Shown piece after piece: positions 1-64,000 of a stretch of DNA of 64,000 bases (position 1 is its first letter; each line of letters starts with the position of its first letter). Source of the DNA: Auriscalpium vulgare (lineage: Eukaryota > Basidiomycota > Agaricomycetes > Russulales > Auriscalpiaceae); the NCBI GenBank assembly GCA_019915015.1, contig JAHBBC010000017.1, positions 1-64,000 of the forward strand, read 5' to 3'. The position numbers and the translations under genes were made by a program. The notes beneath the pieces are model-generated. The model had not been told where the DNA came from. It ran no database searches and saw only the letters and a list, made by a program, of their open reading frames with translations.

Positions 1-180
1 GGCAGTGTGGATACCGCCCCACATGCGCTCCCGCGCTGTGTGGGTCGCGTTCCCATTGCCTGACTGCAGGTCCTGATGAGCCTATAAAGGCGAAACGGGT
101 TCGGCGTCGACATCCCATCGACTCCCCGTTGACCTGCCCCTTCTATAGCGCTCTTCAGTGGTCGCTTCGCTCCCCCTCCC
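1..180 (+). mobile_element. 3' end of a telomere-attached Penelope-like retroelement, outer copy A
   Basis: This segment matches 545-724 almost base for base and is followed directly by CCCTAAA repeats. It contains a full hammerhead ribozyme (66-137) and a 43-nt tail that ends in a C-rich run. Penelope-like elements carry hammerhead ribozymes in their terminal repeats, and the endonuclease-deficient fungal Coprina group attaches to telomeric G-strand ends, leaving the element 3' end next to CCCTAA-type repeats. That is the arrangement here. No reverse transcriptase is visible because the copy runs off the left edge. The assignment to Coprina is an inference from ribozyme plus telomeric junction, not from a protein match. 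Confidence 0.6.
66..137 (+). ncRNA. Type I hammerhead ribozyme, copy 1
   Basis: All core elements are present in order. Stem I is GCAGGTC (66-72) with its perfect complement GACCTGC (131-137). CTGATGA follows at 73-79. Stem II is GCC/GGC closed by TATAAA (80-91), then GAAA (92-95). Stem III pairs ACGGG (95-99) with CCCGT (125-129), with an inner GTCGA/TCGAC helix. The cleavage triplet is GTT (128-130), so self-cleavage is predicted after base 130. Stem I is the open helix, which makes this type I. The role would be processing of the retroelement transcript. The paired stems make a chance match very unlikely. Confidence 0.9.
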
Positions 181-210
181 TAAAACCCTAAACCCTAAAC
201 CCTAAACCCT
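181..210 (+). repeat. Telomeric repeat tract, CCCTAAA type
   Basis: About four units of CCCTAAA (TTTAGGG on the other strand) follow the end of element copy A. The tract ends at CCCT, where a 46-bp copy of the element tail starts. It is interpreted as telomere sequence that was once a chromosome end and was then buried by attachment of copy A. Confidence 0.85.
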
Positions 211-255
211 GCCCCTTCTATAGCGCTCTTCAGTGGTCGCTTCGCTCCCCCTCCC
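208..255 (+). mobile_element. Minimal 46-48 bp copy of the element 3' tail
   Basis: The sequence repeats 133-180 and is bounded by telomeric repeats on both sides. Its left boundary lies 2 nt downstream of the position equivalent to the ribozyme cleavage site (130/131), with CCT shared between the telomeric unit and the element. It looks like a very short reverse transcript added at a telomere end, possibly copied from a ribozyme-cleaved RNA. Confidence 0.7.
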
Positions 256-267
256 CTAACCCTAAAC
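254..267 (+). repeat. Short telomeric repeat remnant
   Basis: CCCTAACCCTAAAC separates the minimal tail copy from the next element copy. One unit is CCCTAA and the next is CCCTAAA, so unit length varies here, unlike the two longer tracts. Confidence 0.7.
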
Positions 268-724
268 GGTTAGGCGCTGGGCGGGTGGGTTAGGAGTGGT
301 GATGTCATCAGCTCTTGTGGGAGCTGATTGCATAATGGTGCCTGCGCTTCTCTGGAAATTTCCGAATTTCCAATTTGCGTTCCCATCGGAATTCTGATTT
401 CCTAATCGGATCGGAATCCGATGGAAGGTTCCTCACCGTTGGTTCGGGTCCGTTCTCACAGGGCATCGCATAATGATGCGAGAACATCGGTCCCGCGCAT
501 GTCGGATCTTGGGAAAGATCCGGCCTTGTCGCGCGGGAAGCGTTGGCAGTGTGGATACCGCCCCACATGCGCTCCCGCGCTGTGTGGGTCGCGTTCCCAT
601 TGGCTGACTGCAGGTCCTGATGAGCCTATAAAGGCGAAACGGGTTCGGCGTCGACATCCCATCGACTCCCCGTTGACCTGCCCCTTCTATAGCGCTCTTC
701 AGTGGTCGCTTCGCTCCCCCTCCC
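268..724 (+). mobile_element. Penelope-like retroelement 3' portion, inner copy B
   Basis: This is the longest copy of the terminal element in the window, about 455 bp. Its final 180 bp match copy A and include the second ribozyme. The 268-544 part has no match elsewhere in the window and holds a hairpin-rich stretch around 355-425. No protein-coding region is recognisable in it, so the copy is probably 5'-truncated and lacks the RT. It is followed by telomeric repeats at 722-752. Confidence 0.6.
610..681 (+). ncRNA. Type I hammerhead ribozyme, copy 2
   Basis: This copy has the same stems and core as the one at 66-137: stem I strands at 610-616 and 675-681, CTGATGA at 617-623, GAAA at 636-639, and cleavage after the T at 674. 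The core and all stems are unchanged between the copies, which is compatible with recent shared origin, selection, or both. Confidence 0.9.
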
Positions 725-752
725 TAAACCCTAAACCCTAAACCCTAAACCC
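722..752 (+). repeat. Innermost telomeric repeat tract at the truncation point of the NLR gene
   Basis: About four CCCTAAA units end in CCCC and continue straight into AT-rich coding sequence of the NLR gene on the minus strand. The last residues of that open frame are encoded by the repeats themselves. This is the expected look of a double-strand break healed by telomere addition. Confidence 0.8.
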
Positions 753-2231
753 CAGTTGGTAGTCCATAACACATTGAGGAGATAAAAAGTCTTTCTTTTC
801 TTCTAATAATTCAAATAACTCTGGCACAAATGACCCTGTTTCCACAGTAGTAAGCCAAGAGTAATTTCTTACAGCCTCCACAAGTGTTATTTCAGGGACT
901 TGAGTTTTCAAACAGTCTAATAGGATATGTCCTGTATTTTTGTACTCCAGCAATTGCTCTGTAGATATTACAGTACGGCCTCCATCTTTGAGACTAAGGT
1001 CAATATAGTGTTGTCTTAGCAACTGCATATGTTCTGCTGATAGGGGGAGGTGCTCTTTACTGTAATAACGAATTAAAGGGTGAACTTGCAAGGTATCAAA
1101 TGACTGATATGCAAGACCACTCTTCAAAAGAGCATTGACGCTCTCTTGTGTGCTCTGAGTGTCTGAAAACAGATATTGAAAACAGTTCAACCTTGCTGGG
1201 GCTAAGCCACCAGGGAGCATTCCTAGTAGACTCAAGATAACTAAAGCAGTAGAGTGTGATTTCAGGTGATATCCTTCAATAGATAGTTCAATTGAAGCCT
1301 CAAGACTTGTTAGTCGATGTCCTTTCTCTCTCTCAATAGTTCTAATATTTTTCTCTTCCCATTGCTGCCACAGGGATCTACAATCTTGTGATTGAGCAAG
1401 ATGAGCAATGATTGTAAGAGCTAGAGGAAGCCCCTCCACACTTCGGACTAATTTGGCTGCCCACTCATCCCATCTATTTGATATGTGTTGAAATACTTTC
1501 TGAGAGGTTTCAAAGCTCAGTGGCTGTAAAGGTGACAAGAGAGGCTTTGACCAAACAATGCCCTCTGGATATTCCAGACCTCTCATGGTAATCAACAGTG
1601 AAACACATGACACGGAACCTAGTTTTTGTAGTAAATTTGTAACTGTCTGCTTTATTTGGGTGTCAGTATTCCATAAAGTTTCAAAATTGTCTAAACACAG
1701 TAAGCTGGGGGAAGACTCTAGATATGAAAGTATCTCTTGTTCTTTTGATAGACTATCTGAGTCATTTTGAATGCCTAACACTTTGGCTATTTCATTCACC
1801 AGCATAGATGTGGAAAGACATCCTTCACATGAGATGAAGTGGATTCTTTCATTGAATTTATGCACCACTGTAGGATGATGAAGAATTGCCAAAGCCAAAG
1901 TGGTCTTTCCAATTCCACCTACACCAAGAATGACTGTTCGAACAGGCATTTTGTTTGCATCATTTAATAAATCCAGTATCGCCATCATGTGACTGTCACG
2001 TCCATAGAAAGTAGGAGAATAAGCTGGGATTTTAGTATTAGCCCTGTAAAATCATGAGATTATAATATATTTGTAGAAGAATATACCTGTGATTGGTCAA
2101 GAGAGGCTACATTTTGGAATATTATTACTTTCCCGACCATGGATATATCATTAATACCTGAGAATCAAAATCTGCATTGGCTTTGACTGTGAATAACAAA
2201 GATGCCTACAGCAAATTAGCTGCCATAAAAG
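753..2231 (-). pseudogene. NLR-type STAND NTPase, NB-ARC part, truncated at its 3' end
   Basis: The main exon reads minus from about 2041 and encodes an NB-ARC ATPase. Counting from the first Met at 1988, there is a P-loop GVGGIGKTT (residues 22-30), Walker B LLCLDNFE (96-103), an LLITMRG sensor-like motif (131-137) and GLPL (186-189), then a winged-helix-like region. After about 400 residues the frame runs into telomeric repeats, so the C-terminal ligand-sensing repeats expected in this family are missing. Small upstream exons follow canonical splice sites (for example 2186-2158). Fungal NLRs of this type act in non-self recognition and regulated cell death. Base composition is clearly AT-richer than the rest of the window. 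It continues upstream at 8148-8781, beyond the chromovirus. Confidence 0.85.
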
Positions 2232-2578
2232 TGTAGACTCACGTCTACCACGCGCGGTCACGCGTCCGACGAGGCCGACGCGTGTACCCGTTTCGGAGTG
2301 GTTGTTACTATATACGGATCTTTCTTTTGCTTCTCGCTACTTACGGTTGACACGCTCGTCTTATATACGCGCACGACAGCGCCGTCTCGCTCGTCTCTCT
2401 TTTCCCTCTCCCTCACGTACACGGTGCTAGGTATGTTACGCGCTGGTCTCTCTTTTCCCTCTCCCTCACGTACACGGTGCTAGCACGATATCTCGGCAAT
2501 CATACTCGGTTCCTTTCACGAGCGCCCGACTCCGGACGCCCTCTGAGTGTTGTCGCCGCACGGCGGCTTCCACTTTTT
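2232..2578 (+). repeat. 5' LTR of chromovirus 1
   Basis: The repeat starts TGTAGACTCACG and matches 7828-8121. It differs mainly by an extra 53-bp tandem unit (2392-2444 against 2445-2497). That accounts for the length difference, about 347 against 294 bp. No other difference was noticed by eye, so the insertion appears young. A TATATA-type box lies near 2323. Confidence 0.85.
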
Positions 2579-3102
2579 TTTTGAAAACAAACCGACCGCC
2601 ATCCGCCATCCTGACGACCGCCGCTCGTCGTACACGCTCCGCGACTCGCCTCACGGTGGACCACGGAACCAGGACGGGCCGCACGACCACACGGTCGCTT
2701 CCACCACCCGCCCTTGAACGTCGTCGTTCGCCACGACTCCAGTCGCCCGCCAGCCCCGCGTCAACCGACCTGGCCTCGGCTTTCACGTCCGCAGTGTGGA
2801 CTGAACTCGAGGACTCGCTCCCGCCCACGCCGTCCCCGCTACACCCCGACCGCCCCACGCCTGTCACTGTCCCGCTGCCCGTGTCCCGTCCGCCGTCTCC
2901 GGACGAACCAGCACTCGCCGACGCACCCCTTCCCGTCACCCGTCCGCTTGTCACATACACGTCACCGTCTCCATCGCCGCTGTCACCGCCGCCGCCGCCG
3001 CCCGTCCAGACCGCATATACCCCGCTTCCTCGCCGCCGTCGCTACTACGACTCCGACTCATCCGACTCAGACTCCGAGACCGTCCCACACACACACTCCA
3101 CC

Positions 3103-6024
3103 ATGTCCGCTACCGCCACCGCATGCGTTGAACAGTCGTCCGTTACGAAGCCTCCCACTCTCACTCCGGGCAACGTCTCGCCCGAGGCCCTCCGCGAATT
3201 TCGATACGCCTGCGAGTCGTACCACAAGCACAAGGACATTGCCGTCCTCGACCAAACGAAGATGATCACGGACGGTTTCCAGGATCCCCGCATACGCGAG
3301 TGGGTCCGCGCGCGGCGCGATTACTACGAGGCGCTCCCGTTCGAGGACTTCCTCGTCCTTTTCGGTCGCAGGTGGCTCCAGCCGGGCTGGGAGCTGCGCG
3401 TGTCCAACGCGCTGCTGAACTCGCGCCAAGGTACCCGCCCTTTCGCCGAATGGCAGGTTGAAATGACCTCCAAGAACACCCTCCTCGTTGACACCCCTTC
3501 CTACCTCGATGACGACGCCATGCGACGCAAGCTGAATGCGGGCATGAACATCGACCTCGGTGCGGAGGTACACGACGCCCGCTTCCCTGCGGACATGCCG
3601 CTCGAGGACTGGCTTGACGCCGTCGAGACCCTCGACCTCAAGCGCATCCGCAACGTAGAGAAGATCACGGCCGAAGTCGCCCGCATGGCCCGTGGGCACA
3701 AGGATGCACAGCCTGCCGCCAGCGCCTCACGCTCCGGTTCCTCCTCCAGCGCCCCGCGTGCCGGTGCGGCTGGCGCTCCCTCCCGCGGTGGGCTCCCCAG
3801 GCTCACCGACGAGGACCGCACGCTCCTCAATGCGCATCAAGGCTGTTGCAAGTGCCGCCGTTTTTACGCCGGTCACCGCTCCATCGACTGCAAGGTCGGC
3901 TTCCCGGCGGCCGACACCTACAAACCGCTCACCGAGGAGGCGGCTCAGGCCGCCGCTCGGGCTCAGCAGAAGACCAAGGCCAAGCCTGGGTTCGTCGCCG
4001 CTGTCCTGCCGGCAGTGGATGCGTCGTCCTCCGCGGTCATAGGCGACGGGTCGGAGAGCGATTCGAACGCCATGTACGTCGTCTGCCCCGTTCGCGCTGC
4101 CCCCCTCCGTCCCTCCTCCCCTTCTCCGAGCACACCTCTCGTTGAAGAGCCCATGTTGTGGTATTGCACCGCGACTGGGCCCCGCCCTCTCCACGGGCGC
4201 GGCGCGGAGGTCGAACTAGCTGCCCTTATTGACGACGGCTCACAGGTAGTGCTCGTTCGCGAGAGCGTCGCCGCCAAGCTCGGGCTCCGTCGCCACTGCC
4301 TCGCCAAGCCAATTCCTCTGGGTGCCGCTTTCAGCGCAGGGGGGGATCATACGTTTTCTCAGGATACGTCGTCTGTCGTCGCGACCCATTGGGTCAAATT
4401 ATCACTTTCTTCCTCCGATTCACGTTATCGCGCTCGCTCTGTCCGTGCACTCCTTGCCCCCGACGCTATGTGTATGCCTGTTATCCTCGGCCTCCCGTTC
4501 CTCGTTGCAAATCAAATCATCGTTGACCATCATCTGCGCACGTCCATTCCTAAGGGCTCGGACTACAACATGCTACACGACTACGATGACGACCCTCCCC
4601 CAACCTCTGGTGACGCCCCATCGTCTCCCACACGCGCTGATATTCTTGCGGCCCGCGCGTGCATGGTTGGTGAGCTGACCGCGCGTCTGCTGCCGCAACG
4701 CGCGCACTGCGATCGGTTGGCTGAGCATGTCGCACCGGTGAACATCGTCGCGGCGGTGAAGGTTCGAGTGGCAGCCTTGGCTCATGCGCAAACCCTCCAG
4801 GAGCTTGACTCCCGCATGAAATCCAAGTACGCGGCCCTCTTCCCGTCCGACATCCCTCACCTCGACGACCTGCCGTCCGACGTCTACCATCGTATCCGTC
4901 TCAAAGATGCGAACAAGACGATTGCGACGCGGTCGTACAACTGCCCACGCAAATATCGCGACGCCTGGCGCACGCTACTGGACCAGCACTTATCTGCTGG
5001 TCGCATACGCCCGTCGGCTAGCGAGCACGCGTCCCCCGCGTTCATCATTCCCAAGTCGGATCCCAGTGCATTGCCGCGCTGGGTCAACGACTACAGGATG
5101 TTGAATGCAAACACGGTCCCAGATTCACACCCGCTGCCGCGTGTCGATGACATCCTCGCGGACTGCGCCAAGGGTAAAATCTGGGGGAAGCTGGACATGA
5201 CAAATGCCTTTTTCCAGACGCGTGTGCATCCCGACGACATCCACCTCACTGCAGTCACCACGCCGTTCGGGCTGTACGAGTGGACCGTTATGCCGATGGG
5301 GGGCCGCAACGCCCCGGGCACCCATCAACGCCGTATGACGGCCGCCTTGCGGCAACACATCGGCGTCATTTGCCACGTGTATCTGGACGACATCATCATC
5401 TGGTTGCAGACCGTTGATGAACACATCCAGAACGTTGACACGGTTCTGCGCACTCTTCGCGACGCGCAGCTCTATTGCTCGCTGAAGAAGACGTCCCTGT
5501 TCTGTGAGTCCGTTCACTTCCTTGGCCACGAGATCTCGCGGCGGGGGATTGAAGCGGACCCAACGAAGATTGAGCGGATCATGGACTGGCCCGTCCCGCG
5601 CAACGCGACGGAGGTCCGCGCGTTCCTAGGGCTGGTGCGCTACATCGCCACCTTCCTGCCCCAGCTCGCCGAGCTCACGCGCGTTCTGACGCCTCTGACG
5701 ACGCTCAATGCGCAGCATGACTGGCCGGGGTGGTTCCCGTCCCATCAAGCTGCCTTCGACGGCGTAAAAGCGTTGGTTCTCAGCCGGGAGTGTCTCACCA
5801 CCATAGACCACCAGAATCCCGGCGAGAACAAAATCTGGGTTACGACCGATGCCAGTGATTTCCGCACTGGTGCCGTCCTCTCGTGGGGTCCCACCTGGGA
5901 GAGCGCGCGGCCGGTGGCCTTCGACTCTATGCAGTTGAAGGGTCCGCAGCTAACTACCCGGTCCACGAGAAGGAGCTGCTCGCGATCGTCCGCGCGTTGC
6001 AGAAATGGCGTGTGGACCTTCTAG
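3103..6024 (+). CDS. Chromovirus gag-protease-RT-RNase H (5' part of pol)
   Basis: I take ATG 3103 as the start because CCACCATG is a good context. The same frame is open back to the LTR but has no ATG there and is only proline-rich. Order of domains: capsid-like gag; zinc knuckle of CX2CX6HX4C form near 3844-3890; aspartic protease with a DDGS motif near 4230; reverse transcriptase with YLDD at 5380-5391; start of RNase H near 5840. The frame then leaves the RNase H sequence at about 5950, where homology continues in the next frame. A single-base change there would explain it, so this copy is probably unable to make a full polyprotein. Confidence 0.88.
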   Translation: MSATATACVEQSSVTKPPTLTPGNVSPEALREFRYACESYHKHKDIAVLDQTKMITDGFQDPRIREWVRARRDYYEALPFEDFLVLFGRRWLQPGWELRVSNALLNSRQGTRPFAEWQVEMTSKNTLLVDTPSYLDDDAMRRKLNAGMNIDLGAEVHDARFPADMPLEDWLDAVETLDLKRIRNVEKITAEVARMARGHKDAQPAASASRSGSSSSAPRAGAAGAPSRGGLPRLTDEDRTLLNAHQGCCKCRRFYAGHRSIDCKVGFPAADTYKPLTEEAAQAAARAQQKTKAKPGFVAAVLPAVDASSSAVIGDGSESDSNAMYVVCPVRAAPLRPSSPSPSTPLVEEPMLWYCTATGPRPLHGRGAEVELAALIDDGSQVVLVRESVAAKLGLRRHCLAKPIPLGAAFSAGGDHTFSQDTSSVVATHWVKLSLSSSDSRYRARSVRALLAPDAMCMPVILGLPFLVANQIIVDHHLRTSIPKGSDYNMLHDYDDDPPPTSGDAPSSPTRADILAARACMVGELTARLLPQRAHCDRLAEHVAPVNIVAAVKVRVAALAHAQTLQELDSRMKSKYAALFPSDIPHLDDLPSDVYHRIRLKDANKTIATRSYNCPRKYRDAWRTLLDQHLSAGRIRPSASEHASPAFIIPKSDPSALPRWVNDYRMLNANTVPDSHPLPRVDDILADCAKGKIWGKLDMTNAFFQTRVHPDDIHLTAVTTPFGLYEWTVMPMGGRNAPGTHQRRMTAALRQHIGVICHVYLDDIIIWLQTVDEHIQNVDTVLRTLRDAQLYCSLKKTSLFCESVHFLGHEISRRGIEADPTKIERIMDWPVPRNATEVRAFLGLVRYIATFLPQLAELTRVLTPLTTLNAQHDWPGWFPSHQAAFDGVKALVLSRECLTTIDHQNPGENKIWVTTDASDFRTGAVLSWGPTWESARPVAFDSMQLKGPQLTTRSTRRSCSRSSARCRNGVWTF

Positions 6025-7817
6025 GTTCACATTTCGTCGTACGTACCGATCACCGCACACTGGAGCACTTCCAGACGCAGCGCGAACTCTCACGTCGTCA
6101 ATGTCGCTGGCAGGAATACCTCGCCCAGTATGACTTCGACATCGAGTACGTTCCTGGGCCTGACAACACTGTTGCTGACGCACTGTCGCGTCTCCCGGTC
6201 GAACGCGAGACGTCAACCGTCTCTGCTTTTGCTGCCGCAGTCTGCCTGTCGCGGGTGGTATCCCACCCCGACGCAAGGCTCCCTGTCGTTTGTGCTGTGA
6301 CGCTCCAGATTTCGCAAGACCGTGCGCTCTTGGACTCCATTCGTTCCGGATACAGCGACGACGCGTTCTGCGCCCGTCTGCTCCGGAACTTGGAGAGTGC
6401 TCCAGGCGCGCGCTTGCAGGACGGCCTGCTCTTTGTCGGTGAGCGGTTGGTCGTCCCCCGTACTCCCTCTCTGCGCGAGACCTTTTTCCAGCTCGCGCAC
6501 GACGCTCTCGGTCACTTCGGCGCGGATAAGTCCTATGCCGCGCTCCGGTCGTCTTACTACTGGCCTGGTATGCGCAGAGACTTGGAGCTTGGGTACATCG
6601 CCTCTTGCGCCGAGTGCCAACGAAACAAGTCGCCTTCGGTAAAGCCACCTGGGCCTTTGCACCCTCTATCTGTGCCCGACGCTTGCGGTGACTGCGTCGC
6701 CATCGACTTCATTGGTCCGCTGCCGCCCGACTCTGGTTTCGACACGATCGTGTCCATGACTGATCGCGCTGGCTCCGACGTCCGCCTCGTGCCCGTGAAG
6801 AGCTCTATTACGGCGCCCGAATTCGCGGCTGTCTTCTTCGACCACTGGTTCTGCGAGAACGGACTGCCGCTCGAAATTGTCTCCGACCGCGACAAACTCT
6901 TTGTGTCTCGGTTCTGGCGCGCTCTGCACCGTCTTACGGGTGTAAAACTCAAGATGTCCTCGGCTTTCCATCCACAAACCGACGGTGCGAGCGAGCGAAC
7001 GAACAAGACGGTCAACCAATGCTTGCGTTTCCACGTCGACCGACAACAACGCGGCTGGGTTCGCGCTCTACCGCGCGTCCGTTTCGACATCATGAATACG
7101 GTGAACGCCTCCACGGGTTTCTCACCTTTCCAGTTGCGCATGGGACGCCAGCCTCGCCTTATCCCTCCCCTCGTTCAGCCAGCTGCAGACGCAACGGTGG
7201 CTGAATTCGGCACGGACGGCGAAGCGGCACAACGCATCATCGACCAAATCACTGTAGACTTTGCTGAGGCACAAGACGCGCTTTTCGCTGCAAAACTCGT
7301 ACAGGCCGACACAGCCAACCGTTTACGCGGGCCTGAACACGCTTACGCAGTCGGTGACCGCGTGCTACTCTCCACTTTCCATCGACGGCGCGATTACAAA
7401 GCCAAAGATCCCTCCCGTGTCGCCAAGTTCATGCCCCGTTTTGACGGTCCGTACGAGGTCGTCCGCGCCTTCCCTGATCGCAGCGTCTACACCCTCGACT
7501 TACCCGCCACGTCGGGTATTTTCCCCACTTTCCACGCGAGCCTACTCCGCCCCTTCGTACCTAACGACGACTCCGTCGCACCCTCGCGCGCACTTGCGCG
7601 TCCTGGGCCTGTCGTCGCCGCCGACGGCGAGCACGAGTGGGAAGTCGACGAGATTATTGACCAACGCCGCCGTGGGCGCGGCTATCAATACCTCGTTCGC
7701 TGGCGCGGGTATGGCGACGAAGATCTGCAATGGCTACCCTCGCGCGAGCTCGCCGAGTGTGCTGCCCTGGACCGGTGGCTTGCTCGTGCACCCCCCGGGG
7801 GGAGCTCTTCTTCCTAG
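5943..7817 (+). CDS. Chromovirus RNase H end, integrase and chromodomain
   Basis: This frame takes up RNase H just past 5950. It contains the RNase H to integrase linker ending ADALSRLP, the integrase HHCC zinc-binding region (about 6490-6630), and the catalytic triad D 6705, D 6885 and E 6993 with HPQTDGASER around the glutamate. A C-terminal chromodomain follows (about 7626-7780, containing YLVRWRGYG). The chromodomain places the element among chromoviruses and would direct integration to modified chromatin. There is no independent start codon in a sensible place, so expression depends on the upstream frame. The stop is TAG at 7815. Confidence 0.88.
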   Translation, partial: SAANYPVHEKELLAIVRALQKWRVDLLGSHFVVRTDHRTLEHFQTQRELSRRQCRWQEYLAQYDFDIEYVPGPDNTVADALSRLPVERETSTVSAFAAAVCLSRVVSHPDARLPVVCAVTLQISQDRALLDSIRSGYSDDAFCARLLRNLESAPGARLQDGLLFVGERLVVPRTPSLRETFFQLAHDALGHFGADKSYAALRSSYYWPGMRRDLELGYIASCAECQRNKSPSVKPPGPLHPLSVPDACGDCVAIDFIGPLPPDSGFDTIVSMTDRAGSDVRLVPVKSSITAPEFAAVFFDHWFCENGLPLEIVSDRDKLFVSRFWRALHRLTGVKLKMSSAFHPQTDGASERTNKTVNQCLRFHVDRQQRGWVRALPRVRFDIMNTVNASTGFSPFQLRMGRQPRLIPPLVQPAADATVAEFGTDGEAAQRIIDQITVDFAEAQDALFAAKLVQADTANRLRGPEHAYAVGDRVLLSTFHRRRDYKAKDPSRVAKFMPRFDGPYEVVRAFPDRSVYTLDLPATSGIFPTFHASLLRPFVPNDDSVAPSRALARPGPVVAADGEHEWEVDEIIDQRRRGRGYQYLVRWRGYGDEDLQWLPSRELAECAALDRWLARAPPGGSSSS

Positions 7818-7827
7818 GGGGGAGGAG

Positions 7828-8121
7828 TGTAGACTCACGTCTACCACGCGCGGTCACGCGTCCGACGAGGCCGACGCGTGTACCCGTTTCGGAGTGGTTG
7901 TTACTATATACGGATCTTTCTTTTGCTTCTCGCTACTTACGGTTGACACGCTCGTCTTATATACGCGCACGACAGCGCCGTCTCGCTCGTCTCTCTTTTC
8001 CCTCTCCCTCACGTACACGGTGCTAGCACGATATCTCGGCAATCATACTCGGTTCCTTTCACGAGCGCCCGACTCCGGACGCCCTCTGAGTGTTGTCGCC
8101 GCACGGCGGCTTCCACTTTTT
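7828..8121 (+). repeat. 3' LTR of chromovirus 1
   Basis: It matches 2232-2578 without the 53-bp duplication and is preceded by the polypurine tract at 7817-7827. The end is placed where identity with the 5' LTR stops in the T run; it could extend to the ACA at 8122-8124. Confidence 0.85.
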
Positions 8122-8147
8122 ACAGTGTCTATTTGATTGAATCATAC

Positions 8148-8781
8148 CTTATAGCTGTTAGTAAGATAGTTGAGCCTTTTATTGCAGTAGCTGATTCTTT
8201 TCTTTGAACCTCCATCCAAAAAACGAAGAGGCAATCTTTTCTTCTTTTCATTGTTGTATTGAACCAGTGCATTCTCAATGCTCTTCAGCTCCCTAGTGAA
8301 TAAGCATAGTGATCAGTGTTCTGTGTGATTCCACCAAGGCTGACAAGAGTTTGGAGTTGAACATACTGGGGCCATAGTTCCAAAGTATGCTGCAGATCTG
8401 GAGGAACTGTCCAGCTATGATCTTTAGCATAAGTAGTAGCCTCTTCCAGAAGTTTGGCTAGCTCAGATATTCTGTAATTCATCTCATACAATTGAGCCTT
8501 GTTGACATTCAGTGTCTGTGGTACTAACTATCAGTGATCTGAGGCATGACTGGGTAACTGAGGGGAAAACATACATCACTGATCATGATGACTCTCAGTA
8601 GTACCCCAGCAGCACCCTTGATGTACGGCACTTGCACACTAAGTTCACCAATCTCCCGCAAAAGTGCAAGGGATGTGACAAGGGTAGCTCTGGTTTGCGA
8701 TGGATTTTCATGAGATGACTGATCGCCTTTGATATGGATCATGATGAGCATGGAATGGCTTCTGATACTCCAGCAACGCAC
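8148..8781 (-). pseudogene. NLR-type gene, N-terminal exons (MLKL-like helical domain)
   Basis: Three exons can be read on the minus strand. The first, from about 8781, carries a conserved stretch ending in PYIKGAAGVLLRVI, typical of the helical N-terminal domain of agaricomycete NLRs (related to the MLKL four-helix bundle), and ends at a GTATGT donor. The second (about 8530-8370) continues as an amphipathic helical segment. The third runs to 8148, with a basic RFLDGGSKKR motif, and ends at donor AAG/GTATGA. The downstream intron holds the chromovirus. The N-terminal domain would be the membrane-acting or signalling part and NB-ARC the switch. The gene as it stands is disrupted. Confidence 0.72.
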
Positions 8782-8799
8782 TGTCAGTGGACGGGACTT

Positions 8800-11700
8800 T
8801 GTGTTGTTTAAGCCTCAAGAGGAGCGCCTGCACGATGATCTTGGATGTTTGCATGGTTGTCGTTGATGTCGAAGAGGCGTGAAAAAAGGGTGTTGTTTGC
8901 GGCAGTTGTTTGCGGGCTGCACCGCCACCCGGAACTCCGCTTCTCTACCGCTTCAAGGCGCTTTTCCTCACCTCCCGTGGACATCGGAATGAACACGGTG
9001 CGCTCTTTGGCCCAACATATCGAAACGTTGAGGTCATGATGCATGATGCATGACGATCAGTCGATGAAGCACACAAGCCCAAGTCTTGCACCAGCCGGTG
9101 AACGCTCCTCGTATCGGAAGCGACAAGCACACGCCGTAGTCGGTTCTGGCTACGTGGTACCTGCGACGTACGTGTCTATAAATCGTTCTAGTCATCCCAC
9201 CCACTCGTCGTGCATGCATATATCCTGCCCACCGCTAAACAGATACTGACGTGTGCTTATTTCTATCAAGTTGGCACGCGACCCGCCGATGATTGTATAT
9301 GCAGGGCGCGCACTCTTTGTATCGCCCATCATCGAGTCTTCTGCCAGCCGCCCCCGCCCACATCGAATCGACCCAGGTCGCCTTCCCCAGCTCGCTCCCG
9401 GTGGTCATCGTCGACCGCGCTGTTGCCCCGGCGGAAACGGCTCCCTCCGCCCTCGATCTTCAGCCCCGCGGTCGCCGCCAGCTAAGGCTCAGCATCCTCC
9501 TTGATGTCCAGCCCTACGCGGCCCTCGTACGTCGTCGAGCTGCGACTGTCCGCCGTTTCCTGACCAGTCCTCCATAGCATCATCATCCTAGTATTAATGC
9601 TCGAGCTCGTCCTTGACTTCGACGCGCAGACCGGGTTGCTTCGCACTGCGCACGAAGAGACGGATCGCCAATGCCACCTTCTGGAGTACCCAACAGTCTC
9701 GGGATGTGGACGCCAGCGATCTGCGCGGCACCCTTCATGTCGCGACAAAAAGCTCCGCGATGTACCGAAGATGGTCAATCAAGGGAGCTGACGCGTGCCG
9801 ACAACTTGCCAACCACCATGCGACGCCTTCACCTCAGTCCACCCATTCCCAGGCATCGAGCGCTCCGCGCTACAGCCCCAGGTCGTCGTACGACCGCGCG
9901 ATCATACTTTCATTTATTTACATTGCGGTACACATCTTCTAAAATATGTCGTGATGTCGTAGTAGGTATGTATTCAGGATAAAACAGGATCTGAAAATGT
10001 CGTAAATGCAAATAGTGAGCTAGCGAGAAAACCACCACTCACATGCTGCTGTCGCACGTATCCACTAACGCTCCTCACGTCGCGCCAACCGGACGTCTCT
10101 TCCACGCGCCACTCTGTCAAGATTTCGTTGCTATCGTCATGAGCCCGACCTGCAGCTGTCGAACACACGATGCAGGCGTTGCAGCCTAGAGCGCGCAAAA
10201 CTTGCGACCCAAGTTCTTGACGGGCCACGGATCCCATTGACGCTGCGAAAACCGAGTGTTCGGTGGCAGTACGAATGATGAGAGTGACCAAATTCACGCA
10301 CCGTTCCGAGCGCACGAGTCGGGCCTGCAGCTGGTGAGTGAGCTTCCTGCGAAAAACTCCCGCAGAACATTGGTTATGCTTACGGCGCTCGGAGATCGCG
10401 CGTCGAGTGTATGTCGCAGGCTTGAGAGAGACTGCGGGCGGAAATCGAGTGCGTGGGCGGGGCTGCGACAGCGACGCGAACCCAACGGTGTTTGCGTCGC
10501 GTCGCGTCTGTAGGGCGAGCCAAAAAGAAAAACGGCAAGGTGAGTCTGTGTAATATAACTTCAAAGAGAGGCGTGACTAACCTCTGGGCTAGGGGCGTGG
10601 ACGCGTGTACTCGTTGCTTTGACACCCTGCGCACACTGATGTTCGTCACAGCGTGTCCGCGCTACGCAGGCGCGTCTCCGCGATCCTGCGAAAGAGGTTG
10701 CGGAGGGCGCTGGATGGTCGGCGACGAGGACGGCGTCATCGAAAGCTTGACGAGGTCGGCAAGGCGGTGTCCTCGTTTACTGGGCGGAGCTGATAGGCGT
10801 GTTGCCCATGGCTGATTGATGCTGCTTTGAAGAGCTGCTCCTCGCAGGCAGCTATTCGAGTGATACCTAAGTCACGGGAGAGCTGGAGAATCAGTTGGAC
10901 AGGAATAAGAACGGAAAGAGATCGACTCACGCGCCTGGACTGTTGTTAGTGGATTATGAGGATAAGGGTTGTCCTAGACTTGTGCTTCATCTGCCGAATG
11001 ACCACATCGCCGGTGTAGAGCATGAGGAAGGTCTGATGGGATTGGATTCTTGTCGTGCTCAGCAGGGGGGCCGTCAAGATACGTGTGGAAGACGGAGAGC
11101 TCAGGGCGAGGCCGCCGCTGGGCGACGCGCGCTGCTCCTAACCCTGAATTGGGGCCCAGAACGCTCTTCGGACTTCCCGCTCGCTCTGTGCCGCTGCGCT
11201 CGTCTCCCGCCACCCATGGCCTTCTCACCCGCCTCGATATCATTCCATGCCGCATCCCCCTACGCCGCATCTTCACCCCCAACTCATCCGCGCGCAATGT
11301 GCAACGAATAACACCCGCCTCGTCCGACCACGCGCTGCCAAGATGGCGTACCACCCGCAATCCACGAAGCTCCCCGTCACCTGGCTGCCCAAGACGAACT
11401 GAGACGCATTTTTGGATGTTGGGATGGGCGTCGACAGGCGCCAGCGCATGGAGATCTGGCTCAGCGGCTGCCGACCTACAGTACTTGACATCTGTGCGTC
11501 GCCCATCCCTCTCTTCATGGACCACCCTCGACTCATACTGTCGCTGGATGTCAGTCTTGGACCCCGGCGCTCTGTCACCCAGACTGCACAGGTGCATATC
11601 TCTGCCAACGTAAGTCAAGAACGATACCGCAAACAATGGTGTCCAAGCCCGCGCTCGTGATGCCTGATATGGAACAATAGTATGACCCAGTCTCGATCCA

Positions 11701-13150
11701 AGCGACTTAATTCGGCGTATGTAGCAGGATCGATCTACGGTGGGAGCATCGTAGCCAGCAGGTACTCGAACGATGGTATGTATGTATAACTCGCTCGTGG
11801 CTATGCTAGCTCTTACTGACAGCGAGCTTGGCAGCCACTTTGTTTGAGGGGCTGGGAAGCCCGTCTTCTGCTGTGTTCTAAGCAGTTTGGGAGCCGATCC
11901 TGGACGGTCCGGAGTTCATCCTCAACGGCGTATCGGGCAAATATCGTGCGTCACACTGACAGATTTTAGTTGTTGACCGACGCTCACATATCGCCAACTG
12001 GTTCCAGAAGTCTACTCGGCTACTGTGAATAGAACGCCGAGGCCATCGTTGTCAACTGCAGCGACCCGGAATGTTGCGTTGATTCCGGCGGTACGCATCC
12101 TTCGTTACTTCCCTCTCACTCACCTGCCCTGCACTAGGAAACTGCGCTCCCGGATCGCCAGAAGAAAGGAGTTTCGCGTAGTACTTTTGATATCGGTATA
12201 CCGTCGGATAGGTCACAAGTCGGCGTAAGCTGTGTAGGCTATATCGCACCAAGCTTCGATGTCAGCGCAATGGATTTGCTTGCAGTGCGCGCGGGAGGGC
12301 AGCGGTCCGACTTTATCGTGCAGGCTCGTCGGCGCAGCGGACGCGAACTGTCGCACCGCCATCAAGTACACGGCAGTGAGCAAACGAGGACTACAAACGA
12401 TGACTGGTGCGCGGCTCGCGCAATCGCTGGCATGACCCTTTGCAGAACAGTGCATCGAGTCAAATTGGTCGGGTTTGTGTCGAAATCGTTGCGAGCTTCC
12501 GACGCCATGATGAAGCAACAAGTGGAGTGTCTCCGACAACAAGGACATTCAGAAAGCGCATCTTCACATGACCGCAGCGTCAAGTACATAATTACAGCGT
12601 AAGGGGAAGCTCATGGTCCCGCAAGCAGGAAAGCTTCTTGATGATCATGATGTATGAGTTAAATAGAGATGAACCAGTTTCCCGCGAGAACGGCAGCAGA
12701 CAATACGATACACAGACGTGTTCCATAAGAGCCTCGAGAGCCTCGCGTACGCCCACATCGTGCTCAATTTACGCTGACGCGGCTACCAGTAGCATGGTGA
12801 TCGATGGTCAGTATCAAACCTGTTCCGCTAGAGACGCCATCGTACCAGGTGGATTGGCCTCGGTCCCTAATGGCAGGATTGCAATGGTCGGCTCGCCGGG
12901 TGTCTCCGCAACGACCACCGCGATATTCTCTGACGAAGATGATCAGCACTTGACGGATCGACCTCCAAGACGCCGGGGACCCAAGGACTCACCCCCCGTC
13001 TCGTTCGACTGATAGACTTCCATTGAGAACGCAGATATGCTGTCCCCAAAGCTGCCACCATCGGCCCGATGAGAGTCTGCGAACGGGTTCGTGATGCAAG
13101 TGCCGGTGGGGTCGAAGTTCAGTTCGGAAGGTTGCCCAGGGGTTCCCCCA
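8800..13150. other. No recognisable intact gene; relics and start of segmental duplication C
   Basis: Open frames here are short and inconsistent between strands. On the minus strand near 9780-9600, short stretches look protein-like (for example an LDHLRYIAELFVAT segment) but are interrupted by stops, so a decayed gene is possible. 10020-11420 is paralogous to 16130-17400. 11680-12100 may hold exon scraps on the plus strand. I cannot assign a function to any of it. Confidence 0.4.
10020..11420 (+). repeat. Segmental duplication C, copy 1
   Basis: Blocks of sequence recur in the same order at 16130-17400. Examples are CAACCGGACG followed by GGATCCCAT, the stretch CGAGGTCGGCAAGGCGG near 10750, and GCGACGCGCGCTGCTCCTAA near 11120. 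Both copies carry a short frame of about 31 codons that starts MA-SPAS and ends AICNE or AMCNE (11216-11311 here) with conserved length and stop. Longer frames are not shared, so the unit is either a decayed gene or carries only this small one. Confidence 0.65.
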
Positions 13151-13157
13151 GCAAGAG

Positions 13158-13743
13158 CTAAACCCGTCGTCACTTTGTTGTACACGCGACATTACGTGGT
13201 AAGAGACATACCAGCGTTTGTGGTACCATTTCGCTGCTCAAATAGCTTGAAGAGGATGCGCTCTCTGGATCGTTCTGAGGCCAACTGTTGTTCGTCCCTG
13301 TATCAGCAAATGGAACTTGGGTGACTTGTTGGAGTACCTTGATGGTTCTATACGCGTGTTTCGCTACTTTTCTGTAACCATGTGCATGGAAGAAGCGGTG
13401 AAGCTCGTTGCCGCTTCTCATAAACTCCTGTTGTTCTTTCGCTCTGTCCGAAAACATGAGATTCCTGAGTCGGAACATATTGAAGCCAACGGATGAGCTT
13501 GACCACTCACCGGTCATAATTATGAATCATGACGGCTTGTTCGTGGGGTTCCATGCCGGCCATGTAGCGTTCGAGGAGCGACAAACTTGCCTCCATGCAT
13601 TGGTCGGCTTCCCGCTGTTGGTTAGAGGGGATGTTGCGACATAGATATTGTACGAGACCCTTGGTCGGGATGTCGACGCTAGCCTCACACACTGCGCCAG
13701 CGAACTGTGGGAGATAGTCGTTGACGAAAGCAGAACCGGCCAT
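13158..13743 (-). CDS. Hypothetical small protein, at least three exons
   Basis: The start ATG is at 13743. Exon 1 is 13743-13511 (donor GTGAGT) and exon 2 is 13464-13212 (acceptor CTCAG, donor GTATGT). Together they give 162 codons in phase: a helical N-terminal half rich in Glu, Gln and Met, then a Ser-rich stretch. If the next acceptor is TTTAG just before 13157, the reading ends after 12 more codons; another frame stays open to 12943 and looks equally protein-like, so the 3' end is unresolved. No domain is recognised. It is convergent with nothing and lies about 530 bp from the divergent kinase gene at 14272. Confidence 0.5.
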
Positions 13744-14271
13744 GGCAGGGTGTATGGGTTGAGACGGAAGGATACAAAAGCTGGGAGTAGGACAGCGTCC
13801 GAGTCGCGGTGAGGATAGACGTGAGCCTAGAGACGAGCGAGTCGAGATATAAGTATAGTAGGTCAACGCGCGTACCAGGCGTGGCGGCCTAGCCCTGCGC
13901 CCACCCCTCCGGCATGCCGGCCAATAGAAACAGCTTGAAGCCATTAGATAGGTCGGGATATGAGCAAAGCCCGGCTTAGTAGACAAGAAAAGTAGCCGAG
14001 AGGGATGTAGTCACAGTAACCTGGCGCAACCAGCGCTGCCGGCGCACCACCCAAGAAAATCAGCTAAAAAAATCTTTGGGGTCCATATGTAAGAGCGAAG
14101 ACGGCACAAGTTGCAGAGGGTGCGTAGTAACGAGAGGCGGTGACGGTTGAACGTGAACATTGACTCGGAAACGTTCAAGACCATCCGGGTCGACGTGTGC
14201 CGGCAGGATGACAAATCAGCGCCGCCCCACGTTGAGTTGCCCTCGCTAGACACCGCTTTCTCTCTCTCTCC

Positions 14272-15606
14272 ATGGCTAACTCAGAGGAAAGTCTAGGCAC
14301 TGAAGAAAGCTTTCGAGCTGACTTCACCAACCCGGGGCGACGCATACGGAGTGAACGCTGGTGGGTCAAGAGGGAGAAGCTGCTTGAAGCAGCCGGCTAC
14401 AGGCTGCGCCCCCGCTTCCGCCAGGACTGGGTCGCGTCCTGGCGCGGTACGAAGAAACGATACACCTACCAGGAAGACGGTCTCGCCAGCTTTGTGAGGC
14501 TTGTTTATGTGTTTCCCAAACGCCGCACTCATAATCTCTCATTAACTTGCAAGTTACGGGTCGCACTGGACGCGACGCGGATATCGGACGGCAAACAGGT
14601 CATGATGAAACAGGTCGTCCGCGAGGAGGGACCGTACGAACTCGACATAGTCACATACCTTTCGTCAGAGGCACTCATTTCCGAGCCACGAAATCACACT
14701 GTGCCGTTGCTGGAGGTCATCGAGCTGCCGACTGACGAACGCGACAAGATCATGGTGATGCCGCTCCTGCGGCCCTTCGATAAACCCAAGTTTGAAACCT
14801 TTGGAGAGGCTGTCGCGTTCATCACCCAGATATTCGAGGTACGTCATACGCTGAGCTGCCGCGTAGTCGCACCTTCTTCTGACCACCGTCGCTCAGGGCT
14901 TGCAGTTTATGCATGAGCGCAATATTGCACATCGGTGAGACTTTACGGTCCCTCGGTGCTCGGCCCTTGACGACTCCGTCAGAGACTGTACGAGGAATAA
15001 CATCATGCTCGATCCCTCGTCAATGTACCCCGACTCATTCCATCCCGTGAAGCTCACTCGCAACAAGAATTTCAAAGGCAAGGCGAAGTATTACACGCGC
15101 ACACAGCGGCCGTCAAAATATATCTTCATTGATTTCGGGCTGTCGCGGCGCTACGATCCTGCGGCGGGACCACCTCTCGACGAGCCTCTCAAGGGCGGCG
15201 ACAAGACAGCCCCGGAGCACCGCGACCCGACGAAACGATGCAACCCCTTCTTCACCGACATATACTATCTAGGAAACCTCATACGTGAGAGGTTCATCTA
15301 CGTAAGCTTTCTATACCCTCCATCGCCGCTCGCGCTGACGTTCGTGAGTAGAAACACCTTGGCTTTGACTTCATCTATCCGTTGGTCGGGGATATGGTCC
15401 AGGAAGATCCAGAGAAGCGTCCGACAATCGACGAGGTTGTCGCCAGATTCGCTGAGATCCGCAAATCGCTGAGCTCACGCAAGCTGCGCTCGAGAATGAT
15501 CGCGCGCAACGAGATTGGCCTCGTTGGCTTCTTCCGGGCGTGGGGTTATCTATATCGCACTGCAGGTTATATACTGACGAAGAAGACCCCAATTCCTGAT
15601 CCATGA
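14272..15606 (+). CDS. Divergent protein kinase-like protein (paralogue 1)
   Basis: Five exons join in phase: 14272-14493, 14554-14838, 14897-14934, 14983-15301 and 15352-15606. They give about 372 residues. The ATG at 14272 is the only one in frame near the pyrimidine-rich leader. Kinase motifs: a VMMK lysine in GKQVMMKQV; catalytic loop HRDCTRNN with the aspartate and +5 asparagine; metal-binding DFG in FIDFGLSRRY; APE in TAPEHRD; and a DIYYLGN helix equivalent to DVWSLG. There is no clear glycine-rich loop, as is common in expanded agaricomycete kinase families, so ATP-site geometry may be unusual. A basic C-terminus follows the kinase fold. The paralogue lies at 43246-44658 with the same intron positions. 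No substrate can be inferred. Confidence 0.82.
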
Positions 15607-18600
15607 CACGCTCTCTAACTGCCCGTCTCTTCCACGCTCGAGCCGCATACTCCCGGCCCTATACCTATCTACGCGATCCCTTCACTGGATACCCCATGGA
15701 TTCATCATCATTGCGAGTATTGATTTCGAGGATGTGAACGTATTCACGCCGCTGTAAGCCCTTGGGTTTCCTAGGCGGAAGGGTGCCCCTGCATCGGGCG
15801 CGGTCAACCTTATGCCATATCGGCTCGGGGCACCTCCTCTGCAACAGCGATGGCTTGTATACTCAACGTTACCTGCGCTGAAGCACAGCTGTCGACGGGA
15901 AGGCGCTCACGCTGGCGCACCCGTGGTGTCTTTGCGAGCAAAAGGTAACATGAGGCCGCCGTGTGCGAGCTGCTTCGTGGAGTTGGGCGGGAAGAGCCGC
16001 GCCGGAGTCGCGAGCACACAGCAAGGAGGAAAACTCAATCTTGTTAGACATTGTAGTCGACAGGTATGCACGACATCGTCGTCGACAAATGGAAGATGTA
16101 TGGGTGCGGTAAAACGTAAAAAGCGAGCCAGTAAGTACTGCTCACATACTGCTGTCCAAGTTCAGCGCACGTATCCCCTCTAACATCGCTACCAACCGGA
16201 CGGCTCTCCCCGCGATATTCTTCTGTCCAGCTTCCGTTGATTTTTCATGGTGGGCCGGATCTGCTGCCTTCTGAGACGCCAGGATCCCATCGACGCTGCG
16301 CACGATCATGCGTTAAGCGGCAGTACGAATCAGAGGAGTTGATTAAATATACACACCGTGACGAGCGTGCTGGATCACTGGGTGTAAGCTTCGGACTCGA
16401 CCATCGAGGGCCTGCCAGCAGCTGTAGATGAACGTCGCAGGCGTAAGAGAGGGCTGTGGGGGTGATCGAGACGTGAACGCGCGCGGGCGCGCTGCAACTG
16501 CGAGCGACGCGAAACCCAAAAGTGTTGGGTCACGTTTGTGGCGGACCGCCGGCTGAACACGAAAAGTAAAGGTTGACCTTCGTACAACTTCAAAGAGAAA
16601 CACGACTGACCTTGGGCGCAGGTGCGTGGGCGCCTGCACTCGCTGCTTTGCCATCATGCGCCCATTGACCGCTCTACTTGGCGTCGTACCGGGTCCGCAC
16701 CGGGTCCGCGCGTCTCCGACAGCGCGTGAGTGCGGTTGCAGAGGGCGCTGGATGTTCGGCGACGCGAGGACGGCGTGGTCAAAAACTTGACGAGGTCGGC
16801 AAGGCGGAACACTTGTACACTAGGTAGAGATGATGGCCGTGTTGCCCGTGGACAGTTGATGCCGCAGAGAAGGACTGTGGCAATTTAGAACCCGGTGTCC
16901 CATTCTAGATCTCTAAGTCACGGATCAGCTGCAAGCACGGCCGCGGGAAGAGATCGACTCACGCACCCGGAATGTCGGCCAATTTTGACGATAAGTGAAA
17001 TCCTACGGTGTTAGCAAGTCCTTTTTGAATCGCCAAAGGTGTTATGAGATTGGATTCTTGTCTAGATTAGCGAGGGGTGAGATGTGTGGCAGACGGAGTC
17101 GTCGGAGACTCCAGTCGGCGACGCGCGCTGCTCCTAACCCTAAATCGGGGCTGGCAGTCTGCGGACGCTTGGGTTCCTGGCATGCTGCCTTTGCTGTCTC
17201 CCTCCACCCATGGCCATCTCACCCGCCTCAATGCCTGTCCCAGACGCATTTACCGCCGCTGCATTTTCACCCCCAACTCACTCGCCCGCAATTTGCAATG
17301 AATGATATCGTCCTCATCCGCCCACGCGCTGCCAAGATGGCGTAGCTCGCAATCCACGAAACTCCCCGCCTGGCTGCCCAAGATGCTCGGAGACGCATAT
17401 TTTGACATGATGTACGACGCACCGGCCGCATGTCTGTTTGGCCCGTTTCATGGTGCGTCAATTTATCGCTGCATTCTGCACCGTCTTGTGCTGACTTCCT
17501 CCCGCAACCGCTCAGTCAAAAGCTGTCTACCGCGCCCTCGACTTCGTCACCGGGCTTCGCGTCACGCTCGACGACTTGGCCTGCAAGCAGCGAGCCCGTG
17601 GATGCCAACAGGAAAACGGCGTGACGGTGCCTACGAGCACGACTCGAAGCTCTGGGCTGCAACACGCCCTCTCTCCATTATCCGCGCGGAAGGTGCGTTG
17701 CATTGTTTGACGCCCCCTCGCAGTGAGCCGAACCCGGCACCTCCTGGCGGCGTTTGCGAAATATCTGATACTCACAAGTAAACAGCAGTCGCACCATGCC
17801 TTACCGTCGACATTGGCTTCGCCCTGTGAAGTACGTGCTACTTTCCATTCTGCACGCCCACGCTGATTCGTACACTCGCGCTGTCCTAGGCAACGAAAAA
17901 AAGCCCTCCGTTTTTGTCGCCATCAACGCTGAGCGCACGCCGCACCAGAATCTTCCAGCCCGTCTAGCGCGCCCGACGCGCCTGCGTCTCTGCATCGTCA
18001 GCACCCCTCCGACAGCCCATAACGCGTTCTTTCATCCACACATCACGCTCAAAGCGCGCAACATGGCCATGCACATGTGCTCGAGACGCATCTCTGCATA
18101 CGCTTTTGCACATGAACGTATCCATGCCACGTCACAACGTCCGCTGCCGGTTCTGCGGTGTGCTGGGGTTCGTTTACTGTAAGCACCGGCGACGTCCTCC
18201 TGCACAACGTTCACCTGAGCTGACATAGCACAGATCGACCTGCGCTGTCCTGCACGCATTGCGCTGTGATTCTTGGGGTCTGTTCCGAAATTGCTCGGCG
18301 TCCTCCGCCTCGCTCGCTTTCGGATATGGACCAGTCCCACCCAAGACGAAGGATGGTCCAGGCATACAGGACTACGCGTATGCGCAGAGAGACGGCTTAG
18401 GCTGCGATGCGTCCAAATCGTCGCCCTATGCCCCGTATTTGCCCACTGATCTCCTCATTCTTCAATTAGTACTGGCCTACCCGCGCCGTTTTGCCCTCCC
18501 ACATCCTCTACGCCAACCTGGGCCGCGGCGGCGCACCGCCAAGCGCGGCTCAAGTTGGCGTCTTCTTTCGAATGCTTCTCAGCGCATACGTGTTCAGTAA

Positions 18601-19690
18601 CCCTGCAACGCGGCCCGCATCCTCTCCCCAACTTCAGCCCTTGTATGCTTCTCTACCTCTTTCATCCCATCAATCGTTCATCAACCGTCCACGACGCGCG
18701 CTGCAATTATCGCATCTGCCGAGCAAGATCCATCCACTGCACCCGGTCGCAGGCCTTCGGCATACAACCCTCTCCCCCGATGTGGAAGAAAATTTACAGC
18801 ATCTCGTCCCGACACCTTCGTGGATTCAACGAACGCACTTTCCGCGCCTCCGTCGACAGCTCCGACACACGGATGCCATTCGGAGCGCATACAATGCTTA
18901 CTAGACTCCTCTTACGTGCCGGTACGACTTGAGTCTTGCCGAATCCGCCGCGTCCTTTCATGTATCTATCCACCACCTATAGCAGCATATCCATCCCTTG
19001 TCTGGGAGCCTGCCGCAAACAATTGAGAATCGCCTTCGCCATTCAATTTGCCAATGCGGTGGACGTGCGGCACTGAATGCTGACTAAATTGCATATACCG
19101 CGCTCTCCGGATAAGCGCTCCCAGTAAGTTCAATACTCTGGCGCGGCTGGAGTCACTGCGCCATCAGACTGAGAGCCAAGAGCGGGTGGAATCGATTATT
19201 GTATGCGCGTCAACGTGGCCTGGTAAGAGCATATACTGACGTTGGTCGTTCTCAATTGCCAGCAGCACCGCATGATCAAATGGGTATGGGACTTGCTCCC
19301 CAGGGTGTCATGTAGCGAGGGCTCATGCATAACGTCTGTTCAGGTGTGTTTCCGCTGAGTTTGCCTTCCAACACACGTCCTCACATTTCTTCGTCACACA
19401 GGCCTCCGCGGACGGACGGCGCAGCCCTGGGCGTCGCCCTCCCATGGGCGTAATTATTTATTCGACATGACTGACGCGTATGCAGTATCCTGGCCTCACC
19501 TACACCCCTGAACGTCTTTCGCTCATCAACTGGGCGACCGGGCTGACCCCAGCGGACAGGTTGCATCGGCGACGTTGAGGCATCGACGTCCCTTCGGCGC
19601 GATCGGGGCCTGGTTCAAGGACATGGGTGAGCACGAACTGCTCCGCGACGGCAGCGCGCGCCCGCGCTCACCAGCATTGTTATGGATTAA
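15607..19690. other. Gene-poor stretch holding segmental duplication C copy 2
   Basis: No frame here is supported by motif, splice structure or paralogue, apart from the small conserved frame in the C duplication. 17430-19030 has many overlapping frames on both strands with basic, proline-rich translations typical of GC-rich non-coding DNA. I see no gene in 17800-19690. Confidence 0.4.
16130..17400 (+). repeat. Segmental duplication C, copy 2
   Basis: It is the diverged partner of 10020-11420. The small shared frame here is 17212-17304 and ends AICNE. Divergence is heavy, roughly a quarter to a third of bases by eye, with many small indels, so the duplication is old. Confidence 0.65.
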
Positions 19691-19694
19691 ACCA

Positions 19695-20850
19695 CCAACA
19701 TATTCCAGACGACGGAAATCCTCCCTGGACCAAGATGACATGCTCGAGGAAAACAGGAAGTTGCTCGCAAACATTAGGCAGGGCTTCGTTGACCTCGAAC
19801 GGTTTTGTTTGGATGAGATCAAGCGCGTCGAGAGGGTGCTGAAGAAGCAGCAGCAGCAGCTTGCTTGCGAGGACACCGAACGCTGGGAGCGCTTCAAGGC
19901 TGACCTTCAACGTGCGTCAGATTCATCCTCCGTGCGTATTTTCGGGTAGTGCGCATCTTCGGGTAGTGCGCATCTTCGGGTAGTGCGTCTTACAGATTTG
20001 CCGGCAGACCCATCCCATATCACCACCGCCTGCGGCACCGCCTGATCGCTTGGTATGCTGCAGCTCAGTACCCGCTCGCGAAGTTCATTGTTACCTCCCT
20101 TCAGGTCGATAACATCGGCGCCATCGCCGTGCGGTTGCTCCCACAGCTTTCCTGTGCGGAGCAGGCTCTTGGCGGGCTGCGACGCGACCGCGGTGCCCGC
20201 TTTACCGGGGAAAGCGCAGACAGCGCTTCTAACGATGTGCACAGGCTTGCGCCAGGGAACGGAGCTCGCGAGCGCGCTCGTGCGGCGCTTCGTCGCATAT
20301 GGCGAGACATTCCTGCTTCAATGCGCGGCCGTCGCTGCGGCAGCCTATGTGCCGTACGCCCGCCTGAAGGCGTCCGGCGACCTGCGCGCCAGAATATATG
20401 ACCTCCAGCCGCCGGCTAGGATCGGCGCGGTCCTTGACGATATCTAGGCGTCGATGCGTGCGGCCTAAACGTTCTGTATTCATAGGCAAGCTCCTCCGTG
20501 AGGTTCGCAAGACGTCGGAGAAGCACGAGACTTCACTGAAGGCGACGCTGTCGTACCTATCGGAGAAGCTGCGAGCTTTGGACGAAGCGCCGGCCCTTTC
20601 GCTCGAGCAGCTGATTGCTGAGAGGGGAGCATGGCGGAAGGAGAAGCGCATGATGAAGGACGCGTTGGCTACAGAGGAACATCGCTGTGCGTCCAATGAA
20701 TGCGAATCGGTAAGTGTTCTTCCCATGAGAAAGTATCCCATGCTGACCGCCGCCTCTCAGGAAATTCGTCATCGAGGACGTGCGGCCAAGTTTCTTGGCT
20801 GTTGCGTGACTGCGGCGAAGGCTATCTTTGGTTCTGTAGGGCGAAGGTAA
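19695..20850 (+). pseudogene. Family B coiled-coil protein, copy 1 (truncated, frameshifted)
   Basis: This copy starts at the SSLDQDD helix, so the N-terminal domain and first coiled coil of the family are absent. The first block (to about 19948) is followed by an intron-like stretch with three 17-bp tandem repeats, then the VDNIGAIAVRLLPQLS block. Near 20200 the reading changes frame within the GARF-LPGKAQ region, and a TAG follows the DDI end near 20446. The GKLLREV-SEKHE coiled coil and the small last exon (20761-20850, GRAAKFLG... IFGSVGRR) are still readable with a good GTAAGT-CAG intron. Overall it is a decayed copy of the genes at 26.4, 37.5 and 49.2 kb, on the opposite strand to them. 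Confidence 0.75.
19932..19982 (+). repeat. 17-bp tandem repeat, three units
   Basis: Units at 19932, 19949 and 19966 read GTGCGCATCTTCGGGTA with two differences in the first. They sit between two coding blocks of family B copy 1, around the splice donor, and repeat that donor region. Confidence 0.85.
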
Positions 20851-21399
20851 TTTGCTATGGGCACACCGAGACCGATGCGTGACTGGTGATAGCCGCCGGT
20901 TTTGTTTCTTCCGTGTACTACCACGTCTTTTATCGCAGGGACACCCGCTTTCTTATCGCCATACTGTTCTCAAACCCGGAACTACATTTCTATATATTTT
21001 GATCATGCCCGTTCTTCTTCAGTGTACTATTACGCCTTAAATCACAGTGACACCCGCTTTCTCATCGCTATACTAGCTGTTTTCAAACCCGGAATGAGTG
21101 CTGTTATCTTGATCATGCCCGTTCAAATACCTTCATTCGCTGTTAAGGACTGCACTGGCTACAGTCACTGCATGAAGTAGATGAATCCTAGCTAGTGATG
21201 GGTCTCCATGTCGAGTGCATTGAATTACACATTGCTAATCGTATGCATGCCACGCGTGTATCTCTTTCATGTACGAGGCCGAGTTTCCCGCCTTCACCAC
21301 TCGCTACGTACGCTGCCCACCGTCACCGGTTCTTGACGCACCAGACGCGCGCCACTCAACCACGCATCCTATCCGACACCCTGGACGCAAAAGTTCCGT

Positions 21400-22260
21400 C
21401 TACGCCGTGCCACACCACATGTCCAGTGGCGCGCTCCTCCACGAAGAGCAGCAGCGCATCCGCCAGCTCAGCCGCGGCGTGTCCATCAAAACCGGCAACG
21501 CCAAGGATGAAGGTCGAGAGGCCAGGCAGGACATCTGCGGTGTTCTGTAGCGCCATGCAGAGTGTCCGCACCATTGACGTGCCGCAGTCTGGACGTGTGC
21601 TCCAGTCGATCTGGCCACGAAGTCCAGCTCGCGAGTGCGCATAGACACCTCATCGAAATGTATTGACGTGGCAAGGGCTTTGATCGCGCGTCGCACCAAG
21701 CCACGTTTGCCCGCTATGCCCATAGTCTTCAAACTGAAGGCGGGCTCGTTTCGCGCATCCCCGGCGCGTCAGGCGGTCACTTTGACGACATCATCGTCGG
21801 GAAGGGCTTCCCGCACTGGAGTTGGCCGCATGGAGATGCGCTGGATCGGCGCGTCGCCCGCGTTGACGCATGCCTGCACGGAGGAGAAGAAGTGCGCGAG
21901 CTCCGCCTCGGGGTCCGTGCTACAGGACATGCGGCAGCGAACGCGGATGCCCGCAGGGAGCGCAACGCGCGCGGGCAAGCAGCGCGCGGTCGCGACGCTG
22001 GTGCGAAGCTCGAGGTGGTGCAGCGCCGACGCTGCCGATCCACGGCGACGCCGAGCTCGACTTGCAGCTTGAGCCGCACGAGCATAGGCATGCTCCCCAA
22101 CGCCTCTAGCAGCATCGACTCTCCGGTGTGCACGCGCTCTCGCACAACCTCCAGAGTTACGAGTTGTGCAAGCAGCGGCGACGTCCACAGCACTGCGACA
22201 AAACACGCCATCCGTCTCCTTTCACGATACCGGTGGAACACGTGGCAGGCGGCGTGAGCT
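21400..22260 (-). pseudogene. F-box/LRR protein relic
   Basis: The minus strand holds the leucine-rich C-terminal half of the local F-box family in several frames. A block with LLAQLVTLEVV and LEALGSMPMLVRLKLQ lies near 22200-22080. An adjacent block reads ALPAGIRVRCR, then EAELAHFFSSVQACVNAGDAP. The next block continues in another frame towards 21400. Equivalent blocks occur in the plus-strand relic at 32380-33220. No F-box is left. It lies 600 bp from family B copy 1. Confidence 0.7.
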
Positions 22261-22309
22261 GGCGGCGAGCAACGCCGCGTACGGGATCCGGCGTCGCACA
22301 AGGCATGGC

Positions 22310-23320
22310 GTACCAGCGACTATAAGAACATCTGTGAACACGGTCAAAAAAGAGGCACATTCCCGCACGAGCACGGACGCACCGTCAATTCTGCACAATT
22401 GGCATTGTTAGCTAGAATCGTCCTCAATATCTCGCGATCTTTTGCGCTCTGTTGGCTTTATTCGTCGAGATCGCGCTAGGCCTGTGATCAACGTCAGGGA
22501 GGGTAAGATAGACATGATTGGGTCTATGCGCACAGAGAACAGCTCAATAGCACCGTCGTCTTGCACCTGTTTTGGAGATCCTGAGCGACACCGAGTGACG
22601 TGGCCGGGCAGGGACGAGGCGTAAATAAAAGATGAGGGATGGGTGAGAGGTTCGAGACCCAGTCGTCTTTGCGGCCGTGAAGAGGCGACTATGATAGGCA
22701 AAATGCGGAAAAATGGGGAATGTGTGTGGGAGATGATAGGATCGTGCACGCGTGAGGGCAATCTTGATGAAGATAGTGTTTGTGAGGACATGGCTTGGGA
22801 AGGAAAAGCAGCCAGAACGCACCTGAGTGTCCCTGTTCTCTGTGTCCCTGTGTCCCTCCATCACAGTATCTCCAACTTCGTCCCTCTCATTCGCGCGTTG
22901 TCGGCAATGGCTTCATGACGACAGCGACGAGTGAGCCAGGTGACGTTGATTCCGCAGAACTATTTTGCTCACCTGACGACCGTTCGGTCTTCCGCCCACC
23001 ATACGATCTAGAAAGTCGACCCGTACCATTAAAGAGGTCCAAGCCGAAAGGTGCTGGCAAACGGATCTGGTGACGCCAGGGTGACGCGGTTGCAGTACAA
23101 CTCAAGAGCGCGCGGGAATATCATCCAGCCCGGGCGCGCGTCGGTCGCCAGCGCTTGTCGGCGCGACATAGCGTGGACCGTCGCGTTTGAATCGTCCTCC
23201 TTCGCGTTCAGGCCATTCAGACTATGCCCGGAGACTCTGAAGCCAACTCCAATAGCTTACGGTCAGTAGTGAACAGGTTTACGCCACTGTTGCTCACGAC
23301 GACCTGCACAGCTCGCAGTC
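22310..23320. other. No gene seen
   Basis: Short frames on both strands have no motif or splice structure. Around 22440-22900 the sequence is somewhat AT-richer. A GGTTCGAGACC string at 22649 resembles a tRNA B box but no cloverleaf can be formed. Confidence 0.4.
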
Positions 23321-23323
23321 TTT

Positions 23324-23364
23324 GTCTTTTCGCCGGTAGGCTACCTACTTAATCCGGAAGGTGG
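23324..23364 (+). repeat. Left arm of a 41-bp inverted repeat
   Basis: This arm is the reverse complement of 24268-24308 at 38 of 41 positions. The two arms are 0.9 kb apart. See the right arm for interpretation. Confidence 0.85.
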
Positions 23365-24267
23365 ATTATGTCAGATTCTGCCGGCGCGGCGGCAGCTGTC
23401 GGACTTTGTATTCAGCTGTAAATAACAAAATAATGATAATAATAGCAGTTATATCGAACAATGAGAACTGGCCCGGAGAACTCAACCACTCGACCACAAC
23501 TCCCCTTCCCTCTCTTCCTCCCCCTCCCCAACCTTTGTCGTCCTTCGTCGTCCCCACTCGCAGCGCTGCCATGTCCTTCGGTCAATTTCGCGTCAATATT
23601 ACGTCGGCATCAGCTTCTCCCTCGCGCCTGCCCGATCTGGCGACCTCGGCTCCCACGTCGGCGCGAACGTCGACCCCGCAACTTGTTGAGTGCCCAAAAG
23701 CTTTGAGTGGAAGTGCACAAGGCATCGGGAGGAGTTATGGAGGGCAGAATGGGGAAAGGGACTCGAGGTACGAATTCATGGAGTGGCCTGAGGACTAGCT
23801 GAATGGCCACAGTTGAGTAATAAAAGTATGTTGAGCATCGGCGCGCACACACTAAACACTCACACGGAGATCGCTAAGCTCGAGATCGGACGATCGAATC
23901 TAAGCGCACGCGCTGCTCGTCCTCCGCCAGTCCTCTGCCCCGCCTCGGGAAACTGTGCAAGAGAGCGGTCGGGAGTCGGGATGGGCTCACTGCGCTCCGT
24001 GCCGTGATGGATGGCCACACTCCCGCCGCACCACCCGTAGATTACTGTATTCGTCGGTAGTACTCTTGAATCCAACACATTTCGTGTCTTTACTGCCCTT
24101 CTACGCGTGGAAAAATCCGTCCTGGCCACAGCAAATACTTATATATCACATGGCCTGTGGATTGTACATGTGTCCCGCATTTAATTTGTAATTACAGTAA
24201 TAACTGAGGATAAACTACGAGATGTAGCGGAGCTACAAAAAAAGAGGGATGCCGAAGGTTCGCCGAG

Positions 24268-24308
24268 CCACCTTCCGGATTTAGTAGGTGACCTACCGGC
24301 GAAAAGAC
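24268..24308 (-). repeat. Right arm of a 41-bp inverted repeat
   Basis: It pairs with 23324-23364. The arm overlaps the 5' end of the open frame of F-box gene 1. Either the 5' exon of this F-box family was copied in inverted orientation, or the arms are terminal repeats of a non-autonomous element of about 0.98 kb. No transposase or clear target duplication is seen. Confidence 0.8.
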
Positions 24309-26048
24309 GCCAACTACAGCTCGCACACCCGAGGATGCAATACCTTCTGGTCCGAGACGGCACGCTCTAGGCTAGCGCAGCTCGAGCACACCACTCTGCA
24401 CCCCTCTTCCTATTCCACGACCCTCGACGACGTGGCGACTGCCCGAGCAGGTTTGCGCGATGCAAAACGCCTCCTCCACGACAAGTTCGAAGCCGAAAAG
24501 GATGCGATCGCTCGTGCCAATCAGGAGCTCTCCGACGCCTATAAGGCAGCCTTTCGGACCTTAGGCCGTCAGCACAACTCCCTTCTCCCGATCGCCCGCT
24601 TCCCTGTCGAGATTCTCACCAATATTTTCACATTCCTGTCCTACGATAGGCCTGACCAGAAGTGGGGCCGCTCGAAACTCACGCTCGAATGGGTGAAGGT
24701 AACGCATGTCTCCCAGCACTGGCGACGTGTAGCTCTCAACTACCCGGGCCTCTGGGCCGCCATCGACCTCTCAATCGGACTTGATGGGACAGCCGCATTC
24801 GTCACGCGTTCACAAGGCATGCTACTCTCGCTTTCGATTCCAGTTTACGATTTCTCGGACGACACCCTGCTGGACCGAGCGCTACAAATTTTGTTGGAGA
24901 ACATTCCACGGACGCACTGCCTGCGTATCGAGGACCGTTATGATGGCATCGTTACATCCGCGCTCACCACGCCCGCGCCGCTCCTCGACACCCTTCACCT
25001 CGACATAGAGGGCGCACTCCCGGACAATTTTCTGGGTGGGTCGGCGCCAAACCTGCGGTATATTGATGCGTGCGGGTGGATCATGCCCATACCGTTGGCC
25101 AGTCAAGTCTTTAGGCACGTCATCAGCTTGGAGCTGATGGCCGCTGAAGGTTCCTGCATACCTTCCCTGGACGACGTGCTCAATACACTGGTATCTATGC
25201 CTGCGCTTGAACGGCTGTCCATGCATTTCTCTTCGCCCATCGACGAGTCGCAAGCTGACGCACAGCATCGCCGCATTTCCCATCCAAAATTGCGCCATCT
25301 AGTTATCACAAGCAGCACCTACGAGACCGCGCTTTTCCTTTCCTGCGTCACACCCCCACCCCATGCCATCATCCACTGTACTTTCCCTTCGGATTGGTGG
25401 CTGCCCGAAGATCTCAGCGCCTTATTCCCGATTGCCCTCAAAGCCGTCCACTCCCACGTCGACTCGGCGTTGCAACGATTCAACTCTATAACAAGCCTGA
25501 AGATCATCTCGCATGAGGTGACTGCATGGGATGTTGTCGGGGCGCCGGGGGGGCCAGTTCTATCTTTCGACTTCCATTATGACCAAGAGTGTGGACGTGC
25601 ACTCTGGATGCACGTTCTTCCCGCCTTCTCGTCTGCGCATCTGGAGGAACTCACGGTGGAGGGTGATTTTCTCGACGAGCGAGACTGGCGGGACGCGTTG
25701 GGGAATATGCCGGCCGTGCGCCGCCTCACGGTCATTGGCAAAGTGGCGCTATCGCTCGGCGGCGCGCTCCTCCTCCAATACTCCTCCGCCACGCGAACAT
25801 CTCTTCCCGTGCTCTCCACCCTCACTGTCTCGGATGTGCGGCCCACTGACGAATCCATGACGGGATGGATCGAGGAGGACTTCATAACGCGTGCGCTGCC
25901 GCTTTGTCTGGCTGCGCGCGCTGCGGCGGGATATCACCTGGAGGAGCTGCAAATGTCGCGGTGCGCTGTGGATGAGTCGGCGTGGGTGGAGATGATGCGC
26001 GGGCTCCTACCGGGAACGTTGGTGACGTGCTCCGAAGGTTCAGGTTGA
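24291..26048 (+). CDS. F-box/LRR protein 1 (5' end unresolved)
   Basis: A single open frame of about 585 codons. Residues 1-70 carry a TFWSETARSRLAQLE motif found in the local paralogue at 54 kb, then a helical stretch rich in Ala, Glu and Lys. The F-box follows at about 100-145, with RFPVEILTNIFTFLS and then VSQHWRRVALNYPGLW. The rest is irregular leucine-rich repeat sequence to the C-terminus. F-box proteins of this form are expected to recruit substrates to an SCF ubiquitin ligase through SKP1. The frame has no ATG before the F-box, so a short upstream exon is needed; the inverted repeat sits exactly there. There are no internal stops, making this the best preserved member of the family here. 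Confidence 0.8.
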   Translation, partial: TYRRKDANYSSHTRGCNTFWSETARSRLAQLEHTTLHPSSYSTTLDDVATARAGLRDAKRLLHDKFEAEKDAIARANQELSDAYKAAFRTLGRQHNSLLPIARFPVEILTNIFTFLSYDRPDQKWGRSKLTLEWVKVTHVSQHWRRVALNYPGLWAAIDLSIGLDGTAAFVTRSQGMLLSLSIPVYDFSDDTLLDRALQILLENIPRTHCLRIEDRYDGIVTSALTTPAPLLDTLHLDIEGALPDNFLGGSAPNLRYIDACGWIMPIPLASQVFRHVISLELMAAEGSCIPSLDDVLNTLVSMPALERLSMHFSSPIDESQADAQHRRISHPKLRHLVITSSTYETALFLSCVTPPPHAIIHCTFPSDWWLPEDLSALFPIALKAVHSHVDSALQRFNSITSLKIISHEVTAWDVVGAPGGPVLSFDFHYDQECGRALWMHVLPAFSSAHLEELTVEGDFLDERDWRDALGNMPAVRRLTVIGKVALSLGGALLLQYSSATRTSLPVLSTLTVSDVRPTDESMTGWIEEDFITRALPLCLAARAAAGYHLEELQMSRCAVDESAWVEMMRGLLPGTLVTCSEGSG

Positions 26049-26416
26049 GATGGGGAGAGACGGCCCCGGGACGGACAAGGAGAAGCGGAACGCGTCGATG
26101 GTGTCGGAGGATGGGCAGAACGGTAACAACGGGGAAGCAAGCGGATTTGGACAGCGACGAAGGTTCGCAGGGCGGGAGAAAAACATACTTACAATTTCTA
26201 CTCAATTCGTAGTGATGTGTCTGGCGGGACGTGGGCGCGACTCGAGCTGTTGATAGATTCATCTCCCGAGTGACCGTCAGTACACACCGCAGTCTAGCAA
26301 AAAAATGTCAATATCATGCGAGAACTGGTACAACCCACTGGATAACGGATGGCTGGATTACATGCATGGAAGTTCAAGTACGAGGCATAAGCGTGAAATT
26401 CACCGATCTCAATTCA

Positions 26417-28761
26417 TCAAGCAGAACCAAAGAGAAATTTAGACGGAGCAGCTAAATGACCGAATAACTTCGCAGAGCGCCCTCGGCGAGGGATTCTCTG
26501 CAAATTGCAGTCAGCGTAGGTATGGTAGCTAGGGAAAGAGGGCGACTTGCATGCGCATCGTCACCGCACGCGCGGCTTTCAAGCGTTACCAGCGCGTCCT
26601 CTACCATGTCTTTCCGCTTCCGCCACGCATCCCGCTCTGCCACGAGCTGCTCGAGTGTCAGGGCGGGCGCCTCGTTCAAATTGCGCAGCTTCTCGGACAA
26701 GTACGACAGTGTTGCCTTCAGAGATTTCTCATGCTTCTCCGATGCCTTCTGAGCCTGGCGGATGAGCTTGCCTGGGAGGAAGGAACATGTAAGCGGCACG
26801 CAGCGCGAGAGCGCAAGACCACGTACGTGCGCTCTTGGGCATCGACGCCTCGAGATCGGCGAGCATTGCCCCGATCCCACTGGTCGGTTGGAGCCCGCAG
26901 ATAATGGCACGCAGGTCATCCGACGCCTTCATGCGCGAGTACGGAACGTGGGTCGAGGCTGCGAGTGTCGCACAGTGCGCCAGGACTGCCTCGCCGTATG
27001 CCAGGAAGCGCCGCACGAGCGCGCGCGTGAGCACCGCACCCTTGCGCAGGCTCGCGCTGGTCATCTCGAGCGATGCCTGCGTCTTCACAGGTAGGAATCT
27101 GGCACCGCGATCGCGGCGCAGCCCACCGAGCACCGCTTCCGCACAGGAGAGCTGCGGGAGCAGCCGCACGGAGATGGTACCGACGTTGAGTACCTGTCGG
27201 GAGATGAGGTCAGAATGGCGCGAACAGTCGGACGGAGATGCGGCTACATACAGACCGGTCATGAGGAACAGCGAGGGGCGGCGGCATGGGATGTGTCTAG
27301 CAAAAAGTGCGTTAGATGCTCGTCAGACGCGAGCGGAGGAGACACTCACGGTAGATGGTCGTAAGGCGCATTCTAGGTCAACCTTGAAGCGCTCCCATCG
27401 CCTGGCATCCTCGCGATCAAGGTGGCGCTTCTTGCGGATGGCTGTCTGCACGCGGCTGATTTCATCCGACCAAAATCGTTCGAGGTCCACGAAGCCCTGC
27501 CGGATGTCTTCGAGCCGCTTTTTGCCTTCTTTGAGCAGGTCGTCTTGGTCTAGGGAGGAGGCTTGATAGGTGGCAAACTTCAGTGGTCGAAAATGCAAAA
27601 GAAGATGACGGAACATACAAGCGGCGTTGACATCCTTGAAAGCTTTGCCGGTCTGTTTTTCGAACACATTACGCAGCTCGACAACCTTCTTGTGAATGGC
27701 CTCTGCCTCTCTGAGACGCTTTTCGAAGTCGTCGATCTGTGTCCGCTCCCAAAAGATCTCTTCAGCGACGTCTTCTAGATAACGCTCCGCATAGTCTTGT
27801 GTCATCTTCAGGAACTCGTTGTACTGTTTTCGTTGCCGATATTCCCTCGCGAAGATCGATTCTCCAGAGTAACTCGGATGTGCCACTCCACGTATTAGTT
27901 CTTCGACCCGATTCATGTTCTCAATCCAGGCGGAGAGTGTCTTACCCAGTCGAGGAGGGACGAGGATCGACTTCCTTGTCGTGAAGCTGTAGTACCTGAC
28001 CTCGAAGTGACCTGTGAATTCACCCCCATTGAATCGTGTGCCGTGCAGTCGTTTGAAGGCTCTGGATGCACTTGGGGTATTGTCAAACTGTGAATTTGGA
28101 TAGGTAGGCGCCGAACGGACATGGAAGCAACATACTTCGAAATAGGTGACATTCCCCTTCAAGGGGCAAACGGATTGCAACCTAAATTGCACTCTGGGTG
28201 CCAATTCCTCCCAATCTTCCATGAGCAAAACAGTGCCGATATCGACATCAAAGACCGCTGTCACGCTAAATGCTGTAGTCTGTGAATATGATGATTCTCG
28301 ATGATTCGACGACAAGTACACTGTCAATTTGAAGCTCACCGGTGCATTTTGGAAATTCATCATGTTGCAATACCCTTCATCGTCATGGGACCATACTGGA
28401 GGGAGGAGCTTGATTTCCTGCGCGGCACTTCTCGACTCCGGGTCACTCCCAGGCCCTTGCACCACATCAACGGCGGCACTTCCTTGCCTATACCCCACCC
28501 AATCAACGCTGTGCTTGAACTTAGACGCCAATGCCTGGCTCACCAAGCATGGTTGTCGACGTCCGCGGAGGGGTGCGCAATCTGCGCTGTGGCACACGAC
28601 TCCTCGCTGAATTGCAGGGAGTCGTGGACTTGCCCATCGGCCCATTCAGGCGGGACATACGGCAGCGCAAAGTCATTTGAGACACCATGAGGCGACGTCG
28701 GGGCCCTTTCCGACAATGCGCAGTCTGGTGCTTGGTGCGGTCTGAAAATGTTATCGACCAT
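26417..28761 (-). CDS. Family B coiled-coil protein, copy 2 (apparently intact)
   Basis: The ATG is at 28761 (CCGATGGTCGAT context) and the stop TGA is at 26417-26419. Exon 1 ends at a GTGAGC donor near 28543 and joins, after ACAG, to VDWVGYRQ. Visible parts in order: an N-terminal section; a beta-rich domain beginning AAQEIKLLPP with alternating hydrophobic strands; a linker with RLGKTLSAWIENMNR; a coiled coil from MTQDYAERYLED to FEKQTGKAF; a second helix from SSLDQDD to about 27360; a conserved block VRLLPQLSCAEAVLGG-RRDRGARF with an Ala-rich helix; a third coiled coil (GKLIRQAQKASEKHE...); and a small last exon encoding RIPRRGRSAKLFGHLAA...FGSA. Total is roughly 600 residues. No signal peptide or membrane helix is obvious. 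I do not recognise the family. The name B is mine. Confidence 0.68.
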
Positions 28762-28857
28762 CGGAGGATCGCGCAGGCGATAGAGAAGGGATTGCACGCG
28801 TGAGATGGTGGGAGGGGAAAGGCAAGAGGCAGTGTGCTCACCGTGGCGTATAATATT

Positions 28858-28881
28858 TGAGCGGTCCTAGGATGCTGTGCA
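28858..28881 (-). promoter_or_regulatory. Family B promoter element, copy 2
   Basis: Core GTCCTAGGATGCTGTGCA (plus-strand reading) is shared with 39795-39818 and 51597-51620, with one mismatch over 24 bp. It lies 97 bp before the ATG at 28761. A TATA-like AATATTATA follows on the gene strand. Confidence 0.75.
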
Positions 28882-29243
28882 GCGCCCGAATATCCTGCAG
28901 GCATCGGCAGTTTGCCCTCAGGCACTACGAAGCTGCTATCGTGAGCGCCAGAACGCAGATAGACGCGGGTCTGCCGAGAGTCCGCGTCACGACTCACGAG
29001 AAGGACAGAAGAGCACAAGGTAGTTAGAGATTAAAAGGTCCTGTGTTCGTTGCTGAGTTCATAAGCCAAGTGGCGTGCGCGCGCCGGCAAGCGAGACAGT
29101 TAGCACCAGGTACACGGATGTAGGGTTGGCTGGACTATGAGAAGGTCGTATATAGTGAGCAGAAGGATAAAACAACAACACCGAACGACGACTTCGAGGA
29201 ACCGCGCAAAGGGAATGTTACCACAGGCGGCCCGACACTGCAC

Positions 29244-31010
29244 CTACGCTGCAACGGACCTCTTCTTCAGAACACGGTCCCCGCCCCACCCCACCAGCGC
29301 CACGACCGCCGCGCCCGCAAAACACGTGGCGCGTGGACAGCGCCGTCGAGAGCAGGTTGCCGACGCCGCGCGAGACGAGGAGGAAGCCAAAGAGCGTCGT
29401 CGAGAGCGCCGGGTCGTCGCCTTTGGTCGAAAGCGATTAGTCAGCGCGTGGGCGGACAAGGCGCAGGAACATGGCGTACGCGCGATGAGGCGGAGGAACC
29501 CGGTCCACAGGCTGCTCCAGCCTGCTGCGAAGAGCCCGTAGAGGATGCCGAAAAGCAGGAGAGGTGTGTCGCGCCCGCCTACGCCCCACAGGGCGAACGT
29601 GACGATGGAGGTCGAGCCGAGGGTGGATATGGCCAGGAGCCACGGTGAGAAGTGGTCAGCGAGTTGGCCCATCATGATGCGGCCGAACACAGATGCACCT
29701 AACAATATGTTAACTCAAAATATGTCCAACCATGATGGAGATCCGCCTTGTACCATTCAGGAGCGCCACATACAGAGAGGACGTCGACGTTGAGCCAACA
29801 GAGGACACATACGCTGCAAAATACACCAGTCAGTGAGCCACACGATCGCAGAAGGACTCCGGGATGCGTTACTGGGTAACCAGATGATCGGCAGGAAGTA
29901 GGCGAATCCTTGCACCGTGTTCACGTGCACGGCAAGGAGAAGCCACCACGTCCAGCTCTTCATCCACGCGCCATTTTCGGACGACCGCGGCCCCGGGCCG
30001 TGAACGCGGTGGTCCTCGGGCGGACGTTGCCGGACGAGCGGGAGCGTAAGCAACAGGGATAGGATAAGTGCGACGGAGAGGTAGCGCAGCGTCAGTGCGG
30101 TTCCGTGGGCCCGTATGAGCGACGGAATGATGAGAGGGAGAGCAGTCCCCCGGTGGCCGTGCCTAGAAGCCATTCGGTCAAAGGGAAGATATCGTAAGGA
30201 TGGAGGGAGCGGCGTACCGGCGAAGACGACCCCGTTGGCGAGCCCGCGGCGTCTGACAAACCATTCCGACAAGTAGGAGATCGTAGGCGCATATAGGAGA
30301 GCTAGGTGCCTGTTAGTACGCGACTTATTAGGACAAGTTGAACTCACCCCCGCCGAGTGCGTACAACACGCCCTGGAGAAATACGAGCTGTATGAGCTAC
30401 TGTACCATTGGTCAATTGAACACAATGAGTCAAAGACGACGTACTGTACTTAGTGGCATAGCTCGCGCCAAATAGACTTGCCCAGCACAGACGCTTCCGA
30501 TCCACATCGCCTTACGGCGGTGATGCCGATACCGCGACGTGAACGGGTAGATGATCGGGCCTAGCCAATGTCAGTAGCAAGCTCAGGGCATCAGGAAATT
30601 CATACGGTTGCGCACCTGATCCCCGAGGACAGTGTGCCGACGAACGGAAGAATGCTCGCTGCGTGCGGCTGAGATGCGATGCTGGGCTCCTCGATGTAAG
30701 CTTGAATGAACACGCCGAAAGCGTCGGGGAAGCCCCAGACAATGGTTTCGACCATATATGCGCCTGCGAGCTGCGGCAGGATGTGAATCGGCCGCGATAT
30801 GTTATATGGCGGGGACGTACGAAGGACCATGCTCTGAATCATCTGTCTACGGGAGCAAGAGCGTGTTCATTGCGGGCGCTGTCGGGGTCAAATGCTTCCA
30901 ATTGCGGTGCTGGTAGCGCAAGGGAGGACGACGACGCGGGAAGGGGAATGAATGCGCATGGCCAGTTCGATGGACTCAAAGTCTGTCCTATCCAGTTGGA
31001 TTCGAGACAT
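29244..31010 (-). pseudogene. MFS monocarboxylate-type transporter, decayed
   Basis: Fragments of a 12-helix major facilitator read on the minus strand. Helix 1 includes GAYMVETIVWGFPDAFGVF (near 30770). Later come LSEWFVRRRGLANG, the central-loop RQRPPEDHRV, the helices AYFLPIIWLP and MLGASVFGRIMMGQLADHFSP, and SRGVGNLLSTALS. The class is close to fungal monocarboxylate permeases. Three lesions are visible: a frame change in the N-terminal cytoplasmic region (about 30940), an in-frame TGA just before helix 1 (about 30842), and a deletion with frame change near 29330 that joins helix 11 directly to helix 12. Normal introns remain, so this is a gene that decayed in place rather than a retrocopy. 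Confidence 0.75.
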
Positions 31011-31019
31011 ATTGAATGG

Positions 31020-32370
31020 CTGGTCCGATGAGGACGCCTGGATCTGTCGAGGCGAAGCTTTATCGAGGAGCGGAAGAACAGGTCAAGTCACTGCGTGACA
31101 ACGCACCACCAATGGCAACAGGACCGCTCGGATGTGTTCAACTCGTCCGCAACACCCCGTCCTGCCCTAGCTGAACGGGCGTGCACGATATTTGAGCTGC
31201 GATTGAGCCAGCTAAAAGTCCAAAGAAAAGCCCATGACAAGGCTGTCAGCCTCTGGCAGCGCAATATTAGCAGCGGGCCATGATCGGCCGACGTAAGTCC
31301 GTCGGCCCGAGGCCGCCGCGCTTGCTGTTTGTCCGTTTTTCGAGATCCCCTCATCATTATCCAGCTCATAGATTCCTCAGCTTCTAGCACATTCAATTTT
31401 TGCAAAACAAAACAGCGCTCGCAGTTGCTGGATGTTCGTTCGTTCAGAAACGTTGTCCTGAACACGACGCGCGTCCTAGCCGACCTTGCACGGATGCCGC
31501 CCCACCTCCCATTCCCATTCCCTCCTAATCAAACGACAGGCTTTCTGCCGAGTAGGACAAGCAACACCCCCGGGATGCCCTGACCAACGGCGCGCCGCCG
31601 CTGGTTCGTCGTTTTCGATTTCGCCCGGAAACCTGGCATTCAGTTGGCAGGCGACACCACCATGGGTAGGGACTCGTGACGAGAAATGCAGCTGGGACGG
31701 AGTTCTGGCACTGTCCGGCGTTGGGGAGGATTCAGAAGTTCATGACGGATGTGCAGCAGCAGTGGCTTGCGGCGCACTCTTCGATGCTCTATGTTTAGGT
31801 GAGTTCGTCGTCGAATAAGTATCTCACAATACGCTCGTTGCTGACTATTTCTCTTCGTATGCTAGTCCTCCAACATGCTCGCGAACCTCGATACAAACGC
31901 AAAGATTAAGCCCGCCTTGCACGACAAGGATTGCAGGATTTGGAGGAGCTAGGCGTGGTGATCGGCGACAGCGTGAAGAACCTCGAGCACGTACCAATGC
32001 ACATAACCATGTCAAAGCAGGTGCGCCCGCTGCATATTGTCCTCTTGGTGTCCTACTGATTTGCCCGCAGGCTGTGCTCGCTCGTTCAACCCCGCAACCC
32101 CGCTAGCTCCTCCACATGCACGACTGCCACTCAAACTGTCAAACTGGATCATCTCCATCGGCCCATTCCTTCTATCCCAACAACCATATGCGCGCTCTCA
32201 CAATGCCTTACTCGACGGCATCCCTCGCCCTTGACGGCATCTGCGAAAACTTTGGCGCCATTGACATCGATGTTATTTCTCAACGGATGCTGGCTGTCCT
32301 CGCGGGCGTCATCTACCTGCATGACGTGCATCGTACGTCGCCGATTGTCTTTCATCCTACGCCCGCTCTA
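31020..32370. other. Unassigned stretch with possible exon scraps
   Basis: On the plus strand, pieces around 31690-31795 (reading FMTDVQQQWLAAHSSM), 31930-32010 (LQDLEELGVVIGDSVKN) and 32220-32310 (ICENFGAIDIDVISQRM) look protein-like and are near plausible splice signals. They cannot be joined into one model with confidence, and no domain is recognised. Confidence 0.3.
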
Positions 32371-32379
32371 ATTTTACCC

Positions 32380-33220
32380 CCAAAAATCGAGCAGTTGAGG
32401 TGCAACAGCTCCGAGGACTTGAGGCGTTGGGGAGCATGCGTGCGCTCAAGCGGCGGCTCAAGCTGCAAGTCGAGCTGGGCGACGCCGCGGATCGTCCCGT
32501 CGTCGCGCTGTCGGCACTGCACCACCTCTAGCTGAACACAAGCGTCGAGTCCGCGCACTGCATGCTCGCCCACCTCGCGCTGCCTGCGGGAGTTTGCGTC
32601 CGCTGCCCCTTGTCCTGCAGCACGGACCCCGAGGCGGAGCTCGCGTACTTCTTCTCCGTGGAGGCATGCATCGACGCGGGCGACGCTCCCATCCGGCGCA
32701 TCATCATACAGAAAATTTTGTGGAACGATCTGCTGGACGGAGACATCGTCAAAGTGACCGCCTGGCGCGCCGGGGATGCGGGAGACGAGCCCGCCTTCAC
32801 TTTCGAAATCGTGGATAGGCGGGCAAGTGTGGCTTGGTGCGACCTGCGATCAAAGCCCTTGCATCAATGCATCTCGAAGAGTCGGTTGTGCGCACCCGCG
32901 AGCAGGACTTTGCGTGGCCGGATGGACTCAAGCACGCGTCCAGGCTGCGGCACGTCAACGTCGAAGGCACTGCGGTGCGGGCACTCTACATGGCGCTACA
33001 GAACACCGCAGGATTCCTGCCTGGCCTCTCCACCCTCGTCATCGGCGGTGTCGATTTCGAATAACACGCCTCGCCGAGCTGGTGGATGTGCTGCCGCTGT
33101 GTCTGGAAGAGCGCGCCCGCGCCGGACATGCGCTGAAGGAGCTGGATGTGGTGTGGTGCGGCGTAGACGGAGCGTTCGCGCGCAGGGTGTACAATGCGAT
33201 GCCTGGGTAAGTGGTTCTGC
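32380..33220 (+). pseudogene. F-box/LRR protein relic
   Basis: This matches the relic at 21400-22260 in opposite orientation. Readable blocks: LKLQVELGDAADR; a TAG at 32529-32531 straight after LSALHHL; then LALPAGVCVRCPLSCSTDPE and YFFSVEACIDAGDAPIRR. The leucine-rich C-terminal end is split over two more frames (32776-33064, 33060-33210) and ends DVVWCGVDGAFARRVYNAM. The F-box half is missing. At least one stop and two frame changes make it a pseudogene. Confidence 0.75.
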
Positions 33221-36200
33221 GGCGAGCGTCCGGTTTGTCGAGAAGCGGTGGACGTACGGGGATCGTTGGCGCGTTATCGCGGCGCAGAGAAATGCCTCAG
33301 CGATAAATACAAGGACTGTTTGCCCTTGATTGAAAGTGTCTAAGAAAGCTGCGCAGGTGGAAGCTTACATGCCAGCAACAGGATGAATTTATGACCTCCG
33401 TCCGGAGCGGTCAGTACGTCATTGAGATCGGGTCATACAGGGCAGGGGCACACTCACTTTAAGTGCGCCCAGTGCTAACGCTCGTCTTCCAGCCCTAGGC
33501 CTCGGTGTATAGCAGTAAAACTCCGAGCTCGACGCGGAATTCAGGATCCGGACCTCAAGTGACCTCACCATCTGGTTATCACCATCAGTGCTGTTTTTTT
33601 TTTCTTTTTTTCCAACACATCTCCTGGGCGCAAACCACTTCGAACTGCCCTCGAGCGGCTCCCAATGCCGAGCAGCGACATTGTCAATTATTTGATTCCC
33701 ATGTAGCGTCGCGTAAGTGGCGCATATACAGTATACATACTAAATTTATACCCCAAGCGCCCTTCCAAGCCCTGCGTCTAGCCGAAGACGCTCGGGAGGA
33801 CTGCCGCGATGATATTAGTCTCCATCGTAGTTCTGTTAAGGATACAGAGACTTACAATCAGAATTTGAGTGACGCCCAGGTTGAACTTTGCTCGCAAGGC
33901 CCGGCGCCTCTGCTGCCAGTGAGAAGTACTCCGGCGGATCGCGGACGTCGTGAGCGCTTCCATTCGACGCTCACCTCATGAAGAAGCGCGCTCGTGGATG
34001 TGCATAATCACCAGAGAGACGAGGACCACGGTGGAGACTGGGTAACCTGCAGGGACGAGCTAATGATCCGCCACGCAAACGGCACGCAAGACAACCCCTT
34101 GCTCGTGAGACTAGGGAATCTGTTCAAGAGCGGCCGTGAACTTGGGGCAGTCGATGAGACAAGATCGTGAGATACGCACCTGCAATGGAAAACTTGTCTA
34201 CGGGCCACGGCGAGACGCTCGGAAGCCGCATACAATAGAGCATAGCGGAGCGAAGCCAACTGGCACAATGCACGGAGACAGAGCGATCATAGCAAATACT
34301 GGCTTGAGGACGGCGCAGCCTGGGTGCAAGCGTAGCCTGAGGGTGGATGGAAGCGGGTAAGTCGTCATTGTAAGTAAACATTCTGACCTAAGACACTCAC
34401 AAAAAACCCCTCCTCACACCTGCCACCCCTTTTAGTAGTCTTTTGCCTGAGACAGCATCGGCTCGTCGGAGTCAAGCAGCTTGTTGCTTGAAGAACTTCG
34501 ATGAAGTTGCAGGCTCATTTGCGCCGAAGAATGACGAACGAGCAGGCAAATTCTAGACAAATCATCGCATCTCGAGACACAAATCAAGCAGTCTACTGGA
34601 GACGGGCGCACATCCGGAGGCACTTTGATGATGATATGAGGATCGGAGGTGGTCGTCGAGGAGGAGGAGCGTGGGAACGGTCGATCGGTGACGTTCGACT
34701 TGACGTTCGACTCCTTTGCCGCTTCAACTTGCTTAGTACCACTTCATCTCGACATTCTCTGCATCTCAGCTACTAGTACTTGTAGCTATGCACGTCAAGG
34801 AAGGAGTTTGGACTCAGATGCGGCCACATTTACTCTTTTGCAGAGGCCTGGTCGCCGCGTACTCAGGCTAAACCGACAACTCTCTGACACCCACCACCGT
34901 GATCCTAGTCGAGGACCGCCTACTCTGGACCCATGCATCTGCATCAATATTGCGTCAAAACGATATTTATAAAGGGTCTGCACCCCGATTTCGACCAGCA
35001 CTGCCTCCGGCCGCGGTCTCCTTTCCTTCCGGGTGCATTGGCCTACATCTCGTACATCCTGAAACCGTCTGCCCTCAGCTCGTCAGCTGCCATCCCAACT
35101 GCTTTCAGCACTCAGCCAGTCCCGTTAATTTGGTGACGTGAGTGTCTTGTCGGACTCAATGATTGCGCGGAAATTTTATTGGTACTGCTCGCAAGGACAC
35201 AGACACGATTGAACGCCTGGCCCTTGCGTCCTCGCTCGCTCCCGACCGCCGCCAAATGTGAATGTCAAATCAGCCCCTCGCGCATTCGTGCATCTTTACC
35301 ATCTATGTGCCGATGGCGCTTACTCTGACCGTGTACAGCCCTCGTTGTGCACATGTACGTATGACCTGCGGCTGTGATCCCAGGGCTTGAGGTGACTGAT
35401 CGCAACAGATTCTACTCGGCACAACTCGAACGTTATTGGCGCTATTATCATTATCTTCGGAGCACGGCAGGATACAATCTCAAGTTCTCGCATTACCCGC
35501 ACGCTGCGCGCGCTCGTTTGTACACCGGCAAATCCCACCGCCACCGACAACTAATCATCACTGTATTCCACACAGCATATGTTCTCCAGGGGCGGCAATC
35601 GCCGTACGCCCAAGCGCCGAGCGCATGATGACGGAAGGGTTTGAACACACAGAGCCCATTCGTGCGGTGGCTTGGTCCCAGGGGCTGCGCGCCTGCTGTG
35701 CGCCGACGATTATTAGGCGTAGACGCCCCCCGCGGCGCGATCAGCCATTGTGACGTCGGCCGCATCCGCCCAAAACCTCGCGCGCACCATGTCCCCTCCT
35801 CGTGTCAGTCCACGCATTTCCCCGGGCCTAAACTCTGTGCGTATCTTCGTCTCTTGGGTGCATCATCACACGCCGCTGATGAGCGCCCCGGACTTCTTAA
35901 ACGTGGTAGACCGCCGGGAAGCCACCCTCCGCGCCGACAAGGATGAGGCAAACGCAATTGATGGAAGCTTTCAAGCTCAATGCGCACCGGGTGTCTCCTG
36001 GATGGTTGCGCGTAGGCAGAATGACGGACGGTGCGTTTCACATTTCTTCTTTCGATAGATAACACCCCAGCCCATCCTTCGTAATGCCGGCGCGACCCCA
36101 CCACTCGTCCTGCGCCTTCTCTGCGGTCACAACCGGTTGATGTTTTCACGGCATGCTCTTTCCACTCTCAATTGCACGCGCGCGCGGAGCAAACAAGGTT

Positions 36201-36340
36201 TCAGCTGTGCGCGTATCTCGATCAATCACGCTGGCTTCCGAAGAGAGAGCACTCGCGCCATTACCGCGGTCCACGAACTCCATCCCACTGGCCGGTACGA
36301 TCCTGGTGTCACCACAGGGTATTCGATCCTTTCTCGGTCC
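33220..36340. other. No gene seen
   Basis: A T-rich run lies at 33594-33611. Frames on both strands are short or compositionally typical of non-coding DNA. A plus-strand frame at 35790-36058 is open for 89 codons without a recognisable motif. Confidence 0.4.
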
Positions 36341-36343
36341 CAG

Positions 36344-36350
36344 CTATAAA
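36344..36350 (+). promoter_or_regulatory. TATA box of the zinc-finger gene
   Basis: CTATAAA followed by AGCC lies 38 bp upstream of the ATG at 36388, in a short leader. Confidence 0.55.
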
Positions 36351-36387
36351 AGCCGCCTGCCTCCACCTACTTGCCCCCCAGCTCGCC

Positions 36388-37291
36388 ATGCCTCCGCCCG
36401 TCGCCGACCCCGATGGCTCCGCCGAAGAGCTGCGCCGCATTGTCGAAGCCCTGTTCGCCGACTCTGGCTTCGGTTTTGCGACCGGCGCTCAAGACCCGCT
36501 CACAGCGCACGACGTACCCCTGGCGTGGCCCCTCGACAGCTGGGACGACAATGCGAGGTACGACGGTACCTTCGGCATACTGCCTTCGTCGTCGCCGCCA
36601 CGTCCCGATGCCAGCGTGCCCGCGTCCGTTTTTGTTGGCCATCGCGACCTTCCAGTTCCGTTCTCCGTCGCTGAGTACGATGTCTTTCTTCTCAGATTGT
36701 GCGCACTATTCTGACGCGTACTACGCTAGGCTACTCTACCCCGCGTGGGTGGACGGCATGCTGCCCCGTCTTCAGCTTACCACCACGCCAGCTCGGACCA
36801 TCACGGACCTCGCAATGGTTGCGGACGAAGACACCCCCGGCCCGCTTCGCATTAAAACCAATGCTGCCAACGTGGCACGCCTGCACACCTCCGACGGTGC
36901 CTTTCCCACACCCCTGTACTCCCCGGCATCGTCCAACACCCTCTCCACTCCGACATTCCCCTCCCCAACGTTGTCCAGCTCCTCGAGCTCGCCCTCGACC
37001 TCCGCGTCGGAGGCCGCCACGTCACCGCCGTCCCCCATCCCCGTGCTTGTGCCGCTGCCGGTCACCCCGGGCCGCAGCTCAGGGCTCTCATGCCCGGAGT
37101 GCGACTGGGTGCAGGCAAACGGCCGCCAGTCGGACCTCACGCGCCATCTTCTTACACACGAAATGCCGCAGTTGATCTGCACGCGCGGGTGCGGGAAGAA
37201 GTTCCGTCGCACGGATGGGTTAAAGCGCCATGTGAATAATAGGAAGTCGAAGTGTCCACAGAAGGCGTCTCATGCGAGTGAGGGCGTTTGA
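36388..37291 (+). pseudogene. C2H2 zinc-finger protein with one frame break
   Basis: From ATG 36388 a frame of 109 codons (an acidic N-terminal region ending SVAEYDVFLLRLCALF) stops at a TGA near 36712. From that point the next frame continues smoothly with SDAYYARLLYPAW and runs to 37291. The C-terminal part has a Ser/Pro-rich linker and two C2H2 fingers: CPEC...HLLTH (37091-37160) and CTRGC...HVNNRKSKC (37178-37258). The second has a longer last spacing. Such proteins are DNA-binding regulators. No plausible intron removes the break without deleting conserved-looking sequence, so a one-base indel or a sequencing error is likely. TATA box and leader look intact. Confidence 0.72.
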
Positions 37292-37455
37292 ACTAGTAGG
37301 ATGGAGTATGTCGGAACGTAATTTGAGTTGAACATGACAAGATGACAGCTAATTGCCCTGTGATTGTAAATAGAACACGTTATCGTACAGTGAAAAATCG
37401 AGTGCATAAGAATTCGGCCATGAAATTCGGCCACGCATCGGTGGGCTTGAAGCAT

Positions 37456-39701
37456 TTACCAGTGCGCGAGAGAACCGAAGATATTTAACAGCTTCGTCAT
37501 AGGTCCTCGACGAAGAATCTGCGAGGCCGTTGTCAGGATGGAGGCCACTTCAAGTTGTGCAAAAAGGGACACTCACAGAGTCGTTATGGCTGCGCGCACT
37601 GCAATGTTCCTCTGTATCCAATGCGTCCTTGATCAGATGCTTCTCCTTGCGCCACGCTTCCCTCTCAGCAATCAGCTGCTCGAGCGAAAGGGCCGGCGCT
37701 TCGTCCATTATGATTGCTTGCAGCTTCTCCGACAGGTACGACAACGTCGCTTTCAGTGACTTCTCGTGCTTCTCTGAGGCCGTCCGAACTTCACGGAGGT
37801 GTTTGCCTAGAAAATAATATGTAACATATAAGCAGCACACGGCGCCTACTGCGAAGGTTACGCACGGGCTTTCTTGGACATCGTCCCCTCGATATCGTCG
37901 GGCACCGCGGCGATACCAGTTGTCTGGAGGCCAGCAATTCTGGCGTGTATGTCGTCGGACGCCTTCAGGCGCGCGTACGGGACATGAGCTGCTGCGGCGA
38001 GAGCCGCGAATTGAAGCAGGGCAGTCTCGCCATATGTGATGAAGCGTCGCACGAGCGCCCGCGTGAGCTCCGTTCCCTGGCGCAGGCCTGCGCTCGTCGT
38101 CAAGAGCGCTGTCTGCGCTTTCCCGGGTAGGAAGCGGGCGCCGCGGTCGCGGCGCAGCCCGCCAAGAGTCTGCTCCGCCCAGGAGAGCTGCGGGAGCAGC
38201 CGCACGGCGATGGTGCCAATGTTATCAGCCTGAGGAGAGGTCAGAATCAGGGGTGCAAGAAAATACTGGATCGCAACGTACCGAGCGATCAGGAGGGGCC
38301 GCAGGTGGCGGCAATGCGGAACATGTCTGCTGGAGGCTCAGTTAGATGAACGTAGCACGCACTACCCGAGAATACGCACGGAGGATGATTTCAAGGCGCA
38401 TTTGAGGTCAGCCATGAAGCGCTTCCAGCGCTCGGCGTCCTCGCGAGCAAGCTGCCGCCGCTTCTTCAGCGCCGTCTCGACGCGGCCGATCTCGTCCAAC
38501 CAAAACCGTTCGAGGTCAGCGAAGCCCTGCAGAACGTCTGCAAACAACTTCCTGCCTTCTTCGAGCAGGTCATCTTGGTCCAGGGTGGAAGCTGAAGACA
38601 CGGCAAATGTCAGCCGGATCGCAGATGACAAAGTGAGAGCACAAAAGCCTGAGCGTACAGGCGGCGACAACATCGTTGAATGCCTTGCTAGTCTTTGTCT
38701 CGAACGTGTTACGCAGTTCCCTGACCACCTGGAGGATGGCTTCCGCGTTCTTGAGCCGCTCCTCTAAGCTTTCGATCCGTGTTCGCTCGGTATTGATCTC
38801 GTCGGCGATGTCTTCTAGATATTGCTCGGCATAATCTTGCGACATCATCAAAAACTTGTTGTACTGCCATCGTTGATGCTCCCGATGTTCAAAAACGAAT
38901 TGCCTCCAGGAGAACTCAAAAAAGGGGGATGGACCAGAGTTCAGGGCCTCGAGCCGATGGAGGTTCTCATGCCAGGCTGAGAGTATCGCACTTAGCTGAG
39001 GACGGACGAGGATAGTCGTCCGTATCGTTGACGGTGCAAGGCTGTAGTACCTGAGCTCATAGCGACCTGTGGCCCCAACCGTATCGCGGAGCTTGGCCTG
39101 CAGTATGTCAAAAGCGCTGATGGCACTTGGAATGTCGCAAAACTGATGAGGCTAAGCATGGGCGGCGAGCTGACAGAGGAACGACATACTTCCCAATAAA
39201 TATCCTCACTTCAGCCGTTCATTCCCAGTACGGCGTGATCCACATATCAGTAATGGGCGTGTTCGGCCGACGTCATAGTGTAATGGGCGTGTTCGGCCGA
39301 CGTCATAGTTAGCTTCAATGTTACCATCGCACACTACCGTTGCGCGGATTCTTGTGGTCTGAGAAATGTTGGTATTTCCATAGATGACAAGGGTAAGAAC
39401 TGCACTGCAGCTGGGGCTCACCGGCTCGTCCTGGAAATACCCCCTGTCCCTGAACTCCGCGTAGGCATCTGTATGTAGAGGGAGCAGCCTCATTTCCTGG
39501 GCAGCATCGCTCCCTTCTCTCTCTTGCTCCGCGAGGGGACCATTGACCTGCCTATACCGACCCAAACGAATCCGTAAACATCGAACGCGATGTAAGACAC
39601 TGGCTGGCACACCTCGCATGATTGTTCGCGCATGGGCGCTCGTGCATTACAGCAACGGGCTCAGTCTGCGGTGCTTTGTGCATACGTGGGGTGTCGGCCA
39701 T
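37456..39701 (-). CDS. Family B coiled-coil protein, copy 3
   Basis: The ATG is at 39701 (MADTPRM) and TAA is at 37456-37458. It has the same blocks as copy 2: AAQEMRLLPL and GYFQDEPVS (beta-rich domain); coiled coil MSQDYAEQYLEDIADEI (near 38845); STLDQDDLLEEGRK helix; RLLPQLSWAEQTLGGLRRD (near 38195); Ala-rich helix; GKHLREVRTASEKHE; and a last exon ILRRGPMTKLLNIFGSLAHW. A perfect 30-bp in-frame duplication lies in the beta-rich domain (39251-39309). The first intron is doubtful: a donor aligned with the other copies is present, but no AG acceptor is seen before the conserved downstream sequence, so the N-terminus may be altered. Otherwise no stop interrupts the blocks. Confidence 0.62.
39251..39310 (-). 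repeat. Perfect 30-bp tandem duplication, in frame
   Basis: Units at 39251-39280 and 39281-39310 differ only at the last base. On the gene strand the unit adds ten residues around YDVGRTRPL in family B copy 3. Confidence 0.9.
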
Positions 39702-39794
39702 CGAAGTTCGCACAGACGACCGTGAAAGGCTGCGTGCAACAGATGATGAAGGGGGAAAGACAAGGAAGAGAGCGCTCACTGTGGGTTGGGTATA

Positions 39795-39818
39795 TGAGCG
39801 GTCCTAGGATGCTGTGCA
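39795..39818 (-). promoter_or_regulatory. Family B promoter element, copy 3
   Basis: This is the same 24-bp element as at 28858 and 51597. It is 94 bp before the ATG at 39701, with a TATATA box immediately next to it on the gene side. Confidence 0.75.
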
Positions 39819-39829
39819 CCTCCTGCGCC

Positions 39830-41230
39830 CTCATATATTCTGCGTGCGAGATTGTTATCGCGAGCGCCGCGAGGACCGAAGTGGTCTATGTGCCCGCGTG
39901 ACGAGGGGGTCAGCAAAATTTCAGAACAGAGCCGAGCATCGTAAGCCGTGATTCATGAAAATGGCACAGCAACAACGCATGGTATAAGTATTCTGATGCA
40001 ACAAGGCAGCCGGACCACCGGCGGGGCGCACGAAAGCATCTGCCTGCGAAGAGGAACGCGTCGACCACCTTATAGATGCGCTCGTCAAAGGCCAAGACCC
40101 CTGGGCGCTGCGTAGAAGAAAGTAGGTCGTTTGATGGTAGAACGAGATCGATGAGTACGTACCGAAGTTGAGCAGACTATTTTCCCTTCCGGAGAGCTTA
40201 CTAGCCGCGCGGAAGACGACTGGCGGTGCCAGGGACCAGGTCCTCCTCGCATGGCACGCCTTGCGTGTAGTGCTCAGCGGCTGTTTTGATCTCCTTGCAA
40301 CATCTAAGAACAAGACGTCAACCACTTCGTGCCGCCAGCCACCAATGAACCTTCATTTCCATTATCGCCCGTTTTTTGTTTTGTTTTTATATTTGCGGTG
40401 CTGGCGTTCTGCGTCGTCGGGATGGCATCTGCGTGCGTTCACGGTGCCTTGAGGACAGCTGCGATGCTGGCAGAGCATGGAATGCCTCCATGGCAGAACA
40501 GCGCCAGCTCTGCGCACGCCCCTCGTCTGCGCACGCCCCGTCTTGCTGCGCTGGTAACGATGTCGATATGTCCTCGAGCGCCGACAATGGTTATGACGCG
40601 GCAGAACGGGCGCAACAAGACCGCAGTTCCAGACGAATATATTCAGATTGGCCCCGTTGGCGAGTAAGCGGGTCTTGTGAGGCACGAGGCTGGGGGATTG
40701 GGCGACGAGCTGGATACTAGTATGCACTAGAAGTTGGCCGAAGAAGAGTGAGAACGTGGAGTGAGAGTAATACAGGCCCAAACGCACCTGCATATCCGGA
40801 TTTAATAACCCTCCGTCGCGTACTCAATTCTGTCTGCTCGGATAGGTTCGGTGTACTTGTGGCGAAGCGCAAACTGGAGATATTGGCGGCGGAAAGGACG
40901 AGGTGGCAGAGACTGCGAGAGGATGTGCGGAAGTGAGATGAGGTTTTCTGAGAGATACAGAAAGATGAGGGAAGTTAATCGAGAGAAGCGTATGCGCTCA
41001 GCAGCTGCAGAGACCATGTCTTTCGCATACAATCGGTTTGGCCCGATGTTGGCTCTGGAATAGATGCCTGCGCAGTGTGAGGGATGAGTGACTGGATCCG
41101 CAGACAGGGTGAGAGCGCGCCGGGCGTCCGCCACAGATGACACGCCGACGGGAAGACGGAGCAGGTCATTGACCTCAGTTGCTTGCGCCTGGAAACCAAC
41201 ACATACAATTCTATACGCGCGGTGGGTAGA
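39830..41230. other. No confident gene
   Basis: A minus-strand reading from about 40325 to 39910, with a possible intron near 40170-40110, gives pieces such as LAFDERIYKVVDAFLFAGRC that look protein-like. I cannot fix start, frame or family. 40330-41230 shows nothing convincing. Confidence 0.35.
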
Positions 41231-41639
41231 TACAAGAAAGGATGATGAGCGGTAAGGAGCCAGCGGGCAGCGCTCAGCCTCCTAGTCGCGCCCAGGAGAT
41301 TTTCCCACGACAGGTCGCTGGAGCCTGCTGGAGCTCGCTGCCGCCGCTCAGCGCTGCGCTCTACGACCTTCTACGACATCTTTGTCCGACATGGCGTCCT
41401 CGCGTTTCCAACGTCCAGAAGCATTCGGAATGTTGGCACAATCCAGCGGAGCCTGGAGTCACACAGCATGAGGTGAGCACTAGGCTTGATTCGCGCTCTC
41501 ACTGGGCGACCGCGAAGTTTGAACTCGCCCACCTCCACAGTACGAGCAGATATCGTCTGGCCCCAGGGTGTTCTCGGCCACTGGTTCTCACTTCACTCCC
41601 TGCAAGAGCCCCCGATGCCAAGTTCAACATCATGGAAGT

Positions 41640-43150
41640 TCTTGTCCATGGTCAGCTGAGATGAGTCCGATAGGTGCGTGGACCCCTCCTGCCTGGTCTT
41701 CACTCGCTCATGATCTATTTGACCATGCCAGCTCGTACATCCGTTTCCGCCACGCGTCCATTCTATCTCTGTCTGACGATCTTCGCTCGCCCTCCACGTG
41801 TACCGGCCACAAATGCGCGACGCGCCCGTGTCAATTTTCGCCAACTCGCACGAGCCACCGAAACTCGCCATCCCGGGAGCCGCAGAACGAAAACCAGGGC
41901 AGAGGATAGCAGAGGCGAGAGGGCCACTGGGAGGAGATACGCAGAGATACGCAGTCGTCGGTGCGTAACCCATCATGATTCTTTTCATCGTCTTACACCT
42001 GACACGCTGTGCAGGAATGTCAAGCATTCAATCATGATGGCGTGTACGCCTCTATGCCCCGTTTCGTGGACCGCGGTACTCCTCGCTGCCCGCCTCGCAG
42101 GTCTCACAGGCCCGCCGCACTTCATCTGCCAGCTCCGCTCTGGGCATACAAGTCGACGACCTCACGATGGACTCACACGCTACGCTTTCAACGATCTTAA
42201 CTCGCGCTACACACTGCTCGACGCCCTTTGCACGTTCTCGAAAATGTCAGCAGCGACATTCAGGTCAACCATTTCGACGCCCGCGCACAACGCCAAGAAT
42301 CTCTTCATGGCCCACGAGCATCTCGGGAGCGGGAGTAGAATCAGCCGAACCCGATACGCATCGTCGCCGGCGTTGTCTCAGGTACGCCGTTGTTCGTTTC
42401 TCGTACATAGCATCGTGGAGCTGACAAGTCAATATCCCACCAGACGGCCTAATGTAAGGCCTGTGCTGAGCGTATGCGCTCTATGGGTCGCTGTAGGAGC
42501 AACAGAACGACGTGTCGAGGTACGGACCAGCGTCGCGGAATTTCTCAACTGGCTAGCTCGCTTCACTCCAACGTTCAACCCTCATACGGCCGCATGTCTA
42601 CTGGGGCGCATACATACAGCTTCTTCGCTTCCTGCAACCTCATCAGAGATACATATCCTTACGGGTATGAGGTAAGCATCACCCCTATTCATTCCTGTTC
42701 TAACGACTTACTAACTGTCCGAATAGGTGCTTGCACAAGACGGGAGGGTTCGGCGCAGCGCGCTGTACGCCAAGCTCGGTGAGGAGCTCACGGTGCATCA
42801 CCAGCATCTCGACAGCGAACCGGCGCAGCTGGAATGGTGCGCGACACTGCGCTGCAGCGCCTAGCAGTTCACGCTGAAGGCAGCATAGCCGTTTCTGACT
42901 CGCTCTGTGTCCGCGTCCTGCTGGCTGTGAGGCCGGGCGGCGTTCGGGTGCTGTTTTGTCCGGTGTTGACTTTGCGGCCGAGATGCTCGCTGAAGGAGCC
43001 CGCTGTGTCTCAGTGGATATGGGGCTCGCGCGCGTACTTATGGAGGCTGCTGTCGTGGAGGTGTTGCTCAGACACTGTACTTTCGAGAGATGAAAATTTT
43101 GACCGCCCTGCCCGACACGATAAGATAAGATCATCTCGTGGGCCACGACG
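41640..43150 (+). repeat. Segmental duplication D, copy 1
   Basis: It is paralogous to 45390-46870. Identity is high in the last 300 bp (42845-43140), which share a run from CAGCGCCTAG to the GATAAGATAAGATC end. The unit contains protein-like but interrupted readings, among them IRDTYPYGYE (near 42650) and a SGVDFAAEMLAEGARC-type block best seen in copy 2. These suggest a decayed multi-exon gene of unknown family. Confidence 0.7.
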
Positions 43151-43245
43151 CCACGTCACAGTCGTCTGGCGTGTAATTTCATTTTGGAATAAGGAGAACG
43201 ATGCTACCATGGAACGAGCAAAGTAAGAGTGCTATAAGAGGACTA

Positions 43246-44658
43246 TTACACCTTGGAGGTATCGGTGTCGCGAGACTGCGCCTCATCTCGAGGCATGGGG
43301 ACTGCCGGTGTGCACGTCAGAATATACCCCGTCGTGCGGCACACATGGCGAATCCACCGAAATGGACTCAGGACAAACGAATCCTTCCTCCCAACCAGAC
43401 GAGAGCGCAGCTTCCAGGTCGTCAGCGCGCCGCTCACCTCCGCAAATCGGGACGCGACGACCCCGATGGGTGGCCGCATACTCGGATCCTCCTGGCACAT
43501 GTCCGCAACAAGTGGCTCGAGCCATTCGAAGCCATAGTATCTCTGGTAGGGAGAGTGAGAACGCTTATGTATGCGTACAGGAGTCATACCTGTGTGAAAT
43601 CATTGCGCAGCATGTTTCCAATGTAGTAGATGTCCGTCTGGAAGGGATTGTGGTGTGGGCAGTCAGGATAACCGCGGAATTCCGGCACTGATTTGTCGCC
43701 GCCACGAACTGCAGCGTCCAGTGCCTGATATGCAGGATCGTAATACCGGGACAAGCCAAAGTCGATGAGGTAGTAACGTGGTGGGCGCTGCGTACGGGTA
43801 TACGACTTCGCAAACCAGTGATAATTCTTGCTGCGATTCATCTTGACAGGATGGAAGGAGTTTGGATACATCCCGCTCGGATCGAGGACGATGTTCTGAC
43901 CAGTGCAGTCTCTGCGCACGGTCAGGATTATTTGTTGAGCACATCAAATACCACTTGCCTGTGAGCGACATGAAGCTCGTGCATCAGTTCAATGCCCTGC
44001 AACGATTAAGCATCGTTCTTGAATCTCAGCTCAGATGGCGCACCTCGATGATCTGCGTGGCGAACGCTACGACCTCTCCGAACGTCCTAAACCGAGGATT
44101 GTTGTACGGGCGCATTCTAGGAAGAACAAGGAGAGTCGTTGATATTTTCTCGAGCCGCTTTGTGTCTATGACGGGAACGCAGTGATTCTTAGGATGTCGT
44201 CTATACTGCTCCGAGGAGAACAGCTGCGTTATCTCGATTTCCTCGGGTGTGCGGGTGTCAGCCAGCCGCTTGAGCATAACCTGCTTCCCATCCACTATAC
44301 GTGTAGCATCGAGGACAATGGAAGACTGCGGGAGTTAGTTGCGTAATTGCGATGTTTCATGACCGCTCACCTGGAGTTTATTTCTCTGCCAATCCTCGAA
44401 CCAGCTGCGCGGCAGCTTCCACCGAGGCCCAGAAAACTTCCGATCCTCATGATAACGAGGACGAAGCATGTACCCCGCTGCCTCTATATCCATCTGACTC
44501 TGAGCCCAGCGTCTCTCATAAGGCTGACGATGCCCGGGGTCTGCGCGCACCGCGTTGGCCAGAGCGGCGAAATCTAGGCTTTCCGAGGAGAAACTGTGCT
44601 CCCGGCGTACACCCTCTCCGTCAGCGGTGCCCATGTCGGTGGACGGTGAGAAGACCAT
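43246..44658 (-). CDS. Divergent protein kinase-like protein (paralogue 2)
   Basis: Exons on the minus strand: 44658-44371, 44325-44044, 43996-43959, 43911-43590 and 43542-43246. They join in phase to about 408 residues. The start could also be the next Met at 44634. Motifs: VMLK lysine in GKQVMLKRL; HRDCTGQN catalytic loop; DFG in LIDFGLSRYY; PEF in place of APE; DIYYIGN. All four introns fall at the same places as in the gene at 14272-15606. The third intron starts GC rather than GT (AG/GCAAGT, 43958). There is an N-terminal extension of about 70 residues before the kinase core, partly shared (a YMLRPR-type motif). It lies between the two copies of segmental duplication D. Substrate unknown. 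Confidence 0.82.
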
Positions 44659-44829
44659 AGTAGAAGAGACGAGGGTGAGTTGGAGACGCCAGGATGAAGG
44701 AGAAGCAGGTGGGACGGAGTGCTTGTCGGACCGTCAGTGGTTGAGCGCCTGATGACCGGTCGCCGCCAGCAGCCACGACGTCGACGTCGACGACCGTTCA
44801 CTTCGTCTACCTTCACTTCCACAATCTGC

Positions 44830-45380
44830 GCCTGCAGAGTGCCACCGCTATTCCCCCCCTGATGCGTGGCAGGAGATAGAGATCGCCTCGTCCACTCGCA
44901 TCGGACAACTGCTCGCCTGGATGTGCAAACCGGTCAAATATCGACACAGTTGATGTAGTAGAGGGATGCGGGCGATGGCTAGATCGATGGGTGGGATATA
45001 TGCTGGCAAATGGTGCGCGCTGCGTTTGATGAGCTGGCGTATACGTATTGACGTGGATTGCTCGTGCAGGACGACGACGGTCGCTTAGGCTACATATCTT
45101 CTGATGCTTTCACGAACAGGGCTTGCAAGCTACCAGTACGGTCGACAGTGCCTCGTAAAGCCCGGCCGACTATACTTTGTCGCCTGCTCACAATCTCTGC
45201 ACATTGTGTGGTATTCGAGCGATTATTGCGAGCCGATGTGCAGGTCGCATGCGCTGTTGTAGCTCTTCCATACTACGGAGACTGTACGTCGTTGCTGAGG
45301 TGCGTATCCTTGCATCGGCGAGCAGACATCCGTCTGTCCCGTTTTGCAAGAGAATTACACGGGACGCGGAAAACTACAGG
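44830..45380. other. No gene seen
   Basis: This is the upstream region of kinase paralogue 2 and the flank of duplication D copy 2. Only short frames without motifs are present. Confidence 0.4.
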
Positions 45381-45389
45381 ATCATGGAA

Positions 45390-46870
45390 GGACGGGCCCG
45401 ATAGGTGCGTACAGCCATCCTGCCTGGTCCTACTTGCTCATGACCTCTTTTCAATTTTCTGCCATTCCTTCCTGCCTCAAGTTCACTCCCGCCACGCGTT
45501 CATTGATCGATGCAGCTCTGTGTGTCGTCTACGAAAAGCCCGAAGCCCGTATCAACATAGCATCGTTTGCCGGCACCCATGCCGAGTCGTCTAGGAGCAG
45601 CAATCGCGCAGGTCTCTCAACGTACTCTCGAAGCCACCGATCGCGAGCTAGCAGGTCTGGTTGTTCCTGAGCTGCAGAATGGCGCCAGGGTAGAGGATAA
45701 TGAGCAGATGCGAAGCGGCGAGCGAGGAGGTCGATCGTTTTCATCGGTGCGTGTCCCTTTGTGATTACTTTCATCGTCTCACACCCGATTCGTTGTGTAG
45801 GGAGATTCAATCATTCAATCACGACGGCGGACACCCCCATATAGCGTGTTTCATGGACGACATAACGCCTCACTGCCCGCCTCGCAGGTCTCAGATCAGC
45901 CGCCCTTCATCCGCCAGCTCTACTCAGGGCAACATAGTCGACGACCACTGCCATTAGAACGCTGCGATTTCATGATATCAACTGCTCTCTCTGCACCATC
46001 TCGAGAACGTCAGCAGCGACATACGCGTTGTCCACGTTGATCGTCGACGCCCGCGCCCATCGTCAAAAACCTCTTCATGGCCCACGAGCATCCCGGGAGC
46101 GGGAGTAGAATCAGCTGAACCCGATACGCATCGTCTCCGACGTTGTCTCAGGTTCGCCGTTGTTCGTTTCTCGTAGCATCGTGGAGCTGACAAGTCAATA
46201 GTGCTGAGCGTATGCGCACTATGGTTCGCTGTGATTTCTCGACCCAGGCTGGCTAGCGCGCTTCACTCCAACGTTCAGTCCTCATACGGCCGCATGCCTA
46301 CTGGAGCGCATACAGCTTCTTCGCTTTCTGCAATCTCATCGGAGATGCATATCCCTACGGGTATGAGGTACGCATCGCCCCTATTCATTCCTCTTTTAAC
46401 GAGCTTACTAACTGTCCGAATAGGTGCTCGCGCAAGACGTTCGGATTCGGCGCAGCACAGCCAGGATCATGTCGCGCGGCCTGTGCAGGGAGCATAGGTC
46501 GAGATTCCACCGAGCTTGGCGTACAGCGCGCTGCAGGTCCTCACGTCCGAACTGTGCTGCAGCGCCTAGTAGTTCACGCTGAAGGCAGCATAGCCGTTTC
46601 TGACTCGCTCTGTGTCCGCGTCCTGCTGGCCGTGAAGCCGAGAGGACGCGCAGTGCTTCCATCCGGCGTTCGGGTGCCGTTTTGTCCGGTGTTGACTTCG
46701 CGGCCGAGATGCTCGCTGAAGGAGCCCGCTGTGTGTCGGTGGACACGGGGTGCGCGCGTGTACGTATGGAGGCTGCTGTCTTGGAGATGTTGCTCAGACA
46801 CTGTACTTTCAAGAGATGAAGAAATTTGACCGCGTACATCTGCCCTGCCCAACACGATAAGATAAGATCT
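45390..46870 (+). repeat. Segmental duplication D, copy 2
   Basis: It is the partner of 41640-43150. The final part reads, in one frame, SGVDFAAEMLAEGARC then MEAAVLEMLLRHC before a stop. This is the best candidate for the C-terminus of the ancestral gene. Earlier parts of the unit are broken by stops. It ends just before F-box gene 2. Confidence 0.7.
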
Positions 46871-47299
46871 CGGGGGCCGTGACGTCAGGGCCGTCGTTCA
46901 GCACGAGTCAGGGCATGTCTTGCTACCTGCGACGAACATTCGCGAAGTGGATATTGCAGGTGAGCCGTGAAATTTTGCTCTCTGTGTTATTGGGATACTG
47001 ACACCACGCAGTTCGGATAGTCCGCCAGCAACACATTGTCGAGTGTTTCCCCAGGCTTCTGTGCCAGCGGCTGTCCTATGTTCGAGCCCGAGTTCTCTTT
47101 CTGCAACAGGTTCTCGCAATCTCTCATTTAAATGGAAAACTAGGCTGACGAGCAGAACAGCGAGGATGTGGGCGAGGGCAACACAGTCGCGATGGTCAAT
47201 GTTCATAGCCGGATTTCCCACCGTGAAGATGTCCCCTTCTCTTTGCCACGCACCATCTACACAACCCTCGACAGCGTAGAAACAAATGACACCCATTCT

Positions 47300-48950
47300 G
47301 AAGCCGTTTAAGATTTGCAGCCGTATATCGGAGAGGCGGCCATCGACGAACCGGCCTTGGTCGCGGACCACAATATTCTTCCCCCTGTCGCCCGCATCCC
47401 ACCCGAGATCATCGCCGCAATAAACACATGTCTCTCTGTCATCGATCTTCCAGCATGCTACCAAGAAGCTGGCTACAGCTCGTATGCCCGGTCCCCTGGA
47501 TGGCTCGCGGTGACCCATGTCTGCCGGCGCTGGCGACAAATCGCCTTCGCGCACGCGAGCCTCTGGACCAACATCAGTCTCCTGCTCCATCGTCACTGGC
47601 TTACCACATTCTCCGCGTGCGCAGGGAATGTGCCGCTCACAATCGAAGGCCACTCGAATCTGACGAGAAGAACGATTGATTTCTTGGTGACGCATATGTC
47701 GCGCACATAATCATTGTCTCTTTCGATGTACGGTCTAGACAACCATCACCCGGTCCTCAAGGCTCCTGCGCCCCGGCTTCACACGCTCGATTTGAACCTC
47801 TTCAATGCCCGTACGGGCTACCTCGAATGGTGTGCGCCTGCACTGCGAGGTCTTCGCGTTCGTTCAGACACCGAGGAACCTGTGCCGTGGACTTCGCCCC
47901 TTTTCACGCAGCTCACCAGCTTGGAGTTGTACGAGCAGGGCGAATCCATCGAGAGCGTCCTGGATGGGCTGCCGTTCATGCGTGCGCTCGAGCGATTGAA
48001 GATACGGCTCCCTTGCCTGTATACCGCGGCGTTAGAGAAAGGATGCCCCTTGGTCGCGTGCCCGAAATTGGCCCATCTGGAACTATTGGCCGACCCTGCG
48101 TGGCCCATGACATCATTTCTCTCACACCTGCTGCTCCCACCCCGCGCCGTCCTTCGCTGCCACCTCATCTGGCGTTGGAAAGATCTGGATGCACTCTTTG
48201 CAGTTGCGCTCGCATCTGTTCACTCTCAAATTGACTCAACATCCCCGATCACCAGCGTAAACATCGAGGTGTTGGAGGAATGGGTTAAGGTCCTTCTCTG
48301 GACCGCCGGGAGCCCCACGAGCCAAAAATGGCCCTCTACTTTGAAATATTTGAGTTCGACGGGCATCAATTCACAAACGGAGTCGTATCGACGGCCGTGA
48401 CGGCGTCCTCGTCGGCCCGCCTCACGGACCTCACTATCGCGTCTTCAATCAGCGTACTGGGCCTGGAGGAGTGGAGAGACCTAATAACACATGCACCGGG
48501 ACTGCGCCGCCTCACGCTCGAGGGCCAGGCGGCGATATCCTTCTGCAAGCTCCTGTCCCAAGTCATCACAGCCGCGCACGGTTCGAGAGACAACCCTTCA
48601 CCGGCCGTCCTCGCGCGATGGTTTCCCGCCGCACTTTCTGTTCTCGTAATAGCCAATGTAATCCTCGACGTCGATGGCGTAGTCAGTCAAATAGGGCGAG
48701 AAGATGGAGGCGAGCGGGTGGCAGACGCGCTGCGAGTGGGCCTGGTGGAGCGCGCGGCCGCTGGGAACAGCCTGCAGGGGCTGGACGTCGTGCAGTGTGA
48801 TGTGAGCACGGCGTGGGTGACGAGGGTGCGGGAGGCTTTGTCTGGGACGAGGGTGAAAGGGGACGAGGGCGCGCGCGAGAGGGCGAGGGCGACAGACTCG
48901 TCACTCACTCGGCTGTCGGGTCAAAGTAGACATGCTGATTCTTTGCCCCT
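47300..48950 (+). pseudogene. F-box/LRR protein 2, one stop and one frameshift
   Basis: The F-box is at about 47395-47560 (RIPPEIIAAINTCLS, then THVCRRWRQIAFAHASLW). Leucine-rich sequence follows. An in-frame TAA at 47708-47710, after HMSRT, interrupts it, and reading resumes at once in the same frame. A frame change near 48330 joins the 47714-48400 frame to 48328-49059. The last frame ends with a GNSLQGLDVVQCDVSTAWV repeat like the C-terminus of F-box gene 1, then an Arg/Glu-rich tail. The upstream segment with the FWSD motif is not found. The lesions are few, so decay is recent. Confidence 0.78.
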
Positions 48951-49245
48951 GGAAATTGAAAGTCATTATGTAACGCGCGCGGCATTCGATGAGCAATTCA
49001 TGCCGACATCCAACCCATGGCCACTCATAGAGGATGATCGATGCAAGTGCTTGATGTAGCTGGGGCGGTCCTTGATGCCGAATGAAAAAATGAGCATAGT
49101 TGAATATATAGTAACGTATTCGGGTTCGAGAACAAGCATGACAAGGAGAAGCGCGCGGCCCTGTAATCGTCCATAGAAGGCACGGAATAGTTTGCATATG
49201 AAGAAACGAATGTATGAGGAACCAGCCATGTTGTGCTCAAAACAT

Positions 49246-51504
49246 CTACGCGCGCCCTACAGAGCCGAAGACAGATTTCGCCGCCGCGGCAAAACGGCCA
49301 AGAAACCTCGTCATAGGTCCTCTGCGAGGAATTCTCTACGAGGCCGTAATCAGTATAGAGCCACTTTCGTATGTGACGGACACTCACAGAGTCGTTGTTA
49401 CCAGACGCACGGCGTTGTTCCTCTGTAGCCAACGCGTCCTTGATCAGGCGCTTCTCCTTCCGCCACGCTTCCCTTTCAGCAATCAGTTGCTCGAGCGAAA
49501 GGGCAGGCGCTTCGTCCAAAGATCGCAACTTCTCCGCCATGTACGACAGCGTCGCCTTCAGTGAAGTCTCGTGCTTCTCCGACGTCTTCCGAACCTCACG
49601 GAGGAGCTTGCCTGCGAAAACAGAACATTTAGACCGCACGCAACGCCGGCTGGGACAGGTCACGCACGGGCTTTCTTGGGCATCGACGCCTCGATATCGT
49701 CGAGCATTGCGCCGATCCCAGAGGGCTGGAGGCCAGCAATTCTGATGCGCAGGTCTTCAGACGCCTTCAGGCGCGCGTACGGCACATGGACTGCTTCGGC
49801 CCTCGCCGCCCATCGAAGCAGGACTGTCTCGCCATACGCGATGAAGCGCCGCACTAGCGTGCGCGTGAGCACTGTTCCCTGCCGCAGGCCTGTGCTTGTC
49901 GTCAGGAGCGCTGTCTGCGCTTGCTCTGCTAGGAATCGAGCTCCGCGATCGCGGCGCAGCCCGCCAAGAGCGTGCTCTGCCCAGGAGAGCTGCGGGAGAA
50001 GCCGCGCGGTGATGTTGCCAATTTTATCGACCTGACGGGAGGTAAGAACCAAACTGCCCGAGAAAATTCTGAATCGAAGCGTACCGAGCAATCGGGAGGG
50101 GCTGCAGGCGGCTTCAAGGTGGGATATGTCTGCAAACAAGTCTTTGAGACGCATGGAGCTCGCACTATCGGAAGATACGCACGGAGGATACTTCTAAGGC
50201 GCGTTCAAGGTCATCCTTGAAGCGCTCCCAGCGCTCGGCGTCCTCGCGAGCAAGCTGCCGCTGCTTCTTCAGCGCCGTTTCGACGCGCCCGATTTCGTCC
50301 AGCCAAAATCGTTCCAGGTCAGCGAAACTCTGTCGAACGTCTGCGAGCGACTTCCTTCCTTGCTCTAGCAGGTCATCTTGGTCCAGTGAGGAAGCTAAGA
50401 TCCAAGGCAATATCAGTCGGATCTCAAATGCCAAGGTGAGGAGCAGAAGCCTGAGCGTACAAGAAGCTAGCACGTCCTCGAATGCATTGCTGGTCTTCGT
50501 CTCGAACGAGGTACGAAGCTCTCCGACTGCCTCTTGGATGTCTTTCGCGAATTTGAGGCGCTCTTCTAAGTCCTCGATCTGTGTTCGAGCGCTATAGATC
50601 TCGTCGGCGACGTCCTCTAGGTATTGCTCAACATAATCTTGTGACATCTCCAAAAATGTTTTGTACAGTTCTTGTTCGTGCCAAAAACGACGCCGTACAT
50701 CGCTGCAGATGGATGGGGAGCCTTTGAGTTTGAATGCACTACTTAGCAGGGCCTGGAGCCGATTGAGGTTCTCAAGCCAGGTTAAGAGTGTCGCCCTCAG
50801 TTCAGGACGGGGACGGATAGTTGTCCGCCTCGTTGATAGTTTCAGGCTGTAATACCTGAGCGCATATTCTCGACCTGTGTCCCTTAGCCTGGCTTGCAGG
50901 GTTTCGAAGGCTTCAATGGCACCTGAGATGTTGCGAAACTGGTAATACTAAGCAGGGGCGGCGAGCTGATACTAATAGGAACAGCTTACTTCCCAATATA
51001 CGGTCCTACCTAATAGATATGATGGATCACTGCCATCCACCGCATGACGATGCGTGTACACAGGCGCTGTTCCGTTGATGCAAAGTTTGAAGTGATCGCG
51101 GCGGTCATCCACTAACGTTGCGCGGATTCTTGTGGTCTGAATGATGTTGGTGGTTCAATCAATAACAGCGGTAAGAATTGCACAGGCTCACCGGCTCATC
51201 TTCAAAATACCCCCTATGCCAGAATTCCTCGCTGGCATCTGTAAGTGGAGGTAATAGCCGTATTTCCTGCGCAGCATTGATTCCTTCGCTTTCTTGCGCA
51301 TATGCACCATCGCGTTGCCTATACCTATTACCGACCCAATCTGAGGCATCAGTCAACATGGTACGACGTCGCACGAAGCCTAGCTCCCCTAGCATGATCA
51401 GGGCACACTTTCGAAAGGGCAGCACACGGCATATCGGAGAATTTCAGAGGACATCCAACACAACCGGGCGGTACGTAGTCGCCGTCGTCGAAATCATCGG
51501 CCAT
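49246..51504 (-). CDS. Family B coiled-coil protein, copy 4
   Basis: The ATG is at 51504 (MADDFDDGDYVPPGC, an acidic start with a Cys cluster). TAG is at 49246-49248. Blocks in order: DWVGNRYRQ and AAQEIRLLPP (near 51270); GYFEDEPVS; coiled coil MSQDYVEQYLEDVADEIYSA (50650 down); SSLDQDDLLEQGRK; VDKIGNITARLLPQLSWAEHALGG (near 50030); Ala-rich helix; GKLLREVRKTSEKHE (49620 down); and last exon RIPRRGPMTRFLGRF...FGSVGRA. Introns with GT-AG ends separate most blocks. No internal stop was found in the blocks, but the region 51150-50870 is hard to join and may carry extra introns. The function is unknown; the conserved short C-terminal exon with basic, glycine and phenylalanine residues is a hallmark. 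Confidence 0.66.
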
Positions 51505-51596
51505 CGGAGGCTTGCGCGCAGATGATTGTGAAAGGGCTGATTGGAACAGATGATGGGGGGAACGAAACAAGGAAGAGAGCGCCCTCGGTGCATATA

Positions 51597-51620
51597 TGAG
51601 CGATCCTAGGATGCTGTGCA
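51597..51620 (-). promoter_or_regulatory. Family B promoter element, copy 4
   Basis: This copy contains the perfect palindrome ATCCTAGGAT. It lies 93 bp before the ATG at 51504, with CATATATG between the element and the ATG. One base differs from copies 2 and 3. Confidence 0.75.
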
Positions 51621-51629
51621 GCTGAGGCG

Positions 51630-54130
51630 CGGCGTGTGCGGGTCCCGCCCTCGGAAGTTTGGCGTGCGAAGCTCTTATCGCGAGCATCGCGGGGAACGTA
51701 AGCAGTGGTCTATGTTGTGCTCGCCCGGGCGGGTGTCGAGCAAAGCTGTAGCAGAACCGCAGAACCGCAATCCATGTTGTTCATTCATGATCACAGTGCC
51801 ACCCTCGTCGAGAATCATGGCGAAAATGAACTTGCGAGTATAGACTGTATCAAAGTAAAGGTAAGCGCGGGCCAGCCGTCGCCGCGTCGAGAGGGTCCTC
51901 ACCTGCCTTTTGAAGCAGGCCCTGATTGCGTCGAAGGGAAAATCGAGGGTATACCAGCGTAGTGACCCGGGTGATATGCCGACCACGCTCGTAGATGCCC
52001 GTATGACAACTGGCCGCATGCGCGCTGGAAGCCTCAAGGTCAGCCAAGCATTGACAATGAACCAGTACGGGCACCTCACGGTCGCTGATGCAACCAGTTC
52101 GCTGGGATTAATAGTCGCCTAGTGAATGACAGGATTCGGGGCTTCATACCGCGTCAATCATCTCAAATAAAATTGGAGCTTCATACCGCGTCAGTCATCT
52201 CGAATAAAATTCGAGGATGTGCGCACCAACGCTCAGGTCTGCGGGCTGTCCCGCCTAGCGGCTACCGTCCTGGCAGCGATGGCTCTCGTGGTGGCCGGTG
52301 CGCTCGGGGTAGCCGGCACGAGGATGTAGGCGACACCAGCGAGCCGGGCGAAAGCTCTCACAAGCTTCTCGGAGCTCTTGCCTGGCGTCCTGATGTCGAG
52401 GCCACAACATTAACCTGAAGAGCCGGGGAGCGAAACAAAAGCGTTGCGCGCATCACCACCGGTCGGCAAGCGCGCATTTCCTGTGGAGACCAAATTGTTG
52501 AGGGATTGTAGGAAAGCAAAATGGCAGGGATGGTATAAGGAAGGCGAGGACGTGGATTGGGATTGGGATGGTAACAGCAGCCCGAAGTGTCGATTGAAAA
52601 GAAGGAAATGACTGACTGATGTATGCACGAGACGGTGAAGACATAAAGAGGTCTGTGTGGCGAAGAGATCATCATAAATGTGAGGACGTGTGTTGGAAGG
52701 CGAGCTCAGCTGAAACGCACCTGTAAAACCGTTATTCACGAGCGCTCATGCGGCACTGCTGGCAATTGAGTATGAGCGATGTCAGTCGAGGAGAGTATAT
52801 ATGCTCTTACCAGGCCACGTCGACGCGCATACAACTGAGTGCACCTGCTCTTGTTCCTCAGGCTGATGGCGCAGTGACTCCAAGCGCGCCGTAGTAAATT
52901 ATCTTCAGCGCGTACTATCAAGAGATAGCGCGTTGCTCCAGCCAGAGGCCATTCGCAAAGTCAGCGTTCAGCGCGGCATTTCCACCGCATCTGGCAACCT
53001 GGCAAAGGGGAAGACAGAAATCCTCAATTGCTTGGGGCACGCCAACACACGGGAGATGATATGCTGCCATAGGCCAGTAGGTGGGTAGATATACATGAAA
53101 GGACCGGTGTGCTGTCAATGTCATCGTCGAGAATAAGAGGACTTTCCCACGACAGGTCTCAATCAACTCTTTGAGTCTCTCTCTCACCATCTCCGACGAG
53201 CTCGCCATCCCGAGATACTTCCTACTTACGTCTCAGTCGCTTCAAACACCCGTCCTGCGGGCAAGGTGCCGTCTAGTCTTGGGTCGGAGCGGGCGCCGCA
53301 ATCGCGCGCGCATCAACACTCCTGGAAGTTCACTCGATTTCAGCAAGCGCACTGAGGCAGAGAACTCGGCCAGGCTGAGAAACGCGGAATCCCCCAGAGT
53401 AGAGGACGACAGGGACAACGGGGCGAAAAGTTGGGCAGGATGTGCCTTGTCGGTGCGTGTCCCGCGGTTTTTCTTTTCCTGTCCTTGACTCACAGCCGCT
53501 ACGTTGCGCAGGGCTTGAAAGCTTGAACATGGTGACGGACATCTATCCTTACGCGTCTCGTTGACTGCGGTGCGTCGGGCGACCTGTCCGTTTCACAAGA
53601 CCTCGCGCTCATCCTTCACGAACCCGCCATCCTCAGCTTCATCCGTCAGTTCGCAAGACCGCCATGCCGGACTCGAGAGCCGCATATCCTTCTCCGAACC
53701 CCGCACTGCTTCTCCGGCCTACTGCATGATCCCGCAAATGTCAGCCAGTGCCGAGCCACTCCTTCTTCGAGTCGCGACGCCCGCCCCACCAGAACGTCTT
53801 CAAGACCCACAAGGAGCCCCAGGAGCAGCCCAATAGATTGTATATCTACGCCAGCATTGTCTTAGGTGGGTCCGTTCTATCTGTCATCTTCGAAATTGAC
53901 TCATATTCTTACCAGGCGACGACCTGCTCGCAGCTCAAGACCTGCTGCGCTGCCGTATAGGAGTGCCAGGACGACATCCTAGACGGATATAAATCGCGGC
54001 GCTGCCCCGAAACGTCGAGAACGCTTTCGCCGGTCATCTTGTTACCTATCCCCACTCCGTCGAGTCGCGGTGTTCCTGTGTCGGGAAATTATATCTGTTT
54101 GCTTGGCGCTTCACCTGCCAGTTCGTCGTT
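51630..54130. other. Gene-poor; possible third copy of segmental duplication D
   Basis: 53130-53960 shares short blocks with duplication D, for example TTTCCCACGACAGGTC at 53143 and 41301, and an AGAGTAGAGGA...GGTGCGTGTCCC stretch near 53400 resembling 45690-45755. Identity is low. 51700-53100 shows nothing convincing except the tandem repeat at 52141. Confidence 0.35.
52141..52214 (+). repeat. 37-bp tandem duplication
   Basis: Two units starting GCTTCATACCGCGTCA lie at 52141 and 52178 with three or four differences. Confidence 0.85.
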
Positions 54131-54276
54131 GCTCGTGGGGTAGCTTGACGCAGTGCCAACAGGCCGGGCATCTAGATGCCCGATGTCAGTGCCCGTGGGC
54201 TCGGTCCGGCGAGCAAAAGGGCGTGGGATAACCGATAACACAGCGCGCTCAGCGCTGGCCAACCTCTTTTACCTCC

Positions 54277-55329
54277 ATGTTCACGTTCAACGACATATCC
54301 CGTGGCACGTCTACAGGAGAGCATACAACGACTGCGCTCTTCGAAAACACAACGTCTGCATCAGAAGTGCATATCCCCGCTCACCTGAGGTCCGTTCACC
54401 CCTATTTCATTCATGTTCCAACGAACTCACCAACTGTGCGACAGTTCGACGGCAAGACATTCTGGTCCGACGCAGCGCCCTCTAGGATCGCCCAGCTCGG
54501 CGAAATTCCGACCTATCCACCCAACACAGGCTGCACAGCCCCTGAAGACCTCTCCGCCGCAATCCTTGCTCTCGGCGATACGAAGCGCGAGCTGTACGGC
54601 CGAGGCAAAGCTGAAGAGAACACCATCAATGGAGCCATTTTGGACCTTCAACGTGCTTACGAGGAACGCCATACCGCCATAGATGCAGCCCGAAATGAGC
54701 TCGGCCGGCGGTATAACGCCCATCTCGTCATCGTCCGCCTTCCGCCCGAGGTTTTGGTCGCAATCTTTACCTGCCTCTCGGAGGTCGACCCACCTGCGAT
54801 CTACCGCGGAAGTCCTTTGAGACTTGGGTGGCTCGCGGTCACGTACGTATGCGGCCGTTGGCGGCAGGTCGCTGTGCAGTGTTCGAGCCTCTGGGCCGTC
54901 ATCCCGCTGGCATTTGGGCGCGATTGGGTGGACATCTTTTTGGAGAGGGCGCCGAACGCTCCGCTCTCCATCGACGCCCGCCACTGCACGGAGCCCGCGC
55001 AGGTCAAATTCCTCGCCGACAATCTGCCACGCACACGATGGCTGGATGTCAAGGGTGATTCCCGCACCTACCCTGCGCTCACCGCCCCTGCACCCCTCCT
55101 CGACACGCTCCTCCTGCACACCAATCAGACGACGTTCCCGGATGACTTTCTCGGCAACGCTCGACGAGGTGTGCCAAGACCGTGGCGTGGACCTCGTCGT
55201 GGACGAGAGAGACCGCTGACGGGCCGCGCGACGTTCAAGGTCGGCTCGGACGGGAAAGCCCCCACCGCGGGCCCATCGCACACGTTGCGGCCAGCCGCCA
55301 TGACGGCGGTGGAGCCCGCGCCACGCTAA
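54277..55329 (+). pseudogene. F-box protein 3, truncated and joined to an unrelated tail
   Basis: The ATG at 54277 is in frame with an N-terminal region containing TFWSDAAPSRIAQLGE (shared with F-box gene 1), a helical stretch, and the F-box near residue 160 (RLPPEVLVAIFTCLS, then VTYVCGRWRQVAVQCSSLW). A short leucine-rich part ends at FPDDFLGN, position about 55160. There the family similarity stops. The frame continues into a Gly/Arg/Pro-rich stretch of other origin and ends at 55329. Compared with F-box gene 1, some 300 residues of LRR are missing. A truncated product with the SKP1-binding F-box could still be made. Confidence 0.75.
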
Positions 55330-55582
55330 GGTCGTCGTGCCGCCGCTGCCGAAGTCCAGCGAGCCCGCCCCGCAACGGGGCATCGTTATCACCGACCACA
55401 GCTCCTCCGAGTACGAGACCACAACGGACATGGACGAGGACGACTCATGGTCGGAAGAGGGCAGCGCGGGCGACGGCGAGGAGAAGCGCCACCCATTGAA
55501 GGAGGAGATGCGCATCCGCGAGGCGGCCGTCGAGGCGCAGCGCCAGCGCGAGCTGTTCACCAAGCGGTCGAAGCGGTCGTAG
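55160..55582 (+). pseudogene. Fragment of an acidic-tail protein (DUF3295-like C-terminus)
   Basis: Starting inside the end of F-box gene 3 and continuing in another frame from 55330, the translation contains VVVPPLPKSSEP, IVITDHSSSEYETTTD, then DEDDSWSEEG and finally EAQRQRELFTKRSKRS. From memory, this order resembles the C-terminus of fungal DUF3295/GATA-like nitrogen-regulator proteins, which end with an AQRQRDLF-K-PKRS motif. It is a fragment only: the N-terminus and DNA-binding region are absent, and the frame changes near 55325. The family assignment is moderate. Confidence 0.5.
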
Positions 55583-55584
55583 GC

Positions 55585-57400
55585 AGCCGCAGGGCATGCA
55601 GCAGGTGCAGGGTCAGTCAGGGCAGGTCAGCGAGCGTGATAGGAGGGCTGGCAGGAGGACACGAGGGGGAGATAGTCGGAGCAGGTACGACAATGAGCGG
55701 GCTCTCATGACGATCGCGTGCGTTATTCATAATAAGCATCATCCTATGCCCGTAGTGAAGTTTTTCTTGGGTTCTGCCAGTTGGCGAGTTGCTACAGTAT
55801 CACAATTAGCGGCGGCGCAATCGGCCTCGCGCAATTCAAAATGTGCCCACCGCCGTCACTATCGCAGTGTGTGCACCAACTCGATTGAAAAATACTACAT
55901 AGGTCCACACTCGAGCGGCTCGCCACGTCACACAAACACGGCATACGTTTCCCGCAGGTGCCATCGTCACTGCGCGCAAGTTGCAGAGCCATCGACGGCC
56001 GCCCGCGACCTCTGATTTCACCGTGCTGTAGTACACGCGCACAACACGATTCAGTTGACATACAAACGCGGCGTCGACGTTCCCATAGGTGCAATCGTCA
56101 TTTTCCGCGCTGCAGCTTGTTGCTCGACGGCCACGACCTCTCTGTGCAGCACTCCCGCAGGTGCTTCATTTTCGTTCAATGTCACCGTGTCAACCCACAT
56201 GCTCGCCTGCGGCCCCAAAGATTTCTCGCGGCGCATCAACGCCAAAACATGCTCACTCACCTGTGATGCCCCAAAGATGTCTCGCGAGTCGCGCTGGGTG
56301 CCCTACAAGTCAACAAGCCCGCCTGCTCGCGCACGGCCCGCCTAGCTCGCCTTGAATGCGCTCAATGAATCACACACAAGACAGGCTCAAATTACATAAA
56401 ATTTCCTGATAGCATACGCGGTTCATATTCAGTCTACGCCGCTGTACCACGAAAGACTACTTAGGCTCGATAGTATGAACCCTGCGCCGCGATTCTGCGC
56501 GCACCCGCACTTTAAAATGCGAACCGTGCCCCGGCGTCGCCCTGTGAGCACGGTCTCTTCTTATTCAGTGAACGCTCACTGACGGCCATACTACTCAGAG
56601 CGGGGGGGACCATTGCGGACTTCGAGCGCGATGACCTCACCGTCGGTGACTCAAGCGCCTCACACCTCGCACAACATGCTGGCGACACACTGTGGGCGGT
56701 CCTAAAGCAATGATCATGGTAGTAGAAGACTACAATATATACAGGAGTATACGATGGACGTAACGGGGTCATGGCGACGAGGGGACGGTGAGGGAGGGTG
56801 GGAGTCGAGATGAGATGAGTGGTGGAGGTGATCATTGAGGAGGAGGGGATTCTGAAGAGCGGATGGTGGTGCACGCCAAAATATGTGAGCTTTTATACCT
56901 GCAGGGAAAGCGCACGGACCAGTGAATTTGCTCCAAATGGAGCAGCCTGATGGCGGCTAACTGTCGAGCGACGTCGGCCGTGCCGGGTGAGTTCTTCCCT
57001 GGCCGCTTGTCAAATACGCGAACGCTTCTGGCCAGCCGTCTCCATGCCATCAATTTATACTCGGCCTTCAGGCAGTAAATAGGGATATTGCAAGGACTGG
57101 GGAGACTCCAGCTAGTCATTGAGAGCTCAGAGTTTAGGTAGGACAATCTCATGACTCCAACTCCAAATCCTTGCCACTGCACATGCTCGAGTTAGGAACT
57201 CAAATGTAATTCACATGCTGACAGATTGACTCAGGGTCGTCAAAGTAGTGTCGTACATTGATGGTGCCGGCAAAGGGACTATGCTAACGCGCCGCACGAG
57301 GCCAGCGCCATTCGAAGCCGCCTGCGCGCCATCATTGCACGTCGCCTCTGTAAGCTTTCCTACATTTCTCCCGCAGCGCCGTCCTCAATACTGACTACGT
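55585..57400. other. No gene seen
   Basis: Frames are short on both strands. 56510-56870 is purine/pyrimidine skewed, with GGAGGAGG-type runs near 56820. Confidence 0.4.
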
Positions 57401-57404
57401 CGCG

Positions 57405-57910
57405 CAGGGGAGGTCAGCGGCGGCAAGACGAAGAACATGGACTATACGCTCAGCTACTTCCAGCGCATCGTCGAGCGCTGCGGGGTCGCCGTCTTCGGGT
57501 GGCCGACGCACGTCGTGCCATTCTGCAACCTCAGCCGGGCGACGAGCTCGGTGCCGAAGCTCCGTACCCTGCTCGCGTACTGGAAGAGCGGCCAGGCGGA
57601 CTTCCATCGCCTGTCGCCTGCGGAGCTCGCCCACCTCTGTGCGTGCTACGAGGCGGCGCTGTAGCGTGGCGATATCGCCGGGCCGTCCGCTTGGAAGCGA
57701 AGGAACGACGTCTGCCGGAAGCGGACCGAGGTCGACCGCACAGGACCCATCGGCACCTGGGTCAAAATTCTGCTGCCCGTCCAGAGCGCCGAGTTTGTCA
57801 TCGAGTCGCCGGGCGAGCTCTCTGACGACCCCATTGAGAGCGCGGACGAGTTTGAGGTGGAGAAGGCGGCGGTGGCGGAGGTGGATGACGTTGAGGAGTT
57901 TGACGACTGA
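57405..57910 (+). pseudogene. Fragment of a conserved agaricomycete hypothetical protein
   Basis: After an intron-like CGCGCAG acceptor (57408), the frame reads SGGKTKNMDYTLSYFQRIVE, then VFGWPTHVVPFCN and LRTLLAYWKSG. A TAG at 57662-57664 interrupts it. The same frame continues to 57910 with an acidic end (DDVEEFDD). The mix of a short folded block around GWP and an acidic tail resembles hypothetical proteins often duplicated in agaricomycete genomes, sometimes near transposons. The N-terminal part is missing. Confidence 0.5.
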
Positions 57911-58004
57911 GTCCGTAAAGCGTGCCTTAGATTTAGATTTTTGGCGTTCCGATTGAATGGTGCAGAAGACGTACCGGCTCTGTCCATTTTTCCTTGGTTC
58001 CATG

Positions 58005-58202
58005 TGTAGAATAAACAAGTAGAGAGCGAGTAAAATAGAGAATAAGATTGATTTATTCCGGCTCCTGAACGCGAGCCTTTATACCTAAGTACAAGACTAC
58101 TGGAATATTCCTATGACTAGGAATTCGCTTATCTACTGTACTTAGTAATCTAATCTAGTATGTTCGGGAGTCGCCGAGTGGCTTCTCCCACTAACTACAA
58201 CA
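58005..58202 (-). repeat. 3' LTR of the copia element
   Basis: 198 bp, beginning TGTAGAATAAAC and ending ACTACAACA on the plus strand (TG...CA ends). On the element strand it is preceded by the purine tract AGGGGGAG (58203-58210). The partner LTR is not in the window. Confidence 0.75.
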
Positions 58203-58220
58203 CTCCCCCTCGACTCCCGA

Positions 58221-60137
58221 TTACCGCATTCCCAAGTGCTGAACAAGTTCCTGGTGATGCGGCTTAGGTAGTGCTTTTGTGAATACGTCTGCGAGATTGT
58301 CGAGGGTCGCGCAGTATTCAACTGACACTTCGTTAGAAGTAATACAGTCTCGAATGAAATGATGCCGGATGTCGATATGCTTGCTCCGGGCGTGAAAAGT
58401 CTGATTCTGCGAAAATTTGATGGTGCCCTGGTTATCGACGTTGATTTGCGTCGGCTCGTCCATGGGCGCGCCTAATTCCCTGAGGAATCTGCGAATCCAG
58501 ATCGTTTCGCGTGCCGCATGGCTCAGGGCCATGTACTCTGCTTCCATACTGGATATGGCAACTGTCGGTTGCTTCTTCGAACTCCAAGAGATCGGGCCTC
58601 CCGCGATCTTGAAGACGTAACCGGAAGTTGACCTCCTGTCATCCAAATTTCCTCCCCAATCGGCATCCGAGTAAGCCTCGAGGCTGGTAACTATGCCTTG
58701 CTTCTCCGTGGTTTCTCCGCCGTACACGATTCCCAAGTCCTCCGTCCCTTTGAGGTAGCGCATGACGCGCTTGACTGCTGTCCAGTGCTCGGGACCCGGA
58801 TTAGAATTGAATTGACTAAGGAATTGCACTGCGAATGCAATGTCAGGGCGAGTGCCGATTGCAGGATACATGAGAGATCCGATCGCCGATTGATAATTGG
58901 ATCGGAATGATGTCTCCGCTATCTACGTAACCTTCGTGAGCTTCACGTTGTGGTCCAGAGGTGTTGCGACTGGTGTCGCGTTGGGCATCCCGAAGCGCTC
59001 GAGTATGCGCCGAATGAATGATTTCTGTGATATCTTCAGTGTGCCTTGCTTGCGATCTCGAATGACTTCGAGCCCGACGACTTGTCGGATCTCGCCGAGA
59101 TCTGAGATCTCGAATTTCGATTTGAGCTCTTCTTTGATGGTGCGCATAGCTTCCGTGCCTGTTGCTAGAATTGGCATATCATCAACATGCACTGCCACGA
59201 TCCACAGATCGTTGCCTTGCTGTCTGATGTATACACACTGGTCCGAGAACAGTCGAGTGAACCCTAGCTCCGCAAAAATTGCGTCGAGTAGATCGTTCCA
59301 GACTCGGCCAGCTTGCTTGAGCCCGTAAATAGATTTGAGTAGCTGCAGTACTCGTCCCGTCCCGTCGTCGTATCCCGGCGGCTGTTTCATATAGATTTCT
59401 TCTTTGAGCTCGCCGTTTAGATAAGCGCCGACGACGTCAACAACGTGAATCTCGAGATCATATTTGGCGCCGATCGCGAATAGCATTCGCAAAGTCTCCA
59501 GTCGTACCACAGGGGAATATGTTTCGAAGAAATCGATTCCCGGTATCTGTGAGAACCCCTGTGCGACCAGACGTGCTTTGTATTTTATTATGTTGCCATC
59601 CGTGTCGCGTTTCGTACGTAGCACCCATTTGCAGCCAACTGGATCGCGATCTGCAGGAAGCTCGACTTTGACGTAAGTGCCTAGCTTTTCCAGCTGTCCG
59701 AGTTCCCGTTCGATCGCTTCTTTCCATTTTGGCCAATCAGGCCGCGTCATTGCTTCTTTGATATCCACGGGATCGTCGTTTACTAGTGATCCCGTCATGA
59801 GCACATATTCCTCGTGCTCGTCCTCTTCTTCCTCTGCGGCTTTGTCAACTGCAACGGGCGCCTGGTCCGTGGGTACGTGATGTTTCCATTCGCGTGGTCC
59901 GCGTGCTGCTGGATTATTCAGCAGGCGAAAGTTTGTTGGTGCGTTGATAGGTTCAGGCCGCGGGCAAGCGTGTAGCGAGACGTCGCGAGACGGGGAAGCA
60001 GCATGCGAGGCGCAGGGTCGCGGGAGCGGGGGTGATGGGAACGTGGTCCGGCGACCCAGGAGCAACCGGGACTGGCGACGGAACGGATCACCGGAACGGG
60101 CTAGATCGGGAGGGCTTAGCGACGTAGGTAGAGCCAC
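58221..60137 (-). pseudogene. Copia reverse transcriptase and RNase H
   Basis: The upper frame (60137-58923) contains the copia RT start PDWPKWKEAIERELGQLEK, then GCKWVLRTKRD, ARLVAQGFSQIPGIDFFETYSPV and the YMKQPPGY motif. VHVDDM stands where LYVDDM is usual. It ends with a stop after KLTKVT. The second frame (58871-58221) carries the rest, including RPDIAFAVQFLSQF, the RNase H YSDADWGG and SSMEAEYMAL motifs, and ends at LADVFTKALPKP. A stop or short frame change near 58920 separates them. Both halves are otherwise well conserved. Confidence 0.85.
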
Positions 60138-60140
60138 TAC

Positions 60141-60691
60141 TTAGGGAGCTGCGCGAGACGTAGCAACCTAATCAACCTGTGGGCGGCGCAAGCCACCCAC
60201 ACCCTTTACCTCACAGAAACTGTAGCCTGAGGCGCTACCAGACTTAGGAAGGAAGGACCCCACCGATGTGGGAACAGGTAGGCAGGCGGACAGGCAAGAG
60301 GGGGTGCGACGGCCCATAGGCGGACGCTTCGCACACGGGTGCGAAGCACTCGGAGGAGGATCCCGTAGAGGGCATCCCCAGGCAGGTGAGTGTTTAGTTT
60401 GGTGTTTAGGCGGTAGGAGGTGGCCCCGCACGACCGCGGGGAGGGCACGAAGCGCGACAGCGACACGAACACCTTCCCCCCTCAGCAAGACTAGTCACCC
60501 GGACTGGATCGCGACGTATAGGAGGCAGTGTTGGTGGTTGTTGTCCTGTGAGGCACTCGCCGCACGCCCCGCTAGGGTCCGTCCCGGGTGATAGCGTATC
60601 ATTTTGGAGCCCACCGCGAGGGGTATGGTGATGACGATCGTGTTCGAGCTTTAAAATCAGCCTCGTAGACGGCACCCGGTCGCTGATCAAC
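60141..60691 (+). other. Leader / probable 5' LTR region of gypsy element 2
   Basis: This stretch has no gene and precedes the gag ATG. TGTGGGCGGCG at 60178 could be the LTR start, and TTTTGGAGCCCACCG near 60602 resembles the end of an LTR plus a primer-binding site. With the 3' LTR outside the window neither can be confirmed. Confidence 0.4.
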
Positions 60692-62722
60692 ATGGCGCCG
60701 AAACCCAAGATAGCCCACCTCCCAACGCGAACACAGCCGCAGAGGACCACGAGGGCGGACGCTCGCAATACGTCGCGACAGGCGGCCATAGAGGCAGAAA
60801 TCGAGGAACCACAAGACGAACAGGGGGAAGTCTCATCGCTATCAAGTCTGCCATCAGAAGAAGAGGATCCGCATGGACCGACCCTCAGTAGGGAGATCCG
60901 ACGCGCCGGAGAGGACCCTAGGTCCCTGATCACAGGAGGGGATCGCGTCACGATCGAGGGACTAGAAGGTTTGCTTCTGAATTCTGATGGTGGCGATAGC
61001 GACCATCACACACGGCATGATCCGGAAGGGGAATGCTCGAGGAACGAACGGGTCAGTCCGGGATGGGGACGGGCCGTTTCCTTACAAGATAGGACTTCGC
61101 GAAACGTCGCGGAAGCTAGCAACAATCCCCAAGAAGCTCCATCAAGCCGTTCGAACCCCAGCAACCCAAAGTCGCCAACACAGTCAGGAATGAGTACACA
61201 GCAACAAGGAACAGGAACGGGTGGAGGAGGCGGCGGCGGAGGCGGAGGCGGTGGAGGAGGGGGAGGCGGCGGACAACAGGCAATACCGCCTCAGCCCAAC
61301 GTCGCGCCAGTCGCAATGCCTACCCGCGGGGACCGCAACGCACCGTCTTTCAATCAGAAGGCCCGCGAGTTACCGCGTTACTTCGACGAGCTGAACCATC
61401 TCTTTGCCCGGGCTCAACTAGCGGATGATACGGCGAAGAAGGGCCATGCAGTGCGTTACCTAGACGTCGCGACGGCTGAGGAGTGGGAAGCGAGGCCGGA
61501 GTTTAAGGATCCCACCAAGACCTACCAAGACTTTCAGGACGCCATTGTTAAACTGTACCCGGGAGCCGATGAGGACCGCAAGTATACCATCGCGGACATG
61601 GACGCGCTCGTAGGCAGTCGGTACCGTCTGGGCATTGCGTCCGGCGGCGAGCTCAGCGAATTCTATCGGCAGTTCTTCGCGATCACCGACTTCCTGGTTA
61701 AGAAAAGCAGGATCTCGACCCGTGAGCGCGATATCGCGTTCCTTCGCGCTTTCCAGGACAGCCTCATGAACAGGGTGGCGACGAGACTGCAGATCAAATT
61801 GCCGGACCACGATAAAGAAACACCGTACCCCATGGCCGACGTGCTAGAGGCAGGAGAGTACGAGCTGAGGGGCACTCCCTCAATCGTACCAGCGGTCAGC
61901 GCAGGACCGGCAGTGGCGGTTGCAACGACGGAGCCTGTAATCAAAATAGAACAGTTTCAAGAAGCAATCAAAGCCGCGGTCGCCGAACAGTTCGCGCGGA
62001 TGCTCGTCAACCAGGGGAACGGCGGAGGTCAGAGGGGTTACGGGGGTACCTCGGGAACTCAACAGCCACGCGCCACGCAAGGAAATCAAGGCGGACAGGG
62101 AGGGCCGTCAGGATGCCTTTTCTGCGGCCAAACGGGGCACTTCGTCAGGGAATGTATGGTGGTCCAGGACTACATCGCGACGGGTCGCGTATCTAGGGAC
62201 CACAACAACCGGGTCGTTCTGAAGGGTGGAGGACTTATCCCGCTAGGAGAAGGCCCGCTGAAGCAGCGTGTGGATGCGTACTACGCCGGGAATCAACACG
62301 GACAGTCAGAAGCCATGATGCTGACGACGATGGACTACGAGCCAGTGCCGGCCAAAGTGCAGACGGTCGCCGGCCTAATCCAACTGACGCCGCAATTGAC
62401 CGACGAAGACAGAATGACGGAGCTCCAGCAGGAGATGGCAGTGCTCCTGACGGCCCGAGCGGAAAGGCAAGCTCAGAAGGAACGCCGGCAGGCCGCACTG
62501 GACGCGGGCGAGTTTCCCCAGGCAATAGGGCTGCTGCCTGGCGAGCGCGAAAGATCGCGACGAGTTCCAGAGGTGGTCATTCCGAAGAGGAAGCCGTTTA
62601 CGCAAGCCAAGAAGCAGGTTTCCTTCGAGCCGGAGGCCGTCGACCGACCGGGGAGACTGGGGATAGCGCAGACAAACAAAGGCAGGCCGACGAAGACACC
62701 ACAGCGGGTGAGGAGCCGTTAA
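60692..62722 (+). CDS. Gypsy element 2 Gag polyprotein
   Basis: 676 codons from ATG 60692 to TAA 62720-62722. The N-terminal third is acidic and low complexity, with a run of about 18 glycines (61222-61275). The capsid-like middle (about 61340-61900) has the retrotransposon gag pattern, with YLDVATAEEWEA and FLRAFQDSLMNRV. The zinc knuckle is CX2CX4HX4C in CLFCGQTGHFVREC (62116-62157). The C-terminal region is basic. The gag shows no similarity by eye to chromovirus 1 in this window, so this is a separate family. Codon use and the open frame suggest a recent copy. Confidence 0.85.
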   Translation: MAPKPKIAHLPTRTQPQRTTRADARNTSRQAAIEAEIEEPQDEQGEVSSLSSLPSEEEDPHGPTLSREIRRAGEDPRSLITGGDRVTIEGLEGLLLNSDGGDSDHHTRHDPEGECSRNERVSPGWGRAVSLQDRTSRNVAEASNNPQEAPSSRSNPSNPKSPTQSGMSTQQQGTGTGGGGGGGGGGGGGGGGGGQQAIPPQPNVAPVAMPTRGDRNAPSFNQKARELPRYFDELNHLFARAQLADDTAKKGHAVRYLDVATAEEWEARPEFKDPTKTYQDFQDAIVKLYPGADEDRKYTIADMDALVGSRYRLGIASGGELSEFYRQFFAITDFLVKKSRISTRERDIAFLRAFQDSLMNRVATRLQIKLPDHDKETPYPMADVLEAGEYELRGTPSIVPAVSAGPAVAVATTEPVIKIEQFQEAIKAAVAEQFARMLVNQGNGGGQRGYGGTSGTQQPRATQGNQGGQGGPSGCLFCGQTGHFVRECMVVQDYIATGRVSRDHNNRVVLKGGGLIPLGEGPLKQRVDAYYAGNQHGQSEAMMLTTMDYEPVPAKVQTVAGLIQLTPQLTDEDRMTELQQEMAVLLTARAERQAQKERRQAALDAGEFPQAIGLLPGERERSRRVPEVVIPKRKPFTQAKKQVSFEPEAVDRPGRLGIAQTNKGRPTKTPQRVRSR

Positions 62723-63714
62723 CACCTCCGATCCACCCTTTCGCGAAGGTGCCCGACGCGACGTACATAGGGCCGGCAAGTTACCAACGAGGCGCGGGGC
62801 AGCGCAAGGCGGACCCAGCATACAATAAGGTCGCCCCGGTCCGCGACCCCGTAATAGCAAGTAAGGTTTATGAGAGGGCCATGAATGCGGAGGTCACCTT
62901 GACACAGAGGGAGCTCATGTCCATTGCCCCGGAAGTACGCGCTCAAGTTCGCAACGTGGTGACCCCTAAGCGGGTCCCAAACGAGGCAAGAGTACCAGTA
63001 GTCCAGGCGATGGTGGAAAGCGAACCAGAGCTCTTTCCGTTCGACTTTGACCAGGACGAAGGGGAAGGAGAGGACGAGAAGGTGGTGAGGGGATTCGCGG
63101 ACCATATGCCCGAAACCTTTCTGCAAGCCCTGGGACACCAGCCAACGGAGTTGCCCGAGGGGACGCGTGTAGGAGAAGTCATTGTGGAGGTTCTGATGGG
63201 AGATCTAGGAGAAGCAGGAGAAGGGGAACCAGACCCTGAGCCGTTGGAAGTCGCCAAGGAATCGCTGGCCCTCCGTTCGATCTTGCCACTAGTCGACAAC
63301 CAAGCGCACATCGAGGCAGTCGTGGATCCCGGGTCGCAGATTATTTCCATGTCCGAGGACGTATGCCATTACCTCGGGCTGCATTACGATCCGAACGTTC
63401 GCCTGGATATGATATCGGCCAACAAAAGTCGCGATAGGTCGCTAGGCCTGGCTAGAAACGTCCCGATGAAGATTGGGGGTATAACGCTATACGTACAGGT
63501 GCATATCATCCGCAACCCGGCGTACGACATGCTCCTGGGGAGGCCCTTTGACGTTCTCACGGGAAGTACCGTGCAAAACTTTGCAGACGAGAGGCAGACA
63601 ATCACGATCACGGACCCAAACACGGGAGTCATGGCGTCAATCCCCACTATTCCACGCGGCCGCAAGCGCATCTCGCGAACCCAGAAGCAGGGGGTGGAGG
63701 GTTTTCGCGACTAG
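62653..63714 (+). CDS. Gypsy element 2 protease region of pol
   Basis: This frame is -1 relative to gag and is open for at least 70 nt before the gag stop, so a -1 ribosomal frameshift could link them. I saw no classic slippery heptamer. The aspartic protease domain includes AVVDPGSQIISMSED (near 63320) and ends at YDMLLGRPFDVL (near 63540). The active-site motif is DPGS rather than D-S/T-G. A TAG at 63712 closes the frame. Sequence to 64000 continues acidic and Glu-rich in a different frame, and RT is not reached. Confidence 0.78.
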   Translation, partial: ETGDSADKQRQADEDTTAGEEPLTPPIHPFAKVPDATYIGPASYQRGAGQRKADPAYNKVAPVRDPVIASKVYERAMNAEVTLTQRELMSIAPEVRAQVRNVVTPKRVPNEARVPVVQAMVESEPELFPFDFDQDEGEGEDEKVVRGFADHMPETFLQALGHQPTELPEGTRVGEVIVEVLMGDLGEAGEGEPDPEPLEVAKESLALRSILPLVDNQAHIEAVVDPGSQIISMSEDVCHYLGLHYDPNVRLDMISANKSRDRSLGLARNVPMKIGGITLYVQVHIIRNPAYDMLLGRPFDVLTGSTVQNFADERQTITITDPNTGVMASIPTIPRGRKRISRTQKQGVEGFRD

Positions 63715-64000
63715 AGGATTTGTTGGAGGACCAGGAGGAGGTAGGGCTGGTCGTGGGGTTCGAGCCCGATAAGCCTGATACTCTTAGAATGGAATCCCTG
63801 GTGTACCTCGAATCCTCGCCTACAATCGAAGATGTGCAGTCAGCTTATTTGTCAGTGTGCGACCTACCGGAGGAATACGCGGGAGTGTTCGCGAAGCGAG
63901 CGGAAGAAGGAGAGGAAGAGGAGGAACGAGCAAGAGCAGGGACGTTTATTTGGACGGCGGCAGACTGGGGAGACGGCGAGAGTGGGAGAGAAAGAGAGGA

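Follow-up and report, generated by a model that had tools for sequence, protein, structure and literature searches.

Hammerhead-bearing pieces of a telomere-attached Penelope-like element in Auriscalpium vulgare, and two short copies that start at or near the predicted ribozyme cut

Why should the end of a fungal contig carry two complete hammerhead ribozyme motifs beside telomere repeats, and is there any sign that such a ribozyme works in the living cell? The question is raised by positions 1 to 64,000 of contig 17 in the A. vulgare genome assembly (51.6 Mb, 96 contigs), a stretch called the window below. Numerous Pkinase_fungal matches (best E 3.1e-35) agree with a fungal genome, although 4 of 14 control genomes also matched this model, 2 of them above its cut-off. 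The first 752 bases of the window consist of three stacked pieces of DNA with CCCTAAA or CCTAACCCTAAA letters between them:

1-184, + strand: copy 1, part of the pLTR of the element, cut off by the contig start, with hammerhead and tail (99.5% identity to positions 4701-4884 of the reference element)
66-137, + strand: type I hammerhead 1, predicted cut between 130 and 131 (descriptor scan, fold, sequence)
137-180, + strand: 3′ tail of copy 1, 44 nt and conserved, overlapping stem I by one base, ending in CTCCC before the telomere repeats (sequence; inner 28-mer in the genome)
178-210, + strand: CCCTAAA telomere-type repeats, 4.6 units (Tandem Repeats Finder)
208-255, + strand: copy 2, tail only, no ribozyme, 5′ end 2-5 nt past the predicted cut (sequence comparison with the element)
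255-730, + strand: copy 3, pLTR without ORF, 5′ end in the degenerate telomere-like repeats of the element at reference position 4411 (99.8% identity to reference 4411-4886)
610-681, + strand: type I hammerhead 2, predicted cut between 674 and 675 (descriptor scan, fold)
681-724, + strand: 3′ tail of copy 3, conserved, likewise overlapping stem I by one base (sequence, genome count of the 28-mer)
722-752, + strand: CCCTAAA repeats where the stack adjoins other chromosomal DNA (Tandem Repeats Finder)

Because the letters CCT at the start of copy 2 are common with the telomere repeat, this start is given as a range, equivalent to positions 133-136 of copy 1. The two arrays at 178-210 and 722-752 bear out the original prediction in that the hammerheads lie beside CCCTAAA repeats. 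Very probably, the stack represents three 3′-end pieces of an endonuclease-less Penelope-like retroelement that were added successively to the chromosome end.

Two type I hammerheads

The two type I hammerheads that had been described at 66-137 and 610-681 are both complete, 72 nt long and identical in sequence, and the assignment of their parts can be followed in copy 1. Stem I (66-72/131-137) has 7 bp, the core CTGATGA occupies positions 73-79 and GAAA positions 92-95, and stem II (80-82/89-91) has 3 bp, or 4 bp if the T-A pair of the loop is counted. Stem III is formed by the A95-T129 pair and 96-99/125-128, with an inner GTCGA/TCGAC helix. As the GTT triplet consists of G128, T129 and T130, the predicted cut falls at 130|131, and at 674|675 in the second motif.

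When both strands of the 64 kb were scanned with a type I descriptor (CTGANGA and GAAA in the core; a minimum of 5 bp in stem I and of 3 bp in stem II; a stem III; and TH ahead of the 3′ strand of stem I), exactly two matches were obtained, the two 72-nt motifs, and 100 dinucleotide shuffles of the window gave none. The 72-nt sequence is predicted to fold as a hammerhead at −27.6 kcal/mol (z −3.1), with 1 of 200 shuffles being equally good. The motifs thus display three stems, CUGANGA, GAAA, an NUH triplet and an opening at stem I, all of which are structural features of a type I hammerhead.

A covariance search with the Rfam hammerhead models, by which these motifs were expected to be recognised, failed at the curated threshold because it returned only sub-threshold matches to RF00008 (type III hammerhead), at 594-645 (25.1 bits, E 0.0085) and 50-101 (24.1 bits, E 0.016) against a gathering score of 48.5, each overlapping a motif only partly. 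The gathering score is a property of the database and not a structural feature, and the structural features themselves are present. Separately, a pattern scan for the hammerhead core matched 19 stretches of viral contigs.

The element and its copies in the genome

The ribozyme-bearing repeat was also expected to be linked to a Penelope-type reverse transcriptase (RT) elsewhere in the genome, and this physical linkage was found on contig C10, where full copies consist of a pLTR, a 1144-codon ORF and a second pLTR, with a hammerhead in each pLTR. The element measures about 4.9 kb with both pLTRs and its one ORF. The two C10 ORFs differ at 1 of 1144 residues, pieces of the RT lie beside the repeat on other contigs, and each of the 19 rows of RT matches shows 97-100% identity. 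The model of a relative comes closest to telomerase, and many other polymerases rank after the telomerases in the structure comparison. An RT fold closest to telomerase, together with pLTRs and a tandem arrangement, places the element among the Penelope-like elements. As foreseen, it is endonuclease-deficient, with no GIY or YIG tripeptide in the ORF. The hammerheads lie in the pLTR of a Penelope-like retroelement that has no GIY-YIG.

Sequence searches were less informative: the ORF had no match of any kind in Pfam at E 1 and no convincing one among PDB sequences, where the alignment as query gave two unconvincing matches (E 0.1-0.13). NCBIfam matches all lay far below the cut-off. A database search gave no telling name among the 120 matches listed, no row of a general RVT_1 search corresponded to this element among the 150 of 293 candidates that were scored, and of 6 viral-contig stretches matched by a peptide pattern, none was confirmed as a relative.

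No piece in the stack at the window start, taken by itself, is anything but pLTR, with lengths that reach about 0.48 kb, as might be expected of a non-autonomous retrozyme, a small circular RNA element with hammerheads, rather than of pieces of a Penelope element. That identity is highly improbable, given that the same repeat is found on either side of the RT ORF on C10 and next to RT fragments on other contigs, and that its copies are truncated at varied 5′ positions, often with telomere repeats. Largely refuted by the linkage to RT, the retrozyme was set aside.

A 28-mer inside the 44-nt tail occurs at least 29 times in the genome, always exactly, on 12 contigs, and the tails without exception point inward from the nearer contig end. 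Telomere attachment, which had been proposed for the element, is seen in the stacking of copies near contig ends, in many cases with telomere repeats separating them. Of the 29 tails, 18 lead into at least two telomere repeats and the others into an older copy, the ORF or other DNA; three of the 29 (two on C10, one on C51) lie inside 5′ pLTRs and continue into the ORF. Up to CTCCC, all copies have the same 3′ end, and TAA comes next in 28 of 29 cases. The 5′ ends are scattered along the element and are preceded by telomere repeats, the tail of an older copy or a second repeat family. This pattern fits the known telomere-attaching Penelope elements, and the absence of GIY-YIG, the 3′ end at telomere repeats near contig ends and the 5′ truncation are those of the endonuclease-deficient members that attach to telomeres.

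Three copies on C27 (10564, 33954 and 51951) have both flanks in common, and three on C56 (1120, 3163 and 5206), spaced by 2,043 bp, share flanks in pairs, which points to block duplication rather than separate insertions.

Copies that start at or near the predicted cut

The hammerhead in front of the tail is identical to that of the window in 25 of the 29 cases, carries a single change in one, is kept only in part in one (on C20, after an internal deletion) and is missing from two. The point change in an otherwise whole ribozyme is found only at C51:20723, where G128A disrupts one pair of stem III and replaces the G of the GTT triplet.

Both tails that have no ribozyme, one on C13 and the other at window position 208, start at or just past the predicted cut. 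The junction at C13:1605321 reads AAACCC-T-GACCTGCCCC, which puts the start of the copy on the base directly behind the cut, one letter being common with the repeat. The junction at window position 208 reads AAACCCTGCCCC and lies 2-5 nt past the cut, with CCT common with the repeat. For comparison, 18 separate 5′ ends were compiled by hand; each of the duplicated blocks on C27 and C56 entered the list only once, and copies cut by a contig end or extending beyond the fetched DNA, as well as full-length or contig-edge units with a shared pLTR, were excluded. The C27:25183 copy, which has no exact 28-mer, was entered by its 5′ end at 4132, and the C20 copy by 4269. The cut position was fixed before the junctions were inspected and the 3-nt margin was chosen after seeing them; on these terms, the 2 of 18 ends within 3 nt of the cut correspond to p 3.2e-4 if ends are uniform over the element, to p 3.4e-3 within the last pLTR (2 of 6) and to p 1.2e-3 beyond position 4500 (2 of 3). 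The exact cut-site end on C13 alone gives p 7.4e-3. No start was found at the cut of the 5′ hammerhead among the copies examined.

The 27 other tails keep the ribozyme, 26 wholly and one partly, and most copied RNAs were thus uncleaved at this site. An RT that stalled on uncleaved stem I would end near 137/138, and run-off at a cleaved end therefore fits the two events better. The C13 and window 208 copies are best read as cleaved RNA tails that were copied onto telomeres, and their starts hint that the ribozyme works in the living cell.

The same two ends may, however, be chance or microhomology-guided truncations of the same element, produced where RT stops or telomerase healing fell on telomere-like letters, in which case ribozyme activity is unnecessary. 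This is a real possibility, if somewhat short of an even chance: only two events are at hand, most copies retain the ribozyme, the window copy has CCT in common with the repeat, and several other junctions match a few letters of CCCTAAA. Against it stand the C13 start, which falls exactly on the first post-cut base with a match of 1 nt only, the probabilities of 3e-4 to 3e-3 under uniform and restricted nulls (7e-3 for the exact end alone), and the position of the C13 end at 131 rather than at 137/138, where a stall at stem I would be expected, as 131-137 were apparently copied. We tentatively favour cleavage in vivo, a reading to which we give close to an even chance. It holds that the ribozyme of a telomeric Penelope-like element cuts in the cell, that the cleaved tail of about 50 nt with its telomere-complementary end is reverse-transcribed onto chromosome ends, that the junctions are a lasting record of this activity, and that the ribozyme acts as a switch between the copying of whole elements and the making of tiny caps.

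The structure of the copies, their linkage to RT, their orientation, their 5′ truncation and the telomere repeats at their junctions are observed, and around them we infer the priming and healing steps of a cycle. The RNA would end in the hammerhead, the 44-nt tail and CCCUAAA. The CCCUAAA end would anneal to the TTTAGGG overhang, whose 3′ end would prime reverse transcription. Copying would often stop early, and telomerase would then add new repeats to the copy. As the hammerhead lies between body and tail, self-cleavage would separate the telomere-priming tail from the coding RNA, and cleaved tails, once reverse-transcribed and capped, would give tail-only copies. If cut-site ends recur in other strains, telomere sequences would provide a simple, countable record of ribozyme cleavage in the cell.

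Conservation, folding and related elements

Conservation was examined in those 23 of 29 copies (15 distinct) whose pLTR is present from GGTTAGG onwards. In the pLTR before the hammerhead, 22 of 343 columns vary, against 1 of 72 in the hammerhead and 0 of 43 in the tail. Hammerhead and tail together (1 of 115) are less variable than the preceding pLTR at p 0.014, a generous value because the copies are related and duplicated blocks were kept, and the hammerhead alone differs from it at a similarly generous Fisher p of 0.15. The latter comparison, like the near identity of the RT matches and of the two C10 ORFs, is what would be seen if the ribozyme were a relic that is carried along and conserved only through the youth of the copies; the lower variability of hammerhead plus tail and the cut-site ends speak against a relic, which we consider unlikely.

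In longer RNA, the hammerhead is not the best fold predicted. Transcripts starting at 604 or 545 are predicted to change their fold once they extend beyond 695-705, the switched form being favoured over the hammerhead fold by 6.5 kcal/mol. When the transcript starts at 267, the hammerhead fold is 5-10 kcal/mol less stable than the ensemble best, whether or not the tail is present. These predictions, in which the loop contacts of real hammerheads are not represented, speak for weak rather than strong activity.

The tail (137-180, 681-724) is nearly complementary to the ribozyme core (CUGAUGAGCCUAUAAAGG region). It could therefore act as an antisense off-switch that pairs with the catalytic core once transcribed, leaving only RNA caught before tail synthesis to be cut. 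The fold switch described above and the low share of cleaved templates would suit such a device, but 53 of 1000 shuffled tails were equally good, so that the pairing is not distinguishable from chance at 5%, and in the transcript from 267 the hammerhead is disfavoured before the tail is made, within a model that leaves loop contacts aside. An off-switch is quite improbable on this showing and is not claimed, as shuffled tails match it and the longer RNA is predicted to misfold before the tail.

Coprina elements, reportedly described by Gladyshev and Arkhipova in 2007, are said to be endonuclease-deficient Penelope-like elements of fungi; hammerheads in fungal Penelope elements were reportedly described by Cervera and de la Pena in 2014, whose abstract is said to state that the fungal forms fold stably as monomers. 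What is new here is the cut-site ends; hammerheads in Penelope elements, telomeric ones included, are already published. Among the literature matches listed, with most subscription journals outside the coverage, no title or abstract start dealt with hammerheads of fungal telomeric Penelope-like elements or with cut-site junctions.

Endonuclease-deficient elements are described in PMC3846280 (2013), where those of protists and fungi are said to have no repeat organisation of the kind found in endonuclease-containing ones. The present element resembles the fungal members in its RT without GIY-YIG, its attachment to chromosome ends and its 5′ truncation followed by telomere repeats, and differs from those of PMC3846280 in its pLTR-ORF-pLTR order with a hammerhead in each pLTR. 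Penelope-like elements have also been linked to telomeres or chromosome ends in the mushroom Agaricus bisporus (PMC7473861). The original prediction saw a hammerhead and telomere attachment joined in one locus; the two do meet here, but the combination was already known from the rotifer Terminons (PMC6431247). As in the Terminons/Athena of bdelloid rotifers, the hammerhead precedes a 3′ end that carries telomere repeats in reverse complement, and 5′-truncated copies form head-to-tail stacks (PMC6431247). Unlike those elements, which reach 40 kb (PMC6431247), the present one, with its two pLTRs and single ORF, measures about 4.9 kb, has a 44-nt tail between ribozyme and repeats, resides in a fungal host and has two copies that start at or near the ribozyme cut.

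The hammerheads of Penelope-like repeats are summarised in PMC7761336 and PMC6155905, and ours is like them in being type I and in lying in the terminal repeats, but has a full stem III, where the minimal forms are said to have no helix III. Their role in vivo is called a mystery in PMC7761336. Poseidon of Anolis (PAc) likewise has a pLTR with a hammerhead and tandem copies and, unlike the present element, a GIY-YIG; its hammerhead needed protein, was dispensable for insertion in vitro and, in the data sets examined in that study, was not represented by reads at the cut (PMC11167929).

The second telomere-attached repeat family has a fixed 3′ end, ...CCATGCCCCATAAC, which is matched exactly at 17 places; no copy with 1-3 mismatches was listed. 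The one copy scanned held no hammerhead core, and Rfam gave only a chance-level match (E 0.45). Downstream of these 17 copies lie telomere repeats or truncated Penelope copies, or other DNA adjoins them directly. In the C27 copy (L062), the array spans 3424-6466 with the end at 6534, and its body comprises about 27 units of 112 bp. In the telomere repeat itself, CCCTAAA predominates, and CCCTAA and CCCTAAAA units occur now and then (window 178-210; ends of C9, C10, C27 and C56); in another mushroom, it is reported as CCCTAA (PMC11433599). Directly beside the telomeric stack of the window, a reading frame for an NB-ARC/STAND NTPase occupies 738-2051 on the minus strand, and retroelement reading frames follow at 2431-7817, the first with RT and RNase H matches and the second, by eye, integrase-like with a chromodomain-like end.
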